A stretch of 64,000 nt of DNA from Mitsuokella jalaludinii DSM 13811 (lineage in GTDB: Bacteria > Bacillota > Negativicutes > Selenomonadales > Selenomonadaceae): assembly GCF_000702905.1 (NCBI RefSeq), contig NZ_JNKR01000003.1, forward strand, positions 62,001 through 126,000, in the 5' to 3' direction. This document shows, piece after piece, positions 1 to 64,000 of this stretch (its first letter is position 1; each line of letters begins with the position of its first letter). The notes under the pieces are model-generated. The model searched no databases and had not been told where the DNA came from. It saw only the letters and a list, made by a program, of their open reading frames with translations. The position numbers were made by a program, and so were the translations under genes.

Positions 1-2
1 GG

Positions 3-1652
3 AAAGAGAGGAATATCCTGCCGGAAGTCATGCCGCGCGACCTCGCAGCGGATTACCAGCAGGAATACGCGAGCCGCATTGTTGCCGTCAAGCTCGACAA
101 CACGCTGCACGACCTGCAGACGCCGGTGGGCAAGTCGCGTTCTGTCGAATTTGTCGAGCTCGAGAGCGAAGAGGGCTGGATCATCTACCGGCGTACGGTC
201 GAGTTCCTGTTGATCATGGCCGTGCATGAGCTCTATCCAGAGGCGGAAGTCGCGGCGATGTTCCGCGCCAACAACGGCCTTTACTGCGAGATCAGCGTGC
301 CGGGGAAGCCGCTGACGCCAGAGATGGTCACGGCAATCGAGCGAGAGATGCGCGTCATCGTTCAGGAAAACCGCCCCATCGTCAAGGAGGTCTTCAGCCG
401 CGACGAAGCGGTCAAGCTCTTCAAGGAGACGAAGCAGGTCGAGAAGGCCAATCTCATCGCTTCGCTCAAGCTGCCGAACGTCAGCATCTACCGCTGCGGC
501 GGATACTGCGACTACCTCTACGGTGCGATGATCGGCTCGACGGGCCATCTTGGCAAGTTTGCGCTTGATATTTTTGAGTCCGGCGTCCTCCTGCGCACGC
601 CAGACCTCAAGAGCCGCGGCAGCGTGCCGAAAACCATGCCGCAGCCAAAGCTCTCGGAGGTCTTGACCGAGGCGAAGAACTGGGCCGACATCCTGCGCTG
701 CCGCTATGTCACAGACCTCAACCGGGCCATCCGCACGGGCCGCATCAGCGAGGTCATCCGCGTCTCGGAGGCCCTGCAGGAGAAGCACATCGCCGAGATT
801 GCCGACTACATCGCCAAGCACTGCCGGAAGCTGCGCCTGATCCTCATCGCGGGGCCTTCCTCGTCGGGCAAGACGTCCTTCGCGCAGCGTCTGCGCGTGC
901 AGATGCAGGTCATGGGGTTGCGGCCCGTATCCATCTCGCTCGACAATTACTTTGTCAACCGCGAGGAGACGCCGAAGACACCAGCAGGGGCCTACGATTA
1001 CGAGTGCCTGGAGGCGCTCGACGTCGGCCTCTTCAACAAGGACATGCTCGCACTGCTCAAGGGGGAGAGCGTCGTGCTGCCGCGTTACAACTTCAAGACG
1101 GGTGAACGCGAGTGGGAGGGGCAGGAGCCGCTGACACTCGAGAAGAGCCAGCCCATCATCGTCGAGGGCATTCACGGCCTCAACGAGAAGCTCACGGCGG
1201 CCATCCCGCGTGACTACAAGTTCAAGATCTACGTCAGCGCGCTGACGCAGCTCAACATCGATGCCCATAACCGCATTCCGACGACAGATGCGCGCCTCAT
1301 CCGCCGCCTCGTGCGCGACTACCAGTTCCGCGGCGCGAGCGCGCTGAAGACCCTCAAGCAGTGGCCGGATGTGCGCCAGGGGGAGGAGAAGTACATCTTC
1401 CCGTATCAGGAAGAGGCGGACGTCATGTTCAACTCCGCGATGATCTATGAGCTTGCAGCGCTGCGCCGCTACGCCGTGCCGATGCTCGAGGCCGTGACGC
1501 CGGATGTGCCGGAGTACACGAAGGCAAGGCGCCTGCTCGACTTCTGCCAGTACTTCCTCGATTTGCCCGATGAGGACGATGTGCCGAATAACTCCATCCT
1601 GCGCGAGTTCATCGGCAAGTCTGTGTTCTTCAAGGGAGAAGATCAGGTGTGA
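3..1652 (+). CDS. Nucleoside (uridine-type) kinase with TGS-like N-terminus, 5' end outside window
   Basis: Phosphoribulokinase/uridine-kinase superfamily ATPase, expected to phosphorylate a nucleoside in the cytoplasm. The P-loop GPSSSGKTSF lies near nt 850-880. The roughly 270 residues before it resemble the TGS/threonyl-tRNA-synthetase-like N-terminal half of the long (about 550 aa) Firmicute members. The frame stays open from base 3 through the first ATG at 30, and the residues before that ATG (ERNILPEV) look like normal TGS sequence, so the true start is upstream and the gene is 5'-partial. The kinase half ends with a VFFKGEDQV tail. A strong terminator follows 8 bases after the stop. 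The exact nucleoside substrate cannot be told from sequence. Confidence 0.85.
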   Translation, partial: KERNILPEVMPRDLAADYQQEYASRIVAVKLDNTLHDLQTPVGKSRSVEFVELESEEGWIIYRRTVEFLLIMAVHELYPEAEVAAMFRANNGLYCEISVPGKPLTPEMVTAIEREMRVIVQENRPIVKEVFSRDEAVKLFKETKQVEKANLIASLKLPNVSIYRCGGYCDYLYGAMIGSTGHLGKFALDIFESGVLLRTPDLKSRGSVPKTMPQPKLSEVLTEAKNWADILRCRYVTDLNRAIRTGRISEVIRVSEALQEKHIAEIADYIAKHCRKLRLILIAGPSSSGKTSFAQRLRVQMQVMGLRPVSISLDNYFVNREETPKTPAGAYDYECLEALDVGLFNKDMLALLKGESVVLPRYNFKTGEREWEGQEPLTLEKSQPIIVEGIHGLNEKLTAAIPRDYKFKIYVSALTQLNIDAHNRIPTTDARLIRRLVRDYQFRGASALKTLKQWPDVRQGEEKYIFPYQEEADVMFNSAMIYELAALRRYAVPMLEAVTPDVPEYTKARRLLDFCQYFLDLPDEDDVPNNSILREFIGKSVFFKGEDQV

Positions 1653-1660
1653 ATGACAAG

Positions 1661-1690
1661 AAAGCTGCCCATTGTTCTGGGCAGCTTTTT
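1661..1690 (+). terminator. Intrinsic terminator after the nucleoside kinase
   Basis: A perfect 10-bp stem (AAAGCTGCCC / GGGCAGCTTT) with an 8-base loop runs into a T tract at 1686-1690. It lies between the kinase stop and the convergent alanine symporter gene. Its A/T ends may let it work on both strands. Confidence 0.85.
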
Positions 1691-1721
1691 GTTATCTGAT
1701 ATTTGATGTTGGGGGAGGGGA

Positions 1722-3143
<1,422 letters not shown>

Positions 3144-3215
3144 AAATCATACCTCACTTTTCTTGATGGATAGATAAATAAAATAAATTCTAATCCATAT
3201 CATAAATATATACTT

Positions 3216-3244
3216 ATTATAAAGAAATTTTCTACGAGAGTCAA
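3216..3244 (-). promoter_or_regulatory. Sigma-70 promoter for the AGCS symporter
   Basis: Read on the minus strand: TTGACT, a 17-bp spacer, then a perfect TATAAT. It lies about 73 bp upstream of the symporter ATG. Confidence 0.75.
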
Positions 3245-3382
3245 GAAAGAACGAGAATCAGCAAGAAAAAGAGCGAAAGTGTAACAGAAGTCACGGCGGG
3301 GGAAACATGTTGCAGGTAGAATATCAAGCATAGCATTCATTCCCCCTTTTTTTACATGGATGAAACCTTGACATAACAGATC

Positions 3383-3412
3383 TTAACAAACGATTGCCGG
3401 GCCATTGTATAT
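3383..3412 (+). promoter_or_regulatory. Possible promoter for the 199-aa hypothetical
   Basis: TTAACA at 3383-3388, then TATATG at 3407-3412 (18-bp spacing), or TGTATA at 3405 with 16-bp spacing. It lies about 45 bp before the start codon. A TTGACA at 3368 has no -10 at the right distance. Confidence 0.4.
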
Positions 3413-3455
3413 GGTATATGCGCCGTTGCATGACTGAGATACAGGAGGACTTTTT

Positions 3456-4055
3456 ATGAGCATGTTTTTAGCCCCCATCCACTTTATGGTATACGGGAAG
3501 AATCAGCTGCAGGAGCAGCTCATCGCAGAGATCGCCAAGCGCGCTGCTGCGGAGGGCTGGGCCGAGGCGAGTGCACTTGATGCGTACTGCAGCCGCGAGG
3601 ACCGCCCGCTCGATGCGATCATCGACGTCTCGAATATCCACGGCTGGCTCTCAAAGAGCATCGCGGATGTCGAGCATCGCCTGGCGGCACTCGTCACGGA
3701 GCTCTTGTTCGGCCATCCGGAGCGTCTCGCTGTGCTCGAGGAGCTGGCGTACGAAGTGGGCAGGGAGCAGGCTGCGCCGGCCGATGCTGGGGCGGGCGAG
3801 CTCTTCCAGTATTTGACGACACACCTCGTCGACGGCATGCCGTGTGATGGCGTCAACATGATGCGCGACCAGACGGCCGAGACGTTCCGCTGGGATAAGA
3901 CGGCGGATGTGCACAGCCACTACTGGACGGAAGTCGAAGGCAGCCCCGCCGTCTACCAGGCATTGCGCAGCAGATTCGTCGCGGGCATACTTTCTTCGAC
4001 CGATTACGAAGTCAGCACGGCCGATGGGATAAGCTTCGTCCTGCAGAAGGCTTGA
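3456..4055 (+). CDS. Conserved-looking hypothetical protein, 199 aa
   Basis: I do not recognise this family. A clear AGGAGG ribosome site sits 9 bases before the ATG. The product is soluble with no signal peptide or membrane span. It opens with a short hydrophobic stretch (FLAPIHFMVYGK), then a largely helical acidic body with several His, Asp and Glu residues, including a VHSHYW segment near residue 153. Codon use is like its neighbours, so it looks native. It stands alone between the symporter (divergent) and the small-protein gene, with its own possible promoter. No function is proposed. Confidence 0.7.
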   Translation: MSMFLAPIHFMVYGKNQLQEQLIAEIAKRAAAEGWAEASALDAYCSREDRPLDAIIDVSNIHGWLSKSIADVEHRLAALVTELLFGHPERLAVLEELAYEVGREQAAPADAGAGELFQYLTTHLVDGMPCDGVNMMRDQTAETFRWDKTADVHSHYWTEVEGSPAVYQALRSRFVAGILSSTDYEVSTADGISFVLQKA

Positions 4056-4145
4056 ACGGATGAGCCGCAGCGCATGCTGCGGTTTATTGGTTTAAATGCG
4101 CGAAAATAGAGAAACTTTTTAAGAAAACTTCTTCTTTTTGCTGTA

Positions 4146-4174
4146 TTGACGTGGAATTTGTGTTGTGTTATGGT
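4146..4174 (+). promoter_or_regulatory. Promoter for the 26-residue small ORF
   Basis: TTGACG, a 17-bp spacer, then TATGGT. It has the same -10 hexamer as the T-box promoter at 7603. The predicted start point lies about 45 bp before the ATG at 4227. Confidence 0.65.
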
Positions 4175-4226
4175 AATCATATCATCAGATCCCGGGTGAA
4201 ACCGCGAAAAGATAGGAGGTTTTTCC

Positions 4227-4307
4227 ATGAAGAAGATTATCAAGCGCGTATTCAAGTCCTATGCAAACGTAGAGGCTCTGGGCAAAGTCATCAGCTGGAA
4301 TGCATGA
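4227..4307 (+). CDS. Candidate small protein, 26 aa, Lys/Arg-rich amphipathic
   Basis: A short frame too small for most gene callers. It begins with MKKIIKRVFKSYAN and ends ISWNA. The ribosome site is an optimal AGGAGG at 4214-4219, 7 bases before the ATG. A matching promoter (4146-4174) lies upstream and a possible small terminator (4362-4380) downstream, so the three parts form a stand-alone transcription unit. The peptide has a basic N-terminal half that could form an amphipathic helix. It could be a membrane-surface microprotein, a toxin-like peptide, or the visible part of a dual-function RNA. I know of no family for it. Function unknown. Confidence 0.5.
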   Translation: MKKIIKRVFKSYANVEALGKVISWNA

Positions 4308-4361
4308 TTCTGCCAGATAAAGCGCATATGAAAGAATAGTACGAAATGAGACGGAGAACAC

Positions 4362-4380
4362 GGCGTTCTTCGCCTTTTTT
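4362..4380 (+). terminator. Possible small terminator after the 26-aa ORF
   Basis: GGCG / CGCC stem with a 5-base loop followed by six T. The stem is short (4 bp), but the T tract is perfect and continues towards 4385 with TGTAT. Confidence 0.4.
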
Positions 4381-4551
4381 GTATACAATTTATCTACACA
4401 AGGTGCAAAGCGTCGAGAAATTTCACGACATCTATTGGTTTTTTCATCAAGCCTTGCTATAATGAAAGAAATAGTTTGTGTGGGGACATTGTTCCACCTG
4501 TTACAAACGGTGTTATACTTTTGGACAGTAAACAGTAAGGAGAATGTGTAA

Positions 4552-4821
4552 ATGAAACTCGTAGTAACTGTTGTTGGTAAGGACCGCGTCGGCATCATCG
4601 CGATGGTCAGCCAGATCCTTGCCGAGAATAATGTCAACATCCTCAATATCAATCAGAATATCATGGATGGTTTCTTCAACATGGTCATGATTGCGGAGAT
4701 CAGCGCGAGCAAGATCAATCTCGTAGAGCTGCAGAAGACGCTCAAGGAGAAGGGCAAGGAGATCAATGTCGACATCAAGGCACAGCATGAAGACATCTTC
4801 AATGTCATGCACAATGTCTGA
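4552..4821 (+). CDS. ACT domain protein (UPF0237 family)
   Basis: A single ACT domain of 89 residues with the GKDRVGIIA start motif and the expected beta-alpha-beta-beta-alpha-beta pattern. ACT domains bind amino acids or other small ligands. This stand-alone family is regulatory and nearly always sits directly before a UPF0210 (DUF711) gene, as here, with a 56-bp gap. An AAGGAG ribosome site precedes the ATG. Upstream there is an extended -10 (TGCTATAAT, -10 at 4458-4463) and a second possible -10 (TATACT at 4514). Ligand unknown. Confidence 0.9.
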   Translation: MKLVVTVVGKDRVGIIAMVSQILAENNVNILNINQNIMDGFFNMVMIAEISASKINLVELQKTLKEKGKEINVDIKAQHEDIFNVMHNV

Positions 4822-4877
4822 GCGGCGTCACTTGTTCCGGATTGGCTTTTTATGACGTTTAGGAGGAAAAGAGCCCT

Positions 4878-6239
4878 GTGATAACGATAGATGATATTTT
4901 AGAAACAAACCGCATGATTACGGAAAACAAGCTCGATGTCCGCACGATCACGATGGGCATCTCGCTGCGCGACTGTGCGCATCCGAATATCGATAAGTTC
5001 TGCCAGAACGTGTACGACAAGATCACGAAGTCGGCGGAATTCCTCGTGAAGACGGGCGAGGACATCGAGACGGAGTACGGCATCCCTATCATCCACAAGC
5101 GCGTCTCGGTCACGCCGATTGCCATCGCGGCCGATGCCTGCAAGACTGACTCGTACGTGCCGGTCGCTGAGGCGATGGACCGCGCCGCCAAGGAAATCGG
5201 CATCAACTTCATCGGCGGCTTCTCGGCACTCGTCGAGAAGGGCTTCACGCACGGCGACCGCGTGCTCATCAACTCGATTCCTCAGGCCCTCGCGACGACG
5301 GACCTCGTCTGCTCCTCGGTGAACCTCGGTTCGACGAAGACGGGCATCAACATGGACTGCGTGCGCGAGATGGGCGAAGTCGTCAAGCGCACGGCAGAGC
5401 TCACGCGTGACCAGCAGGCGCTCGGCTGCGCGAAACTCGTCATCTTCTGCAACGCGCCGGGAGACAACCCGTTCATGGCGGGCGCCTTCCACGGCGTCAG
5501 TGAGGCGGATAAGGTCGTCAGCGTCGGCGTATCGGGGCCAGGCGTCGTCAAGCACGCTCTCGAGGACCTCAAGGGCGCGGACTTCACGGAGATCGCGGAG
5601 ACGATCAAGCGCACGGCCTTCAAGATCACGCGCGTCGGCCAGCTCGTCGCGCGCGAGGCGTCGAAGCGCCTCGGCGTGCCGTTCGGCATCATCGACCTCT
5701 CGCTCGCACCGACGCCGGCTGTCGGCGACAGTGTCGCGCGCATCATCGAGGAGATGGGCATCGAGAGCTGCGGCGCACCGGGCACGACGGCAGCCCTCGC
5801 ACTGCTCAACGATGCGGTCAAGAAGGGCGGCCTCATGGCCTCCTCGCACGTCGGCGGCCTCTCGGGTGCCTTCATCCCGGTCAGCGAGGACGAGGGCATG
5901 ATCCATGCAGTCTCTGAGGGCAGCCTCTCCATCGAGAAGCTCGAGGCGATGACCTGCGTCTGCTCGGTCGGCCTCGACATGATCGCCATCGAGGGCGATA
6001 CGTCGGCTGCGACGATCTCGGGCATCATCGCCGACGAGGCGGCTATCGGCATGATCAACAACAAGACGACGGCTGTCCGCGTCATCCCTGTGCCGGGCAA
6101 GAAGGTCGGCGACATGGTCGAGTTCGGCGGACTGCTCGGCTACTGCCCGATCGTGCCGGTGCGCAATCAGTACAGCTCCGAGGCCTTCATCGCGCGCGGC
6201 GGTCGCATCCCCGCACCGATCCGCAGCCTGACGAACTGA
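4878..6239 (+). CDS. PFL family protein (UPF0210/DUF711)
   Basis: A 453-residue cytoplasmic protein of the UPF0210 family, which has a pyruvate-formate-lyase-like fold but no assigned reaction. The start is a GTG at 4878 with AGGAGG 11 bases upstream; no better ATG fits the conserved N-terminus ([13 protein letters not shown]). Length is typical. It follows the ACT gene, and the pair is widely conserved, so the ACT protein probably senses a ligand for this one. A hairpin at 6314-6347 ends the unit. Confidence 0.9.
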
Positions 6240-6263
6240 TGCCAGCTGCCGGGCGCTTGTCAC

Positions 6264-6291
6264 TTGCCAGACGCCTGGAATCTGCTATAAT
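6264..6291 (+). promoter_or_regulatory. Promoter ahead of nth
   Basis: TTGCCA, a 16-bp spacer, then TATAAT, with an extended -10 TG (TGCTATAAT). It lies before, not after, the hairpin at 6314, so a transcript from here would carry that hairpin in its leader. Confidence 0.6.
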
Positions 6292-6313
6292 AGAATAAAT
6301 CGTGAAACTCAGA

Positions 6314-6347
6314 AAGGGCTCAATTCATGGATTGGGCCCTTCCTTTT
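6314..6347 (+). terminator. Terminator-like hairpin between UPF0210 gene and nth
   Basis: An 11-bp stem (AAGGGCTCAAT / ATTGGGCCCTT, one G-U pair) with a 6-base loop, then CCTTTT. It ends the ACT/UPF0210 unit but lies about 20 bp downstream of the nth promoter start point. Confidence 0.65.
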
Positions 6348-6385
6348 GCCATTTTTGCCATTTTGCAGAACAGGAAGTGGATTGC

Positions 6386-7045
6386 ATGCGTGTAACGAAG
6401 AAGATACGGGAAGAGCAGCTGGCCATCCTCGAGGAGACATACCGCGGGGCAAAGCCGGAACTCATCTTCCATAACCCATTCGAGCTCCTGATTGCCGTCA
6501 TCCTCTCGGCGCAGTGCACCGACAAGCGTGTCAATGTCACGACGAAGCGTCTTTTCTCGAAAGTAAAGTCGCCGGAGGACATCATGGCGATGGGCCTCGC
6601 GGCACTCGAGAATGAGATCCGCGACTGCGGGCTCTTCCGCAACAAGGCCAAGAACATCCTCGCGGCCTGCCAGATGCTCTGCACGGAGTTCGGCGGCCAG
6701 GTGCCGGATGATTTTGACGCACTGCAGCGGCTGCCGGGCGTCGGCCGCAAGACAGCCAATGTCGTCATGAGCGTGGCCTTCCATCATCCGGCCATCGCTG
6801 TGGACACGCATGTCTTCCGCATCGCGAACCGCCTGCAGCTCGCGACGGGCACGACGCCGCTGGCCGTGGAGCAGGGCCTCATGAAGAACATCCCGAAGGA
6901 GAAGTGGTCGGATGCGCATCACTGGCTCATCTGGCACGGCCGCAAGATCTGCAAGGCGAGGAAGCCCGCCTGTGACATCTGCCCGCTCGCGCCCGTCTGC
7001 CCGAGCGCAGAGCCGCTCGCCGGCAGCGACACCAAGACCAAGTAA
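6386..7045 (+). CDS. nth: Endonuclease III
   Basis: DNA N-glycosylase/AP lyase that removes oxidised pyrimidines in base excision repair. The 219-residue product has the helix-hairpin-helix LPGVGRKTANVV with the catalytic Lys, the catalytic Asp in VDTHVFRI, and the C-terminal [4Fe-4S] ligands in a C-x6-C-x2-C-x5-C pattern (KICKARKPACDICPLAPVC). The start is the ATG at 6386 with AGGAAG before it; an in-frame GTG further upstream lies in the terminator hairpin and is not credible. A GNAT gene follows after 12 bases, so the two are probably co-transcribed. Confidence 0.95.
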   Translation: MRVTKKIREEQLAILEETYRGAKPELIFHNPFELLIAVILSAQCTDKRVNVTTKRLFSKVKSPEDIMAMGLAALENEIRDCGLFRNKAKNILAACQMLCTEFGGQVPDDFDALQRLPGVGRKTANVVMSVAFHHPAIAVDTHVFRIANRLQLATGTTPLAVEQGLMKNIPKEKWSDAHHWLIWHGRKICKARKPACDICPLAPVCPSAEPLAGSDTKTK

Positions 7046-7057
7046 AGGAGAGAGAAT

Positions 7058-7510
7058 ATGGAGTACAGGAAGGCAACCTTTGCCGATATTGAGGAGATAT
7101 ACCATCTCGTGAACGACTATGCGACGGACGGTGTCATGCTCGCGCGCTCGCGCAATACGCTCTATGAGACGCTGCGCGACATGATTGTCGCTATCGATGA
7201 CGAGGGCAAGGTCGTCGGTGTCGGCGGGCTCCACATCATCTGGGACCGCCTTGCCGAGATCCGCACGATGGCCGTGGCGCCTGACATGACGCGCCAGGGC
7301 ATCGGTGCGGAGATCGTGCGCCGCCTCATCGAGGAAGGCGATGTGTTCGGCGTCGAGAAGTACTTCACGCTGACCTACAAGCCAGGTTTTTTCCAGAAGC
7401 TCGGCTTCCAGACGATCACGAAAGAAGAACTGCCGCACAAGGTCTGGAAGGAATGCATCGACTGCCCGAAGTTCCCGAACTGCGATGAGATCGCGATGGT
7501 CCGCGTCTGA
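7058..7510 (+). CDS. GNAT N-acetyltransferase, short ArgA/NAGS-like
   Basis: A 150-residue acetyl-CoA-dependent N-acetyltransferase. The acetyl-CoA motif reads VAPDMTRQGIGAEIV. The C-terminal part (GFFQKLGFQTITKEELP, then KVWKECIDCPKFPNC) matches the short N-acetylglutamate-synthase-like group found in many Firmicutes and delta-proteobacteria, including the Cys-rich tail. It could make N-acetylglutamate for arginine synthesis, but no arg genes are nearby. The ribosome site is AAGGAG in the 12-bp gap after nth. Confidence 0.85.
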   Translation: MEYRKATFADIEEIYHLVNDYATDGVMLARSRNTLYETLRDMIVAIDDEGKVVGVGGLHIIWDRLAEIRTMAVAPDMTRQGIGAEIVRRLIEEGDVFGVEKYFTLTYKPGFFQKLGFQTITKEELPHKVWKECIDCPKFPNCDEIAMVRV

Positions 7511-7602
7511 TTGCCGTCTGTGCGATACGCGTAATCGGTGCAATACATGTTTGCGGGGATTGCCTTGATTGTACAATTTTGGGCAATCCTGGCGAGAATG
7601 CA

Positions 7603-7631
7603 TTGACATTCTGTAACAAATCTGGTATGGT
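7603..7631 (+). promoter_or_regulatory. Promoter of the T-box/aroF transcript
   Basis: A perfect TTGACA, a 17-bp spacer, then TATGGT. It starts the leader that contains the T-box. Confidence 0.8.
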
Positions 7632-7654
7632 AGTATACATCAAGTGAAATGCAG

Positions 7655-7892
7655 AGAATGAGAGAAGTAATCCCATGACTTCCTTGAAGAGAGCGCTGGG
7701 CTGGTGTGACAGCGCAGGGAGAGGGGATGAAATACGCTCAGGAGCAGCAGGCTGAAGAGAGTAGGTCCCGCCGGAGCGCCACCGTTACCAGAGGCTAGGG
7801 TATGTCAGTATCCGAAGTGAGAGGCTTGCATCGGCAAGCAGGGTGGTACCACGGGTATATCAGCTCGTCCCTGTAGAGGGGCGGGCTTTTTC
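7655..7892 (+). promoter_or_regulatory. T-box riboswitch (tyrosine-type specifier) ahead of aroF-tyrA
   Basis: A tRNA-sensing leader. Stem I can be drawn: GAG closes with CTC, ATCCC pairs with GGGGAT, and the 5' side of the internal loop carries the AGTA S-turn motif. The distal part has AGAGAGC and a GGTGTGA loop. The 3' side of the specifier loop reads GAAATACG, placing TAC (Tyr) at 7733-7735. The T-box AGGGTGGTACCACG lies at 7840-7853. The terminator GCTCGTCCC / GGGGCGGGC then TTTTT ends at about 7892. Uncharged tRNA-Tyr should favour readthrough into aroF and tyrA. The T-box call is firm; the codon call depends on loop alignment. Confidence 0.92.
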
Positions 7893-7925
7893 TATTCTTC
7901 GGGGGATTGTCAGGAGGAAATCATT

Positions 7926-8939
7926 ATGATCATTGTCATGAAACCAGATGCCACGAAAGAGAACATCCAGAAAGTCGAGGAGCGCCTGCATCAGGTCGGC
8001 CTCAAGGCACATCTGTCGACCGGTGAGGACTGCACGATCATCGGCGTCATCGGCGACCGCAAGAAGATCGCCAACCTCGAGGTCAGCATGCTCGAGGGCG
8101 TCGAGAAGACGGTGCGCATCACCGAGAAATACAAGCTCGTCAGCCGTCACTTCCATCCGGAGGACACGATTGTCGATGTCGACGGCGTCAAGATCGGCGG
8201 CAAGGAAGTCGTCGTCATGGCCGGCCCGTGCTCGGTCGAGAGCATCGAGCAGCTGCGTGAAGCTGCCAAGGCTGTCAAGGCCGGCGGGGCGAAGTTCCTG
8301 CGCGGCGGTGCGTTCAAGCCGCGCACGAGCCCGTACGACTTCCAGGGCCTTGCCGAAGAAGGCCTCAAGATGCTGCGCGAGGTAGCTGATGAAGAAGGCC
8401 TCAAGGTCGTCACGGAGATCGTCGACAAGGACGACATCGAGCTCGTCGGCAAGTACGCCGATGTCTACCAGGTCGGCGCGCGCAACATGCAGAACTTCCA
8501 GCTCCTCAAAGCGCTCGGCAAGGCCAAGAAGCCGGTCATGCTCAAGCGCGGCCTCGCAGCGACCATCAGCGAGTGGCTCAATGCTGCAGAGTACATCATG
8601 GCGGGCGGCAATGATCAGGTCATCTTCTGCGAGCGCGGCATCCGCACCTACGAGACATTCACGCGCAACACGCTGGATCTCAGCGCCGTCGCGGCCATCA
8701 AGGAACTCTCGCACCTGCCAATCATCGTCGACCCGAGCCACGGCACGGGCCGCTGGGAGATGGTCCGCCCGATGGCGCGCGCCGCTGTCGCCGCTGGCTG
8801 CGACGGCCTGATTATCGAGGTGCACCCGCATCCAGAAGTCGCGCTCTCCGATGGCGACCAGAGCCTCACGCCGAAGAACTTCAATGCCCTGATGGGTGAG
8901 CTCGGCAAGATTTGCACAGTCATGGGGCGTACGTTATGA
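7926..8939 (+). CDS. aroF: 3-deoxy-7-phosphoheptulonate synthase (type I-beta, with N-terminal regulatory domain)
   Basis: Condenses PEP and erythrose-4-phosphate in the first step of aromatic amino acid synthesis. The N-terminal about 70 residues form the ferredoxin-like/ACT-like regulatory domain typical of Thermotoga-type enzymes; the barrel follows from [10 protein letters not shown] with [15 protein letters not shown] and the metal/substrate segment IVDPSHGTG. At 337 residues it matches the 338-aa family form. AGGAGG lies before the ATG. Its stop overlaps the tyrA start (ATGA), and the T-box leader controls both. Feedback by Tyr or Phe through the N-terminal domain is likely. Confidence 0.95.
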
Positions 8940-9826
8940 GCCGTCTGAAACTCGCCATCATCGGCGTCGGCCTCATTGGCGGCTCGCTCGGTCTCTGCCT
9001 CAAGGACAAGCTCGGCGAGGATATCTACATCACGGGGCTCTGCCGCCATCAGGCCTCGATGGACCGCGCCGTCGCGCTCGGTGCCGTCGACTATGCCTCG
9101 GCCGATATCGAGTCGGTCGTTTCCGATGCTGACATCGTCTTTTTGAGCCCGCCTGTCCTGCAGATCGTGCCGATGGTGGAAAAGATCCTGCCGTACCTCA
9201 AGAAAGGTTGCATCCTGACGGATGCGGGCAGCACGAAGGGTTACATCTGGCAGCACTTGCAGAAGATCCTGCCAGATGATATCTACTACATCGCCGGCCA
9301 TCCGATGACGGGCCGCGAGAAGAGCGGTGTCGATGCCGCGATGAAGGACCTCTTTGTTGGCAAGGCATATGTCATCGTCGAGGACACGGGCGCTCCGCCT
9401 GAGGCCCACAAGAAGCTCATGAGCGTGCTCAAGTACACGGGCGCGAATTTCACGACGCTCGACATCGCCAAGCACGATCGCTGTGCTTCTGTCATCAGCC
9501 ACGTGCCGCATGTCACGGCTGCTGCGCTCGTCACTCTGCTCAACCGCTCTGGCGATGACCGCGACTCCTGCATCAAGCTCATCGGCGGCGGCTTCCGCGA
9601 CACGACGCGCATCGCTTCGTCGAATGCTGACATGTGGGCCGATATCTGCATGACGAACGGCGAGGCCATCGCGAGCGACCTGCGTGAGTTGCAGGCCATC
9701 CTCGGCGAGGTCATCACGGCTGTCGAGCATCACGACCGTCAGGCCGTTCACGATTACTTTGCGGCTTCCAAGCAGCTGCGCGATCACCTCCTGCAGGATG
9801 CCAGCAAGAAATTCGATCCCAACTGA
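8936..9826 (+). CDS. tyrA: Prephenate dehydrogenase
   Basis: NAD(P)-dependent oxidative decarboxylation of prephenate to 4-hydroxyphenylpyruvate in tyrosine synthesis. The N-terminal Rossmann motif is [12 protein letters not shown], followed by [16 protein letters not shown], a family signature. The 296-residue form lacks a C-terminal ACT domain and a fused chorismate mutase. I chose the ATG at 8936, which overlaps the aroF stop; an upstream in-frame ATG lies deep in aroF. Co-transcription with aroF under a Tyr-type T-box fits its role exactly. Confidence 0.94.
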
Positions 9827-9834
9827 TTTTTCTG

Positions 9835-9880
9835 CCCATGTGCCGGGATGAGACGCATCCCAGCGCATGGGTATTTCTCT
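9835..9880 (+). terminator. Probable terminator after tyrA
   Basis: An imperfect long stem: CCCATG...CATGGG at the base and GGGATG/CATCCC near the tip, followed by a T-rich TATTTCTCTT. Confidence 0.6.
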
Positions 9881-9882
9881 TG

Positions 9883-9911
9883 CTGACATTATTGTGTTAG
9901 CATAGTATAAT
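9883..9911 (+). promoter_or_regulatory. Promoter for the UPF0158 gene
   Basis: CTGACA, a 17-bp spacer, then TATAAT, 36 bp before the ATG. Confidence 0.75.
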
Positions 9912-9947
9912 AAAAATAAACGCATAAGACAGAAGGTGACACACTTA

Positions 9948-10364
9948 ATGAAAGTCGATTTAAAGGAATTAGCAGCGGCCTTTGCTCAGTCCGATGTGCG
10001 TCAAGGCTATGTCGACACCGCGGCGGGCAAAGTCATCATGATGGCAGATGACCTCGCCGAGCGCGATGCTATGCACTATGCCATGGTGATGGAAGAGGAT
10101 TGGGAGCGCTATATCCCCATCCCGAATATCATGGACGGGGATGAGGCGGCGATGATGCGTGCGTTCGCGGAATCGCGCCCGCGCGAAGCGGTCAAAGAGC
10201 GCCTGCTCACTGCCCTGCAGGGAGCAGGCGCCGTGACGCGCTTCCGCCATCAGGTCCGCCATCTGCTGCTGAAGCCCGCATGGGAAGCGTTCAAACAGGA
10301 GTACCTGATGAAGGCAGCGCGCGACTGGTGTGAGGAAAATGCTGTCGAGTACCGGGAGCCGTGA
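9948..10364 (+). CDS. UPF0158 family protein
   Basis: A 138-residue soluble protein of the UPF0158 family, function unknown. Recognisable parts are an N-terminal [12 protein letters not shown], an acidic [12 protein letters not shown] stretch near residue 50, and a C-terminal segment ending [12 protein letters not shown]. The ATG at 9948 is preferred because an AGAAGG site lies 11 bases before it; a GTG at 9936 overlaps that site. A 9-bp inverted repeat (GTACCGGGA at 10349 / TCCCGGTAC at 10370) spans the stop codon and may end transcription weakly. Confidence 0.8.
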
Positions 10365-10429
10365 TGGCGTCCCGGTACCCGGTGCGCATAAATAAATGGT
10401 AAGTTGTGTAGAATTAGGAGGTCTTTTCT

Positions 10430-10825
10430 ATGTCATTGATCAAGGGATTGCATCATGCGGCACTCAAGTGCAGCTGCCAGGCAGAATTCCAGGAAGCCAT
10501 CCATTTCTATCGGGATGTCCTCGGGCTGCCCGTCAAGCGCAGCTGGGGTGAGGGCGATGAGGCCGGCATCATGTTTGATACAGGCGCCGGCCTCATCGAG
10601 ATCTTCGCCCAGGGCGGCGAGAACCATGTTGAGGGATCCGTGCGCCATTTCGCACTCGCTACGGACGATCCGGACGCCTGCGTCAAGGCCGTCCGCGAGG
10701 CAGGCTATAAGATTACCGTTGAGCCGAATGATCTGACCATCCCTGCAGAGACGCCGTTCCCTGTCCGCATCGCCTTTGCTGTCGGGCCGTGCGGTGAGAC
10801 CATCGAGTTCTTCAAGGAATGCTGA
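10430..10825 (+). CDS. VOC (glyoxalase-like) family protein
   Basis: A 131-residue vicinal-oxygen-chelate fold protein made of two beta-alpha-beta-beta-beta units. Likely metal ligands are His in GLHHAALK, Glu in GLIEIFAQ, His in SVRHFALAT and Glu in GETIEFFKE, which would be a complete set. Reaction unknown; glyoxalase I and methylmalonyl-CoA epimerase are relatives but the length and context do not decide. The ribosome site is AGGAGG. It overlaps or abuts the next gene, so they are probably co-transcribed. Confidence 0.85.
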   Translation: MSLIKGLHHAALKCSCQAEFQEAIHFYRDVLGLPVKRSWGEGDEAGIMFDTGAGLIEIFAQGGENHVEGSVRHFALATDDPDACVKAVREAGYKITVEPNDLTIPAETPFPVRIAFAVGPCGETIEFFKEC

Positions 10826-10839
10826 GGGAATGGGCGACA

Positions 10840-11472
10840 ATGCGTATCTTTGTCGACACGGATGGCAATAGGCCTGCGCAGGGGGGCGATAAATTCCGGC
10901 AAGCGCTCTGCCTGTCTGTATTGCTGATGACCTGCTTGTACACAGGAGCATCCTCGTCAGCTGCTGCGGCACAGGCGATACAGCCGACGAGCCCTGCTCA
11001 GAATGCTGCTGCATCTGTGATAGCGGATGAGCGTGACAATGGCCTGAGCCGGGCCGTCCGCGCCCGAGCGGGCCTGAAGAACCGCATCTTCCTCAAGTAC
11101 CGCGAGATGGCGGTCATCAGCGACGATCAGTACAGGATCACGCAGGCGGCCATCCGCGACAACCGCGCCCATCAGACGCCGCTCCGCACGAGTGAACTGC
11201 TCTTCAACAAGTGCATGCACGACGGGCGCTACAGCGAAGCGGCCATCACGGCTTCGCTAGCCGTGCTCGACAGCAGCACACCGGTCGACCGCGCCCGCTT
11301 CACGCTCCTGCAGGCAGAGGCGTGCCTTTTGCGCCAGGATGACCTTCATGCCATCATGCCGCTCCTGCAGCAGGCCAGTCGTGAACTCGCCGTTGCGGGC
11401 ATGCATGATGCGGATTGGCAGCAGGCACAGGCGATGCTCGATGAGATGCAGGCTGACCTGCTGCCAAATTGA
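10840..11472 (+). CDS. Predicted exported protein of unknown function, 210 aa
   Basis: Not recognised. After about 15 polar residues comes a hydrophobic run (ALCLSVLLMTCLYTG) and a small-residue stretch SSSAAAAQA that looks like a signal-peptidase site. The mature part is helical, with possible TPR-like pairs (LLFNKCMHDGRYSEAAITA, then FTLLQAEACLLRQDD). I prefer the ATG at 10840 (GAGGG upstream); one at 10819 overlaps the VOC gene. A strong terminator follows at 11494. Confidence 0.65.
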   Translation: MRIFVDTDGNRPAQGGDKFRQALCLSVLLMTCLYTGASSSAAAAQAIQPTSPAQNAAASVIADERDNGLSRAVRARAGLKNRIFLKYREMAVISDDQYRITQAAIRDNRAHQTPLRTSELLFNKCMHDGRYSEAAITASLAVLDSSTPVDRARFTLLQAEACLLRQDDLHAIMPLLQQASRELAVAGMHDADWQQAQAMLDEMQADLLPN

Positions 11473-11493
11473 ACAGTTGGATAATTCTATAGA

Positions 11494-11533
11494 AGTCGTC
11501 ATATGCCTTTATGTCTTGCATATGGCGGCTTTT
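11494..11533 (+). terminator. Intrinsic terminator after the exported protein gene
   Basis: A 13-bp stem (AGTCGTCATATGC / GCATATGGCGGCT, with G-U pairs) with an 11-base loop, then TTT. Confidence 0.75.
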
Positions 11534-11570
11534 ACATTCTGTAGGGAAGATATATCCATCAAGGAGGCGT

Positions 11571-12098
11571 ATGTTTTTGAAGATTTTTGTCGATGCAGAT
11601 GCCTGTCCGGTCGTGCATCAGATTGAGACTGTAGCGCGGAAATACAATGTGCCCGTTGTGCTGCTCTGCGATACGAATCACATCCTATCATCGGATTACA
11701 GCGAGGTCAGGGTTGTCGGGGCTGGTGCGGATGCAGTCGATCTTGCGCTGATCAATCTCTGCCGCGCGGGCGACATCGTGGTGACGCAGGATTATGGCGT
11801 GGCAGCGCTTGCGCTCGGCAAGCGGGCCTATGCCGTGCATCAGAACGGTTGGCAGTACACAGAGGAGAACATCGACCGCCTGCTCATGGAACGCCACGTC
11901 ATGAAGAAGGCGCGGCGCGCTTCGGCAAAGTTCCACGGCAAAGGACCGCACAAGCGCACCGCGGCGGATGACGAGAAGTTTGCGCAGAAATTCGAACGGC
12001 TCTTGCAGCTGGTGGCGGCAGCCCGGGCAACGGCTGCAGCCATTGCGGGAAATGCCGTGCGTGAAGATGGTTTGCAAGATGATGCAGATGGTCTATAA
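11571..12098 (+). CDS. YaiI/YqxD family protein (DUF188, UPF0178)
   Basis: A 175-residue member of a PIN-like nuclease-related family of unknown function. Hallmarks are the N-terminal FVDADACPV, VGAGADAVD, DIVVTQDYGVA and FHGKGPHKRTAADDEKF, which together are diagnostic. The ATG at 11571 has AAGGAGG 4-5 bases upstream and begins the conserved domain at once. The last codons carry the promoter of the next gene. Confidence 0.92.
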   Translation: MFLKIFVDADACPVVHQIETVARKYNVPVVLLCDTNHILSSDYSEVRVVGAGADAVDLALINLCRAGDIVVTQDYGVAALALGKRAYAVHQNGWQYTEENIDRLLMERHVMKKARRASAKFHGKGPHKRTAADDEKFAQKFERLLQLVAAARATAAAIAGNAVREDGLQDDADGL

Positions 12099-12099
12099 T
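12072..12099 (+). promoter_or_regulatory. Promoter for the C_GCAxxG gene, inside the DUF188 3' end
   Basis: TTGCAA, a 16-bp spacer, then a perfect TATAAT at 12094-12099, overlapping the last codon of the upstream gene. Confidence 0.65.
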
Positions 12100-12140
12100 G
12101 GGAAGAAATGTATTTTGCAAAGGAAACAGGTGAGCATATC

Positions 12141-12527
12141 ATGGAAATGAACGATAAGGCTGAAAAGGCCGTGGCGTATAAACACAAGGACTGCAATTGC
12201 GCACAGGCGGTGCTGCTGGCTTTCGCCGATGAGCTCGAAAGGCCGGAGGAGGAGCTCCGGGCGCTCGGCTCGGGCTTTGGCATGGGCATGGGCTGTACGG
12301 AGGCGACGTGCGGGGCGCTCTGCGGCGCGAGCATGGTCATGGGCCTCTGCAACAAGAGCGGCAAGCCGACGGCGGCCATCATGCGCGAACTCCTGCACGA
12401 GTTCCAGGAAAAAGCCGGTGCCACGATCTGCAAGGACCTCAAGGGCATCGAGACGGGCAGGATGCTCTGCTCCTGTGACGACTGCGTGCGCTATGCCGTG
12501 CGCGCGGCAGAGCAGCGTCTTAGATGA
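12141..12527 (+). CDS. C_GCAxxG_C_C family redox protein
   Basis: A small Cys-rich protein (128 aa) of the C_GCAxxG_C_C family (TIGR01909), thought to bind metal or take part in redox work. Visible Cys positions are CNCAQAV near residue 20, MGCTEATCGALCGA around residue 55-65, a C in ATICKDL, and CSCDDCV near the end. I chose the ATG at 12141, 6 bases after AGGTGAG; an in-frame ATG at 12108 lacks a site and is too close to the promoter. Confidence 0.85.
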   Translation: MEMNDKAEKAVAYKHKDCNCAQAVLLAFADELERPEEELRALGSGFGMGMGCTEATCGALCGASMVMGLCNKSGKPTAAIMRELLHEFQEKAGATICKDLKGIETGRMLCSCDDCVRYAVRAAEQRLR

Positions 12528-12546
12528 GATTTCCTGCTGCGGCAGA

Positions 12547-12576
12547 TTGACAATAGGGACGTCGGTCTGCTATACT
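12547..12576 (+). promoter_or_regulatory. Promoter of the Mn-riboswitch transcript
   Basis: A perfect TTGACA, an 18-bp spacer, then TATACT, just ahead of the aptamer. Confidence 0.75.
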
Positions 12577-12583
12577 GATGTTA

Positions 12584-12728
12584 CAAGCGAATAGCGAAGG
12601 GGAGTAACCTCTTTGGTCTGCCGTCAACAAGCATGCCGCGCGAGCGGCTGGTGGTAGCGTTACGGATGTAATAGGTGAGACTTTCGCATGATACCCGGTT
12701 CACGGATACCATGCGGAAGTCTCTTTTT
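12584..12728 (+). promoter_or_regulatory. yybP-ykoY manganese riboswitch with terminator
   Basis: The conserved core is visible: AAGGGGAGTAAC at 12598-12608 and GTCAACAAGCATGCC about 20 bases on, then a GC-rich arm. The expression platform is a long hairpin, GAGACTTTCGCATG...CATGCGGAAGTCTC, ending in TTTTT at 12724-12728. In the studied members Mn2+ binding promotes expression. The TerC-family gene follows 33 bases later, a classic pairing. Confidence 0.88.
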
Positions 12729-12761
12729 GTTTATGGATACCTGGAGAAAGGAATCAATCAC

Positions 12762-13445
12762 ATGGAAATCTTATCGATGCAATTCCTCATGGCCCTCGGC
12801 ACGATCGTCCTGATGGACCTGCTGCTCGGCGGCGACAATGCTGTCGTCATCGCGATGGCGGCGAACAAACTGCCGGAGAATCTGCGCAAGAAGGCGATCC
12901 TCATCGGCACGGCCGGTGCCGTCATCATCCGCCTCGTCATGACGCTCGTGGCCGTATGGCTCTTGACCATCCCGTACCTGCAGGCCATCGGCGGCCTGAT
13001 CCTCTTGCCGATTGCGGTGAAGTTGCTCGTGCCGGAGAAGAAGGACGAGCATGTTGAGGCGTCGGACAGCCTCATGGGTGCCGTGAAGACGATCATCATC
13101 GCCGATGCTGCGATGGGTGTCGACAACGTGCTGGCCATCGCCGGTGCGTCGCATGGCAGCTTCGTGCTTGTCGTCTTCGGCTTCCTCGTCAGCATCCCGA
13201 TCATCGTGGGCGGCAGCACGCTCATCGGCAAGATCATGGACCGCTTTCCCGTCGTGCTCTACGCGGGTGCAGGCCTCTTAGGCTGGACGGCTGGCTCTAT
13301 GATCGCCCACGACAAGATCCTCGGCACGATGATCACGAGCGCCGTCGGCGACTGGGCAGCCATTGCCATCCAGGCCGTCCTCGCCGTAGGCGTCATCCTC
13401 ACCGGCTTCTGCATGAGCCGCCGCGCCAAGAGCCAGACGGCTTGA
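12762..13445 (+). CDS. TerC/YjbE family integral membrane protein, riboswitch-controlled Mn exporter
   Basis: A 227-residue membrane protein of the TerC superfamily, YjbE-type (the group named for its riboswitch). About seven hydrophobic spans are present; the family metal-site segments are LLGGDNAVVIAMAA near residue 25 and DAAMGVDNVLAIAGA near residue 120. It probably exports Mn2+ or loads it to exoenzymes. The true start is the ATG at 12762 after GGAGAAAGG; upstream in-frame codons lie in the riboswitch. A bidirectional terminator follows. Confidence 0.92.
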   Translation: MEILSMQFLMALGTIVLMDLLLGGDNAVVIAMAANKLPENLRKKAILIGTAGAVIIRLVMTLVAVWLLTIPYLQAIGGLILLPIAVKLLVPEKKDEHVEASDSLMGAVKTIIIADAAMGVDNVLAIAGASHGSFVLVVFGFLVSIPIIVGGSTLIGKIMDRFPVVLYAGAGLLGWTAGSMIAHDKILGTMITSAVGDWAAIAIQAVLAVGVILTGFCMSRRAKSQTA

Positions 13446-13452
13446 GCCTAGA

Positions 13453-13497
13453 GAAAAAACCTGCCCTCACCTTGATGGTGAAGGCAGGTTTTTTTAT
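13453..13497. terminator. Bidirectional terminator between terC and the DUF389 gene
   Basis: AAAAAACCTGCC at the left and GGCAGGTTTTTTT at the right flank an inner CTCACC/GGTGAAG arm. It has a T run on both strands, and the stop codon of the convergent DUF389 gene lies in the T run. Confidence 0.88.
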
Positions 13498-14873
13498 GGC
13501 CAGGCGATGCCGTCGCCGTAGAAGTCACTGGGATGATCTGCAGTCTGGACGGTCATGAGGACGGGCATATCGACCTGTGCGGCAATCCACTTCTGCAAGC
13601 GGTCGGCTTCTTCTGGGCGGAGCGGCTCTTTGACGATGACTTCGACCATGAAGCGCTTGTGGTCCACTTTGTTCTCCGTTTTTGGCTGATCCTTCTGGGG
13701 CGTTACGGATGTCAATGTGCCGCCCTGGATGGACAGGACCTCGGGGAAGAGAAGGGGGGCCTGCTGGGTGAGGAGCTCGATGGTCTGCTGGTCTGCGCTC
13801 GCGCGCTTGTAGGCCGGGTAATACTGCGCGGAGAGGTTCTTGTAGGAGACTTCCTTTTCGGAAGTACTCTGCTTCTCGAGCCGCGCATTGATGAGGTTCT
13901 GGACTTGCTCGCGGTCGAGTTCGCGCTGCCCCTGAATGACGACGAGCTCGAGGTCTTGGAGCCTGTTGCGCGCGTGCAGTTCGTCCTGAAGGGCATCAAT
14001 CTCTTTCTCGGTCAGCAGTGTGCCCACGAGATCGACGGTGAGGACGTGGCCCTTTACGGTGTAGGAGACAACGCTCGTTGTCTGGAAGTCCATGTCCTCG
14101 CTGATGAAGCTCTTGACCTGCATGTCGCGCAGATTCTCCTCGACCATCTGATAGGCGAGATAGATGCTCGGCGCCGTGATCAAGATGCCGAGAGCCGCCA
14201 GGATGATTCGCTGCCGCTGGAATTGTGAGGCTGCGACATCACCATGCGATGGGACGCCGAGGACTTTGAAGACGAGGAAGGCTGCGAGTGCGATGAAGAA
14301 GGCATTGATGAAAAAGAGGTACATCGCGCCGAGGAAGAAGGGGTAATGGCCAGATGCCAGCCCGTATCCGGCTGTGCAGAGCGGAGGCATCAGAGCGGTA
14401 GCGATGGCTACGCCGGGGATGACATTGCTCTTTTCCTGACGCGTATTGCCGACGGCCCCTGCAATGCCGCCGCACAGGGCGACGATGACATCCCAGATGG
14501 TAGGCGAGGTGCGTGCCAGAAGCTCGTCCGTCGAGTAGGCCAGCGGCGAGATGGCAAAGTAGAGGGAGGCCGTCAGGATGGCGAATCCCACCTGGAAGGC
14601 GAGCTTGATCATGGACTGACGGATGAAGTGCACATCGTATGTGGCCATGCCGTACCCGATGGCCACGATCCCACCCATGAGCGGGGAGATCAGCATGGCG
14701 CCGATGATGACGGCGACGCTGTTCATGTTCAGGCCGACACAGGCAATCATGATGGCCATGACGAGGACGATGAGATTCGTCCCCGATACCGTCGCATCCG
14801 CAAGGATGCGCTGGTTGATTTCTTGGATGGAGGCGGCGCCTCCCTTTAGATTGAATAGATCACGCCACATCAT
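13494..14873 (-). CDS. DUF389 (TIGR00341-type) membrane protein
   Basis: A 459-residue protein with two parts. The N-terminal half has about six membrane spans, including MNSVAVIIGAMLISPLMGGI, the DUF389 signature. The C-terminal half is soluble and mixed alpha-beta, with no clear catalytic motif. The family is widespread but has no known function. The gene lies in the same direction as the broken BCCT gene 30 bases upstream; an AAAGGTGATG ribosome site sits before the start. With the BCCT gene now decayed its promoter may lie in that scar. Confidence 0.88.
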   Translation of the reverse strand: MMWRDLFNLKGGAASIQEINQRILADATVSGTNLIVLVMAIMIACVGLNMNSVAVIIGAMLISPLMGGIVAIGYGMATYDVHFIRQSMIKLAFQVGFAILTASLYFAISPLAYSTDELLARTSPTIWDVIVALCGGIAGAVGNTRQEKSNVIPGVAIATALMPPLCTAGYGLASGHYPFFLGAMYLFFINAFFIALAAFLVFKVLGVPSHGDVAASQFQRQRIILAALGILITAPSIYLAYQMVEENLRDMQVKSFISEDMDFQTTSVVSYTVKGHVLTVDLVGTLLTEKEIDALQDELHARNRLQDLELVVIQGQRELDREQVQNLINARLEKQSTSEKEVSYKNLSAQYYPAYKRASADQQTIELLTQQAPLLFPEVLSIQGGTLTSVTPQKDQPKTENKVDHKRFMVEVIVKEPLRPEEADRLQKWIAAQVDMPVLMTVQTADHPSDFYGDGIAWP

Positions 14874-14903
14874 TTCATCTCACATCACCTTTCACAGGAG
14901 AGA

Positions 14904-15613
14904 TTACGTCTCATCATTCTTCTTGTCGAATAGGTACAGATTATGCTTGCTGTTGGCAATCATGCGGATATAGCGCTCGTACTGGTGCAGGACATCGGTC
15001 AGCAGTTCCTCGCGGCGCATGTACTTGAGGCTGTAGCCGCGCCTGCCGTCGGCAAAGTAGCAGACCGGCTCGAAGTCATCTACCGTATCCATCTTCGGGA
15101 GGAGGCTGGAGGAGACGACCATCTTGGAGACGGCGTGTTCCTTGCAGCCGACACCGTAAAGGAAGTCGCGGAGACGGCCGCTCTCGACGATGAGTTCGCA
15201 GTACGGGAGCCCGTCTTCTTCACCGCTGCGGACCTGCGCCGCAATCCCGTTCTTCGCGAATTCCGCCTGTAGTCCACCAGGCCCAGTACATGATGGTCCA
15301 GCTCGTGAACCACTCTTCCTTGGTGCTCTCATAGGCAAAGGTGCGGAAGGACAGCTCTACGATGTGCGTCAAGTAGTAGCCGATGTTCTCGGTAAAAGAA
15401 GGCCACGCTGAGGATGTAGATCCAGCTGAAGGAATTGAACAGTTCCTGCTTGAGGAAGGTCATGACGGCCTTCGCGCCCTCAGGCACCACGATGCATCCC
15501 AGTGCAACTGATGCAATGATGATAAGACTCGGTATAACGACGTTATATTTATTATAAATAACAAATAATAATATTTTTATTTTTAATAAATTTCGCTGTT
15601 CACTCTTTCTCAC
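14904..15613 (-). pseudogene. Decayed BCCT-family (betaine/choline/carnitine) transporter
   Basis: Three pieces of one transporter lie in three frames. First, from about 15540 down, an N-terminal span (VVIPSLIIIASVALG...FSWIYILSV). Second, from about 15390 to 15265, a mid-protein piece: TENIGYYLTHIVELSFRTF and EEWFTSWTIMYWAWW, the conserved BCCT tryptophan helix. Third, to 14904, the BetT-like cytosolic tail (LQAEFAKNGI...VLHQYERYIRMI). A full protein would be over 600 aa; only about 230 codons remain, so most membrane spans are gone by two internal deletions with frame changes. The IS607-like remnant abuts its 5' end. Not functional. Confidence 0.85.
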
Positions 15614-15614
15614 A

Positions 15615-16871
15615 TCAGGCGCAGCCTGAGCTGCGACGAGCGCTCATCGAAAGAGTTACTACAGCTGGGCGTAACGCTACGCCCTCTATCCCGTCTGCGT
15701 TCACATTCGGGAATACTTTTCGCATGATCTGGTAGGCACCATTGACATCGGCATTGATGCGTTGGCCATCGTTTGCCAAGAACAGGCCGCGATGAACCCG
15801 GCGTGATTTGTCATAGCAGGCTTTGATCGGGGCCTCGCCATCCAAGAAGGAAGTGCCACTCGTATAGTTCTCCTCAGTCAGCACGACCTTCATGCCGATT
15901 GACTCGGCCTTGTACTGCAGCATCTGGATGAAGCGGGCGAAAGGCAGCTGCACAAAGCTCTGGTTGACCCTGTGGCCGAGGTTCGCTTCCTGTTTCCAGC
16001 CCTTGTTCTTGCCGATGACCAGCACCGACACATCCTGTTCTGTGCACAAGTCGATGACCTTGCGGCTTGCCTTATGCAAGTAATCCTCAACCTTGCGATT
16101 CCGCTTCGCTGTGAGCCGCGCGATTCGCTTCGATGAATGGCATCCATTCATCCGCTCACAGATGCTCCTGCGCTTGGCCATCTGCTTGTTGTAGTACTGG
16201 TTGACTGACTTGAGAGGCGTCCCCTTGAAAAGGACAGGGCGTTTGCCTGTATTCCATGCCAGCGCCACGAGATTGTCGATGCCGATGTCGATAGCGGCAT
16301 ATTTTCCATTGTCCGCTTTCTCATCGACCTCTGGAATCTCATAGACGAGTTCCAGATCGATTTCCCCGCCATGCGGGATGATGCGTGCCTGCTTGAACAC
16401 AGCATCTGGCTGACTAGAGAAGATGGTCTTTACCGTGAATCCTTGAAAGACTCTTGGAAAGCGAATGACTCCGTCCTTGAGCTTGCAGTTCTGGTTCGTC
16501 AGGACCAACGGGAAATAGCCGTCCTTCGGTTTGTACTTCGGCAGTTTAGGACGTCCCTTGTACTTCTCGGGATGGGCCTTCCAGTCCTTGATGGCCGCGA
16601 AGAACGATGCCCAGTTCTTGTCCAAGATACGCAGCGTCTGCTGTGCCGTCTGTGCAGTCGGCATTTCCCGATAGTCGGGGTACTTTACGTCAGCCTTCAG
16701 CAAGCGGTCGACTTCGCCATAGCGCAGCCATTTGCTATCCTCGAGGAACGCCTGACGGATCAGGAAGTTTCCATGATTGTAGAGGTTCTTGGAACGATGG
16801 CAGAATTCGCGCAGCATGGCGTAGAACGGCGACGATGGTTTAAGCCGGTGGTGTTCCACTCGTTTCATCAT
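15615..16871 (-). CDS. tnpB: TnpB, RNA-guided RuvC-like nuclease of an IS607-type element
   Basis: A 418-residue OrfB/TnpB protein. RuvC-like catalytic positions are intact: Asp in AAIDIGIDNL, Glu in VVLTEENYTS, and Asp in RINADVNGAYQI. The usual zinc ribbon (two CxxC pairs) between the Glu and the last Asp is missing; that stretch reads SGTSFLDGEAPIKACYDKSRR, as in a known zinc-less subgroup. The ribosome site AAGGAGG lies 9-10 bases before the start, and the start overlaps the tnpA stop. The guide (omega/reRNA) would be expected at the 3' end of the gene and just past it (about 15540-15700). No frameshift is seen, although the transposase is dead. Confidence 0.92.
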   Translation of the reverse strand: MMKRVEHHRLKPSSPFYAMLREFCHRSKNLYNHGNFLIRQAFLEDSKWLRYGEVDRLLKADVKYPDYREMPTAQTAQQTLRILDKNWASFFAAIKDWKAHPEKYKGRPKLPKYKPKDGYFPLVLTNQNCKLKDGVIRFPRVFQGFTVKTIFSSQPDAVFKQARIIPHGGEIDLELVYEIPEVDEKADNGKYAAIDIGIDNLVALAWNTGKRPVLFKGTPLKSVNQYYNKQMAKRRSICERMNGCHSSKRIARLTAKRNRKVEDYLHKASRKVIDLCTEQDVSVLVIGKNKGWKQEANLGHRVNQSFVQLPFARFIQMLQYKAESIGMKVVLTEENYTSGTSFLDGEAPIKACYDKSRRVHRGLFLANDGQRINADVNGAYQIMRKVFPNVNADGIEGVALRPAVVTLSMSARRSSGCA

Positions 16872-17155
16872 CCGCTATCGCCTCCTTGATTGATGGTATA
16901 GCCATTTGCAAAGCAGAACTGCTTGAGCAGCTGGATCTGGTTTTTGAGGTCAGCCTTCTGCTTTGGCGTAGAGACACTGGCATAGATGTAGGTTTTGCGC
17001 TGCATGTCTTTGTTGAGGAACTTGTAGACATCTTCCTCGTTGTAGTCGTAGTGGCTGTTCGGCATGACATGGACACGGATAATCCCTGTCTTGACATACT
17101 TCGTGAGCGTCGGCCTAGAAACCTGCAAGATGTGAAGAACATCTTTAGCAAACAT
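16868..17155 (-). pseudogene. tnpA: Truncated IS607-family serine recombinase TnpA
   Basis: Only 95 residues of a protein normally about 190-215 aa. The N-terminal MerR-like helix-turn-helix is whole (VLHILQVSRPTLTKYVKTGII, then DYNEEDVYKFL). The resolvase domain begins YIYASVSTPKQKADLKNQIQ and stops after GYTINQGGDSG. The rest of the catalytic domain is lost. The conserved Arg of the YxRVS motif is Ser here, while the catalytic Ser remains. Truncation and substitution both predict no recombination activity. Confidence 0.85.
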
Positions 17156-17493
17156 ATGGAAATCACCTTTTTCTATAGATAATTATAACGTGTTTTAATA
17201 TAATAACCTATATATTTTGTGAGGTTGATTTTATATTTTTACTATATTTTTCTGTAAATTTGTCCGATACAATAAAAAGCCCCCTTATAAAGAAATAGAC
17301 GGAGCCTGTCGGTGAACAGACTCCGCCTTGTAATCCAATATGTTTTTTCTATTATATCAGATTTACAGTTTAAATGCAAATTCTCACATCCATCGGATAC
17401 ACTGTACTGGTTTGATGTCTTGGTTTTTTATCCCCGATGTGATAGACTTCGGTATGAGATAGATCCAAGTGATCGTATTTTGGGAGGGTGACG
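17156..17493. other. AT-rich intergenic region beside the IS607 remnant (338 bp)
   Basis: About 17160-17280 is very AT-rich and may contain the element's left end and a minus-strand -10 (ATTATA at 17182 on the plus strand). An imperfect hairpin, CGGAG-C-CTGT / ACAG-A-CTCCG, spans 17300-17325 without a T run. A weak plus-strand promoter (TTGGTT at 17420, 17-bp spacer, TAGACT at 17443) precedes the next gene. No ORF seen. Confidence 0.5.
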
Positions 17494-17811
17494 ATGAAAA
17501 AGGTGCGGATTACGGTGATGCGCAAGGCCTGCTATGAGGATCTCATGGCGAAGTACGAGAATCCGATGGAGGATGCCTGCGCGATGGAGGAAGGGCAGGT
17601 ATTCATCGCGAATGGCTGGCAGCGGCCGGAAGGGCTCTGCGAGAGTGCCTGGGAGACGATGTCGCCGTTCGTCATGGGACTCGCGCACGGTGCGGAAGAT
17701 TTCTATGAGGGATGGATGAAGAATCCCCGTTCCGCGATGCTTTCGTGCAACGATGGCTTTCGCCCGGTGAGCTTCCTGTTGGAAGCATTGGATGAAGACG
17801 CTGAGAAATGA
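17494..17811 (+). CDS. TIGR04076 family protein
   Basis: A 105-residue protein of the small TIGR04076 family, function unknown. It starts with KVRITVMRKACYEDLMAKY and has Cys residues at AC-, DAC- and LC- positions and an LSCNDGFRPVSFLLE tail, all typical. A GGGAGG site lies 6 bases before the ATG at 17494; a GTG at 17488 overlaps that site and is less likely. It lies 11 bp before tag and may be translated with it. Confidence 0.8.
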   Translation: MKKVRITVMRKACYEDLMAKYENPMEDACAMEEGQVFIANGWQRPEGLCESAWETMSPFVMGLAHGAEDFYEGWMKNPRSAMLSCNDGFRPVSFLLEALDEDAEK

Positions 17812-17822
17812 GGGATAGATAT

Positions 17823-18401
17823 ATGGAACATCTTTCCTGGCCGGACGGCAGGCAGCGCTGCTTCTGGGCCAATCCAAAGAATGAACGCTATGTCCGCTAT
17901 CACGACGAGGAATGGGGCAGGCCTGTGCATGACGATGGAAAGCTCTTTGAGATGCTGCTCTTAGAATGCTTCCAGGCCGGTCTTTCGTGGGAATGCGTCC
18001 TAAACAAGCGCGAGGGGTTCCGACGCGCTTTCGCAGACTTCCATCTGGAAAAGGTCTGTGCATTTACGGCAATGGATGTCGAGCGACTGATGCAAGATGA
18101 TGCCATCATCCGCCATCGCCGCAAGATCGAGGCGGCCGTAGGGAATGCGCGCGTTTTCCGGGAAATCCAGCGGGAGTATGGCAGCTTTGACTGCTATCTC
18201 TGGCGGTGGACGGAAGGAAAAACTGTGCACGAGTGCGGCCTGACTACCTCGCCGCTATCCGATGCCTTGGCCAAAGACCTAAAGAAGCGCGGCATGAAGT
18301 TCGTCGGCTCGACCACGATCTGCTCGTACCTGCAGGCCGTCGGCGTCATCGAGTCACATGAACCCGGCTGCTTTCTTTCTGGAACCTGTCTTTCGGTATG
18401 A
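17823..18401 (+). CDS. tag: DNA-3-methyladenine glycosylase I
   Basis: Removes 3-methyladenine from alkylated DNA. The N-terminus RCFWANPKNERYVRYHDEEWG holds the first zinc Cys and His, and HEPGCF near the end holds the second pair, so the zinc snap is complete. The substrate-pocket region LLLECFQAGLSWECVLNKR is well kept. At 192 residues it is the usual size. I chose the ATG at 17823, after GAGGGAT; an in-frame ATG at 17808 overlaps the previous stop. Confidence 0.93.
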   Translation: MEHLSWPDGRQRCFWANPKNERYVRYHDEEWGRPVHDDGKLFEMLLLECFQAGLSWECVLNKREGFRRAFADFHLEKVCAFTAMDVERLMQDDAIIRHRRKIEAAVGNARVFREIQREYGSFDCYLWRWTEGKTVHECGLTTSPLSDALAKDLKKRGMKFVGSTTICSYLQAVGVIESHEPGCFLSGTCLSV

Positions 18402-18510
18402 GCTGCATGACGGGGAGAGAATTTTGCATGAGGATGGAGATTGTTCTCCGGGTGTGGTAGAATCTATAGGTAATCCATACAATGTCATGTATTTGTGAAG
18501 GGGAATCATC

Positions 18511-19074
18511 ATGAAGAAAATCAGTACATGCTTACTGGCGCTGCTCCTGCTGGTGGCGTCGATCTCGGTCACGCAGGCGGCGGGGCTCAATGAATTGACG
18601 GAGACAAAGGTGCAGCTGGAGGACAGCCTGGATGCGGACGGCTTCGCTGCGGCCTACAACAAGATCAGTGCCTACCCGATCGCGGGCGACTTGACGAAGC
18701 GCGTGCAGGGGAACTACATCTCGTACTTTGCCGGGATCGATGCGGGCACGGTCATGATTCTCAATGCGAACCAGGCCGGCCGCCTCTCGAACATCGTCAT
18801 CGCGCATCACGGTGCCATCAATGCGGCGGAGCAGGAGAAGCTGCGCGTCGTCTTTGACTGCACGCTGACGGCACTGGGACTCAAGGCCGACGAGAACAAT
18901 CTCTTCTTTGCGAATCAGGCCTTCGACCGCCTCGCCCTGACGAATGACACTCTGCTGGCCGCCCGCCTACCGCGTGAGGAGACGCAGCGCACGTGGACGT
19001 TCCTCAAGGCGGTCAATCCGGAGAAGCAGGTCACGACGATCCTGATTGAAGCCGTTGTGGACCAGAATCCATGA
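18511..19074 (+). CDS. Predicted exported hypothetical protein, 187 aa
   Basis: Not recognised. A classic signal peptide is present: MKKIST, then a Leu/Ala-rich core and a TQAAG cleavage region near residue 24. The mature part has no Cys pairs or membrane spans beyond a Cys at FDCTL, and reads as a small alpha/beta domain. A good AAGGGGAA site precedes the ATG. Its stop overlaps an ATG of the next gene frame, so the two probably form an operon. Confidence 0.7.
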   Translation: MKKISTCLLALLLLVASISVTQAAGLNELTETKVQLEDSLDADGFAAAYNKISAYPIAGDLTKRVQGNYISYFAGIDAGTVMILNANQAGRLSNIVIAHHGAINAAEQEKLRVVFDCTLTALGLKADENNLFFANQAFDRLALTNDTLLAARLPREETQRTWTFLKAVNPEKQVTTILIEAVVDQNP

Positions 19075-19106
19075 GCAGCATGCATAGGGGAGAGGAGAAA
19101 GAAGCG

Positions 19107-19700
19107 ATGCAGGTGGACTGGTCGCACTTCACGCTGGCCGACTTTCTGGAGCTGCGCTGGCGCCTGCTGAATGACTGGCAGGCTGTCCTTCCGGGCGGCG
19201 AGTACTTCGGCCAGGTGCGCATCGGCGATGTCTGCTACGATATCCAGATCGAGTGGCTGACTGAAGATGAGCCGGATACAGGCGATGCATCGGGTGATAA
19301 AGCAGCGGTCAGCCCTGAGCAAGACGATGATACTGAGGAAGCGGATATCGATGACCTGGAAGACTGGAATGAACTCGGCGATAGCGTCAACGGCATGGAG
19401 CTCATGGTCACGATGAGCCCGTTCTTCCCGCATGATGAAGATGAGGCTGAACCGCCCTACGATGAGCTTGTACCCGGCATGCCCTACGACACGCAGCACG
19501 GCGCGAGCCTTATCGACAGCCGCAGGCATTTCCTGCAGCTGACCTACGAGAGCTTCGTCGAGCTTGCCGAGCGCAGCATACTGGAGATTATCGCCAGCTT
19601 CCCGCGCCTCCAAGCCGCGGCCATGCAGCAGACCGGCTTCTGGGACCGCCATGACGCCATCCTCTGCAAGCTGTGGGAACGCGATGAGGAAGGGCGGTGA
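19107..19700 (+). CDS. Acidic hypothetical protein, 197 aa
   Basis: Not recognised. The N-terminal part (MQVDWSHFTLADFLELRW...VCYDIQIEWLTED) and the C-terminal part (SRRHFLQLTYESFVELAERSILEIIASFP) look folded. Between them lies a roughly 40-residue stretch packed with Asp and Glu (about residues 55-95), probably a flexible linker. I chose the ATG at 19107 with GAGGAG upstream; an in-frame ATG at 19071 overlaps the previous stop and could instead couple translation. Cytoplasmic by sequence. Confidence 0.6.
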   Translation: MQVDWSHFTLADFLELRWRLLNDWQAVLPGGEYFGQVRIGDVCYDIQIEWLTEDEPDTGDASGDKAAVSPEQDDDTEEADIDDLEDWNELGDSVNGMELMVTMSPFFPHDEDEAEPPYDELVPGMPYDTQHGASLIDSRRHFLQLTYESFVELAERSILEIIASFPRLQAAAMQQTGFWDRHDAILCKLWERDEEGR

Positions 19701-19771
19701 GCGCCTAAAAGATCCGCGTGCCACAGTATGAAAAAGAAAAGAGCTTGCTGCTCGACTGATGCAGCAAGCAA

Positions 19772-19803
19772 AAAAGCTCCTGGCATATGCCGGGAGCTTT
19801 TTG
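19772..19803. terminator. Bidirectional terminator between the hypothetical gene and the isomerase
   Basis: AAAAGCTCC and GGAGCTTTTT flank a GGCATATGCC core, with A and T runs on either side. A second hairpin (GCTTGCTG / GCAGCAAGC, 19743-19769) precedes it. Confidence 0.85.
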
Positions 19804-19842
19804 ATTGGGAAAGAGTCGGAGTGAGAACAGGAGGAACGAGGA

Positions 19843-21336
19843 TCAGGCGAAGGGGTTCTCGCTCGGGTAGAGCATGCCTTTCGGCTGGTTGAAGGAGACA
19901 TCGCCGACACCGAGGTACTTGAGGATGGAGAAGATCGTCTTGCCGAAGTGGCCGAAGGCGACGGCGCCGTGATGCGGGAAGCGCTTCTCGATGAGGACGT
20001 GACGGTAGAAGCGGCCCATCTCCGGGATGGCGAAGATGCCGATGCCGCCGAAGGAATTCGTGGCAGCTGGCAGGACTTCGCCCTCAGCGATGTAGGCGCG
20101 CAGCTGGCCGTCAGCCGTGCTCTGCAGGCGGAAGAAGGTGATGTCGCCGTCGGCGATGTCGCCCTCGAGCGTGCCGCGCGTGATGTCCGGCGTATTGCCG
20201 TCCTCGAGCAGGCGGTTCTGGATCAGCTGGTACTTGACGCCGCCCTTGCGGAGCTTGCAGAGCGGGGTGTTGCCGCAGTGGAAGCCCATGAAGGTATCCT
20301 GGAGCGTGTAGTCCTTCGTGCCCTTGATATTTGCTTCGAAGAGATCTTTCGGCACGGAGTTGTTGATGTCGAGCAGCGTGACGGCATCCTGCGAGACGCA
20401 GAGTCCGATGTACTCGGAGAGGGCACCGTAGATGTCGACTTCGCAGGCGACGGGGATGCCGCGCGAGACGAGGCGGCTGTTGACGTAGCACGGCTCGAAG
20501 CGGAACTCCGTCGGGAAAGCTGGCCAGCACTTGTTGGCAAACGCGACGTACTTGCGCGCGCCCTTGTGCTCTTCCATCCAGTCCATGAGCGTCAATTCAT
20601 ACTGTGCCATGCGCGGCAGGAGATCCGGATACGGGTTGCCGCCCTCCGTGCCGAGCTCTGCCGTCATGTCGGCGACGACGTCCTTGATGCGTGGGTCGTT
20701 CTCGTGGGCGCGGTAGGCGACGAGCAGGTCGAGCTCGGAGTTCTCCTCAATCTCGACGCCGAGGTCGTAGAGCGGCTGGATCGGGGCGTTGCAGGCGAAG
20801 AAGTCCTGCGGGCGCGGGCCGAATGTGATGATCTTGAGGTCCTTGAGGCCGAGCAGCGTTCGTGCGACCGGCTGGAACTCGGCGATCATATCGGCGAGCT
20901 CTTCCGCCGTGCCGACCGGATACTCGGGGATGAATGCCTTGAGGTGGCGCAGGCCGAGGTTGTAGGAGCAGTTGAGCATGCCGCAGTAAGCATCGCCGCG
21001 GCCGTTGATGAGGTTCTTGCCTGTCTCTTCAGCTGCTGCCACGTACATGACCGGGCCGTCGAACTCGCGCGCGATCAGCGTCTCCGGCGTCTCCGGACCG
21101 AAGTTGCCGAGGAAGACGACGAGGGCATTGCAGCCGGCGTCCTTGGCTTCTTTGACAGCGGCCAGCATGTCCTTCTCGTTCTCGACGGTCTTCTTCACTT
21201 CATAGAGGTCGCCGTATTTCTTCTCGTAGGCCGAGACGATGGCCTGGCGGCGGTTCTCCGAGAGGGAGATGATGAAGCAGTCGCGGCTGACCGAGATGAT
21301 GCCGCATTTGAGATCCGGGATGTTGCTCATGTTCAT
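19843..21336 (-). CDS. L-fucose/L-arabinose isomerase family sugar isomerase
   Basis: Aldose-ketose isomerase of the FucI/AraA superfamily, 497 residues. The N-terminal domain has VVFLGNFGPETPETLIAREF; the C-terminal domain has GFHCGNTPLC and HHGAVAFGHFGK. It is not close enough to classical FucI or AraA for me to name a substrate. It is divergent from xylulokinase, with LacI-type operators at both promoters, so it should feed a ketopentose to that kinase. D-arabinose, L-arabinose, D-lyxose and related sugars remain possible. GGAGCG-type ribosome site upstream of the ATG. Confidence 0.82.
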   Translation of the reverse strand: MNMSNIPDLKCGIISVSRDCFIISLSENRRQAIVSAYEKKYGDLYEVKKTVENEKDMLAAVKEAKDAGCNALVVFLGNFGPETPETLIAREFDGPVMYVAAAEETGKNLINGRGDAYCGMLNCSYNLGLRHLKAFIPEYPVGTAEELADMIAEFQPVARTLLGLKDLKIITFGPRPQDFFACNAPIQPLYDLGVEIEENSELDLLVAYRAHENDPRIKDVVADMTAELGTEGGNPYPDLLPRMAQYELTLMDWMEEHKGARKYVAFANKCWPAFPTEFRFEPCYVNSRLVSRGIPVACEVDIYGALSEYIGLCVSQDAVTLLDINNSVPKDLFEANIKGTKDYTLQDTFMGFHCGNTPLCKLRKGGVKYQLIQNRLLEDGNTPDITRGTLEGDIADGDITFFRLQSTADGQLRAYIAEGEVLPAATNSFGGIGIFAIPEMGRFYRHVLIEKRFPHHGAVAFGHFGKTIFSILKYLGVGDVSFNQPKGMLYPSENPFA

Positions 21337-21414
21337 GGTGAAACGCTCCTTTGATACAGATTGGGCTGCGGTGGCTCTGGGGAGTGCCCCGCGCCGTTGC
21401 TTGTCGTTTTATTG

Positions 21415-21430
21415 GCGTGCATGTGCACGC
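21415..21430. promoter_or_regulatory. LacI-type operator O1 (isomerase side)
   Basis: A perfect 7-2-7 palindrome, GCGTGCA-TG-TGCACGC. It sits just past the -10 of the isomerase promoter, over or after the expected start point, so binding there should block transcription. It matches O2 at 15 of 16 positions. Confidence 0.75.
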
Positions 21431-21444
21431 TCATCACGGTTATT

Positions 21445-21473
21445 AGAATAGCACCTCTTTTCTGGTTTGTCAA
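21445..21473 (-). promoter_or_regulatory. Promoter of the sugar isomerase
   Basis: On the minus strand: TTGACA, a 17-bp spacer, then TATTCT, ending 15 bp upstream of O1. Confidence 0.8.
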
Positions 21474-21643
21474 TTGTTTGATTCGATTTTTATTTTATTT
21501 TTGCCAGATTTGCAGCTGAAATGCGTTTTTCTTCCATATAAGCGCCAATATAGAGCGGCGAAATCATGAATTTGAGAGGTATAACGAATGGATATGCGAG
21601 GAAATTACACACATTGCGATGAAATAAAAATTGAATTATCGTA

Positions 21644-21672
21644 TTGACGACTGGTTTTTCTTGTGCTATATT
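21644..21672 (+). promoter_or_regulatory. Promoter of xylB
   Basis: TTGACG, a 17-bp spacer, then TATATT. O2 begins 14 bp after the -10. Confidence 0.8.
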
Positions 21673-21685
21673 GAGTACATGAAAA

Positions 21686-21701
21686 GCGTTCATGTGCACG
21701 C
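21686..21701. promoter_or_regulatory. LacI-type operator O2 (xylB side)
   Basis: GCGTTCA-TG-TGCACGC, the same 16-mer as O1 with one changed base in the left arm. It lies right after the xylB promoter and 33 bp before the ATG. The centres of O1 and O2 are 271 bp apart, which would also allow looping. Confidence 0.75.
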
Positions 21702-21734
21702 AAAACAAAGGCGGGCACCAAGGAGGAAGGAATC

Positions 21735-23258
21735 ATGCGTTATCTGATCGGTATTGACATCGGCACTTCGGCGACGAAGACGGTCTTATTTGATGAACGG
21801 TGTCATGTCGTCACGTCGGCTTCTCAGGAATATCCACTCTACCAGCCACAGAATGGCTGGGCAGAGCAGGAGCCGCTCGACTGGTACAATGCGGTGCTGG
21901 TGACGATCCGCAAGGTCGTCAAGGACTCAGGTGTTGCGTCGGAGGACATCAAGGGCATCGGCCTCTCGGGGCAGATGCATGGCCTCGTCATGCTCGACGA
22001 GAAGAACGAGGTCATCCGCCCGTCCATCATATGGTGCGACCAGCGCACGGGCAAGGAATGCGAGGAAATCACGGAGCGCGTCGGCCGCAAGCGCCTCATC
22101 GAGATCACGGCGAATCCGGCGTTGACGGGTTTCACGGCCTCGAAGATTCTCTGGGTCCGCAACCACGAGGCGGAGAACTACCGCCGCTGCCGTCACATCC
22201 TCTTGCCGAAGGATTACATCCGCTTCCGCATGACGGGCGAGTACGCGACGGAGGTCTCCGACGCGAGCGGCATGCAGCTCCTCGATATCCCACATCGCTG
22301 CTGGTCGGATGAAGTGCTTGAGAAGCTCGAGATCGACAAGGCTCTCTTGCCGAAAGTCTATGAGTCCCCGGAAGTCACGGGCACCATCAGCAAAGAATTT
22401 TCGGAAAAGACGGGCTTGTCAGTAGATACTGTCGTTGTCGGCGGTGCCGGTGACAACGCAGCGGCAGCTGTCGGCACGGGCATCGTCTTTGACGGGCGGG
22501 CCTTCACGACAATCGGCACGAGCGGCGTCGTCTTCGCGCATACGAGCGAGCCGCGCATCGACCCGCAGGGCCGCGTGCACACCTTCTGCTGCGCCGTGCC
22601 GGGCTGCTGGCACGTCATGGGCGTCACGCAGGCGGCGGGCCTCTCGCTGCGCTGGTTCCGTGACAATCTCGCAGAAGCCTACAAAGACAAGGCCGTGCGC
22701 CTCGGCTGCGACTCCTACGACCTCATCAACCAGGATGTCGAGAAGGTGCCAATCGGCAGCCGCCGCCTGATCTACCTGCCGTACCTGATGGGCGAGCGCA
22801 CGCCGCACCTCAACCCGAACTGCCGCGGCGTCTTCTTTGGCCTCTCGGCCATCCACACGAAGGCCGACATGCTGCGCGCCGTCATGGAAGGCGTCAGCTA
22901 CTCGCTGCTCGACTGCTTCGACATCCTGCGCGAGATGAAGGTCAATGTCAAGGAGATGATGGCCTGCGGCGGCGGCGGCAAGAGCCGCGTCTGGCGCCAG
23001 ATGCTCGCAGACATGTACGGCTGCGAAGTCAAGACGATCAAGGCGCAGGAAGGCCCGGCACTCGGCGTTGCCATCCTCGCAGGCGTAGGAGCAGGCATCT
23101 TCCCCGATGTGCAGACGGCCTGCAAGGAGTTCATCGAGCAGGACACCTGGTGCCAGCCCGATGCCGCAGCGCATGCCTACTACGAGAAGGGTCACGCGCT
23201 CTATCAGAAGCTCTATCAGAAGCTCAAGGATTGCTACGAGGATTTGGCTGCTCTATGA
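21735..23258 (+). CDS. xylB: Xylulokinase (FGGY family)
   Basis: ATP-dependent kinase of D-xylulose, or possibly another ketopentose, in the cytoplasm. At 507 residues it has the family start GIDIGTSATKTVLFDE, the xylulokinase signature GLSGQMHGLVMLD near residue 77, GGAGDNAAAAVGTG, and the C-terminal GGGGKSRVWRQMLADMYG. AAGGAGGAAGG precedes the ATG. It is first in a unit with the transporter 34 bp downstream. Confidence 0.92.
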   Translation: MRYLIGIDIGTSATKTVLFDERCHVVTSASQEYPLYQPQNGWAEQEPLDWYNAVLVTIRKVVKDSGVASEDIKGIGLSGQMHGLVMLDEKNEVIRPSIIWCDQRTGKECEEITERVGRKRLIEITANPALTGFTASKILWVRNHEAENYRRCRHILLPKDYIRFRMTGEYATEVSDASGMQLLDIPHRCWSDEVLEKLEIDKALLPKVYESPEVTGTISKEFSEKTGLSVDTVVVGGAGDNAAAAVGTGIVFDGRAFTTIGTSGVVFAHTSEPRIDPQGRVHTFCCAVPGCWHVMGVTQAAGLSLRWFRDNLAEAYKDKAVRLGCDSYDLINQDVEKVPIGSRRLIYLPYLMGERTPHLNPNCRGVFFGLSAIHTKADMLRAVMEGVSYSLLDCFDILREMKVNVKEMMACGGGGKSRVWRQMLADMYGCEVKTIKAQEGPALGVAILAGVGAGIFPDVQTACKEFIEQDTWCQPDAAAHAYYEKGHALYQKLYQKLKDCYEDLAAL

Positions 23259-23292
23259 GATAGATGGTGTATAGGATAAAGGAGTGTATAGA

Positions 23293-24711
23293 ATGACGGA
23301 GGGAATCATGGATAACAAGATGGAAACCGATGCACAGAAGCGCGCATCATGGGTTCGCAAATGCATTTACTTCGCGGCTGGCATGGCCGGCCTGCTCTTC
23401 GGCCTTGACCAAGGCGTCATCTCGGGCGCACTGCCGTTCATCAGCCAGGAATGGGGGCTCTCGAGCCAGGAACAGGAATGGGTCGTCAGCTCGATGATGG
23501 TCGGCGCTGCGACAGGTGCAATCATTGCTTCGTTCCTTGCCCGCGGCATCGGCCGCAAGAAGAGCCTGATCATCGGCGCTTCTCTGTTCATCGTCGGCTG
23601 CATCGGCTCTGGCATGGCGGCAAATGCCTCGATGCTCATCGGCTTCCGTCTGATCCTCGGCCTCTCGGTCGGCATCGCCTCCTACACGGCACCGCTGTAC
23701 CTCGCGGAGATGTCGGATAAGGATGCGCGCGGCAAGGTCATCTCGGGCTATCAGCTCATGGTCACGGTCGGCATCCTGGCCGCCTTCCTCTCGGATACGG
23801 CCTTCAGCTATACGGGCGACTGGCGCATGATGCTGACGGTCATCGCCATCCCGGCTATCATCCTCATCCTGACCGTTTCGCGCCTGCCGGATAGCCCGCG
23901 CTGGCTCGCGACGAAAGGCCGCTTCGCAGAAGCCTCGAAAGTCCTCAACTCGCTGCACGCCAGTGCCAAGGTCGCAGAAGAAGAACTCGCTGATATCAAG
24001 GATGCCCTCAAGGTCAAGCAGGCTGGTTGGCATCTCTTCAAGACCAACAAGAATGTCCGCCGCGCCGTATTCCTCGGCGTACTCCTGCAGGCCATGCAGC
24101 AGTTTACAGGCTTCAATGTCATCATGTACTATTCGCCGAAGATCCTGAGCCTTGCGGGCTTCTCGAGCACGGAAGACCAGATGATCGGCACGGTCCTCAA
24201 CGGTATCGTCTTCACGCTCTCCACGTTCATCGCCATCGGCATGGTCGATAAATCCGGCCGCAAGCCGGCGTTGAAGATTGGCTTTGGTGTCATGGCACTC
24301 TCGATGGCTGCTGTCGGCATCTGCATGTCCATGCTGGAATCCGGCACGGCACCGGCTTGGGTATCGTACTTCGCTGCCGTCATGACGATGGTCAGCATCG
24401 CAGGCTTCGGCATGAGCGCAGGCCCGATTGTCTGGGTCCTCTGCTCTGAGATTCAGCCGCTTAAGAGCCGCGAGTTCGGCATTGCCTGCTCGACGATGAC
24501 GAACTGGATCACCTGCGCTATCGTCGGTGCGACGTTCCTCTCGCTCGTCGATACGCTCGGCTCGGCACATACCTTCTGGCTCTACGCCTTCCTCAACGGC
24601 TTCTTCATCGTCCTGACGATGGCCTTTGTCCCGGAGACGAAGAACGTCACGCTCGAGCAGATTGAGAAGAACCTCATGTCTGGCAAGAAGCTGCGCGATA
24701 TCGGCTGCTGA
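23293..24711 (+). CDS. MFS sugar:proton symporter (sugar porter family)
   Basis: A 12-span permease of about 472 residues. Sugar-porter marks are GLLFGLDQGVISGALPF in the first helix, ARGIGRKKSLIIGA after the second, RLPDSPRWLATKGR before the central loop, and PETKNVTLEQIE at the C-terminus. Relatives carry xylose, arabinose or galactose. The ATG at 23293 has AAAGGAG 8 bases before it; the ATG at 23308 behind GGAGGG is a close alternative. It is the uptake step of this locus. Confidence 0.92.
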   Translation: MTEGIMDNKMETDAQKRASWVRKCIYFAAGMAGLLFGLDQGVISGALPFISQEWGLSSQEQEWVVSSMMVGAATGAIIASFLARGIGRKKSLIIGASLFIVGCIGSGMAANASMLIGFRLILGLSVGIASYTAPLYLAEMSDKDARGKVISGYQLMVTVGILAAFLSDTAFSYTGDWRMMLTVIAIPAIILILTVSRLPDSPRWLATKGRFAEASKVLNSLHASAKVAEEELADIKDALKVKQAGWHLFKTNKNVRRAVFLGVLLQAMQQFTGFNVIMYYSPKILSLAGFSSTEDQMIGTVLNGIVFTLSTFIAIGMVDKSGRKPALKIGFGVMALSMAAVGICMSMLESGTAPAWVSYFAAVMTMVSIAGFGMSAGPIVWVLCSEIQPLKSREFGIACSTMTNWITCAIVGATFLSLVDTLGSAHTFWLYAFLNGFFIVLTMAFVPETKNVTLEQIEKNLMSGKKLRDIGC

Positions 24712-24819
24712 GTGCCTGAAAGCGATTAGGGACAGATGTCCTTTTGTGGAGACGCATTGTCCTATAAAATGAATGATATGACGATACGTTCTAGTGAATA
24801 TATTCAGAGGAGAGATACT

Positions 24820-25437
24820 ATGAAATCTGTAACGGAAGAAGCATTCCGTCCGTATGGACGCGTCCTGCCGCTTGAGACGAAGGAGTTCTGCGAGGCGCTG
24901 AAGAAGATCGATATCCCGGCTGAGGGGACGGTCTACGAGCCGTCTGTCGCATCGTTCGAGGAGCTGCCGCTCTTCAAGGAGCTGACGGAGAAGACGTACG
25001 GCGAGATGCCGACGGAGCTTGGCCACTGCAGCGGCCACAACGAGGCCCTCAATGCGCTCGAGTACCACCGCTCGTCGGAGATCGACATCGCGGCGACGGA
25101 CCTCGTGCTGATGGTTGGCCGCCAGCAGGACATTGATCCGGAGACGCTGACGTACGATACGAGCAAGGTCGAGTGTTTCTTTGTGCCGGCTGGCACAGCT
25201 GTCGAGCTCTACGCGACGACGCTCCACTTCGCTCCGTGCGGCATCGATGGCGAGGAATTCCGCTGCGGTGTCGCCCTGCCGCGCGGCACGAATGAGGCAC
25301 TCAAGAACCCCATTGACAAAGAGGGGGAGGACCGCCTACTGTTCGCGGTCAACAAGTGGCTGATCGCTCACGCAGAGAGTGGCCTCGATAAGGACGGCGC
25401 CTTCATCGGCCTAAAGGGCGAGAATCTCACGCTCTGA
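24820..25437 (+). CDS. DUF4867 family protein
   Basis: A 205-residue soluble protein of family DUF4867, function not known to me. The fold looks cupin-like: VECFFVPAGTAVELYATTLHFAPCG holds possible metal or sugar ligands, and GHCSGHNEALNALEYHRSSEIDIAA is also His/Glu-rich. It lies in a row with the transporter (108-bp gap) and before the regulator. A sugar isomerase, epimerase or mutarotase-like role in this pathway is an inference from the neighbours. AGAGGAGAG lies before the ATG. A terminator follows. Confidence 0.8.
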   Translation: MKSVTEEAFRPYGRVLPLETKEFCEALKKIDIPAEGTVYEPSVASFEELPLFKELTEKTYGEMPTELGHCSGHNEALNALEYHRSSEIDIAATDLVLMVGRQQDIDPETLTYDTSKVECFFVPAGTAVELYATTLHFAPCGIDGEEFRCGVALPRGTNEALKNPIDKEGEDRLLFAVNKWLIAHAESGLDKDGAFIGLKGENLTL

Positions 25438-25478
25438 TCCTCTACAGAACGGTACAGAATGGTTGAATGAACCCCGGG

Positions 25479-25513
25479 AAGCTGCATCGCATGGCGATGC
25501 GGCTTTTCTTTTT
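25479..25513 (+). terminator. Terminator after DUF4867
   Basis: AAGCTGCATCGC / GCGATGCGGCTT, 12 bp with one G-U pair and a 3-base loop, then TTTCTTTTT. Confidence 0.88.
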
Positions 25514-25582
25514 GTCTGGTACCATCGCCATCCATGTGTAAATCTGCTACAATAGAGGAAGTGAATTATTGGAGGAAAAAAC

Positions 25583-26599
25583 ATGGTTACCATGAAAAAG
25601 ATAGCAGAACTCTGCGGTGTCTCGCGCGGAACGGTGGACCGCGCCCTGAATGGCCGCGGCAGGGTCAATGCGGAGACGGCGGCGATGATCAAGAAGATGG
25701 CGGAGCAGCTCGGCTACGAGCCGAATCCTGCGGGCAAGGCGCTGGCGGCGCGGAAGAATCACCCCGTCATCGGCGTTCTGCTGCCGTCGGAGGGCAATGC
25801 CTTCTTCAACGATGTCATTCATGGCATGGACCGCGCGGCATCTTCGTATGCCATCTACGGCCTGACCGTCCGCTACTACCCGATGAAGGGCTACGATGTC
25901 GACAAGCAGCTGCACCTCATGGAGCAGATGAAGGGAAAGGTCAATGCGCTGATCATCAGCCCCATCGACGATGCGCGCATCGCCAAGGCCATCGATGAAT
26001 TCGTCGATGCGGGCATCTTCGTCGTGACGGTCGTTAATGACATCAAGAGTTCCAAGCGCCACTGCTACGTCGGCAGCGATTACTTCAACGGCGGCGAGAC
26101 AGCCTGCGCCTTGCTCGACGCTCTGCTCGGCGGCAAGGCGAAAGTCGGCATCGTCATGGGCAGCCGCCAGGTCCTCGGTCACTGCGAGAGGCTGGAGGGC
26201 TTCCAGCACCGCATGGAAAAGGCCCCGGGCTTCTCGATCGTAGACATCATCGAGAACGGCGATGATGAGATCTGCTCGTATGAGCGGACGAAGCACCTGC
26301 TCGACGACCACCAAGACATATCGGCGATGTTCCTGCTCGCGGGCGGTGTCTACGGCGCCTGCCGCGCCATCATGCAGCTGCCGGAGCAGGAACGCCCACT
26401 GACGATTGCCTTCGATAGTGTGCCCTCGACGGTCGAGATGATGCGCAAGGGCATCGTCAAGGCCATCCTTTACCAGCATCCGACGCGCCAGGGGCGTATG
26501 GCCATCAGCATCGCCTTTGAGTATCTCGTCAACGGCAGGATGCCGGACAAGAAGAACTACATCATGAAGAACGAGATCCGGCTGCTCGAGAACCTCTGA
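25583..26599 (+). CDS. LacI-family transcriptional regulator
   Basis: A 338-residue regulator. The N-terminal helix-turn-helix is KKIAELCGVSRGTVDRALNG with a hinge helix NPAGKALAARK near residue 55, then a periplasmic-binding-protein-like sensor domain with INPID-type contacts (ALIISPIDDARIAKA, CYVGSDYFNGGE, TIAFDSVPSTVEMM). It is transcribed separately from an extended -10 (TGCTACAAT, 25545-25553). The ribosome site is GGAGG. It is the obvious protein to bind the two palindromes at 21415 and 21686. Ligand unknown, probably a pentose. Confidence 0.9.
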   Translation: MVTMKKIAELCGVSRGTVDRALNGRGRVNAETAAMIKKMAEQLGYEPNPAGKALAARKNHPVIGVLLPSEGNAFFNDVIHGMDRAASSYAIYGLTVRYYPMKGYDVDKQLHLMEQMKGKVNALIISPIDDARIAKAIDEFVDAGIFVVTVVNDIKSSKRHCYVGSDYFNGGETACALLDALLGGKAKVGIVMGSRQVLGHCERLEGFQHRMEKAPGFSIVDIIENGDDEICSYERTKHLLDDHQDISAMFLLAGGVYGACRAIMQLPEQERPLTIAFDSVPSTVEMMRKGIVKAILYQHPTRQGRMAISIAFEYLVNGRMPDKKNYIMKNEIRLLENL

Positions 26600-26619
26600 G
26601 CCCCCGTCTCTTCTGACAG

Positions 26620-26649
26620 ACAGGTCTGTGCTTGCGCAGGCCTGTTTTC
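26620..26649 (+). terminator. Terminator after the LacI-family gene
   Basis: ACAGGTCTGTGC / GCGCAGGCCTGT with two G-U pairs and a very short loop, then TTTTCT. Confidence 0.8.
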
Positions 26650-26651
26650 TA

Positions 26652-26738
26652 TTATCTTTGACATATCCGCTCTGACTTTGACAAAAACACTTACATATGT
26701 TAATATTGAAACATGAGTTTTACATTTGTCAAAGATAA
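26652..26738. promoter_or_regulatory. Promoter inside a 12-bp inverted repeat with TTTGACA copies
   Basis: The promoter is TTGACA at 26678-26683, a 17-bp spacer, and TAATAT at 26701-26706. It is framed by a perfect 12-bp inverted repeat, TTATCTTTGACA (26652-26663) and TGTCAAAGATAA (26727-26738). A third CTTTGACA copy overlaps the -35. The layout suggests operator half-sites for a regulator. A long-loop hairpin is the other reading. Confidence 0.6.
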
Positions 26739-26785
26739 AGGCGGGGCGTCTTGCGCGCACTGCCTGTCGATAGGGGGTCTTCTTC

Positions 26786-27250
26786 ATGCATATCTTATCC
26801 AGAAGGATCGGGCGCCTGCCCTTTGTCTTGGTGAGTATCCTGCTCTACCTTTCGGTGCCGCTCTACTATGCGGCCTGGGAGTATGAGACTGTCTCGTCGT
26901 ACGTCATGGAACCGACGGGGCTCATCATGGGGCTTTTTGCCATACTCGGCAGCGGCATCCCGTTCTGCTTTGGCCACCAGATTGGCGTGCTGGACTCCCT
27001 GGAGTTCACGGCGCCGTTTGCGCTCCTCTTGCTGCTCGTCACGCTCTGGCGCTGCAATGACTGCCGCGCGAGCAGGCTGCTGCTCATCGGCCAGTGCCTG
27101 CCGCTCGTGAACCTTCTGACACTCGTCTACCTGACGGTCAGGGAGCGCGCGGTGCGTCCGGCCAGCCGCTATGCCGACCATCGGCCGGTGGAGCGCAATC
27201 AGGATCCGGTCACTGTCCGCTGGTCTGAAGCGCATCGCCACATTGCCTGA
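26786..27250 (+). CDS. Small integral membrane protein, possibly DUF805-like
   Basis: A 154-residue protein with about four hydrophobic spans. The start RRIGRLPFVLVSILLYL and the central LWRCNDCRASRLLLIGQCLPLVNLLTLVYL recall the DUF805 family (RIGR... and an R-L-x-D-x-G-like loop), but the match is loose. The C-terminal 30 residues are polar and basic. A GGGGG ribosome site lies before the ATG. The promoter is framed by an inverted repeat. No function proposed. Confidence 0.6.
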   Translation: MHILSRRIGRLPFVLVSILLYLSVPLYYAAWEYETVSSYVMEPTGLIMGLFAILGSGIPFCFGHQIGVLDSLEFTAPFALLLLLVTLWRCNDCRASRLLLIGQCLPLVNLLTLVYLTVRERAVRPASRYADHRPVERNQDPVTVRWSEAHRHIA

Positions 27251-27274
27251 GAAGGCTTTTGCTGAGCGCTGCGC

Positions 27275-27303
27275 TTGCCCGCAAAACGGACCGATGTTAA
27301 AAT
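27275..27303 (+). promoter_or_regulatory. Promoter for the XRE/ImmA pair
   Basis: TTGCCC, a 17-bp spacer, then TAAAAT, 47 bp ahead of the GTG start. Confidence 0.55.
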
Positions 27304-27350
27304 GAAGATGACGATTTACGATGATACGATGGAAAAGAGAGGGAACGATC

Positions 27351-27755
27351 GTGAAATTCTGTGATAGACTGCTGCAGCTGCGCCGGGCGCGCAAGCTCAC
27401 GCAGAAGGATGTGGCAGCGGCCTGCGGCATCACGCGCCAGACGTACAGCGGCTATGAGTCGGGGGAGCGCTACCCAAAGAAGAAGGAGATGTACCAGGTC
27501 CTCGCGGACTTCTTCGAGGTCGATGTCGCATATCTCTATACGGACCGGGAGATGTTCCTCGATGCGGCGCACGAGCAGTACGGCAGCCGCGGCATGGCGC
27601 AGGCACAGGAACTCGTGAGCCAGCTGGCGGGCATGTTCGCGGGCGGCGAGCTCTCCGACCAGGACCGCGAGGCCGTTATGCGCTCGCTTGAGAAGGCCTA
27701 CTGGCTGGCCAAGGAAGACAACCAGAAATACACGCCGAAGAAGTACAGGAAGTGA
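27351..27755 (+). CDS. XRE-family helix-turn-helix regulator
   Basis: A 134-residue protein. The N-terminal HTH is LLQLRRARKLTQKDVAAACGITRQTYSGYESGERYPKK in essence (about residues 6-43), followed by a helical C-terminal part. The start is a GTG at 27351 after GAGAGGGA. The next gene encodes an ImmA-like protease and begins 4 bases later. In ICEBs1 and many prophages such a pair is repressor plus its inactivating protease; here no mobile genes surround it. Confidence 0.88.
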   Translation: MKFCDRLLQLRRARKLTQKDVAAACGITRQTYSGYESGERYPKKKEMYQVLADFFEVDVAYLYTDREMFLDAAHEQYGSRGMAQAQELVSQLAGMFAGGELSDQDREAVMRSLEKAYWLAKEDNQKYTPKKYRK

Positions 27756-27759
27756 TGGG

Positions 27760-28275
27760 ATGGATTCGATACAGCTCTATGAGGCCGTGCGGCGCATCCA
27801 GCCGAGTGCCAGCCACGCGATGATGGCGCTCGCGCAGGAGCTCGGCATCCATGTCGAATTCGCCGATGACTACAAGAACCTGCTCGGCATGTACTTCAAC
27901 CGCTGGCACCACCGCTTCATCTTCCTCAATAGCCGCCTTGACGAGGACTGGCTGCCGATGGTGCTCGCGCATGAGATCGGCCACGACCAGCTGCACCGCG
28001 AGCTCGCGAAGACTGGCCTGCAGGAGTTCGAGCTCTTCCGCATGAGCAGCCGCACGGAGTACGAGGCGAACGCCTTTGCCTCGCATCTCCTGCTCGACAA
28101 CGATGAGGTCTACCGCCTCGTGCGGGCGGGCGAGGATATGGAGACCATCTCGAAGCGCTTGCGCTGCAACATCAACCTCATGCTCATCAAGATGCGCGAG
28201 ATGGTCGCGCTCGGCTACGACCTGCGGCTGACCGACACGGCAGACAGCCAGTTCTTCAAGAAGGTCCGCGCCTGA
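27760..28275 (+). CDS. ImmA/IrrE-family metallo-endopeptidase
   Basis: A 171-residue predicted zinc protease. The zinc motif is HEIGH in LAHEIGHDQLHR (about residue 73), with a downstream acidic segment EYEANAFASHLLL supplying the third ligand. Members cleave or inactivate a partner XRE repressor in response to stress. The ATG at 27760 gives the standard N-terminal region; AGGAAG lies upstream at 27747. Its partner is the XRE protein just before it. A bidirectional terminator follows. Confidence 0.88.
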   Translation: MDSIQLYEAVRRIQPSASHAMMALAQELGIHVEFADDYKNLLGMYFNRWHHRFIFLNSRLDEDWLPMVLAHEIGHDQLHRELAKTGLQEFELFRMSSRTEYEANAFASHLLLDNDEVYRLVRAGEDMETISKRLRCNINLMLIKMREMVALGYDLRLTDTADSQFFKKVRA

Positions 28276-28291
28276 AGCAGTATCCAGATAG

Positions 28292-28337
28292 AAAAATCCT
28301 GCCCACATCGCGGCTTGCGGTGTGGACAGGATTTTTT
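28292..28337. terminator. Bidirectional terminator between immA-like and acyltransferase genes
   Basis: AAAAATCCTG and CAGGATTTTTT frame a CCACATCGC/GCGGTGTGG arm, 19 or so paired bases with one mismatch. Confidence 0.88.
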
Positions 28338-28346
28338 GCTTGCTTG

Positions 28347-29516
28347 TCATTTCTTGCGCGGGTAGACGCCGATGGTCCATTCGTTGAGGATGGGCAGGCG
28401 CTCGCCGAGCTTACGGCAGATGGCCGCTGCCGCCATGGAGAGCCCGAGGATCGCGAAGTAGAAGAGGATCGCGACGGGGGCCGTCATGAGGTGGCCGCTC
28501 TTCTGGAGCAGCGTGGCCGCGTAGGTGATGAAGAGCGGGTGGACGAGGTAGGCGAAGTAGGAGTGGCGTCCGAGCTGGTGCAGGACAGGATTGAGCCAGG
28601 AGGGGTACTTCTGGTACGTGAAGATCGTGAAGAAGAAGACCGAGCTGGCCAGTGTGTAGAAGAGGCCCGCCGGGCTCAGCTGATGGGCCGTGTTGATGGC
28701 CTCGAGCGGCGTGTAGCCCGTCTCGACGATCAGCTGGTAGTAGTAGGCTAGGAGCCAGATGAGCGATGCCCAGAAGAACACCGTGATGGCGCGCCTGTTC
28801 TCCTGCATGAAGCGCTGGAATCTCTTGATGTGCACCGCGAGATAGCCGCCGAGCACGAAGATGAAGACGTAGTGCACGACCCAGTAGTTCAGGCGGTACA
28901 TGAGGAACGGCTTGAGAAAGGAATGGTCGGGCAGCGCGTAGACGAACGTGTTGAACGCGACGGAGAAGCTCGACCAGTAGTCGAAGCCCAGCTGCGCGAC
29001 GAAGAGCAGGATCAGGCTGGCCTTGCCCGCACGCCGTACGATGGCAATCCAGAGCGGCATGAGCAGGTAGAACCAGATCAGAATCACGAGGAAGTAGAGC
29101 TGGTATTTCGCCGTGCCGAAGAACAGGATGCTCAGGAGGTGCAGCGGGTCGGGGAAGCCGACGCCGTAGAAGAGGCCATCATGCAGGAGGTAGAAGGCGG
29201 ACCAGACGAGGTACGGCACGAGGACCGTGCGGAAGCGCTTCTTCATGAAGGCCCTGTAATCGAGCGGTTCATCGATGTTGAGGTTGTAGAAGAGCCCGAA
29301 GGCCGAGATGAAGAAGAAAATGGGCACGCTGAAGCGCGAGGCCACCTCCAGCAGGGCAATCAGATGGATGTTGGCCGTCTGGTTCATGAGGTACTGCGAA
29401 CCGACGTGGATGGCGATGACACCCATCATCGCGATGCCGCGGATGTATTCGATGGCAGGCAGGCGTGGCTTCCTCTTTTTCGCGGGGGCCGCTGCCCGGG
29501 ATTCTTGCTCAGTCAA
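28347..29516 (-). CDS. Acyltransferase family (Acyltransferase_3) membrane protein
   Basis: A 389-residue, roughly ten-span O-acyltransferase. The N-terminal catalytic region IEYIRGIAMMGVIAIHVGSQYL has the family R-G-x-A and the key His, and SVPIFFFISAFGLFYN follows. These enzymes acetylate or succinylate cell-surface sugars or lipids. No polysaccharide cluster is nearby, so the target is unknown. The first about 20 residues are basic and Pro/Ala-rich. It lies 54 bp after the SIMPL gene on the same strand, so they may be co-transcribed. Confidence 0.88.
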   Translation of the reverse strand: MTEQESRAAAPAKKRKPRLPAIEYIRGIAMMGVIAIHVGSQYLMNQTANIHLIALLEVASRFSVPIFFFISAFGLFYNLNIDEPLDYRAFMKKRFRTVLVPYLVWSAFYLLHDGLFYGVGFPDPLHLLSILFFGTAKYQLYFLVILIWFYLLMPLWIAIVRRAGKASLILLFVAQLGFDYWSSFSVAFNTFVYALPDHSFLKPFLMYRLNYWVVHYVFIFVLGGYLAVHIKRFQRFMQENRRAITVFFWASLIWLLAYYYQLIVETGYTPLEAINTAHQLSPAGLFYTLASSVFFFTIFTYQKYPSWLNPVLHQLGRHSYFAYLVHPLFITYAATLLQKSGHLMTAPVAILFYFAILGLSMAAAAICRKLGERLPILNEWTIGVYPRKK

Positions 29517-29570
29517 AAGAAAAACTCCTTACTTCTTGTGTTGCGGGCTGAACTGGCTTTGTCAGCTTGT

Positions 29571-30290
29571 TCAGTCGCTGAGGATGAAGTCGATGTGGAC
29601 GTTGGCCGTCAGGGAGAGGCTGCCCGGCGCGATCGGCGTGGCGGCGTCCTTAGCAACGGCCATGAGCATGTTGCCACCGAAGCGGCGCGTCTCGATGTAG
29701 CCCGTGCTCTCGCTGACATTCTGGATGCCGACGATGCGCTTGCCGAGGCCCTTGGCGATGATGTCCGCTTTGTCGCGCGCATCCTGGACGGCGTTCAGCA
29801 GGGCGACCTTGCGGACAGCCTTTGTGTCGCTTGCTGAGAAGTCGAGCGAGTTGATCTCGTTGGCACCGTTATTCAGGGCAGCGTCGATGACCTTGCCCGT
29901 CAGCTTGATGTCGCGCACGACGACAATGACGGAGTTGTTGACCGTGTAGCCCGTGACTTCATTGCGGCGGTCTTTGTCCGTGCTGTAGTTCGGGTAGAAG
30001 GAGTAGTTGCGCGTCTGGATGTCCTTCTCTGCGATGCCGAGGCCGCGGACGGCGGCCTGGATCTGGTTCGACACCCAGGCATTGTCGTTCTGCGCCTTGG
30101 CTGCATCCTTGCCCTGCGTCGTCACGCCAATCGTGACGGTCGCCATGTCCGGCGCCGCCGTGCCCGTGCCCTGGCCGTCGACCGAGAGCGTCGGGCGCGG
30201 CGTTTCCTGCTGCGGTGCGGCAAAGGCTGCGCTGCAGCTCATCAGGAAGAGCGCGCAGACGAGCGTGAGGATGTGAACTGTCTTTTTCAT
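29571..30290 (-). CDS. SIMPL domain (DUF541) exported protein
   Basis: A 239-residue protein with a signal peptide (MKKTVHILTLVCALFLM, cleavage probably after AAFA). The mature part has the SIMPL features: VDGQGTGTAAPDMATVTIGV at the start and GYTVNNSVIVVVRDI in the middle. Related proteins (YggE, BP26) are periplasmic and affect oxidative stress or assemble rings. The start is the ATG at 30290 with GGAGG 7 bases upstream. A possible MSC lipobox is weaker than the SPase I site. Confidence 0.88.
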   Translation of the reverse strand: MKKTVHILTLVCALFLMSCSAAFAAPQQETPRPTLSVDGQGTGTAAPDMATVTIGVTTQGKDAAKAQNDNAWVSNQIQAAVRGLGIAEKDIQTRNYSFYPNYSTDKDRRNEVTGYTVNNSVIVVVRDIKLTGKVIDAALNNGANEINSLDFSASDTKAVRKVALLNAVQDARDKADIIAKGLGKRIVGIQNVSESTGYIETRRFGGNMLMAVAKDAATPIAPGSLSLTANVHIDFILSD

Positions 30291-30540
30291 GGTGAAACCT
30301 CCAATCATTTGGTAAAGATGGCTCTATTCTAGCACATTTTCCACGCTGGCGCATGAAAATTCGCGGGAATGTCCGTGAATCGTGGACAGCAGCGGGGCGG
30401 AGGAGTGTGTGCTTTCTGTTTTTTTTCGCAAATAGCGGCAGGATTATCGGGGCAGAGGGGAGAATATAGAAAGCAAGGTAAATGCATATGATGTGTATAA
30501 TGTATTATAGATGAGAATTTCAGATAGGAGATGCTTTATC

Positions 30541-30921
30541 ATGATGGCGTTGAATTTCCAGGCGGCCAAGCACAAGAAGATGATCATGGAGCGCACGAAG
30601 AACTGCACCGTGCGCCTCGGCGATGTCAGCAAGCTCTATCCGGAGGGCTCCATTGTCTGGATCACCTCGGGCAAGAAGGGCGAGCCGAAGCACCGTATCT
30701 ACACGGCCTACCTCGACAAGGTCCGCGTCAAGACGATGGGCACGCTGACGAGCGCCGACCTCGGCCACCAGAACCCCGAGATCAATTCGCGCGAAGAGCT
30801 CATCGCCGACTTCGAGCGCATCTACAAGCGCCGCATCCTCATGGAGGATACGGTGACAGTCATCTACTTCTCGGAGGTGCACAATGACCTCAACGAGGAG
30901 AAGGACGACTCGGCGGAGTGA
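30541..30921 (+). CDS. ASCH/PUA-like domain protein (tentative), 126 aa
   Basis: A small basic protein. The opening (ALNFQAAKHKKMIMERTKNCTVRLGD) and SIVWITSGKKGEPK look like an ASCH/PUA-type RNA-binding fold, where a similar R-x-G-D turn and a basic loop are seen. The C-terminal third is a helix and a final strand (TVTVIYFSEV). I chose the ATG at 30541, 10 bases after AGGAG; one codon later is another ATG. It ends in a terminator before the tRNA operon. Confidence 0.6.
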   Translation: MMALNFQAAKHKKMIMERTKNCTVRLGDVSKLYPEGSIVWITSGKKGEPKHRIYTAYLDKVRVKTMGTLTSADLGHQNPEINSREELIADFERIYKRRILMEDTVTVIYFSEVHNDLNEEKDDSAE

Positions 30922-30944
30922 CTTTTGGGCAGAACGAAAGGGAT

Positions 30945-30977
30945 GGGCGGGGATTTTCCCCGTCCAAAACTTTTTTT
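30945..30977 (+). terminator. Terminator before the tRNA operon
   Basis: GGGCGGGGA / TCCCCGTCC with a TTT loop, 5 bases, then seven T. Confidence 0.75.
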
Positions 30978-30987
30978 CAAAAAGGTG

Positions 30988-31016
30988 TTGACAATGTGCG
31001 GCATCGTCCGTATAAT
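30988..31016 (+). promoter_or_regulatory. Consensus promoter of the tRNA operon
   Basis: TTGACA, exactly 17 bp, TATAAT: both hexamers perfect. The first tRNA begins 40 bp after the -10. Confidence 0.92.
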
Positions 31017-31055
31017 AATACATGTCGCTGAAACACAGCGGCACAAAAGAAGAAC

Positions 31056-31132
31056 GGCCCGGTAGTTTAGTTGGTTAGAATGCCGCCCTGTCACGGCGGA
31101 GGTCATGGGTTCAAGTCCCATTCGGGTCGCCA
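31056..31132 (+). tRNA. tRNA-Asp (GTC)
   Basis: The 7-bp acceptor stem GGCCCGG pairs with TCGGGTC (two G-U), discriminator G, and the CCA is encoded. The anticodon GTC is at 31090-31092 and the T loop TTCAAGT is normal. Confidence 0.96.
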
Positions 31133-31137
31133 TTCAT

Positions 31138-31212
31138 GCGGAAATAGCTCAGTGGTAGAGCACCACCTTGCCAAGGTGGGGGTCGCGAGTTCGAGCCTCG
31201 TTTTCCGCTCCA
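31138..31212 (+). tRNA. tRNA-Gly (GCC)
   Basis: The acceptor stem GCGGAAA pairs with TTTCCGC, discriminator T, CCA encoded. The anticodon GCC is at 31170-31172. It lies 5 bp after tRNA-Asp. Confidence 0.96.
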
Positions 31213-31221
31213 TTTTATTTT

Positions 31222-31295
31222 GGCGACATAGCCAAGTGGTAAGGCCGAGGTCTGCAAAACCTTTATCCCCAGTTCGATTCTGGGTGTCGCCTCCA
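31222..31295 (+). tRNA. tRNA-Cys (GCA)
   Basis: The acceptor stem GGCGACA pairs with TGTCGCC, discriminator T, CCA encoded. The anticodon GCA is at 31254-31256. Last of the three-gene operon. Confidence 0.96.
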
Positions 31296-31307
31296 AGATG
31301 AAATGCA

Positions 31308-31335
31308 GCCTGGAAGGTTTCCTTCCAGGCTTTTT
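31308..31335 (+). terminator. Terminator of the tRNA operon
   Basis: A perfect 10-bp stem GCCTGGAAGG / CCTTCCAGGC with a TTT loop, then TTTTT. Confidence 0.93.
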
Positions 31336-31376
31336 GTTTATGTCATATTCATGTATCAAGATAGGAGTGTCACTGC

Positions 31377-32294
31377 ATGGCCAATGAACCATCCCGCATT
31401 ACGGACAATCTGCTCAACATCTTCAATTATTCCTTCGTGGAGACTGTTCCCTACGAGTTCTTCAAGCCGCGCCCGGAGCGCGACATCGCGGTCAAGCTCG
31501 TGGACAAGGAATACCATTGCGCGGGCTGTGGCAAGGTCACGCATGTCGATTACCAGGAGCGCCCGTTGACGTATTTCTCGAAGGGAAAGCTCAAAGAGCA
31601 GCGCGCAATCTACGAGAAGCTCGGCAAGCGCTTCCCGACCATGGAGGAAATCGCGGAAGGGCAGCCGTTCACGAACGAGGCCATCGGCTACTGCCGCGAC
31701 TGTGCGGAGAAGGAGATCCTGCACGACGATGCGGCCGGTCAGCGCGTCTGCAACCTCGCACTGCAGCTCCACGGCGAGGATGAGCTCGTCGTCGCGAAGG
31801 CGCGCGCCGCGATGGAAGAGGCGTTGAAGAAGTGGCTCGTGGGTATCGAGAGCGCCGATGAATTCCTCCAGTACGGCCTCGGCGACTTCAACGCCGTCCG
31901 CGACCTCATCTGCGCCGTCATGCTGCAGGACACGTCTGCCGAGGAAGCGCTGCTCGCCGCCTACGGGGATACGGTCGCAGCCATCAAGGGCGAGGTCACT
32001 GCCTTGCTTGCCTCCCTGCCGGACACGTGGCAGGCGTATGCCGCTCGCTCGACGGGCGTCTACGAGTCCATGAACGACAAGATGTACCACGAGTACACGG
32101 TCATCTTCCCGAAGCCGGGCATGATCCCCGAGGATTACTACATCTACCGCAGCATCGAGAAGAGCCGCGTGCGGATGTTCCTCGACCAGCCGCGCATCGA
32201 GTCGCTCGAGGAGCTCTTGACGGAAGTCGGCTTCCACGGCGAGTGGATCGACCTCGTGAATCAGCGCTTGCAGGAACTCGTGCAGCGCGCCTGA
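31377..32294 (+). CDS. Hypothetical protein with a CxxC...CxxC zinc-knuckle, 305 aa
   Basis: Not recognised. A CAGC pair near residue 48 and a CRDC pair near residue 106 could bind one zinc. The sequence between them is basic. The rest is helical and acidic, ending LVNQRLQELVQRA. A GATAGGAGTGTCACTGC ribosome region precedes the ATG. It lies 40 bp after the tRNA terminator and 74 bp before a LysR gene in the same direction. No membrane or signal segment. Function unknown. Confidence 0.7.
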   Translation: MANEPSRITDNLLNIFNYSFVETVPYEFFKPRPERDIAVKLVDKEYHCAGCGKVTHVDYQERPLTYFSKGKLKEQRAIYEKLGKRFPTMEEIAEGQPFTNEAIGYCRDCAEKEILHDDAAGQRVCNLALQLHGEDELVVAKARAAMEEALKKWLVGIESADEFLQYGLGDFNAVRDLICAVMLQDTSAEEALLAAYGDTVAAIKGEVTALLASLPDTWQAYAARSTGVYESMNDKMYHEYTVIFPKPGMIPEDYYIYRSIEKSRVRMFLDQPRIESLEELLTEVGFHGEWIDLVNQRLQELVQRA

Positions 32295-32368
32295 GGCGTT
32301 CTCCGCTCCACAGACTTTTCGGGATGGAGGAGAAGGAGAGGATCGTCTGCAAAGATGGGGGAATCACA

Positions 32369-33286
32369 ATGGAATTTCGGCAGTTGGAATATTTTTGTAC
32401 GATCAGTGAGCTGGAGAACTTCACGCGCACGGCGAAGGTGCTACACGTCTCGCAGCCTTCCGTCACGAAGGCCATCAAGGCCCTCGAGGCGGAGCTCGGG
32501 CTCACGCTGATCGACCGGAGCCAGAAGCACGTCACGCTGACGGATGCGGGCCGCGCCTTCCTGATTCACGCGCGGCGCATCATGCAGGACGCAGAGATCG
32601 CGAAGCAGGACATGATGCGCTTCTGCGTCGGCAGTGCGGGCACGGTCCACTTCGGCGTGCCGCCGATGTTCGAGGCGTATCTTTTCCCGGAGTTCTTCAA
32701 GGAGTTCCGCGAGGCGTTCCCGAATACGCTGCTCGATGTGCAGGAATTCGGCGACTCCGATGAAGTGCGCGAGCACGTGGAGATCGGCGATCTCGACTTC
32801 GGCGTGATCTTCGGCAAGCCGGAAACGTCCTTTGCCAATGAGTTGCTCATCATGCACGATGCGATGAGCCTCTGCCTGCCGCAGGGCCATCCGCTCGCGG
32901 AGAAGGAAGAAGTCGCCTTCGAGAGCCTGCGGCGCGAGCGCTTCATCCTGCAGCAGCCGCGCACGTACCAGTACCGGGCCATCTTCGCGCGCTGCATCGA
33001 GGCAGGCTTCACGCCGGACGTCATGCTGACGACGATGCAGCTCAAGACGATCAAGCAGCTCGTGGCCAACGGCACGGGCATTTCCATCCTGCCGGACTTC
33101 GTGCTCAAGGGGGAGCACTCGTTCGTCAGGCGGCCGCTCACGCCGCGCCTGACGGCGCGCACGGCGCTCTACTGGAGCAGCCATAAGGTATTCTCCTCGC
33201 TCGACAAGGATTTTCTGACGTTCATGAAGCAGTATGTAGCGGCGGGCAAGTTCCAGGACCCGGGTGCCGCAGACAGGCAGGTGTGA
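32369..33286 (+). CDS. LysR-family transcriptional regulator (upstream of smc)
   Basis: A 305-residue regulator. The N-terminal winged HTH is MEFRQLEYFCTISELENFTRTAKVLHVSQPSVTKAIKALE in essence, followed by the inducer-binding domain from about residue 90. It resembles the second LysR protein in this window (42526) in length and start. The ATG at 32369 follows GGGGGAA. It stops 3 bases before the smc start, so readthrough into smc is likely. No divergent target gene is seen; its targets are unknown. Confidence 0.9.
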   Translation: MEFRQLEYFCTISELENFTRTAKVLHVSQPSVTKAIKALEAELGLTLIDRSQKHVTLTDAGRAFLIHARRIMQDAEIAKQDMMRFCVGSAGTVHFGVPPMFEAYLFPEFFKEFREAFPNTLLDVQEFGDSDEVREHVEIGDLDFGVIFGKPETSFANELLIMHDAMSLCLPQGHPLAEKEEVAFESLRRERFILQQPRTYQYRAIFARCIEAGFTPDVMLTTMQLKTIKQLVANGTGISILPDFVLKGEHSFVRRPLTPRLTARTALYWSSHKVFSSLDKDFLTFMKQYVAAGKFQDPGAADRQV

Positions 33287-33289
33287 CGA

Positions 33290-36200
33290 TTGCAGCTAAA
33301 ACGCCTTGAGGCATATGGATTCAAGTCCTTTGCCGATAAGATCACGATAGAATTCGACCACGGCATCACGGCGATTGTCGGCCCCAACGGCAGCGGCAAG
33401 AGCAACATCACGGATGCCGTGCGCTGGGTGCTCGGCGAGCAGAACATCCGCAACCTGCGCGGCACGCGCTCGGAGGACATCATCTTCGCGGGCTCGGCGC
33501 AGAGGCGCCCGCTCAACATTGCGGAAGTCTCGCTGATCTTCGACAACGACGGCACGCTGCCCGTCGATTTCCGCGAGGTGGCGGTGACGCGCCGCCTCTA
33601 CCGCAGTGGCGAGAGCGAGTACTTCATCAACCGTTCGCGCTGCCGCCTCAAGGATATCTACCAGCTCTTCGCCGACACGGGCATCGGCCACGACGGCATG
33701 AGCATCATCGGCCAGAACCGCATGGAGGATATCCTCAACAGCCGTCCGGAGGATCGCCGCGCCTTCTTCGAGGAGACGGCCGGCATCACGAAGTTCCGCG
33801 ACCGCAAGCGCGAGACGGTGAGGAAGCTCACGGATACCGAGAACAACCTGCTGCGCGTGCAGGACATCATGCAGGAGATCGAGACGCAGCTCGAGCCGCT
33901 CGCGCGCCATGCGGAGAAGACGCGCCAGTACAATGCCCTGCACGAGGAGTACCGCCGCTGCCAGCTCACGAAGTTCGCGCGCAGCGCAAAGCGCGAAGCG
34001 GAGCGCAAAGCCGCCAACGAGGAGAAGCTCGGGAAGGCCCGCGACGAGGCGCTTGCGCTCGAGACGGCGGCCAAGCAGGCGGGAGCAGCGCGCGAGGCTC
34101 TGCAGAAGGAGATCCTCGAGCTCGAGCAGCGCATGAAAGACGGCGCGGAAGAGAGCGAGAAGCTGCGCCAGAAGCTTGAGGCTGCCAGCCGCGAGATTGC
34201 GACGCTCGAGGAGCGCCAGGGCCAGAGCGGTGCGGCGAGGGAGCGCATCCAGTCGCGGCGCGCGGAGCTGCAGGAAGCCCTCGTGCAGTCGGTCCGCGAG
34301 ATCGGCCGTCTCTCGGGTGAAGCCGCTGAGAAGAAGAGGAAGCTAGGCGAGGCTGAGGCGAGGGAGAAGAGCCAGCAGGAGCGCGCGGCAAAGATTGCGG
34401 CCATCGTCGCAGAGCGCAAGAAGGCTGCCGAAGCATCCGGCAAGCAGCGCGAGGCGAAGCAGGAAGAGCTCTCCGCGGCCAAGCAGGCGCTCGCCATCCT
34501 CGACCGCGATATCGAAGCGGGCAGCGAGGGGCAGGCGGAGCGCCAGGCGGCCATTGCCGCGGCACAGCGGAAGCAGTCCACCCTGCGCGTGCAGCAGTCG
34601 GAGATGACGGCCGCGCTCGCCAAGAAGGAAAGCGAGCTCCAGGCGGCCGTCAAAGCCCAGCAGGCTGCGCGCCATGCGCAGCAGCAGGCGCAGGCCAAGC
34701 AGTCGGCTCTCCGCGAACAGCAGGAGAAGCGCGTGCAGCGCGCGAGCAGTCTGCACGAGAAGATCGACTTCCTGCAGCACATGCAGGAGGAGTACGAGGG
34801 ATTCGGCAAGGCGCCGAAGGCCGTGCTGCAGAGCCAGGAGCCCTGGCATGAGGGCATCTCTGGCGCTATCGCGGAGCTCCTGACGATCCCGCAGCCCTAC
34901 ATGACGGCCATCGAGGTCGCCCTGGGCGGCAACCAGCAGAACATCGTGACGCAGGACACGGAGACGGCTAAGGCAGCCATCGCCTTCCTCAAGCGCAAGC
35001 ACCTCGGCCGCGTGACCTTCCTGCCGCTCTCGACGCTCTCCGTGCAGTATCCGAAGGAGCGCGAGAAGGAGGCCGAGAACGGCGAGGGCGCAATCGGCTG
35101 GGCCAATGAGCTCGTCGAGATCGACGATTCCTGCCGCAAGGCGGCCGACTTCCTGCTCGCTCGCATCCTCGTCGTCGACACGCTCGACCACGCGCTCGCC
35201 CTCGCCAAGAAGCAGGACTACCGCCTGCGCATCGTGACGCTGACGGGCGAATTCCTCGCGCCGGGCGGTTCGCTGTCGGGCGGCGGCCGCGCGCGCAAAG
35301 AGGCGAGCTTCCTCAATCGCAGCGGCGAGATCGAGGCTCTGCGCGAGAAGCTCATCGCCTGCCAGCAGGAGCTCGATGATGGGAAACAGGCCGTCAGAAA
35401 AGCCGCCGCGCGTGCAGCCGTGGCGGAGAAGGGCCAGGCAGACGCACTTGCCCTCGTGCAGCAGAAGAGCGTCGAACGCGCGGAACTGCGCGTGAGCCTT
35501 GAGCGGCTGCAGGAGAACTTCGCTGCGCAGGAGCAGTCCGTGCAGGAACTCCTCGCGGCTGACGCCGAGCGCCAGGCGACCTTTGCCGAGAACCAGAACA
35601 AGCGCGTCCTGCAGGCGCGCTCGGTCAAGGCATTGGCAGACGCGCTCGAAGCGGCGAAGAAAGAGGCCGAGGAGAGCCGCCTTGACCTCGAGGATGCCGA
35701 GCAGGACGCCGCAGCGCTCGGCAAGTGCATGCAGGAAGAAGCCCTGCAGCGCGCCGTGCTCGAGCAGGAGTGGAAGCGCAGTGCCGAGCAGATGGCGCTC
35801 TACCGCCAGGAGAAGCAGCGCGGCGAGCAGTCGCTCGCGGAGCTCGAGCAGGAAGAGCAGCAGCTCGAGGCGCGCGCTGAGGAAAGCCAAAAGCGCCTGC
35901 AGGAGCTCGAGCATACCTCGCAGGACTGGCAGGATTCCTTCGATGCAGCGCAGAAGGCGCAGCGCGGGCTCTATGGCATGCGCATGGAGAAGATGGCCGC
36001 AGGCCAGGAGCTCGAGGCGAAGGGGCGCGAGCTTGCGCGCAGGCGCAGCCGGAAGCAGGAGGAGGTCCACCAGCTCGACGTGCTGGCCGCCAAGATCCAG
36101 ATGGCCCTACAGGACAGCCAGCAGGCCATCCTGCGCGAATTCGGCCTGACGCCGGAGCGCGCCCTAGAAGAGGCGCTCGATATCGAGCCGCAGGACCTGC

Positions 36201-36859
36201 GCAGCCGCATGCAGTCCCTGAAGAAAGAGATGGACGCTCTCGGCCCGGTCAACCCCAATGCCGTCGAGGAGTACGAGAACCTGCAGAAGCGTCACGACTT
36301 CATGAAGAAGCAGTCGGCCGACCTCATCGAGGCAAAGGAAAACCTCGGGCGCATCCTCGCGGAGATGGATGAAGCCATGACGAAGCAGTTCAAAGAAGCG
36401 TTTGCGGACATCCAGCGCTATTTCGGCGAGATCTTCGTGCGACTCTTCGGCGGCGGCAAGGCAGAGCTCAAGATGCTCGATGAGCACGATGTGCTCCACA
36501 CGGGCATCGACATCCTCGTGACCCTGCCGCAGAAAAAGCGGCAGAGCCTCGCCGCGCTCTCGGGCGGCGAGCGCGCGCTGACCGTCATCGCACTGCTCTT
36601 CGCCTTCCTGCGCTACCGGCCGTCGCCCTTCTCGGTGCTCGACGAGATCGACGCGCCGCTCGACGAGGCGAATGTCATGCGCTTCGGCCGCTTCCTGCAG
36701 GAATTCGCGGAGCAGACGCAGTTCATCGTCGTCACGCACCGCAAGGGGACGATGGAGGTTGCCGACACGATGTACGGCGTGACCGTCGAGGAGACGGGCG
36801 TCTCGCGGCTGCTGTCCGTGCGGCTCGATGAGCTCGACACTGCCTCCCTCGAGAAGTGA
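33290..36859 (+). CDS. smc: Chromosome segregation protein SMC
   Basis: A 1189-residue condensin ATPase. The N-terminal domain has Walker A GPNGSGKSN (about residue 32). Two long coiled coils (about 170-500 and 670-1030) flank the hinge (about 515-665, around TAIEVALGGNQQNIV and APGGSLSGGGRARK). The C-terminal head has signature LSGGERALTVIALLF and Walker B FSVLDEIDAPLDEANV. Start is a TTG at 33290, fixed by the conserved QLKRLEAYGFKSFADK. It compacts and separates chromosomes with ScpA/ScpB, which are not in this window. ftsY follows after 56 bp, the common Firmicute order. Confidence 0.97.
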   Translation: MQLKRLEAYGFKSFADKITIEFDHGITAIVGPNGSGKSNITDAVRWVLGEQNIRNLRGTRSEDIIFAGSAQRRPLNIAEVSLIFDNDGTLPVDFREVAVTRRLYRSGESEYFINRSRCRLKDIYQLFADTGIGHDGMSIIGQNRMEDILNSRPEDRRAFFEETAGITKFRDRKRETVRKLTDTENNLLRVQDIMQEIETQLEPLARHAEKTRQYNALHEEYRRCQLTKFARSAKREAERKAANEEKLGKARDEALALETAAKQAGAAREALQKEILELEQRMKDGAEESEKLRQKLEAASREIATLEERQGQSGAARERIQSRRAELQEALVQSVREIGRLSGEAAEKKRKLGEAEAREKSQQERAAKIAAIVAERKKAAEASGKQREAKQEELSAAKQALAILDRDIEAGSEGQAERQAAIAAAQRKQSTLRVQQSEMTAALAKKESELQAAVKAQQAARHAQQQAQAKQSALREQQEKRVQRASSLHEKIDFLQHMQEEYEGFGKAPKAVLQSQEPWHEGISGAIAELLTIPQPYMTAIEVALGGNQQNIVTQDTETAKAAIAFLKRKHLGRVTFLPLSTLSVQYPKEREKEAENGEGAIGWANELVEIDDSCRKAADFLLARILVVDTLDHALALAKKQDYRLRIVTLTGEFLAPGGSLSGGGRARKEASFLNRSGEIEALREKLIACQQELDDGKQAVRKAAARAAVAEKGQADALALVQQKSVERAELRVSLERLQENFAAQEQSVQELLAADAERQATFAENQNKRVLQARSVKALADALEAAKKEAEESRLDLEDAEQDAAALGKCMQEEALQRAVLEQEWKRSAEQMALYRQEKQRGEQSLAELEQEEQQLEARAEESQKRLQELEHTSQDWQDSFDAAQKAQRGLYGMRMEKMAAGQELEAKGRELARRRSRKQEEVHQLDVLAAKIQMALQDSQQAILREFGLTPERALEEALDIEPQDLRSRMQSLKKEMDALGPVNPNAVEEYENLQKRHDFMKKQSADLIEAKENLGRILAEMDEAMTKQFKEAFADIQRYFGEIFVRLFGGGKAELKMLDEHDVLHTGIDILVTLPQKKRQSLAALSGGERALTVIALLFAFLRYRPSPFSVLDEIDAPLDEANVMRFGRFLQEFAEQTQFIVVTHRKGTMEVADTMYGVTVEETGVSRLLSVRLDELDTASLEK

Positions 36860-36915
36860 GGCAGCCCGTCAACAGGAATCATGAATCATAGATCATAGAG
36901 ATAGGAGGAATCATC

Positions 36916-37830
36916 ATGGGATTTTTTGACCGCCTCAAGAAGGGGCTCAACAAGACCCGCGAGAACCTGACCAACAAGATCGAGAAGATCATCGTCGGCT
37001 ATGCCGACATCGACGAGGACCTGCTCGACGAGCTTGAGGAGACGCTCATCATGGCGGATGTCGGCGTCAAGACGACAGACAAGCTCATGACGGCCGTGCG
37101 CAAGGGCATCAAGAAGAAGGAGATCAACACGCCGGAGGACCTCAAGCCCTTCCTGCAGAACGAGATCGTCAAGATTCTGACAGCCGGCGAGGACACGACG
37201 CGCATCGCTGAGAACGGCCCGACTGTCCTGCTCGTCATCGGCGTCAACGGTGCGGGCAAGACGACGACAATCGGCAAGCTGGCCGCTTACTACAAAGGGC
37301 AGGGCAAATCAGTCCTGCTCGCCGCGGCCGACACCTTCCGCGCGGCGGCAATCGACCAGCTCGAGGTCTGGGGCCAGCGCACGGGCGTGCCCGTCATCAA
37401 GCACGAAGAGGGCTCTGATCCGGCGGCCGTTGCCTTCGACGCCGTCAAGGCGGCCGTCGCACGCAAGGTCGATATGCTGATCATCGACACGGCGGGCCGT
37501 CTGCAGACGAAGTCGAACCTCATGCAGGAGCTCGAGAAGATCAACCGCGTCATCGGCCGCGAGATCCCGGGCGCGCCGCATGAGACACTGCTCGTCCTCG
37601 ATGCGACGACGGGCCAGAACGCCATCAGCCAGGCCGAACTCTTCACGAAGGCCGCACCAATCACGGGCGTCGTGCTGACGAAGCTCGACGGCACGGCCAA
37701 GGGCGGCGTCGTCATCGGCATCAAGAGCCAGCTCTCCATGCCGGTCAAGTGGATCGGCGTCGGCGAGGGCGTCGAGGACCTGCGCCCGTTCAACGCCGAG
37801 GATTTTGCCAAGGCGCTCTTCGGGAATTGA
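36916..37830 (+). CDS. ftsY: Signal recognition particle receptor FtsY
   Basis: A 304-residue SRP-family GTPase that docks SRP-ribosome complexes at the membrane. NG domain only, with a short basic N-terminus ([18 protein letters not shown]) and no long acidic A domain, as usual in Firmicutes. Motifs: G1 [49 protein letters not shown] lies before the ATG. It is probably co-transcribed with smc and ends in a strong terminator. Confidence 0.97.
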
Positions 37831-37853
37831 GAACCACGAAACATCACAGAGAT

Positions 37854-37895
37854 AAAAAGCGAGGCCACATGCTGTGCATGTGACCTCGCTTTTTG
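37854..37895. terminator. Terminator after ftsY
   Basis: AAAAAGCGAGG / CCTCGCTTTTT with an inner CACATG/CATGTG arm; A and T runs on both sides let it act on both strands. Confidence 0.9.
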
Positions 37896-38094
37896 TTGTT
37901 TGGCTGATGGTTGGGTGAAGGGGAATCAGTAGCTTCCGCACCCATCCGCAAAGCTGATGTCGGCGGCAGCAGCTTGATGGCTGAAGCTGGCTGGAAGCTT
38001 GAAGCAACGCCGGAAAATCCGTGGGCAGAATAGCCCGCCTCAGTTGCATGCCGATGACGGACTATTATCTATAAGTGAGCGGAAACTGGGGAGT

Positions 38095-38133
38095 GAAAGA
38101 TAGGCTAGCCAATTGATGGCTAGCCTATCTTTC
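38095..38133. terminator. Perfect 17-bp hairpin past the dapL stop
   Basis: GAAAGATAGGCTAGCCA pairs without a mismatch to TGGCTAGCCTATCTTTC around a 5-base loop. It lies 28 bp beyond the dapL stop. The only U-rich part is in the stem, so termination efficiency is uncertain. Confidence 0.65.
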
Positions 38134-38161
38134 GATTGATTTGCTATTTTGGGAAAGCCAA

Positions 38162-39394
38162 TCAGAATTTCAGCTTGGCGAAGCGGGCGACGGCGCGCTC
38201 CGTGTTCTCGCGGCTGCCGAAGGCCGTGAGGCGGAAGTAGCCCTCGCCGCACGGACCGAAGCCTGCGCCCGGCGTGCCGACGATGTTGACTTCGTGCAGG
38301 AGCTTGTCGAAGAAGTCCCACGAGCTCATGTTGTCCGGCGTCTTGAGCCAGATGTACGGGGCATTGACGCCGCCGTAGGCCTTGATGCCGACTGCCTTGA
38401 GGCCCTCGCGGATGATGCGGGCGTTCTCCATATAATAGGAAACGAGTTCTTTGACCTGCTTCTGGCCCTCTTCCGTGTAGATGGCCGCAGCGCCGCGCTG
38501 GACGATGTAGGCCGTGCCGTTGAACTTCGTCGTGTGACGGCGGTTCCAGAGCTTGTTGAACGGCACGCGCGAGCCATCTGCTGCGCGGCCCGTGACCGTC
38601 TTCGGGACAATCGTGTAGCCGCAGCGCGTGCCCGTGAAGCCCGCCGTCTTGGAGAAGGAGCGGAACTCGATGGCGACGTCCTTGGCGCCCGGGATCTCGT
38701 AGATGGAGCGCGGTACATCGTCTTCCGTGATGTAGGCGGCATAAGCGGCATCGAAGAGGATGACGGCGTCATTTTCCTTGGCGTAGTTGACCCACTTCGT
38801 CAGCTCGGCGCGCGAGAGCGTCGTGCCCGTCGGGTTGTTCGGGCAGCAGAGGTAGATCATGTCGACTTTTTCCGTCGGCAGCGACGGCGCGAAGTTGTTC
38901 TCGGCCGTACAGGGCAGGTAGACGACGCCCTCGAAGTGGCCGTCCTCCTGCAGCGTGCCCGTGCGGCCAGCCATGACATTCGTGTCGAGGTAGACCGGGT
39001 ATACCGGGTCCGTGATGGCGACCTTGTTGGCCGTGCCGAAGATCTCCTGGATGTTGCCGCAGTCGCTCTTGGAGCCGTCGCTGACGAAAATCTCGTCCGG
39101 CGCGATCTCGATGCCGCGGTCCGTGTAGTTGTTCTTGATGATGGCTTCCGTCAGGAACGAGTAGCCCTGCTCCGGGCCGTAGCCGTGGAACGTCTCAGCC
39201 TTCGCCTGATCGTCGACCGCCTTGTGCATGGCCTCGATGCAGACCTGCGGCAGCGGCTGCGTGACATCGCCGATGCCGAGGCGGATGATGTCGGCATCCG
39301 GGTTCGCTTCCTTGTAGGCGGCGACACGGCGCGCGATCTCCGCGAAGAGATAGCTGCCCGGCAGCTTCAGATAGTTATCGTTAATGGTAGCCAT
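38162..39394 (-). CDS. dapL: LL-diaminopimelate aminotransferase
   Basis: PLP enzyme that converts tetrahydrodipicolinate directly to LL-diaminopimelate for lysine and peptidoglycan. 410 residues, fold type I. The PLP lysine is in [25 protein letters not shown] and FDAAYAAYI hold the Asn and Asp/Tyr contacts; the N-terminus [21 protein letters not shown] is typical of DapL. GAGGAGGA lies before the ATG. A minus-strand extended -10 (TGGTATAAT; plus-strand ATTATA at 39444) drives it. Monocistronic. Confidence 0.96.
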
Positions 39395-39953
39395 AGAATG
39401 AAATCCTCCTCATAGAATTATTATCAATATAACTTTTTAGCATATTATACCACAACGTTATGCATATGGCTACATAAAATCAATGCTCTTAACGGAAAAT
39501 ATTGCTCAGAGCTGTCGCATGATTCATTTCGAGCATGACGATGATTCTATGCATGAATGATTCTGCCGCTCTGTGAAGAAGGGACTCTTTGTGATGAATC
39601 TGATTTACCAAAGAATAAGTGATATATATCATTAAAATATTTTATGATAAATAATATTTACTTATTCTTTTCTTTTATTGTATAATAAAGCGTAGATTCT
39701 CGGACGCTTCGCTTTGCTGCCCGCACAGCTGTCCTCATCTGTCCAACCTGCATCATATGGTCCTGCTATCGGATTCATGAATTTTATGGATGAAACGCAT
39801 TCTTCAGCAGGATTTTGAACAGATTGCGCGAAAATAAGAGAGCAGGGGAAATTGTTTCTCTTTGATTCCGCGCAGTATGAAGAGAGGAGGGGTGGCACGG
39901 CGGATCTAAGGAATAGGATTTCTGTCTTTATTTAATAGGAAGGGGAGTTTCAC
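39395..39953. other. Long AT-rich divergent region between dapL and the dcu gene (559 bp)
   Basis: Contains the dapL promoter at the left, an 11-bp inverted repeat at 39610-39670 and the probable dcu promoter at 39658-39686. From about 39690 to 39930 there is a long leader with no ORF that has a ribosome site and no recognised riboswitch. Confidence 0.55.
39610..39670. promoter_or_regulatory. 11-bp inverted repeat overlapping the dcu promoter
   Basis: AAAGAATAAGT at 39610-39620 and ACTTATTCTTT at 39660-39670, with a GATATATATC palindrome just inside the left arm. The right arm overlaps the likely -35 (TTACTT at 39658; TATAAT at 39681, 17-bp spacer). It is a candidate site for the LysR protein at 42526. 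Confidence 0.5.
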
Positions 39954-41294
39954 TTGGAAATGTTGCTTGGTCTCATCGTACTGCTGGCCTGCCTTGTCTT
40001 TGGCGTGCGTCACGGCGGTATTGGTCTGGCTGTCATCAGCGGCATCGGCCTCGTCATCTTCACATTCGTCTTTGGCTATAAGCCCGGCACGCCGCCGATC
40101 GGCGTCATGCTCACGATCCTCGCGGTCGTCACCTGCGCCGGCTTCCTGCAGACGTCGGGCGGCCTCACGGTCATGCTCAAGTATGCAGAGAAGTTCCTGC
40201 GCAACAACCCGAAGCAGGTCACGATCCTCGCTCCGCTGACGACCTGGTTCCTCACGGTCCTCTGCGGCACGGGTCACGTCGTCTACACGATGTTCCCGAT
40301 CATCTATGATATCGCCATCAAGCAGAACATCCGCCCGGAGCGCCCGATGGCTGTCGCTTCGGTCGCTTCGCAGATGGCTATCTGCGCTTCGCCTGTCTCG
40401 GTTGCCGTCGTCTCGATTGTCGGCTTCATGGCTGCAGCAGGCTATGAGTACACGGTCCTCCAGATTCTCGCCGTCTCGATCCCGGCTACGTTCACGGGCG
40501 TCTTCTGCGCCGCTCTCTGGTCTTACCGCCGCGGCAAAGACCTCGACAAGGATCCGCGCTTCCAGGAGTTCATCAAGGACCCGGAGAACAAGGAATACGT
40601 CTACGGTGACTCGGAGACGCTGCAGGGCAAGGAACTGCCGAAATCGTACTACCATGCGATGTACATCTTCTTCCTCGGCATCCTCGTCATCGCCTGCCTC
40701 GGCAACTTCCCGCAGCTTCTGCCGCACTTCCCGAACGCGAAGGGCGTCATGAAGGCAATCTCGATGACGGACGTCATCCAGATGGTCATGCTCTTCGTTG
40801 CCGCCATGATCCTGGTCTTCTGCAAGATCAAGGCGAAGGATGTCGGCAACAGCCAGGTATTCCGCTCTGGTATCGTTGCACTCGTCTCGGTCTATGGCGT
40901 CGCCTGGATGGCCGACACGTATTTCGCAAACCACATGACCATCCTCAAGCAGTGGCTCGGTGCCGCTGTCCAGGCATATCCGTGGGCTTATGCGATCTTC
41001 GCGTTCCTGACGTCGAAGCTCGTTAACTCGCAGGCTGCGGCCATCGCGATCGTCATGCCGCTGGCACTCAATGTCGGCATGGATCCTGTGCTGATCATGT
41101 CCTTCATCTCGGCCTGCTACGGCTACTTCTTCCTGCCGACGTACCCGTCTGACCTCGCCTGCATCGGTTTTGACCGCTCGGGCACGACGCGCATCGGCAA
41201 GTACATCCTCAATCACAGCTTCATGATCCCGGGCCTCATCGGCGTCTTCACGGGCTGCTGCGCTGGCTTTGTCATGGCGCATATCGTCCTGTAA
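39954..41294 (+). CDS. Anaerobic C4-dicarboxylate transporter, DcuA/DcuB family
   Basis: A 446-residue, roughly ten-span inner-membrane antiporter or importer for C4-dicarboxylates (fumarate, malate, tartrate, aspartate, succinate). Family segments are LLACLVFGVRHGGIGLAV at the start, CGTGHVVYTMFPIIYDIA, MAICASPVSVAVVSI, and the C-terminal YGYFFLPTYPSDLACIGFDRSGTTRIGKYI. The start is a TTG at 39954, 6 bases after GGGGAG; an ATG two codons on is less well spaced. The dehydrogenase downstream suggests malate or tartrate as the substrate. Confidence 0.93.
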   Translation: MEMLLGLIVLLACLVFGVRHGGIGLAVISGIGLVIFTFVFGYKPGTPPIGVMLTILAVVTCAGFLQTSGGLTVMLKYAEKFLRNNPKQVTILAPLTTWFLTVLCGTGHVVYTMFPIIYDIAIKQNIRPERPMAVASVASQMAICASPVSVAVVSIVGFMAAAGYEYTVLQILAVSIPATFTGVFCAALWSYRRGKDLDKDPRFQEFIKDPENKEYVYGDSETLQGKELPKSYYHAMYIFFLGILVIACLGNFPQLLPHFPNAKGVMKAISMTDVIQMVMLFVAAMILVFCKIKAKDVGNSQVFRSGIVALVSVYGVAWMADTYFANHMTILKQWLGAAVQAYPWAYAIFAFLTSKLVNSQAAAIAIVMPLALNVGMDPVLIMSFISACYGYFFLPTYPSDLACIGFDRSGTTRIGKYILNHSFMIPGLIGVFTGCCAGFVMAHIVL

Positions 41295-41310
41295 CATACC
41301 TTGCGTATGG

Positions 41311-41338
41311 AGCGGTTTCCTCCGGGAAACCGCTTTTT
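41311..41338 (+). terminator. Terminator-like hairpin between dcu and the dehydrogenase
   Basis: AGCGGTTTC / GGAAACCGCT with a CTCC loop, then TTTTT. It will reduce readthrough into the next gene, so partial coupling or a second promoter is implied. Confidence 0.85.
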
Positions 41339-41381
41339 CATTATCTGCTGATTGCATTATTTTCAGAAAGGAAGCATTGCT

Positions 41382-42446
41382 ATGAAGAAATTCAAGATTG
41401 CAGTCATCGCCGGCGACGGCATCGGTCCTGAGGTCATCGCGGAGGGCAAGAAGGTCCTCTCTGGCATCGCAGCCCTCGACGGCACGTTCGCTGTCGAGTT
41501 CACGGACTTCCCCTGGGGCTGTGAGTACTACTTGAAGACGGGCGAGATGATGCCGGAGGACGGCCTCGATACGCTCAAGGCGTTCGATGCAATCTACCTC
41601 GGTGCTGTCGGCTATCCGGGCGTTCCAGACAATGTCTCGCTGGGGCAGTTGCTCTTGAAGATCCGCCGCGGCTTCGATGAATACGTCAACCTGCGCCCCG
41701 TCAAGCTGCTCGAGGGCGCACCGTGTCCGCTCGCCGGTGTCAAGCGCGAGGACATCGACATGGTCGTCATCCGCGAGAACAGCGAGGGCGAGTACGCCGA
41801 TGTCGGTGCGCGCCTCTATCCGGGCACGCCGCAGGAAATCGCGCTTCAGACGGGCGTCTTCTCGCGCAAGGGCTGCGAGCGCATCATGCGCTACGCCTAC
41901 GAGCTCGCGCGCCGCGAGCACAAGACGCTGACTTCCATCTCGAAGGGCAATGCGCTCGGCTACTCGATGGTGTTCTGGGATGAGATTTTCGCCGAGCTCG
42001 GCAAGGAGTACCCGGATGTCAAGACGCAGAAGCTGCTCGTCGACGCGGCGAGCATGATGTTCGTCAAGAACCCGAAGCGCTTTGAGGTCGTCGTCACGAG
42101 CAACCTCTTCGGCGATATCCTGACGGACCTCGGCGCGGCCATCGCGGGCGGCATGGGCCTCGCGGCCGGTGCCAACCTCAACCCGGAGCGCAAGTATCCC
42201 TCGATGTTCGAGCCCATCCACGGCAGCGCGCCGGATATCGCTGGCAAGGGCATCGCAAACCCGCTGGCCAGCATCTGGTCGGTCAGCCAGATGCTCGACT
42301 TCTTCGGCAAGGAGGACTGGGGCAAGCGCGTCATCGCGGCCATCGAGACGCTGCTCGTTGAGAAGAATACCCTGACGCCGGACCTTGGCGGCGCGGCCAA
42401 GACGCAGGACATCGGCGAGGCCATCCTCGAGATCCTGCGCCGCTGA
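41382..42446 (+). CDS. D-malate/tartrate dehydrogenase (decarboxylating), isopropylmalate dehydrogenase family
   Basis: A 354-residue NAD-dependent beta-hydroxyacid oxidative decarboxylase. The start IAVIAGDGIGPEVI and the end SNLFGDILTDLGAAIAGG are common to the family. The substrate-binding part YVNLRPVKLLEGAPCPLAG and VVIRENSEGEYADVG matches the DmlA/TtuC group rather than LeuB. It would turn D-malate into pyruvate, or tartrate into oxaloglycolate. The gene sits between a Dcu transporter and a LysR regulator (DmlR-like arrangement). Start ATG 41382 after AAAGGAAG. Confidence 0.85.
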   Translation: MKKFKIAVIAGDGIGPEVIAEGKKVLSGIAALDGTFAVEFTDFPWGCEYYLKTGEMMPEDGLDTLKAFDAIYLGAVGYPGVPDNVSLGQLLLKIRRGFDEYVNLRPVKLLEGAPCPLAGVKREDIDMVVIRENSEGEYADVGARLYPGTPQEIALQTGVFSRKGCERIMRYAYELARREHKTLTSISKGNALGYSMVFWDEIFAELGKEYPDVKTQKLLVDAASMMFVKNPKRFEVVVTSNLFGDILTDLGAAIAGGMGLAAGANLNPERKYPSMFEPIHGSAPDIAGKGIANPLASIWSVSQMLDFFGKEDWGKRVIAAIETLLVEKNTLTPDLGGAAKTQDIGEAILEILRR

Positions 42447-42464
42447 ACCCCTGCTATTCCATGA

Positions 42465-42503
42465 AAAAATGCCATCTCACGCAGTCGGTGAGATGGCATT
42501 TCT
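42465..42503. terminator. Bidirectional terminator between dehydrogenase and LysR genes
   Basis: AAATGCCATCTCAC / GTGAGATGGCATTT, a perfect 14-bp stem with a GCAGTCG loop, A run before and T run after. Confidence 0.9.
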
Positions 42504-42525
42504 GCTGTTTGTTGACTTAGTTGGT

Positions 42526-43443
42526 TTATTCCTGGGTAGGCGAGGCAGCGTCGGTCTTGTTGCTGTGGTCTTTCTTGAGCAGGTCCTTGCAGAAGTCGAT
42601 GAAGGACTGTGCGGCTTTCGAGATGTAGCGGTCCTTCTTCCAGGCAAGGCCGACGTCGACGAAGATGGGATCGGCGAGCGGCAGGGTCTTGAGGCCGGGC
42701 GTTTCGTCGGCGACCATGTCGAGGAGAAAGGTGATGCCGACGCCGTTGGAGACGAGGCCCTTCAAGGTGTTGATCTGGTTGGACTCGAGCACGATGTTCG
42801 GCGTGATGCCCTCGGCCTTCATGCGGCCGAGGATGGTCTGGCGCAGGAAGGAGCCTTCCTTGAGCATGACGATTTTCGTGTCGGCCACGTCATCCATGGT
42901 GATGGCCTTCTTCTTGGCGAGCGGGCTGCTCTCGGGCACGCAGCAGACGATCTGGTTCTTGGACATGGGCAGCAGCTGCAGGCGATTCGAGGCGCCGGAG
43001 AGGATGATGATGCCGAAATCGAGCTCGTCGCGCTCAAGCTGCTCGCGGATCGACATCGAGGCCTCTTCGTGCATGAAGATGTCGAGGTGGGAGTAGCGGC
43101 GCTGGAAGCTCGAGAAGATGCGCGGGAAGAGGTAGGCGCCCATCATCGGCGGCACGCCGATCTTGATGGTGCCCTTCTGGAGCTGCTTGTAGTCGTTGAC
43201 CTCCAGCACGGCGTCCTGGATGTTGCGCAGCGCGAGCTCGACCCGGTTGAGGAAGACGGCGCCCTCAGGCGTCAGTGCGAGCTGTTTCTGGCTGCGGTCG
43301 AAGAGCTGGATGCCGAGCTCGGCCTCGAGCTTCTTGATGGCGACCGTGATATTCGGTTGGGAAACACGCAGGCGTTCCGCAGCGCGGGTGATATTTCGCA
43401 GACGGCTGGCCATCTGGAAATATTCGAGTTGTCTGAGTTCCAT
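42526..43443 (-). CDS. LysR-family regulator of the dicarboxylate module
   Basis: A 305-residue regulator. The N-terminal HTH is MELRQLEYFQMASRLRNITRAAERLRVSQPNITVAIKKLE in essence; the effector domain follows from about residue 90. It converges on the D-malate/tartrate dehydrogenase gene and is the nearest regulator to it and the Dcu gene. A divergent acpS lies upstream. Its own promoter region (43444-43550) has a CATAC...GTATG inverted pair (43507/43523). The inducer is probably a dicarboxylate, by context only. Confidence 0.88.
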   Translation of the reverse strand: MELRQLEYFQMASRLRNITRAAERLRVSQPNITVAIKKLEAELGIQLFDRSQKQLALTPEGAVFLNRVELALRNIQDAVLEVNDYKQLQKGTIKIGVPPMMGAYLFPRIFSSFQRRYSHLDIFMHEEASMSIREQLERDELDFGIIILSGASNRLQLLPMSKNQIVCCVPESSPLAKKKAITMDDVADTKIVMLKEGSFLRQTILGRMKAEGITPNIVLESNQINTLKGLVSNGVGITFLLDMVADETPGLKTLPLADPIFVDVGLAWKKDRYISKAAQSFIDFCKDLLKKDHSNKTDAASPTQE

Positions 43444-43675
43444 TCAAATCGCTTCTTTCTGTTCCATTTTATCTGTATAAATTCGCTTTATTTAATGCCA
43501 TTATACCATACTTTTAGTGAATGTATGATAGTATAATCGAAAATTATCAAAAATATTTTCGGGAACAGTCCCAGCTGCGCCGCAGGCCTTGGCAGGAAAA
43601 TAGGCGGGGGATGGGGAATCTAATCCAGGATAGAGAAAATGAACCAGAATGAAACACGGAAAGCAGGTGGATGTC

Positions 43676-44047
43676 TTGATCGTAGGTATCGGGACGGATA
43701 TTGTGGAGATTGCGCGCGTGAAGAGGGCAGCAGCCCGCGAGGCCTTCCTCATGCGCGTCTACACGGAGGCGGAGCGCGCGTACTGCGAGAGCCGCGGCGT
43801 GCAGAGGATGGCGAGCTATGCGGCGCGCTTCGCGGGCAAGGAAGCCGTCATGAAGGCGCTCGGCACAGGGCTGCGCGGCGGCACGCTGCACGACATCGAG
43901 ATTTTGCCGGATGCGCTCGGGGCACCTCGGGTTCATCTTTCGGGGTATTTCGCGCAGCTGGCCCGCAGCCGGTCGGTTTCAAAGGTATGGGTCTCGCTGA
44001 GCCACTCGCGTGCGTACGCGACGGCACAATGTGTGATGGAGGGATGA
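43676..44047 (+). CDS. acpS: Holo-[acyl-carrier-protein] synthase
   Basis: Transfers phosphopantetheine from CoA to ACP. Motifs: GIGTDIVEIARVKRA at the start and FAGKEAVMKALGTGL near residue 50, with the Mg2+ Asp and Glu. I chose the TTG at 43676 with AGGTGG 5 bases upstream, giving 123 aa, the usual size. An ATG at 43649 would add nine residues and has a poor site. A -10 (TATAAT at 43533) may serve it. It overlaps the start of nnr, a very common pair. Confidence 0.93.
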   Translation: MIVGIGTDIVEIARVKRAAAREAFLMRVYTEAERAYCESRGVQRMASYAARFAGKEAVMKALGTGLRGGTLHDIEILPDALGAPRVHLSGYFAQLARSRSVSKVWVSLSHSRAYATAQCVMEG

Positions 44048-44049
44048 CG

Positions 44050-45603
44050 ATGAAGGTATCACTTGTCAAGGAGATGCGCGCTGTCGACCGGCGCGCGGGA
44101 GAGGAGTACGGCCTGCCGGAGGTCGTGCTGATGGAGAATGCCGGGCGGCAGACGGCTGCAGAGATGATCGCGCTGCTCGGCTCTGTGCGCGGCAAGACGA
44201 TCTGCGTCCTCGCGGGCAGCGGCAACAATGGCGGCGATGCGTTCGCGGCGGCGCGCTATCTCGCCAACGAGGGGGCGGACCTCAAGGTATTCCTGACGGG
44301 CAATCCTGACCACCTCAAGGCGTCGCCTTCCATCATGAAGCAGGCCTTGACGGCGATGGGCATCGCTGTGCACGACCTGACGGGTGACCGCGACATGGAC
44401 CGGCTGCGCCTCGCGTTGCGCTTCGCGGACGGCGTGCTCGACGGCATCCTCGGCACGGGCTTCCGCGGCACGCTGCGCCCCGTCGTCCGCCAGGCAGTGG
44501 AGCTCGTCAATGCGGCGCACTGCCCGGTGCTCGCCATCGACATCCCGAGCGGCGTCGAGGCCGATACGGGCGAGGTCGGCGATGCGGCCGTGCAGGCAAC
44601 GCGGACGCTCGCGCTCGGACTGCCGAAGCCGGGCCACCTGCTCGGCCTCGGCGCGACCTGCACAGGCGAGCTCTGCGTCGACTCCATCGGCATCCCGCAC
44701 GAACTCCTGGAGGACGAGGCGATGCAGCAGGCCTGCATCGACGGCCGGATGGCCGCCGCTCTGCTGCCCGCGCGTCCGCGCACGGCCCACAAGGGGACCT
44801 GCGGCCGCATCCTCGTCGTTGCGGGCTCGCGCGGCATGACGGGCGCGGCGGCGCTCTGCACCTCGGCCTGCCTGCGAGTGGGCTGCGGCATCGCGACGCT
44901 CGCCGTGCCGGACAGCCAGCAGCCCATCCTCGCCGCGAAGCTCACGGAGGCGATGACGGTGCCCGTGCCCGAAGAGCAGGCAGGCGTCCTCGGCGGCGAT
45001 GAGGCCCTCAAGCTGCTCGTGCCGCTGACGGAAGGGTACGATACCGTCCTTATTGGCCCGGGACTCGGGCGCGCCAAGGTGACGGGCGAGCTCGTCAGGG
45101 CGCTCGTGCGCGAGACGGACAGGCCGCTCGTGCTCGACGCCGATGCCATCTACGCCCTGCGCGACAATCCCGAGATCCTGCGCGAGGCAAAGCACGTGCC
45201 GATCCTCACGCCGCATCTCGGCGAGATGGCGGGCCTCCTGGGGCTCTCTGTCGAGGACCTGCGCGAAGATATCGTCGGCATCGCGCGCGACGCGGCGGCC
45301 GAATACCATGCCGTCTTCGTGCTCAAGAGCGAGTGCACGCTCGTGGCCTTCCCGGATGGCCGCGTCTTCTTCACGACGAAGGGCAATGCGGGCATGGCGA
45401 CGGCCGGCGCGGGCGATGTGCTCGCCGGCACGATTGCGGGCCTCATGGAGCAGGCCGCAGACGGCATGGCCCCCGTTCTCGGCGTCTACCTGCACGGGCT
45501 CGCCGGTGACCTTGCCTACGGAGAGCGGGCGGAAGGCCTTATCGCCGGGGACATCCTCGCGAAGCTGCCAGAGGCGCGCCGCTTGCTGCAAGCGGGAGAG
45601 TGA
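44050..45603 (+). CDS. nnr: Bifunctional NAD(P)H-hydrate repair enzyme (epimerase + dehydratase)
   Basis: Repairs damaged NAD(P)HX. 517 residues: N-terminal YjeF epimerase (about 1-215, with GSGNNGGDAFAAARYL and DIPSGVEADTG) and C-terminal ribokinase-like dehydratase (about 225-510, with VLDADAIYAL, ILTPHLGEMAGLLG and AGAGDVLAGTIAGL). I chose the ATG at 44050, 6 bases after GGAGGG; the ATG at 44044 abuts that site. Translation is coupled to acpS. Confidence 0.95.
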   Translation: MKVSLVKEMRAVDRRAGEEYGLPEVVLMENAGRQTAAEMIALLGSVRGKTICVLAGSGNNGGDAFAAARYLANEGADLKVFLTGNPDHLKASPSIMKQALTAMGIAVHDLTGDRDMDRLRLALRFADGVLDGILGTGFRGTLRPVVRQAVELVNAAHCPVLAIDIPSGVEADTGEVGDAAVQATRTLALGLPKPGHLLGLGATCTGELCVDSIGIPHELLEDEAMQQACIDGRMAAALLPARPRTAHKGTCGRILVVAGSRGMTGAAALCTSACLRVGCGIATLAVPDSQQPILAAKLTEAMTVPVPEEQAGVLGGDEALKLLVPLTEGYDTVLIGPGLGRAKVTGELVRALVRETDRPLVLDADAIYALRDNPEILREAKHVPILTPHLGEMAGLLGLSVEDLREDIVGIARDAAAEYHAVFVLKSECTLVAFPDGRVFFTTKGNAGMATAGAGDVLAGTIAGLMEQAADGMAPVLGVYLHGLAGDLAYGERAEGLIAGDILAKLPEARRLLQAGE

Positions 45604-45714
45604 TTTCTTTCTATAATAAAAAGCACGATAAAAGCGGACAAAAGCGCATGTAGGCGGATGAAAGACAAAGATACATATTCTGTGTAAAATTACATCATTT
45701 TCTTGCCTAGGCTA

Positions 45715-45743
45715 TTGACAAACTGTACAGCCGGGACTATGAT
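45715..45743 (+). promoter_or_regulatory. Promoter of ilvE
   Basis: A perfect TTGACA, a 17-bp spacer, then TATGAT, 37 bp before the ATG. Confidence 0.85.
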
Positions 45744-45779
45744 ATAACTACTTTAACGGAAAGAAAAGAGGAGTTTTCA

Positions 45780-46805
45780 ATGGCAAAAGTAAATGTGGAT
45801 TGGAATAACCTGGGTTTCGCGTATCAGCCAATCTCCCAGCGTTACGTCGCAAACTTCAAAGACGGCAAGTGGGGCGAAGGTCATCTGACGGATGACGCCA
45901 ACGTCACGATCAATGAGTGCGCCGGCATCCTGCAGTACTGCCAGGAAGTCTTCGAGGGCCTCAAGGCCTACAAGACGAAGGACGGCCGCGTCGTCACGTT
46001 CCGTCCGGACATGAACGCAAAGCGCATGATCGACTCGGCTAAGCGCCTCGAGATGCCGCCAGTCTCGGAGGAGATGTTCCTCGAGGCTGTCGATCAGGTT
46101 GTTGCAGCCAACAAGGATTGGATTCCTCCTTTCGAGTCGGGCGGTGCCCTCTACCTGCGCCCGTACCTCTTTGCCACGGGCCCGGTCATCGGTGTCAAGC
46201 CGTCTGACGAATATCAGTTCCGTCTCTTCGGCACGCCGGTCGGCTCCTACTTCAAGAACGGCGTGAAGCCGATCACGATCTGCGTCAGTGACTATGACCG
46301 CGCTGCCCCGCACGGTACAGGCAACATCAAGGCCGGCCTGAACTACGCGATGAGCCTCTATCCGTACATCCTCGCACACCAGAAGGGCTTCGACGAGAAC
46401 ATGTACCTCGATGCTGCTACGCGCACGTACGTCGAGGAGACGGGCGGTGCAAACTTCCTGTTCGTCACGAAGGACGGCAAGCTCGTCACGCCGAAATCCG
46501 ACAGCATCCTGCCGTCGATCACGCGCCGTTCGCTCGTCACGATTGCCGAGCATCTCGGCTACACGGTCGAGCATCGTCCGGTCAAGTTCACGGAGCTCAA
46601 GGACTTCGCCGAGGCTGGCCTCTGCGGCACGGCTGCCGTCATCTGCCCGGTCGGCAAGGTTGTCGGCAACGGCGAGACGATCGAGTTCCCGAGCGGCATG
46701 AAGGAAATGGGCCCTGTCCTCACGAAACTCTACAACACGCTGCGTGGTATCCAGCTCGGCACGGTCGAAGCACCGGAAGAGGGATGGATCCGCGAGATCA
46801 AGTAA
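45780..46805 (+). CDS. ilvE: Branched-chain amino acid aminotransferase (class IV)
   Basis: PLP-dependent transamination in Ile, Leu and Val synthesis and breakdown. 341 residues, the BCAT type II form. Markers are QYCQEVFEGLKAYKTKDG, the PLP lysine region GTGNIKAGLNYA, and TYVEETGGANFLFV with DSILPSITRRS. GAGGAG lies before the ATG. Single gene with its own promoter and terminator; no attenuator or T-box is visible in its short leader. Confidence 0.95.
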   Translation: MAKVNVDWNNLGFAYQPISQRYVANFKDGKWGEGHLTDDANVTINECAGILQYCQEVFEGLKAYKTKDGRVVTFRPDMNAKRMIDSAKRLEMPPVSEEMFLEAVDQVVAANKDWIPPFESGGALYLRPYLFATGPVIGVKPSDEYQFRLFGTPVGSYFKNGVKPITICVSDYDRAAPHGTGNIKAGLNYAMSLYPYILAHQKGFDENMYLDAATRTYVEETGGANFLFVTKDGKLVTPKSDSILPSITRRSLVTIAEHLGYTVEHRPVKFTELKDFAEAGLCGTAAVICPVGKVVGNGETIEFPSGMKEMGPVLTKLYNTLRGIQLGTVEAPEEGWIREIK

Positions 46806-46829
46806 GCAAAACAGGAATATCCTGTTCAC

Positions 46830-46865
46830 GGCTCGGCTGCCCTTTGGCAGCCGGGCTTTTTGCTT
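46830..46865 (+). terminator. Terminator of ilvE
   Basis: GGCTCGGCTGCC / GGCAGCCGGGCT with a CTTT loop, then TTTTTGC. A small palindrome (ACAGGAATATCCTGT) lies just before at 46811. Confidence 0.85.
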
Positions 46866-47033
46866 TCCCTTGGCAGCGGCGTATACAGGAGGGATTCAGG
46901 AAGCCTTCAGGACTTAGGAGTAAAATTTTTTGACAGTCACAAGGATTTCCTGTATCATGGCGAGAATAGCTTTATATATAATACGATAAATATCGGATTC
47001 ATCTTGATCCACATACATTTAGGAGTTTTGCTT

Positions 47034-47873
47034 ATGCCATTTGAGCTGCCATATCCACTACAATTCCACGGTATCATCTCGACAATCGGGCCGATGGACA
47101 TCCTCGACATCCTGATCGTGGCCGTCATCCTCTATAAGGTCTACGTCATGCTGCAGGACACGCGCGCCATCACGCTCGTCAAGGGCATCCTCGTGCTCTT
47201 GGGCGTGACGATGGTCTGCAGCTGGCTTGAACTGCACGTCATCTCCTGGCTCTTGCAGAAAGCGGTGACGCTGCTCTTCGTCGCCCTGCCGATTGTCTTC
47301 CAGCCAGAGCTGCGGCGCGCGCTCGAGCACCTCGGCCAGGGCAAGTTCCTCGGCCCGTCGGTGCTTTTAGACGACGAGGAAGCGCAGTCTGTCGTGCGCG
47401 AGCTCGCCAAGGCCGTCAAGGTCATGTCGGCCAACAAGACGGGTGCGCTCATCGTCATTGAGCGCAACATGGGCCTCAACGACATCAGCGCGACGGGCAT
47501 CCAGATCGACGGCCTCATCACCGCAGACTTCCTGCTCAATGTATTCATCCCGAACACGCCGCTGCACGACGGCGCAGCCATCGTGCGCGGCAAACGCCTC
47601 ATTGCGGCCGGCTGCCTCCTGCCCTTGACGGAGAACCGCTCGCTCTCGACGGAGCTCGGTACACGCCACCGCGCGGCCATCGGCCTCTCGGAGCAGTGCG
47701 ATGCGCTCGTCGTCGTCGTCAGTGAGGAGACGGGCACAATCTCGGTCGCGGAGAACGGGCGCATGGTCCGCCACCTCGACACGGAGAAGCTCAAGAATAT
47801 CCTGCGGCCGGCATTCACTTCCCCGCAGAAGGGTCTCAAGGACCTCATCAGGAACTGGAGGAAGAGAAAATGA
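47034..47873 (+). CDS. cdaA: Diadenylate cyclase CdaA
   Basis: Makes c-di-AMP from two ATP at the membrane. The 279-residue protein has three N-terminal membrane spans (about 15-95) and then the DisA_N catalytic domain with LHDGAAIV (about residue 178) and GTRHRAAIGL (about residue 208). The ATG at 47034 follows AGGAG by 8 bases. It is translationally coupled to cdaR. c-di-AMP controls potassium and osmolyte transport and wall homeostasis. Confidence 0.96.
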   Translation: MPFELPYPLQFHGIISTIGPMDILDILIVAVILYKVYVMLQDTRAITLVKGILVLLGVTMVCSWLELHVISWLLQKAVTLLFVALPIVFQPELRRALEHLGQGKFLGPSVLLDDEEAQSVVRELAKAVKVMSANKTGALIVIERNMGLNDISATGIQIDGLITADFLLNVFIPNTPLHDGAAIVRGKRLIAAGCLLPLTENRSLSTELGTRHRAAIGLSEQCDALVVVVSEETGTISVAENGRMVRHLDTEKLKNILRPAFTSPQKGLKDLIRNWRKRK

Positions 47874-48829
47874 TCTCAAGAATGCGCAATATCGTGCAGC
47901 ACAATCTGCCGGCCAAGATCCTGGCGCTCGTCATCGCGGTCATCCTCTGGGGCTATGTCATGAACGACCAGAACCCGTCCATCGAGAGCACCTACACCGT
48001 GCAACTCGACGTCGTCAACGCGCCGGAGGGCTACAAGATCACGAAGGACGCCGCAAGCGTCAAGCTCCGCGTACGCGGGCCGCGCTCGCTCTTCGTCTCG
48101 GCGAGCGAGAACGACTTCAAGGCATACGTCGACCTCTCGAAGGTGGAGGAGGGCAAGCATGCCGTCAAGGTGCAGACCGTCCTGCCGCAGGGCTTCGAGC
48201 TCGTCGAGGCCAAGCCGGATACGGTGACCTTCACGCTCGACCGCATCGTGCAGAAGAAGATGAAGGCGGAGTTCATCGTGACGGGCTCGACAGCGCCGGG
48301 CACGACGGTGGCGCACATCGAGCCGTCCGTGGAGACGGTCACGATTGAGGGCGCTGCCTCGGACATCAAGGAAGTCACGCGCGTCATCGGCTACGTCGGC
48401 CTCGCGGGCAATGGCGATGACTTCAGCCTCAAGGTGCCGCTGACGGCCATCAATGCGGACGGCCGCGAAGTCGCTGGCGTCACCGTCAAGCCAGCCTCGG
48501 CTGAGGTCAGCGTGCAGCTCGCGCGCGGCCTCATGAAGAAGATCGTCACCGTCAAGCCGGTCCTCGGCGACGGCCTTGCCAGTGGCTATGAGGTCAGCTC
48601 CGTCAAGACCGACCCCGTGAAGATCGAGGTCGCCGGCCCGGAGAACATCTTGTCGAAGCTCACGAGCATCGAGACGCAGAAGATCTCGCTCGACGGCCTG
48701 ACGAAGACGACGGATGAGAATGTCCAGCTCGCGCCGCCCGACGGTGTCACCGTGACGAACAACAGCGTGACGGTCCACATCGAGATCAAGGCCAAGAAGA
48801 AGGCGGCGTCCGGCACGGCCAGCCCGTGA
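47870..48829 (+). CDS. cdaR: CdaR (YbbR-like) regulator of CdaA
   Basis: A 319-residue membrane-anchored protein. A single N-terminal span (ILALVIAVILWGYVM) is followed by three to four YbbR repeats outside the membrane (e.g. SVKLRVRGPRSLFV, TVTIEGAASDIKEV, PVKIEVAGPENIL). It controls CdaA activity by contact. Its ATG overlaps the cdaA stop. The C-terminal 10 residues are basic. Confidence 0.94.
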   Translation: MISRMRNIVQHNLPAKILALVIAVILWGYVMNDQNPSIESTYTVQLDVVNAPEGYKITKDAASVKLRVRGPRSLFVSASENDFKAYVDLSKVEEGKHAVKVQTVLPQGFELVEAKPDTVTFTLDRIVQKKMKAEFIVTGSTAPGTTVAHIEPSVETVTIEGAASDIKEVTRVIGYVGLAGNGDDFSLKVPLTAINADGREVAGVTVKPASAEVSVQLARGLMKKIVTVKPVLGDGLASGYEVSSVKTDPVKIEVAGPENILSKLTSIETQKISLDGLTKTTDENVQLAPPDGVTVTNNSVTVHIEIKAKKKAASGTASP

Positions 48830-48880
48830 GAAATGAATCCGCAAGACTACCCGATACCATAAACCGATAGGAGGACTGCA

Positions 48881-50488
48881 ATGATCCGCATCCGCAATCT
48901 GGCTGTGCCGTTCACAGAACGGACCAGCCTCGAAGATCTTGCAGCCAAGCGCCTCATGTTACCACCTCAGCAGATCGCTGGGGTGGTAATTGTGCGTAAG
49001 GCTGTCGACGCGCGCCGCTACCACGGTGCGCCCATCCAATTCGTCTACATCCTCGACGTCAAGCTCGAGGGGAAGGTCGAGAAGAAGGTGCTGCAGAAGC
49101 TGCGCCGCGACCGCAATGTCGAAGAGGCCCCTGTGCCGCAGGCACCGGCACCCATTCCTGCGCCGCACCTCGAGAGGCGGCCCGTCGTCGTCGGCTTCGG
49201 CCCGGCGGGCATGTTCGCTGCGCTGACGCTCGCGCGCCACGGCTGCGAGCCGCTCGTGCTCGAGCGCGGCAACGACGTCGACACGCGCCATGAGGACATC
49301 GAGCGCTTCTGGCGGGGCGGCGCCCTCAACCCGCAGTCGAACGTGCAGTTCGGCGAGGGCGGTGCCGGCACGTTCTCGGACGGCAAGCTCACGACGCGCA
49401 TCAACGATGCGCACATGAAGGACGTCATCGAGGCGTTTGTCGCGGCGGGCGCGCCCGAGGAGATCCGCTATCTGCACAAGCCGCACATCGGCACGGACAT
49501 CCTGCGCGAGGTCGTGCGCAACATCCGCAAGGAGATCATACGCCTCGGCGGCACGGTGCGCTTCGGCGCGCAGGTCACGGACGTCGAGCTCGGCGAAGAG
49601 GGCGTCGAGGCCGTCATCGTCAACGACGAGGAGCGCATCGAAGCCGATGTCGTATTCTTCGGCATCGGCCACTCGGCGCGTGACACCTACCGCATGCTCC
49701 TCAGCCGCGGCGTCGCGATGGGGGCCAAGCCCTTCGCGATGGGCGTGCGCATCGAGCACCCGCAGGAGTTCATCGACCGCGCGCAGTACGGCGAGGACGC
49801 GGGCCATCCGCTGCTGCCCGTCGCTGACTACGCGCTGACCTACAAGGACCCCGCGACGGGGCGCGGTGCCTACTCCTTCTGCATGTGCCCGGGCGGCTAT
49901 GTCGTCGCCGCGGCCTCGGAGAAGGAGCGCGTCGTCACGAACGGCATGAGCAACTACCGCCGCGACTCGGGCATCGCCAACAGCGCGCTCTTGGTGCAGG
50001 TCGCGCCTGCGGACTTCGGGCAGGAAGTCCTCTCGGGCATGGCCCTGCAGCAGGAGCTCGAGGGGCTGGCCTTTGCGCTTGGCGGCCGGGATTACTTCGC
50101 GCCCGTGCAGACTGTCGGCGACTTCCTCGCGGGCAGGAGCGGCTCGACGGACTTCTTGACGAAGCCGACGTATGCGCCGGGTGTCAGGGCAGCCGACCTG
50201 CACCGTTGCCTGCCGGACTTCATCACGAAGACGCTTACAGGCGCCCTGCCGTACTTTGACCGCAAGATCCCGGGCTTTGCCGACGCCGGTGCCGTCATGA
50301 CGGGCGTTGAGACGCGCTCGTCGGCGCCGTGCCGCATCCGCCGCGACCGCGAAACGTTTGTCGCTGAGGCGACGCCGGGACTCTATCCGATGGGCGAGGG
50401 TGCGGGCTATGCGGGCGGCATCATGAGCGCTGCCGTCGATGGCATGAAAGCGGCACTTGCATTCCTGCACCAAAATGTGCAATACTAA
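48881..50488 (+). CDS. FAD-dependent oxidoreductase-like protein (COG2509)
   Basis: A 535-residue flavoprotein of unknown reaction. An N-terminal about 80-residue region (RIRNLAVPFTERTSLEDLAAKRL) is family-specific. It is followed by the dinucleotide fold VVVGFGPAGMFAALTLARHG and the internal GGAGTFSDGKLTTRI; the C-terminus has GEGAGYAGGIMSAAVDGM. AGGAGG lies before the ATG. It is regularly found between cdaR and glmM in this lineage, so it may be linked to wall or redox status, but that is inference. Confidence 0.9.
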   Translation: MIRIRNLAVPFTERTSLEDLAAKRLMLPPQQIAGVVIVRKAVDARRYHGAPIQFVYILDVKLEGKVEKKVLQKLRRDRNVEEAPVPQAPAPIPAPHLERRPVVVGFGPAGMFAALTLARHGCEPLVLERGNDVDTRHEDIERFWRGGALNPQSNVQFGEGGAGTFSDGKLTTRINDAHMKDVIEAFVAAGAPEEIRYLHKPHIGTDILREVVRNIRKEIIRLGGTVRFGAQVTDVELGEEGVEAVIVNDEERIEADVVFFGIGHSARDTYRMLLSRGVAMGAKPFAMGVRIEHPQEFIDRAQYGEDAGHPLLPVADYALTYKDPATGRGAYSFCMCPGGYVVAAASEKERVVTNGMSNYRRDSGIANSALLVQVAPADFGQEVLSGMALQQELEGLAFALGGRDYFAPVQTVGDFLAGRSGSTDFLTKPTYAPGVRAADLHRCLPDFITKTLTGALPYFDRKIPGFADAGAVMTGVETRSSAPCRIRRDRETFVAEATPGLYPMGEGAGYAGGIMSAAVDGMKAALAFLHQNVQY

Positions 50489-50546
50489 TAAGGATATCAA
50501 ACCTTTAAGACGCGAAAACGCATCTGAGTATCAGGGGGAAAGAAAT

Positions 50547-51896
50547 ATGGCAAGATTATTCGGTACGGACGGTGTCCGTGGAGAGGCAAACGTCACGCTG
50601 CTGCCGGAGATGGCATACCGTCTCGGCCGCGCCGCTACGATCTACTTCGGCAAAGAGTCGGAAGAGCAGCCGCTCATCATCATCGGCCGCGATACGCGCA
50701 TCTCGGGCGAGATGTTCGAGTCGGCGCTGACGGCCGGCATCTGCTCGGCGGGCGGCCGCGCGATGCTCGCCGGCATCATCCCGACGCCGGCCATCGCGTA
50801 CCTCGCGCGCAAGCACAAGGCTAAGGCCGGCATCGTCATCTCGGCCTCGCACAATCCGTTCCACGACAACGGCATCAAGTTCTTCGGCGGCGACGGCTAC
50901 AAGCTGCCGGATTCCGTCGAGGATGAGCTCGAGGCCATCGTGCATCAGCTCGAGACGGACGACAACTACCCGCGCCCGACGGCAGAGCACATCGGCCACA
51001 TCGAGTACCGCACGGACCTCCTGAATCAGTACATGGAGTTCGTGATCTCGACGTGCAAGGAGCGCTTCGAGGGCGTCAAGGTCGTGCTCGACTGCGCGAA
51101 TGGCGCCGCCTATGAGGCGATGCCGAAGATCCTGCGCCACCTCGGCGCCACGGTTAAGGTCATTCACGCGCTGCCGAACGGCACGAACATCAACGACGGC
51201 TGCGGCTCGACGCACCTCGAGTCCCTGCAGAAGGCCGTCCTCGAGAACGGCGCGGACTTCGGCATCGCGCACGACGGCGATGCGGACCGCTGCCTCTGCG
51301 TCGACGAGAAAGGCCAGATCATCGACGGCGACCACATCCTCGTCATGTGCGCGATGGACATGATGAAGGATGGCAAGCTGCCCTACAACACAGTCGTCAC
51401 GACGGTCATGGCAAACATCGGCTTCCATCAGGCCATCAAGAAGGCCGGCGGCCGCGCCGAGATCACGAAGGTCGGCGACCGCTACGTCCTCGAGAACATG
51501 CTCAAGAACGGCTACAAGATCGGCGGCGAGCAGTCCGGCCACATCATCTTCACCGACTTCAGCACGACGGGCGACGGCCTCATCACGGCCCTGCAGGTGC
51601 TCTCTTCGCTCAAGCGCAGCGGCCGCAAGGCATCCGACCTCACGGCGCTGATGACGACGTACCCGCAGCTGCTCGTCAACGTCAAGGTTGCGACGAAAGA
51701 GGGCTGGGAGACGAATGAGGCCATCAAGAAGGCCATCGCCGCAGGCGACGAGGAGCTCGGCGAGAACGGCCGCATCCTCGTGCGCCCGTCCGGCACGGAG
51801 CCTCTGATCCGCGTCATGGCAGAAGGCCCTGACCAGGAGCAGCTCGACCGCATCTGCCACGCCATCGCCGACATCGTCAAGAAGGAACAGGGCTGA
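50547..51896 (+). CDS. glmM: Phosphoglucosamine mutase
   Basis: Interconverts glucosamine-6-P and glucosamine-1-P for UDP-GlcNAc and peptidoglycan. 449 residues. The active-site serine is in ISASHNPFHDNGIKFFG, metal binding in HDGDADRC, and the phosphate-binding loop is RPSGTEPLIRVM. The start ATG 50547 follows GGGGGAAAG. It belongs to the cdaA-cdaR operon; c-di-AMP synthase and GlmM are known to interact. The usual glmS is not next to it; cbiK is, with a 1-base overlap. Confidence 0.96.
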   Translation: MARLFGTDGVRGEANVTLLPEMAYRLGRAATIYFGKESEEQPLIIIGRDTRISGEMFESALTAGICSAGGRAMLAGIIPTPAIAYLARKHKAKAGIVISASHNPFHDNGIKFFGGDGYKLPDSVEDELEAIVHQLETDDNYPRPTAEHIGHIEYRTDLLNQYMEFVISTCKERFEGVKVVLDCANGAAYEAMPKILRHLGATVKVIHALPNGTNINDGCGSTHLESLQKAVLENGADFGIAHDGDADRCLCVDEKGQIIDGDHILVMCAMDMMKDGKLPYNTVVTTVMANIGFHQAIKKAGGRAEITKVGDRYVLENMLKNGYKIGGEQSGHIIFTDFSTTGDGLITALQVLSSLKRSGRKASDLTALMTTYPQLLVNVKVATKEGWETNEAIKKAIAAGDEELGENGRILVRPSGTEPLIRVMAEGPDQEQLDRICHAIADIVKKEQG

Positions 51897-52678
51897 TGAA
51901 GCAGGCAATCGTGCTCACGAGCTTCGGCGCGATGGGCGATGATTCGCGCAAGCTCTGTCTCGACGCGCTCGAGGCGGATTTTCGTGCGGAGTTCCCCGGA
52001 GCCGTCATCGTGCAGGCCTTCACCTCGAAGTTCATCCGCGCGGCACTCGAGAAGCGCGGCCTCCACCGCGATTCCCTCGAAGAAGCCCTGGAGCGCCTTG
52101 CGAAAGAGGATGTCACGCACGTGCTCGTGCAGCCGACGTACATGACGCCTGGCGAAGAGTACGAGAAGAAGGTGCTCGATGTCGTGCCGGTTTACACCGC
52201 GCGCTACGAGGCGCTCACCGTCGGCGAGCCGGCCTTCTTCGAAGAGGCGGATTACATGCGGAATCTCATCGCGCTCTGCCGCAGCATCTTCGTGCCGCGC
52301 GATGCGGAGCTCGTGCTCCTCGGCCACGGTTCGCCGCACCGCCACAATCCCGTCTACGAGCGGTTGCAGGCCGAGATTGATGCGCAGCAATTGCCCATCC
52401 ACGTCGGCGTGCTCGAGTCGACGGACACGCCCGACTTCCCGATGGTGCTCAAGCGCCTGCAGAAGAGACAGGTGCGCGAAGTCCTGCTCGCACCGCTCTT
52501 ACTGACGAGCGGCATGCACGTAGCGCGCGATATGGCAGGTGAGGGGGAAGCTTCCTGGAAGGCGCGCCTTGAAAAGGCAGGCTTCTCGGTCACTCCAATC
52601 CTCGAAGGGCTCGGCGAATCGCCGCTCTTCCGCCAGATTTACATCGAGAAGGCACGAAAGGCGCTGCGCACAGAGTGA
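51896..52678 (+). CDS. cbiK: Sirohydrochlorin cobaltochelatase
   Basis: Inserts Co2+ into sirohydrochlorin in the anaerobic (cobalt-early) B12 pathway. 260 residues of the CbiK class II chelatase family. The metal-binding histidines are in LLGHGSPHRHNP (about residue 143) and LLTSGMHVARDM (about residue 205), with a conserved Glu-rich region LESTDTPDFP. No signal peptide, so cytoplasmic. Its ATG overlaps the glmM stop, an odd partner, which implies transcription from the glmM operon. Confidence 0.92.
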   Translation: MKQAIVLTSFGAMGDDSRKLCLDALEADFRAEFPGAVIVQAFTSKFIRAALEKRGLHRDSLEEALERLAKEDVTHVLVQPTYMTPGEEYEKKVLDVVPVYTARYEALTVGEPAFFEEADYMRNLIALCRSIFVPRDAELVLLGHGSPHRHNPVYERLQAEIDAQQLPIHVGVLESTDTPDFPMVLKRLQKRQVREVLLAPLLLTSGMHVARDMAGEGEASWKARLEKAGFSVTPILEGLGESPLFRQIYIEKARKALRTE

Positions 52679-52715
52679 TAGCAGGATGCCTCTGCTTATC
52701 GAGAATAACGAGTCC

Positions 52716-52761
52716 AAGGCGGCTCCTGTCCAGATCACCTGGATGGGGGCTGCCTTTTTTT
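52716..52761 (+). terminator. Strong terminator after cbiK
   Basis: AAGGC-GGCTCC...TCCAG / CTGGA...GGGGC-GCCTT around an ATCAC loop, then seven T. Confidence 0.88.
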
Positions 52762-52795
52762 GAACCAGTCTCACTGCATCGCTGTGAAACGCCAG

Positions 52796-52824
52796 TTGAC
52801 AGTGATTCTCTGAGACGTTACCAT
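52796..52824 (+). promoter_or_regulatory. Promoter of the cbiL-btu unit
   Basis: TTGACA, a 17-bp spacer, then TACCAT, 72 bp before the cbiL ATG. Confidence 0.6.
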
Positions 52825-52896
52825 GAAAATAAGAAGATATTTGCTTTTGTAGTTATGTTAGAAAGGATTGGTTGTCATGTTAGGAGGATATTTGCG

Positions 52897-53634
52897 ATGA
52901 AGAACGGGATTTTTTTTGGTATCGGAGTCGGGCCCGGTGATCCGGAGCTCCTGACCGTCAAGGCCATCCACGCCATACGGCAGGCGGATGTGCTGATTGC
53001 GCCGAAGACAGAGAAGAAGGACGGCAGTGTCGCGCTGTCAATCGCGCGGCCGTACCTCAAGCCGGATGTAGAGATCGTCTATCAGGTCTTCCCGATGGTC
53101 CGCGACTTCGCGGCGGACACATCGGCCTGGCAGGAGAACAAGGAGGAGATCCTCGCGCTCCTCAGGCAGGGCAGGAACGTCGCCTTCCTGACGCTCGGCG
53201 ATCCGATGTTCTTCAGCACCTACATCTACATCTACCGGCTGCTGCAGCACGAGGATATCGCGATTGAGACGATTCCCGGCGTGCCGGCCTTTGCCGCCAT
53301 CGCGAGCAAGAGCGGCCGCCCGATTGTCGAGGGCGATGACATCCTGACGATCATCCCCGCGACAGCTCCGCCAGAAAAGATCCAGCAGGCCATGCAGGTC
53401 TCCGACAACGTCGTCCTGATGAAGGTCTACAAGAACTTCCCCGCCATCGTGGACCAGCTCAAGGAACACGACATGCTGCGCCATGCGGTGCTCGTGAGCC
53501 GCGCGGGCCTCGACGGCGAGTGCGTCATCGATGACCTCGAAGCGCAGCGAGGGAAGAAGCTCAATTACCTCTCGACCATCTTGACACGCCGGGCAGAAGT
53601 GGGCGCGGAGGAGAAGGGGAGCGGTGCGCGATGA
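52897..53634 (+). CDS. cbiL: Cobalt-factor II C20-methyltransferase
   Basis: SAM-dependent methylation at C20 of the corrin ring. A 245-residue member of the tetrapyrrole methylase family: GIGVGPGDPELLTVKA at the start, FLTLGDPMFFSTYIY as the P-loop-like segment, and PGVPAFAAIASKSGRP. The ATG at 52897 has AGGAGG upstream. It overlaps the next gene by ATGA, tying B12 synthesis to the importer. Confidence 0.94.
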   Translation: MKNGIFFGIGVGPGDPELLTVKAIHAIRQADVLIAPKTEKKDGSVALSIARPYLKPDVEIVYQVFPMVRDFAADTSAWQENKEEILALLRQGRNVAFLTLGDPMFFSTYIYIYRLLQHEDIAIETIPGVPAFAAIASKSGRPIVEGDDILTIIPATAPPEKIQQAMQVSDNVVLMKVYKNFPAIVDQLKEHDMLRHAVLVSRAGLDGECVIDDLEAQRGKKLNYLSTILTRRAEVGAEEKGSGAR

Positions 53635-54584
53635 GACGATTGCTTTTGGGCGCCTTGCTGGGCCTTTTCCTGCTCGGCTCGCTCGCGCTTTCAGGCTGCG
53701 GCAGCACACAGCAGGCAGCCTCTTCAAGTGACGCGCCGTTTGCCACGATCCACGATGCGCTGGGCCGCGATGTCGAGCTCGCGAAGAAGCCGTCGCGCAT
53801 CGTCGTGACCTCGGCGTCCTTCCTCGAGCCGCTGCACGAAGTCGGCGGCGATGTCGTCGGCCGGCCCGACTCGAAGACGAAGATGCCGGCATATGCCAAG
53901 GATAAGGCGAGCGTCGGCAAGGTCTACCAGATCGACCTCGAGAAGGTCCTCGCCTGCGAGCCGGACCTCGTCATCCTCAACAAGGGCATGAACGAGAAGC
54001 TCGTCTCGCCCCTGGAGCAGAACGGCATCAAGACGCTCGTGCTCGACATGAAGAGCTATGACGATGTCAAGGCGGAGGTCCGCGCACTCGCTATGGTCAC
54101 GGGCGAGCGCGAGAAGGGCGAAGAGCTGATCGCCTCGATGGATGAGAGAATCGCGGACGTGCGCGCGAAGATTCCGCAGGAGGCGCGCCGCGTCTCCATC
54201 ATCCACAGCACGAACCAGGGCCTGACGGTGCAGCTCGACGGCAGCATCGCAGGCTGTACGGCAAATCTGCTCGGCTGGCAGAACGTCGCCTCGGGCACGG
54301 CGCCGCTCGAGAAGAACCCCGACGCCGCGCCCTACAGCCTCGAGACGCTCGTCCTGCAGGACCCGGAGGCCATCTTCATCACGAGCATGGGCGACGTGGC
54401 GGAGGCGAAAGCTGGCATGGACAGCCTCATGCAGGACAGTCCTGCATGGCAGACGATCGCCGCCGTCCGCGAGGGCCGCGTCTACTACCTGCCGCAGGAC
54501 CTCTTCCTGCTGAGCCCGGGCATCCATTACCCGGAGGCCGTGGCGTCGATGGCGAAGTGCCTCTACCCGGAGGCGTTTGAATGA
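53631..54584 (+). CDS. Cobalamin/iron-siderophore ABC transporter, substrate-binding lipoprotein (BtuF-like)
   Basis: A 317-residue periplasmic-binding protein. The signal ends in a lipobox LALSGC at about residue 23. The core has DALGRDVELAKKPSRIVVTS and the class III binding-protein layout (VLACEPDLVIL, VYYLPQDLFLLSPG). It is coupled to cbiL and to the permease. Next to B12 synthesis, corrinoid is the likely load; hemes and siderophores are the alternatives. Confidence 0.88.
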   Translation: MRRLLLGALLGLFLLGSLALSGCGSTQQAASSSDAPFATIHDALGRDVELAKKPSRIVVTSASFLEPLHEVGGDVVGRPDSKTKMPAYAKDKASVGKVYQIDLEKVLACEPDLVILNKGMNEKLVSPLEQNGIKTLVLDMKSYDDVKAEVRALAMVTGEREKGEELIASMDERIADVRAKIPQEARRVSIIHSTNQGLTVQLDGSIAGCTANLLGWQNVASGTAPLEKNPDAAPYSLETLVLQDPEAIFITSMGDVAEAKAGMDSLMQDSPAWQTIAAVREGRVYYLPQDLFLLSPGIHYPEAVASMAKCLYPEAFE

Positions 54585-55570
54585 TGCGGGGCGCATCGAG
54601 TGGGCGGCTCGCGGCCGTCTTCCTGATCTTCCTCGTGCTGGCCGCCTCAGGCGTTCTCGTCAGCCTGATGATGGGCTCCGTCGCCATCGCGCCGCAGGAG
54701 GCCGCCGCCATTCTCATGGGCGCTGATGGCAGTACACACGCGCAGATCCTCTGGAATATCCGGCTGCCGCGCACGCTCGTGGCAGCGCTCGTCGGCATCG
54801 ACCTCGCGCTCTCGGGCGCCATCCTGCAGGCCATCATGAAGAACCCGCTGGCCGACCCGCACATCATCGGCATCTCGTCGGGCGCGGGGCTCATGGGTAT
54901 CCTCGTCCTGCTGCTCTTCCCCGAGCACAGCGCGCTCATCACGCCGGCGGCCTTTGTCGGTGCGATGGGAGCGGCGGTGCTCATCTACCTGCTCGCCTGG
55001 AAGAACGGCATCCAGCCCATCCGCATCATCCTTGCGGGCGTGGCTGTCTCCGCCTTCCTCGGCTCGGGCATCTCGGCTTTGATGATCCTCTACAGCGACC
55101 GCGTGCACAACGCGCTCATGTGGATGGTCGGCGGCCTCTCGGCGCGCAGCTGGCCGCATGTGGCGATGCTCTGGCCTTACACGCTCGTGGGCTTCGCGCT
55201 CGCCGTGCTCGCCGCGCGCCACCTCAATGTGCTGCAGCTCGGCGATGCGATGGCAAGGAGCCTCGGTATGCGCGTCGAGCTCACGCGCCTCCTGCTGACG
55301 GCCGTCGCGGCCATCCTTGCGGCAAGTGCCGTCTCCGTCGTTGGACTACTCGGCTTTGTCGGCCTCATCGTGCCGCACATGGCGCGGCTGCTCGTCGGCT
55401 CGGACCACCGCATCCTCTTGCCTGCCTCGGCACTTTTGGGCGCGGCCGTCCTGCTCTACAGCGACACGTTCGCGCGCGTGGCCTTCGCGCCCGTCGAGCT
55501 GCCCGTCGGCATCATCATGGCCGCGCTTGGCGCGCCGTTCTTCCTGTTCCTGCTTAGGAGGCAATTATGA
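54581..55570 (+). CDS. FecCD/BtuC-family ABC permease
   Basis: A 329-residue protein with about nine to ten membrane spans. Family marks are IRLPRTLVAALVGIDLALSGAILQ, NPLADPHIIGISSGAGL and GFVGLIVPHMARLLVGSDHR, the last being the coupling segment. It overlaps the lipoprotein gene by ATGA and the ATPase gene by 4 bases, so the three are one unit (BtuFCD type). Confidence 0.92.
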   Translation: MMRGASSGRLAAVFLIFLVLAASGVLVSLMMGSVAIAPQEAAAILMGADGSTHAQILWNIRLPRTLVAALVGIDLALSGAILQAIMKNPLADPHIIGISSGAGLMGILVLLLFPEHSALITPAAFVGAMGAAVLIYLLAWKNGIQPIRIILAGVAVSAFLGSGISALMILYSDRVHNALMWMVGGLSARSWPHVAMLWPYTLVGFALAVLAARHLNVLQLGDAMARSLGMRVELTRLLLTAVAAILAASAVSVVGLLGFVGLIVPHMARLLVGSDHRILLPASALLGAAVLLYSDTFARVAFAPVELPVGIIMAALGAPFFLFLLRRQL

Positions 55571-56358
55571 CGACGATATTATCGGCAGAGCATCTCGCGT
55601 ATGCGGCCGGGCATACGCCCATCCTCGAAGATGTCGCGCTCGATGTCGCGCGCGGCCAGCGGCTGGCCATCATCGGGCCGAACGGCGCGGGCAAGTCGAC
55701 GCTCTTGCGCCTGCTGGCAGGGCTTGCGCGGCCAAGCGGCGGCGCGGTGCAGCTCGAAGGATGCGATATACGCCGCATCGGCCGTCAGGCGCTCGCGCGC
55801 CGGCTCGCCGTGCTGCCGCAGGGCGTCGAGGCTCCAGCCGACACGACGGTGCGCCGCCTCGTCGGCTACGGCCGCTTTCCTTACCGCTCGCACCTGCGCG
55901 CGGAAGACCCCGTAAAAGACCGTGAGGCCGTCGATTGGGCCATGCAGGTCACGCATGTCGAGGCCCTGCAGGACCGCCAGGTACAGTCGCTTTCGGGCGG
56001 CGAGCGCCAGCGCGCCTTTCTGGCCATGGTGCTCGCGCAGCAGCCCGAGGTCCTGCTGCTCGACGAGCCGACGACGTACCTCGACATGGCCCATCAGCTC
56101 GAGGTCATGCAGATCATCACCGCGGTCAACCGCCAGTACGGCGTGACTATCGTCATGGTCCTGCACGACATCAACCACGCCCTGCAGTACGCCGACGCTG
56201 TCGCTGTGCTGCAGGGCCGCCGCATCGCCCGGCAGGGCAGGCCCGAGGACGTCATCTCTGCCAAGCTGCTCGCTGATGTCTTCGGCGTCGAGGCCGACGC
56301 CTTCACGGACCGAGAGGGCAGGACCGTGTATCTGCCAGCTGCCCTGACCAGGCGATGA
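55567..56358 (+). CDS. ABC transporter ATP-binding protein (BtuD/FecE-like)
   Basis: A 263-residue ATPase. Walker A GPNGAGKSTLLRLL (about residue 37), signature LSGGERQRAFLAM (about residue 140), Walker B VLLLDEPTTYLD, H-loop VLHDINHALQYAD. Drives the corrinoid-type importer with the two previous genes. A large hairpin and a terminator lie after it. Confidence 0.94.
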   Translation: MTTILSAEHLAYAAGHTPILEDVALDVARGQRLAIIGPNGAGKSTLLRLLAGLARPSGGAVQLEGCDIRRIGRQALARRLAVLPQGVEAPADTTVRRLVGYGRFPYRSHLRAEDPVKDREAVDWAMQVTHVEALQDRQVQSLSGGERQRAFLAMVLAQQPEVLLLDEPTTYLDMAHQLEVMQIITAVNRQYGVTIVMVLHDINHALQYADAVAVLQGRRIARQGRPEDVISAKLLADVFGVEADAFTDREGRTVYLPAALTRR

Positions 56359-56371
56359 ACCCGCAAACAGA

Positions 56372-56419
56372 ACGATCGTCGGACGGTCCGATGGATTCTC
56401 CCGACTGTCCGACGATCGT
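56372..56419. repeat. 17-bp inverted repeat after the btuD-like gene
   Basis: ACGATCGTCGGACGGTC and its partner GACTGTCCGACGATCGT pair over 17 bp (one G-U) around a 14-base loop. ACGATCGT is itself a palindrome, so the DNA could form a cruciform. It has no T tract and lies just before a separate terminator. Confidence 0.75.
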
Positions 56420-56421
56420 CA

Positions 56422-56455
56422 CCCCGACCATAGGCAATGGTCGGGGGCTTTTTTT
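56422..56455 (+). terminator. Terminator of the cbiL-btu unit
   Basis: A perfect 10-bp stem CCCCGACCAT / ATGGTCGGGG with an AGGCA loop, then GC and seven T. Confidence 0.92.
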
Positions 56456-56496
56456 AGTTGCTAGTGAAAATATTTTTCAAAATGCGTCTATCCGTC

Positions 56497-56526
56497 TTGA
56501 CAGATGATATTGAGATAAGTTATCAT
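56497..56526 (+). promoter_or_regulatory. feo promoter with overlapping GATAA-G-TTATC palindrome
   Basis: TTGACA at 56497, an 18-bp spacer, TATCAT at 56521. GATAA-G-TTATC at 56514-56524 overlaps the -10. It resembles half of a Fur or DtxR-type box, which is expected before feoAB, but the match is partial. Confidence 0.55.
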
Positions 56527-56579
56527 AATCCATGTAAGAAATAATCTCATTATCAAGATACCTTTGGGAGGCGTTTGAT

Positions 56580-56804
56580 TTGACACTCAAAGACGGTAAG
56601 ACCGGCATGGTGCTGAAGATCGTCAAGATCCACGAATCGGACCTGAAGCAGCGCATGATGACGATGGGGCTGATCCCCGGCACGAAGGTCACAGTCCTGC
56701 GCTCCGCACCGCTCGGCGACCCGATTGCCATCGGCGTGCGTTCGTACAACCTCGCTCTGCGCAAGGCAGATGCCGAGAGGATCGAGGTCCAGCAGGTCAG
56801 CTGA
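56580..56804 (+). CDS. feoA: FeoA family protein
   Basis: A 74-residue SH3-like protein that aids FeoB in Fe2+ uptake. The typical LKQRMMTMGLIPGTKVTVLRSAPLGDPIAI is the family core. The start is a TTG at 56580 with GGGAGG 8 bases before it; no ATG precedes the conserved LKDGKTG. feoB follows 87 bp downstream. Confidence 0.92.
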   Translation: MTLKDGKTGMVLKIVKIHESDLKQRMMTMGLIPGTKVTVLRSAPLGDPIAIGVRSYNLALRKADAERIEVQQVS

Positions 56805-56891
56805 CCACGGGAACGGTACAAAGCAGCAAGGCAGATGCTCATCCATGCGAGTGGGCGGGCAGAAGCAGCGAAAGGAGACGTATTTTCATCT

Positions 56892-58790
56892 ATGTCAACA
56901 TTAGCAGTAGCATTGACCGGCAATCCGAATACCGGTAAATCCACTATCTTCAATGAACTCACGGGCGCGCGCCAGAAAATCGGCAACTGGCCGGGCGTCA
57001 CGGTCGACAAGAAAGTCGGCTACACGCGCTACAAGGACCGCGCCATCTCGATCGTCGACCTGCCGGGCACTTACAGCGTCAACGCGCGCAGCCCGGAGGA
57101 GAAGATCGTCATCGACTACCTCATGAACAACAAGCTCGACCTCGTCATGGACGTCGTCGACAGCTCGAACATCGAGCGCAACCTCTTCCTGACGGTCCAG
57201 CTTTTAGAGCAGGGCATCCCGCTTCTCATCGACCTCAACATGCAGGACGATGCAGCGCGCCGCGGCATCAAGATCGATACGAAGAAGCTCGAAGAGGCCA
57301 TCGGCATGCCGGTCGTCGAGACGGTCGGCCGCAGCAGCAAGAGCACGAAGAAATTGCTCGACGTCTTCACGAGCACGGTCATGTCCAAGTACCATGTGAG
57401 CCCGCAGGTGCAGGAGCACATCGACAAAGTCCAGGCCATCCAGGCGAGCAGCCGGTCGGAGAACGAGAAGGAAGAGGCCATCATCGAGGCGCGCTATGCG
57501 CTGATCGACAAGATCATGGCGCAGGCCGTCGACACGGGAAATGTCGGCCAGTCGATGTCCGAGAAGATCGACCACTTCCTCGCCAACGGCGTGCTTGCGC
57601 TGCCAATCTTCCTCCTGATCCTCTACGCCGTCTTCCAGATCACGTTCACCTGGATCGGCCAGCCGATCGCGGACTTCCTCGACGATGCGATCAACACGCA
57701 GTTCGTCGGATTCATGGAGGAGTTCCTGACGGATGCCGGCGTGGCCGACTGGATGGTCTCGCTCGTCTGTGACGGCATCATCTCGGGCGTCGGCGCGGTG
57801 CTGACGTTCGTGCCACTGATCTTCGTGCTGTTCTTCTGCCTGTCCTTCCTCGACGGCACGGGCTACATGGCCCGCATCGCCTTCATCATGGACCCGATCA
57901 TGCGCCGCTGCGGCCTGACGGGCAAGGGCGTCATGCCGCTGATGATGGGCTTCGGCTGCGGCGTGCCGGCCATCATGGGCGCGCGCGCACTCGACTCGGA
58001 GAAGGACCGCATGGTCTCCATCCTCGTCACGCCGTTCCTCACGTGCGGCGCGAAGCTGCCGATCATGGCGCTCTTCGCCGCGATGTTCTTCCCCGACAAT
58101 GCCGCCAACGTCGTCTTCGCGATGTACGTCATCGGCATGGTCATGGCCATCGTCGTCGCTAAAGGCCTCGGCTCGACCGTCTTCAAGTCGAAGGGCTCGA
58201 CCTTCCTCTTAGAGCTGCCGCCGTACCGCATGCCGGACATGAAGACGGTCCTCCTCGAGACTTGGGACAAGGGCAAGGGGTACCTCATCAAGGCCGGTAC
58301 CATCATCTTTGCCGCATCCGTCCTGCTCTGGGTCATGACGAACTACAACTTCAGCGGTCCGGCTGAGATCGAGGATTCCATCCTCGCGACAATCGGCGGC
58401 TGGATGTCGCACCTCTTCGTCTTCCAGGGCTTCGACACCTGGGAGGCTGGCGCAGCCGTTCTCTCGGGCATCATGGCGAAGGAGACGGTCGTCGCGACGA
58501 TCGGCATCCTCTACGGTGCCGGCGATGTCTCGACGGAGGCAGAGGATGCCGCTGATACGGCGTCCACGATGATGCAGACGGGCATGGCCACGGCCTTCAC
58601 GAGCCTCTCGGCCTTCTCGTTCATGGTCTTCTCGCAGCTCTACACGCCGTGCGTCACGGCGCTCGGCACGATCAAGAAAGAGGCCGGCGGCTGGAAGTGG
58701 GTCGCGTTCTCCGCGTTCTACATGTTCGCGATCGCCTGGCTCGTCTCACTGCTCGTCTACCAGATCGGCGCCATGCTCGGCTTTGCCTGA
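56892..58790 (+). CDS. feoB: Ferrous iron transporter B
   Basis: A 632-residue GTP-gated Fe2+ importer. The N-terminal G domain has G1 GNPNTGKST, G3 DLPGTYS, then a GDI helical part; the C-terminal part has about eleven spans with FGCGVPAIMG and TCGAKLPIM, the Cys-bearing gates. I chose the ATG at 56892, which starts the conserved STLAVALTGNP, although AAAGGAG is a long 15 bases away. Length is shorter than E. coli FeoB but normal in this lineage. Confidence 0.96.
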   Translation: MSTLAVALTGNPNTGKSTIFNELTGARQKIGNWPGVTVDKKVGYTRYKDRAISIVDLPGTYSVNARSPEEKIVIDYLMNNKLDLVMDVVDSSNIERNLFLTVQLLEQGIPLLIDLNMQDDAARRGIKIDTKKLEEAIGMPVVETVGRSSKSTKKLLDVFTSTVMSKYHVSPQVQEHIDKVQAIQASSRSENEKEEAIIEARYALIDKIMAQAVDTGNVGQSMSEKIDHFLANGVLALPIFLLILYAVFQITFTWIGQPIADFLDDAINTQFVGFMEEFLTDAGVADWMVSLVCDGIISGVGAVLTFVPLIFVLFFCLSFLDGTGYMARIAFIMDPIMRRCGLTGKGVMPLMMGFGCGVPAIMGARALDSEKDRMVSILVTPFLTCGAKLPIMALFAAMFFPDNAANVVFAMYVIGMVMAIVVAKGLGSTVFKSKGSTFLLELPPYRMPDMKTVLLETWDKGKGYLIKAGTIIFAASVLLWVMTNYNFSGPAEIEDSILATIGGWMSHLFVFQGFDTWEAGAAVLSGIMAKETVVATIGILYGAGDVSTEAEDAADTASTMMQTGMATAFTSLSAFSFMVFSQLYTPCVTALGTIKKEAGGWKWVAFSAFYMFAIAWLVSLLVYQIGAMLGFA

Positions 58791-58910
58791 GCCGTGAACT
58801 GCATCAGCATCCATCTGAAAGACTGAAAGACTGAGATGCTGACAGCCTGGCAGGGCTTGCATCTGCCAGGTGGATGTGGTATCTTGAAATCTTGAAACGG
58901 AGGGATCATT

Positions 58911-59078
58911 ATGGCAACCTTTATCGTCGGCGCAATCGTCGCAGTCGGACTCTACTACGCACTGCGCCACGTCTACCGGAATTTCCGCATGGGGCGGGAG
59001 GACTGCTGCGGCGGCAACTGCGCGGCCTGCAGCGGCCACTGCACGGGGGGCCGTGCCCTCCCGCACAAGAGCGCCTGA
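58911..59078 (+). CDS. FeoB-associated Cys-rich membrane protein
   Basis: A 55-residue protein. One N-terminal membrane span (TFIVGAIVAVGLYYALRHV) is followed by a Cys cluster DCCGGNCAACSGHC. This is the pattern of the FeoB-associated family, thought to help Fe2+ transfer at the FeoB mouth. ACGGAGGGATC lies before the ATG. It lies 120 bp after feoB and is easy to miss because a longer frame overlaps it. Confidence 0.88.
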   Translation: MATFIVGAIVAVGLYYALRHVYRNFRMGREDCCGGNCAACSGHCTGGRALPHKSA

Positions 59079-59128
59079 CCGATTGATATGAATTGTTCCC
59101 CGCATCCTGATACTCATGTTCTAACCAG

Positions 59129-59157
59129 TAGACAGGAGCGGGGAACTGTGCTATGAT
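59129..59157 (+). promoter_or_regulatory. Promoter of the rib operon
   Basis: TAGACA, a 17-bp spacer, then TATGAT, 14 bp before the FMN riboswitch. Confidence 0.7.
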
Positions 59158-59170
59158 AAAAATCAGAGAT

Positions 59171-59348
59171 TTGTCTTTGAGGCGGGGAGCATTTCCCCAC
59201 CGGCGGTAGAGCCCGCGAGCCCTGATGTTTCGGGGCATGATCCGGTGAGATTCCGGAGCCGACCGTATAGTCGGGATGAGAAAAGGCATGTACGTGTGTT
59301 TTGCATGTAAGCGAGCCGTCGGAAGAGAATCTTCCGGCGGCTTTTTTT
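59171..59348 (+). promoter_or_regulatory. FMN riboswitch (RFN element) with terminator
   Basis: Aptamer at about 59171-59288: GAGGCGGGGAGCATTTCCCC, CACCGGCGGTA, GAGCCCGCGAGCC, GATCCGGTGAGATTCCGGAGCCGAC and AGTCGGGATGAGA follow the RFN consensus. The terminator is GCCGTCGGAAG / CTTCCGGCGGC (59315-59341) with seven T at 59342-59348. FMN should stop transcription of ribD-ribE-ribBA-ribH. Confidence 0.96.
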
Positions 59349-59409
59349 CTCGTGTCTCATGAGCAGATTCATCAAAGAGAACAGGATTCATAGTTTGAGG
59401 TGATGGAAG

Positions 59410-60501
59410 ATGCAGGATGAAGATTTCATGCGTGAGGCGCTGGAGCTCGCGCGCAATGCGGAGGGGCGGACGTCGCCAAACCCGATGGTCGGCGCCGTCA
59501 TCGTGCGCGGCGGGCGCATCATCGCCGCAGGCTGGCACCGCAAGGCCGGCACGCCGCATGCGGAGGTCCACGCTCTGCGCATGGCAGGGGAGCTCGCGAA
59601 GGGCGCGACGCTCTACGTGACGCTCGAGCCGTGCTCGCATTACGGCCGCACGGGCCCTTGTGCCAAGGCGGTGGCCGAGGCCGGCGTGAAGCGCTGCGTC
59701 ATCGCGATGAAGGACCCGAACCCGCTCGTCTCGGGCCGCGGCATCAAGATCCTCGAAGATGCCGGCGTCGAGGTCGTCTGCGGCGTCCTTGAGGAAGAGG
59801 CGCGAAGGCTCAACGAGGCCTTCCTCAAGTGGGTGCCCGAGAAGATGCCTTTCGTCGCGCTCAAGACGGCGATGACGCTCGACGGCAAGATCGCGACGCG
59901 CACGGGCGCATCGCAGTGGATCACGAACGAGGCCTCGCGCCGCCGCGTCCACGAGTACCGTGACATCTACGACAGCATCCTCGTCGGCATCGGCACAGTC
60001 TTGCACGACGACCCGAGCCTGACGACGCGCCTGCCGGACGGCACGGGCAAGAACCCCGTGCGCATCATCGTCGACAGCCAGGCGCGCACGCCGCTATCGG
60101 CAAAGGTCGTGCGGGATGGTCAGGCAAAGACCATCGTGGCCGTGACAGAGCAGGCACCGGAGGCGCGCTGCAAGGCGCTCGAGAAAGCCGGTGTCGAGGT
60201 CATCCGGGCGGGCAGCGGCGCGCATGTCGACCTCAAGGCACTCCTGCAGAAGCTCGGTGAGCGCGAGATCTGCTCCGTCTTTGTCGAGGGCGGCGGCAGC
60301 GTCAACTTCTCGCTCTTGGAGGCCGGCCTCGTCGACAAGGTCTATGCCTTCATCGCGCCGAAGCTCGTCGGCGGCCGCGAGGCCCTGACGCCCGTCGAGG
60401 GCGAGGGCTTCGCCTCGCTCGGGGAATGTGTCGCACTGACGGATGTCCATGTCGAGGAGCTTGCAGGCGACATCCTGCTGACGGCCTACACGAAGCGCTG
60501 A
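59410..60501 (+). CDS. ribD: Riboflavin biosynthesis deaminase/reductase
   Basis: Carries out the second (deaminase) and third (reductase) steps of riboflavin synthesis. 363 residues. The N-terminal deaminase zinc motif is HAEVHALR and PCSHYGRTGPC; the C-terminal reductase domain starts at about residue 145 (FVALKTAMTLDGKIATRTG) and includes VEGGGSVNFSLLEAGLVD. First gene of the operon. Confidence 0.96.
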   Translation: MQDEDFMREALELARNAEGRTSPNPMVGAVIVRGGRIIAAGWHRKAGTPHAEVHALRMAGELAKGATLYVTLEPCSHYGRTGPCAKAVAEAGVKRCVIAMKDPNPLVSGRGIKILEDAGVEVVCGVLEEEARRLNEAFLKWVPEKMPFVALKTAMTLDGKIATRTGASQWITNEASRRRVHEYRDIYDSILVGIGTVLHDDPSLTTRLPDGTGKNPVRIIVDSQARTPLSAKVVRDGQAKTIVAVTEQAPEARCKALEKAGVEVIRAGSGAHVDLKALLQKLGEREICSVFVEGGGSVNFSLLEAGLVDKVYAFIAPKLVGGREALTPVEGEGFASLGECVALTDVHVEELAGDILLTAYTKR

Positions 60502-60522
60502 TTGCGGCAGAGAGGAAGAGTC

Positions 60523-61176
60523 ATGTTTACTGGTATTATAGAAGAAGTCGGCACGGTGCAGCGCCTCGGCGGCGGCTCTATCGCCATCGCGGCGGAGCAC
60601 GTCCTGGGGGATGCGCATGTCGGCGACAGCATCGCCGTCAATGGCATCTGCCTGACGGTGACGTCGTTTGACCGCCATCACTTCACGGCCGACGTCATGC
60701 CTGAGACGGTGCGGCGCACGTCGCTTGCAGAGCTCAAGAAAGGCAGCCCGGTCAACCTCGAGCGGGCGCTCTCGCTCGCCTCGCGCCTCGGCGGCCACAT
60801 CGTCTCCGGCCACATCGACGGCACGGGCCGCATTGAATCCCTGGAGAAGGAGGACAATGCGCTGCTCCTCAAGGTCGCGGCCGACCCCGCCATCCTGCGC
60901 GGCATCGTCGAGAAGGGCTCCGTCGCGCTCGACGGCATCAGCCTGACCGTCGCTACTGTCACGGAGGCGGACTTCACCGTCTCGCTGATTCCGCACACGC
61001 GCGAGGTCACGAACCTCCGCGCCAAGAAGGCGGGCAGCCTCCTCAACATCGAGACAGATGTCATCGGCAAGTACGTCGAGAAGATGATGCAGGGAGTCTA
61101 TAAAGAGGCGGGCGGCAGGGCTGAGCCCGCGAAGAAGGCGCTCACGCGCGCCTTCCTGCTCGAGAATGGCTTCTGA
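60523..61176 (+). CDS. ribE: Riboflavin synthase (alpha subunit)
   Basis: Dismutates two 6,7-dimethyl-8-ribityllumazine molecules to riboflavin. 217 residues, two lumazine-binding repeats; start MFTGIIEEVGTV, repeat 2 from GGHIVSGHIDGTGRIESLE. The ATG at 60523 lies after GAGGAAGAG. Confidence 0.96.
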   Translation: MFTGIIEEVGTVQRLGGGSIAIAAEHVLGDAHVGDSIAVNGICLTVTSFDRHHFTADVMPETVRRTSLAELKKGSPVNLERALSLASRLGGHIVSGHIDGTGRIESLEKEDNALLLKVAADPAILRGIVEKGSVALDGISLTVATVTEADFTVSLIPHTREVTNLRAKKAGSLLNIETDVIGKYVEKMMQGVYKEAGGRAEPAKKALTRAFLLENGF

Positions 61177-61238
61177 GCAGGAAGCCATCCAAATCAGAGA
61201 ATCAATAGATCTACCATAAAAGAATTGGAGTGAACTAC

Positions 61239-62450
61239 ATGTCGGATTTTGCAACGGTGGAACAGGCCATCGAGGATATCAAGAACGGCAAGATGATCGT
61301 CGTCGTCGACGATGAGGACCGCGAGAATGAGGGCGACCTGATCGTCGCCGCCGAGACGGTCACGCCGGAGGACATCAACTTCATGGCGACGTACGCCAAG
61401 GGGCTCATCTGCACGCCGATCGACGGAAAGCGCCTCGACGAGCTCAACATCGGCCAGATGGTTGTCAACAACACGGACAACCACGAGACGGCCTTCACTG
61501 TCTCAATCGATGCCTACGACACGGAGACGGGCATCTCGGCCTTCGAGCGCTGCCACACGATCAAGAAGTTGCTTGACCCGAAGGCAAAGCCGGCTTCCTT
61601 CCGCCGCCCGGGCCATGTCTTCCCACTGCGCTCCGTCGAGGGCGGCGTGCTGCGCCGCGCCGGCCACACGGAGACGACGACGGACCTCGCGCGCCTCGCG
61701 GGCTTCTACCCGGCTGGCCTCTGCTGCGAGATCATGGACGATGACGGCCACATGATGCGCACGCCGCGCCTCAAGGAGTTCGCCAAGAAGCACGGCCTCC
61801 ACATGATCACGGTCCAGTCGCTCATCGAGTACCGCAAGCGCACGGAGAACTTCGTGCATGAGGTCGCCGACGTCGACTTCCCGAGCAAGTACGGCCACTT
61901 CCGCATCCACGCCTACGAGAACGAGCTCAACAACAAGTGCGACATCGCCATCGTCAAGGGCGATGTGCGCGGCAAGAAGGATGTGCTCGTGCGCGTCCAC
62001 TCGGAGTGCCTCACAGGCGATGCGCTCGGCTCCATGCGCTGCGACTGCGGCGAGCAGCTCGCGCTCGCCTTGAAGAAAATCGAGGCAGAGGGCGAGGGCG
62101 TCGTGCTCTACATGCGCCAGGAGGGCCGCGGCATCGGCCTCGCCAACAAGATGCGCGCCTACGCGCTGCAGGACAAGGGCCGCGACACGGTCGAGGCCAA
62201 TGTCGAGCTCGGCTTTGCGCCGGACCTGCGCGACTACGGCATCGGCGCGCAGATCCTCGCGGACCTCGGCCTCACGAGCATCCGCTTGATGACCAACAAC
62301 CCGGCCAAGCGCGCCGGCCTCGAGGGCTACGGCCTCGAGATCACGGGCCGCGTGCCGCTGCAGGTCCACGCCAACAAGTTCGACAAGCGCTACCTGACGG
62401 TCAAGAAAGTCAAGATGGGCCATCTCTTCAGCGACGACACGCTGAAGTGA
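61239..62450 (+). CDS. ribBA: 3,4-DHBP synthase / GTP cyclohydrolase II
   Basis: Bifunctional entry enzyme of riboflavin synthesis. 403 residues. RibB half: [36 protein letters not shown]. RibA half from about residue 205: the zinc site [20 protein letters not shown] and the GTP-binding [16 protein letters not shown]. The ATG at 61239 has TTGGAG 8 bases before it. Confidence 0.97.
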
Positions 62451-62490
62451 GGCTTGCGATAGAGTGCGATAGAGTAAGGAGGAAACACAC

Positions 62491-62958
62491 ATGGCAAATG
62501 TATACGAAGGTTTTGTATCGGGCAAGGGCCTGAAATTCGGCATCGTCGTCGCCCGCTTCAATGAGTTCATCACGAGCAAGCTCTTAGGCGGCGCGCTCGA
62601 CACGCTGCACCGCCACGAGACGAACGACGCGGACATCGACGTCGCCTGGGTGCCGGGTGCCTTTGAGCTGCCAATCGTCGCCAAGAAGATGGCTGAGTCC
62701 GGCAAGTACGACGCCGTCATCTGCATCGGCGCCGTCATCCGCGGTTCGACGACGCATTACGACTACGTCTGCAACGAGGCCTCGAAGGGCATCGCCCAGG
62801 TCGGCATGCAGACGGGCGTGCCGACGATCTTCTCGGTCGTGACGACGGAGAACATCGAGCAGGCCATCGAGCGCGCCGGCACGAAGGCGGGCAACAAGGG
62901 CGCCGACGGTGCCATGTCCGCCATGGAGATGGCCAACCTGCTCAAGAAACTCGGCTGA
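62491..62958 (+). CDS. ribH: 6,7-dimethyl-8-ribityllumazine synthase
   Basis: Makes the lumazine that RibE uses. 155 residues. Motifs: [29 protein letters not shown] and [22 protein letters not shown] with the catalytic His. AAGGAGG precedes the ATG. A 10-bp inverted repeat (CCGGCTGCCC at 62959 / GGGCAGCCGG at 63012) follows, without a T tract, and may be a weak terminator or processing hairpin. Confidence 0.96.
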
Positions 62959-63083
62959 CCGGCTGCCCGAAAAAGAGAACGAGATGGAGACCGTTGACCA
63001 AGCTTGCCATAGGGCAGCCGGGCCAGCGGTCTTGCTGTACCAGCATACCAAGATACGAAAGAGAACAAGAAAGGGGAATCCTT

Positions 63084-63641
63084 ATGAAAATCGGGATCAT
63101 CAGCGATACACACGGCCACGAGATGGCCTGGGCCCATGCCTGCGAGCGCTTCTTCAAGGGTGCTGACCTCATCCTGCACGCGGGCGACGTGCTCTACCAC
63201 GGCCCGCGCAATCCGATGAAGGCCGACTACAACCCGGCCAGCCTCGTCGCGCGCATCAATAGCTGCCCCGTCCCGGTCGTCATCGCCAAGGGAAACTGCG
63301 ACTCTTCCGTCGATGCGAGCTGCATCGAGCTGCCCATCGAGGCGCCGTATGCCTACGTCGTCTGGGAGGGCCTGCGCATCGTCATCACGCACGGCGATGC
63401 TGTCATGAGCGATGCGGAGAAGGACGCGATGGCCAAGCACCTCAAGGCCGACCTCTTCATCAGCGGCCACATCCACCAGACTGTCCTCGAGAAGCGCGGC
63501 GCGACCGTCTTCCTCAACCCGGGCTCGGCGGCGCTCTCCAAGCGCGCGGACGGACGCAACACGGTCGCCGTGCTCGAAGACGGTACCATCCGCATCTTCG
63601 ACATCGATACGGGCGACGTGCTCCACGAGCTCGCCCTCTGA
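63084..63641 (+). CDS. YfcE-family metallophosphodiesterase
   Basis: A 185-residue calcineurin-like phosphoesterase. Metal ligands are visible in ISDTHGH, HAGDVLYHG, KGNCD, THGD and SGHIHQ, a complete set. YfcE cleaves phosphodiesters in vitro; the natural substrate is not known. The ATG at 63084 follows AAAGGGGAA. It is followed by hslO after 39 bp. Confidence 0.93.
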   Translation: MKIGIISDTHGHEMAWAHACERFFKGADLILHAGDVLYHGPRNPMKADYNPASLVARINSCPVPVVIAKGNCDSSVDASCIELPIEAPYAYVVWEGLRIVITHGDAVMSDAEKDAMAKHLKADLFISGHIHQTVLEKRGATVFLNPGSAALSKRADGRNTVAVLEDGTIRIFDIDTGDVLHELAL

Positions 63642-63680
63642 CTCCCATCCCCAGATTATAGAAAGGAGATTCACACCCAT

Positions 63681-64000
63681 ATGAAGGATCATCTTGTCAA
63701 AGCGGTGGCGGACGGCGTGCGCGTCTACGCCGCTGTCACCACGGACCTCGTCAATGAGGCCATCCGCCGCCACGGCTGCCACGCCGTCGCTGCTGCCGCA
63801 CTCGGCCGCACGATGACGGGCGCGCTGCTGCTCGCCGCCAACCTCAAGAACCGCGAGGCGCTGACCATCACGTTCGACGGCCACGGCCCGCTCGGAAAGG
63901 TCACGGCCGACGCGACGCCGGAGGGCTTCGTGCGCGGCTACGTCACCAATCCCTACGTCGACCTGCCGCAGAATGCCAAGGGCAAGATCGATGTGGGCGG
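63681..64000 (+). CDS. hslO: Hsp33 redox chaperone, N-terminal part (cut by window end)
   Basis: The frame is open to the last base, about 107 residues. The start MKDHLVKAVADGVRVYAAVTTDLVNEA, GRTMTGALLLAANLKN and GFVRGYVTNPYVDLP are Hsp33 family marks. The C-terminal CxC...CxxC zinc/redox switch is outside the window. AAAGGAGAT precedes the ATG. Confidence 0.93.
   Translation, partial: MKDHLVKAVADGVRVYAAVTTDLVNEAIRRHGCHAVAAAALGRTMTGALLLAANLKNREALTITFDGHGPLGKVTADATPEGFVRGYVTNPYVDLPQNAKGKIDVG

What the first reader, a model, noticed from the sequence alone, without database searches (positions are those of the whole stretch)
15615..17155. IS607-like remnant with dead recombinase but intact, zinc-less TnpB
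TnpA is cut to 95 residues and has Ser for the conserved Arg of the YxRVS motif, so the element cannot move itself. TnpB keeps all three RuvC acidic residues, a good ribosome site and no frameshift over 418 codons, and it lacks the usual zinc ribbon. A TnpB that outlives its transposase may be a recent relic, may be rescued in trans, or may be taken over by the host as an RNA-guided nuclease. The guide RNA should overlap the 3' end of tnpB near 15540-15700.
Basis: partly seen in the sequence, partly recalled or inferred. Interest (0 to 1): 0.65.

Follow-up and report, generated by a model that had tools for sequence, protein, structure and literature searches.

The report
IS607 element with disabled transposase
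A small bacterial jumping gene has lost its moving enzyme but keeps an apparently intact RNA-guided cutting enzyme aimed at its own empty landing site; such half-dead elements are known, and this one offers a clean natural case to test how they persist.

Summary
The genome is a Mitsuokella (sister to M. multacida DSM 20544). The element is an IS607-family insertion at window 15540-17243 (minus strand), in codon 10 of a BCCT transporter gene; M. multacida carries the empty site. A 302-bp deletion cuts TnpA after 89 residues (R60S too). TnpB (418 aa) is open. Like all 14 aligned sequences it has no CxxC zinc ribbon; its canonical RuvC glutamate position is glycine, so a full triad needs the alternative glutamate E334. 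The right end encodes a well-supported reRNA; the adjoining 20-nt guide matches, in three genomes at up to 3 mismatches, only its own flank and the empty allele. In the genus 0 of 5 assessable copies has a working-looking TnpA (three different deletions, two catalytic Ser-to-Ala), yet 5 of 5 keep tnpB; 7 of 7 assessable loci in other genera have full-length TnpA. tnpB dN/dS is 0.08-0.14. Copy-specific changes: dead stubs 6 nonsynonymous, 0 synonymous; tnpB of the same copies 24 and 42 (p=0.004), though a longer three-copy comparison shows no difference (p=0.29). Best reading: a non-autonomous derivative with a probably still selected, self-preserving TnpB-reRNA cassette, not a host-adopted nuclease. 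New member of a known kind.

The parts
15540..17243 (-). whole IS607-family element, about 1704 bp; one base (T) of ambiguity at the ends
   Evidence: Empty site AAAAATAT|CGTTATACC in M. multacida (G001:C6 near 375197) against filled AAAAATAT|AGTAAA...AACGT|CGTTATACC; ends shared with other copies.
17156..17243 (-). left end, ahead of tnpA
   Evidence: Conserved in the 5 genus copies that have this region.
16868..17155 (-). truncated tnpA: 89 TnpA residues plus 6 out of frame; R60S; net loss of 302 bp relative to M. multacida copy A
15615..16871 (-). tnpB, 418 codons, RNA-guided nuclease of the DIG (D-hydrophobic-G) plus alternative-Glu type, without zinc ribbon
15540..15749 (-). reRNA/omega-RNA scaffold overlapping the last 135 bases of tnpB (stop included) and running to the right end
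   Evidence: 16-sequence alignment and covariation, fold z = -5.0, low synonymous divergence in codons 384-399.
15520..15539 (-). guide (host flank) CGTTATACCGAGTCTTATCA
   Evidence: Perfect match to the empty BCCT allele of M. multacida next to ATAT; no other place with 3 mismatches or fewer in 3 genomes.
17244..17272 (-). first codons of the interrupted BCCT gene (TTG start at 17272), ending in the candidate TAM ATAT
   Evidence: Intact 666-codon frame in M. multacida begins at the matching TTG, Pfam BCCT 564.9 bits; ATAT precedes the left end in 10 of 11 copies read by eye.
14904..15539 (-). rest of the BCCT gene, further decayed by two internal deletions of about 670 and 668 bp

Best explanation
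This is a non-autonomous, internally deleted copy of an IS607-family element. Shown by sequence: the tnpA deletion, the precise insertion in codon 10 of a BCCT gene that is intact in the sister species, an open and evolutionarily constrained tnpB, a conserved structured reRNA, and a guide that matches the empty allele. Inferred: TnpB is made from the element, binds the reRNA, and cuts unoccupied copies of the BCCT site (TAM probably ATAT) that enter or arise in the cell, so that repair from the occupied copy keeps or spreads the element. This self-preserving activity needs no TnpA, so tnpB can stay under selection after TnpA is lost.
For: tnpB open in 5 of 5 copies that have the whole region (one, MmC, with a 27-base in-frame deletion), dN/dS 0.079-0.136 in 10 of 10 pairs. 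Changes unique to one copy: tnpA stub codons 1-51 of the two deleted copies of this genome 6 nonsynonymous to 0 synonymous; tnpB of the same two copies 24 to 42 with the same four copies compared (Fisher one-sided p = 0.0038; 21 to 38, p = 0.0036, with five copies); the same stub codons in the two full-length TnpA copies 5 to 13 (p = 0.0034). With MmB added, stub codons 1-42 give 5 to 0 against tnpB 35 to 58, p = 0.0097. reRNA: 98.6% of cells paired and 8 pairs with two-sided changes, 0 of 500 shuffles reach either. Guide matches the empty BCCT allele 20/20 and no other place at up to 3 mismatches in 3 genomes. Structure model closest to ISDra2 TnpB, Z 21.4. Published for another IS607: inactivating TnpA's catalysis did not change the advantage of an IS-bearing plasmid, inactivating TnpB's did (PMC11870625, passages read).
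Against: The stub test rests on six substitutions. Over stub codons 1-87, where only three copies can be compared, the window stub shows 7 nonsynonymous to 9 synonymous against 31 to 63 in its tnpB, no difference (p = 0.29); this comparison also counts changes older than the deletion. The stub's low pairwise dN/dS (0.058, 0.186) says that death was recent. Synonymous distances differ between tnpA and tnpB of the same copies (MmA-MmC 0.74 against 0.29), so gene conversion may blur branches. Copies C3b and MmB seem to have lost host DNA next to the right end, so their guides may no longer fit an original site. A sixth copy (C27) has lost the 5' half of tnpB. ATAT as TAM rests on one clean empty site; the counterpart of MmB's left flank in this genome reads AAAGGAATC, not AAAGGATAT. 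No expression or activity data.
Confidence: 0.55

Rival explanations
1. Plain recent relic: tnpA was deleted lately, tnpB is intact only because it has had little time to decay, and no selection acts on it now.
For: Low pairwise dN/dS also in the dead stub over codons 1-87 (0.058 against MmA, 0.186 against MmC). Three-copy comparison of stub and tnpB shows no difference (7:9 against 31:63, p = 0.29). The host gene beside it is decaying by deletion, and C27 has lost half of tnpB.
Against: Changes unique to the two deleted copies differ between stubs (6:0) and tnpB (24:42), one-sided p = 0.0038. The three large internal deletions (302, 324 and 295 bp net) all fell in tnpA, none in the twice longer tnpB.
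Confidence: 0.3
2. Non-autonomous element moved in trans by a related TnpA. Compatible with the best explanation, but here the reason for survival would be transposition.
For: Both ends kept; TnpA-defective copies sit at different sites; two other IS607-type elements with full-length TnpA are present in the genome (C2 and C51).
Against: The C2 and C51 elements are of a different, zinc-bearing subgroup; no full-length, catalytically complete TnpA of this subgroup was found in the three genus genomes. Whether C2 or C51 TnpA recognises these ends was not tested.
Confidence: 0.3
3. Host-adopted RNA-guided nuclease serving the cell.
For: Constrained tnpB without transposase.
Against: Different site in each copy; the window's site is empty in M. 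multacida; no match of this TnpB in the third genus genome at E <= 1e-50; guide fits only the element's own site.
Confidence: 0.03
4. Nuclease-dead, TldR-like RNA-guided repressor.
For: The canonical RuvC glutamate position is glycine in all 14 aligned sequences.
Against: D195, D375 and the alternative glutamates E333/E334 are invariant; an alternative glutamate is described for a large group of TnpBs and Fanzors (PMC10711439, section 23).
Confidence: 0.04

Closest known systems
IS607-family elements with RAGATH-18 reRNA (ISFba1; PMC11061315, passages read)
   Same: IS607 TnpA plus TnpB plus a structured right-end RNA; [quoted passage not shown]
   Different: No RAGATH-18 match here; here the reRNA overlaps the tnpB coding sequence, there it does not; different candidate TAM (ATAT against AGGAG or GAGGG).
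Alternative-Glu (Ealt) TnpBs of the D-hydrophobic-G clade (PMC10711439, section 23 and passages read)
   Same: DIG motif, and a glutamate with six residues between it and the place of the first zinc cysteine.
   Different: No CxxC zinc ribbon in any of 14 aligned sequences; found here in Selenomonadaceae and some other Firmicutes.
ISDra2 TnpB (8exa, 8h1j)
   Same: Best structural match (Z 21.4, 331 aligned, rmsd 3.8).
   Different: 15% identity; canonical glutamate and zinc ribbon there (recalled).
TnpB plasmid gene drive (PMC11870625, passages read)
   Same: Proposed mode of persistence: cut the unoccupied site, without need of active TnpA.
   Different: Shown there on plasmids in E. coli with another IS607; here only inferred, for a chromosomal site.

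Membership tests
IS607 family element | tnpA serine recombinase with N-terminal HTH followed by tnpB | tested here: met
   tnpA stub matches positions 2-90 of NF033518 (below cut-off because truncated); full-length TnpA in MmA, MmC and 7 loci of other genera.
IS607 family element | working serine recombinase in this copy | tested here: not met
   Deletion in the window copy; 0 of 5 assessable genus copies has both full length and the catalytic serine. So it is a defective, non-autonomous member, not an autonomous IS607.
IS607 family element | precise insertion, no long target duplication | tested here: met
   Empty site in M. multacida.
TnpB RNA-guided nuclease | family profile and fold | tested here: met
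   NF040570 208.7 bits (cut-off 100); ISDra2 TnpB Z 21.4.
TnpB RNA-guided nuclease | RuvC D-E-D triad | tested here: inconclusive
   D195, E333/E334 (alternative place) and D375 invariant in 14 of 14; canonical Glu place is Gly. That E334 is the catalytic one is read from its spacing; geometry was not measured (no coordinates).
TnpB RNA-guided nuclease | right-end reRNA with guide from the flank | tested here: met
   Sequence and covariation evidence; no transcript data.
TnpB RNA-guided nuclease | guided DNA cleavage | not testable with these tools
   Needs a bench assay.
Fanzor / pro-Fanzor | DPG motif with Ealt | tested here: not met
   DIG in the window protein; DIG or DLG in the 14 aligned.
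TldR (nuclease-dead TnpB regulators; definition recalled) | loss of RuvC catalytic residues | tested here: not met
   D195, E333/E334, D375 present, if the alternative glutamate is accepted.
RAGATH-18 reRNA group | RAGATH-18 RNA next to tnpB | tested here: not met
   No RAGATH-18 match in window 15300-17400 at E up to 5.
Cas12f CRISPR effector | associated CRISPR array | not tested
   Weak PADLOC Cas12f profile hits; arrays were not searched for.

The most novel reading that the evidence does not exclude
In Mitsuokella this element has turned into a TnpB-only selfish gene: transposase function is lost in every assessable copy (three different deletions, and a Ser-to-Ala change at the catalytic position in the two others) while the TnpB-reRNA cassette is kept, and it persists between cells by cutting empty alleles and being copied by recombination. 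The full-length Ser-to-Ala TnpAs of M. multacida (dN/dS 0.10 between the two) might even be kept as DNA-binding regulators.
Probability: 0.15. Interest if true: 0.55.

Novelty: new member of a known kind. Interest (0 to 1): 0.3.

Why it matters
Why tnpB genes are so often found without a working transposase is an open question. Here one genus gives several different transposase losses with tnpB kept, a dead stub as an internal control, and a sister species carrying the exact empty site that the guide matches, so TnpB-only persistence can be tested directly.

Tried and rejected
Host domestication (different sites, empty in the sister species) and nuclease-dead regulator (acidic residues kept) were considered and set aside. 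The E-to-K change at residue 295 (GWKQE/GWKQK), which differs between copies with and without tnpA deletions, looked at first like loss of a catalytic residue; the alignment shows that the position is not conserved, so this was dropped. TAM support from further empty sites was sought: the MmA left flank found no good match (score 19), and MmB showed host DNA missing at its right end and a left-flank counterpart without ATAT, so the ATAT proposal rests on one empty site plus left-end flanks read by eye (10 of 11; L053 reads CCAT). No DNA match in plasmids in 'near' mode; in phages 58 records, all under 60% identity. Rfam showed no known reRNA. No paper in the library holds both 'Mitsuokella' and 'TnpB'; that is the only search behind this statement. 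A published census of rearranged TnpB catalytic sites is recalled, not read.

Dropped rows: L023 and L026 were left out of the protein alignment because their translations held a stop (then 58). For the pair count I kept 27 of the 35 pairs that RNAalifold predicted (left out: the closing helix between the first and last columns and one small helix near the 5' end). Of 11 loci of other genera at 58-66% identity (L051-L059, L067, L068), 7 loci from 6 genomes show a complete upstream region, each with full-length TnpA reading YARVST; L052 is cut by a contig end and shows a partial TnpA; L057, L058 and L059 begin inside tnpB. A profile made from five TnpAs found no IS607 TnpA at E <= 1e-3 in the Anoxybacillus loci L022-L028, L031 and L032 (L032 is a tnpB fragment at a contig end); other transposase types were not searched for there.

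Full report
What is there. On the minus strand lie a 95-residue TnpA stub (16868-17155) and an open 418-codon TnpB (15615-16871). TnpB is named by NF040570 guided_TnpB and Pfam OrfB_IS605 plus Cas12f1-like_TNB; the stub matches only the first half of the IS607 transposase model.

Boundaries and site. M. multacida has the empty site: AAAAATAT|CGTTATACC against AAAAATAT|AGTAAA...AACGT|CGTTATACC here. The element is therefore 15540-17243, with one base of ambiguity. The insertion lies in codon 10 of a TTG-started 666-codon frame that is intact in M. multacida and is a BCCT transporter (Pfam PF02028, 564.9 bits; the C-terminal remnant in the window hits the BetT model weakly). In the window the rest of that gene has lost two internal stretches of about 670 and 668 bp.

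Copies. In this genome a second copy (C3b, L005:1193-2880) is 89% identical in DNA and 93% in TnpB; a third (C27) keeps only the 3' part of tnpB beside what looks by eye like an IS21-type gene. M. multacida has three copies with TnpB at 89-91%. G002 has none at E <= 1e-50, only a 174-base left-end piece at a contig edge. DNA searches with the whole element showed no copy with tnpA kept and tnpB lost, the G002 piece being undecidable.

TnpA. The 5' alignment shows three different internal deletions in tnpA, net 302 bp (window), 324 bp (C3b, with a frameshift as well) and 295 bp (MmB). MmA and MmC keep full length but read YARVA where the three structure sequences shown, of IS607-type recombinases, read YARVS, so the catalytic serine is alanine; that this serine is the nucleophile is recalled knowledge. 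So 0 of 5 assessable copies has a working-looking TnpA. In other genera of the order, 7 of 7 loci (6 genomes) with a complete upstream region have full-length TnpA with YARVST. In this genome a further IS607-type locus of another subgroup (C5) also has a 5'-truncated tnpA before a 402-aa zinc-bearing TnpB.

Selection. tnpB dN/dS (Nei-Gojobori) is 0.079-0.136 in all 10 pairs of the five copies. That alone does not show selection after TnpA loss: the dead stub itself has 0.058 and 0.186 against MmA and MmC over codons 1-87. Changes unique to one copy say more. Stub codons 1-51, four copies compared: window 3 nonsynonymous and 0 synonymous, C3b 3 and 0, MmA 1 and 8, MmC 4 and 5. tnpB, same four copies: window 12 and 26, C3b 12 and 16, MmA 5 and 29, MmC 12 and 19. 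Stub 6:0 against tnpB 24:42 gives one-sided p = 0.0038; without the reRNA part (codons 1-380) p = 0.0054. Stub codons 1-42 with MmB as third deleted copy: 5:0 against 35:58, p = 0.0097. Against this: over codons 1-87, where only window, MmA and MmC can be compared, the window stub has 7:9 and its tnpB 31:63, p = 0.29; this count includes changes from before the deletion. Unequal synonymous distances of tnpA and tnpB also hint at gene conversion. So continued selection on tnpB is suggested, not proved.

Active site. Fourteen aligned sequences (window included) have no CxxC in the zinc-ribbon region; D195, E333, E334 and D375 are invariant; the canonical glutamate position is invariant G287. Yoon et al. 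2023 (PMC10711439; author name recalled; passages and section 23 read) describe an alternative glutamate with six residues between it and the first zinc cysteine, in two clades, one D-hydrophobic-G and one DPG (Fanzor-like). The window protein has DIG and E334 at that place, so it fits the first clade. AlphaFold2 on the 14-row alignment gave mean pLDDT 79, with segments under 50 at 291-297, 337-344, 355-363 and 393-418; best match ISDra2 TnpB, Z 21.4; mimivirus Fanzor2 Z 17.6. Catalytic geometry was not measured.

Guide RNA. Across 16 copies (6 Mitsuokella, 10 other Selenomonadaceae) the last codons of tnpB hold invariant stretches. Codons 384-399 have dS 0.37-0.46 against four relatives for which codons 1-200 are saturated (4 of 4) and codons 201-380 saturated (3 of 4) or 3.29. 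In the 27 pairs counted, 98.6% of cells pair and 8 pairs have two-sided changes, both reached by 0 of 500 shuffles; further pair types are reached by 9 of 500; slid controls fall to 32-51% paired. The structure was derived from this alignment, which favours it over slid versions. The single-sequence fold has z = -5.0. The adjoining 20 bases match only the own flank and the empty BCCT site of M. multacida in three genomes at up to 3 mismatches. ATAT precedes the left end in 10 of 11 copies (read by eye) and in the one clean empty site, so it is the candidate TAM; the counterpart of MmB's flank lacks it.

Verdict. A TnpA-dead, TnpB-intact IS607-family copy. Published precedent: in RAGATH-18-linked IS607 loci 30% of TnpAs are broken (PMC11061315, passages), and TnpB gives IS-bearing plasmids an advantage for which TnpA is not needed (PMC11870625, a preprint, passages). 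The finding is real and tidy but of a known kind.

Noticed in passing
window 17297-17380 (minus strand); L007; G002:C53:15638; G001:C5:276667: Ahead of the BCCT start lie a promoter-like site and a terminator-like hairpin (AGGCGGAGTCTGTTCA...AGGCTCCGTCT) about 25 bases before the TTG start, nearly identical in M. multacida; short similar stretches occur elsewhere in all three genus genomes. Possibly a shared attenuator-type leader.
   Followed up: partly
L018 (MmA) and L020 (MmC), tnpA codon 62: Both full-length TnpAs of M. multacida carry the same Ser-to-Ala change at the catalytic position although their tnpA genes differ at many synonymous sites (dS 0.74, dN/dS 0.10): shared ancestry, conversion or parallel change.
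   Followed up: partly
L005 2879 onward; L019 7321 onward: Copies C3b and MmB seem to have lost host DNA right next to the right end, so that left and right flanks come from different places; this would change the guide.
   Followed up: partly
window 14904-15539: The interrupted BCCT gene lost two internal stretches of almost equal length (about 670 and 668 bp), 124 bp apart.
   Followed up: no
window 4228-4308 (plus strand): Short frame of 26 codons (MKKIIKRVFKSYANVEALGKVISWNA, read by eye) behind a ribosome-site-like AGGAGG in an AT-rich gap; may be a small peptide gene.
   Followed up: no
L014 1667-2875: A second IS607 subgroup in the genome (canonical Glu, zinc ribbon) also has an open tnpB behind a 5'-truncated tnpA.
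   Followed up: partly
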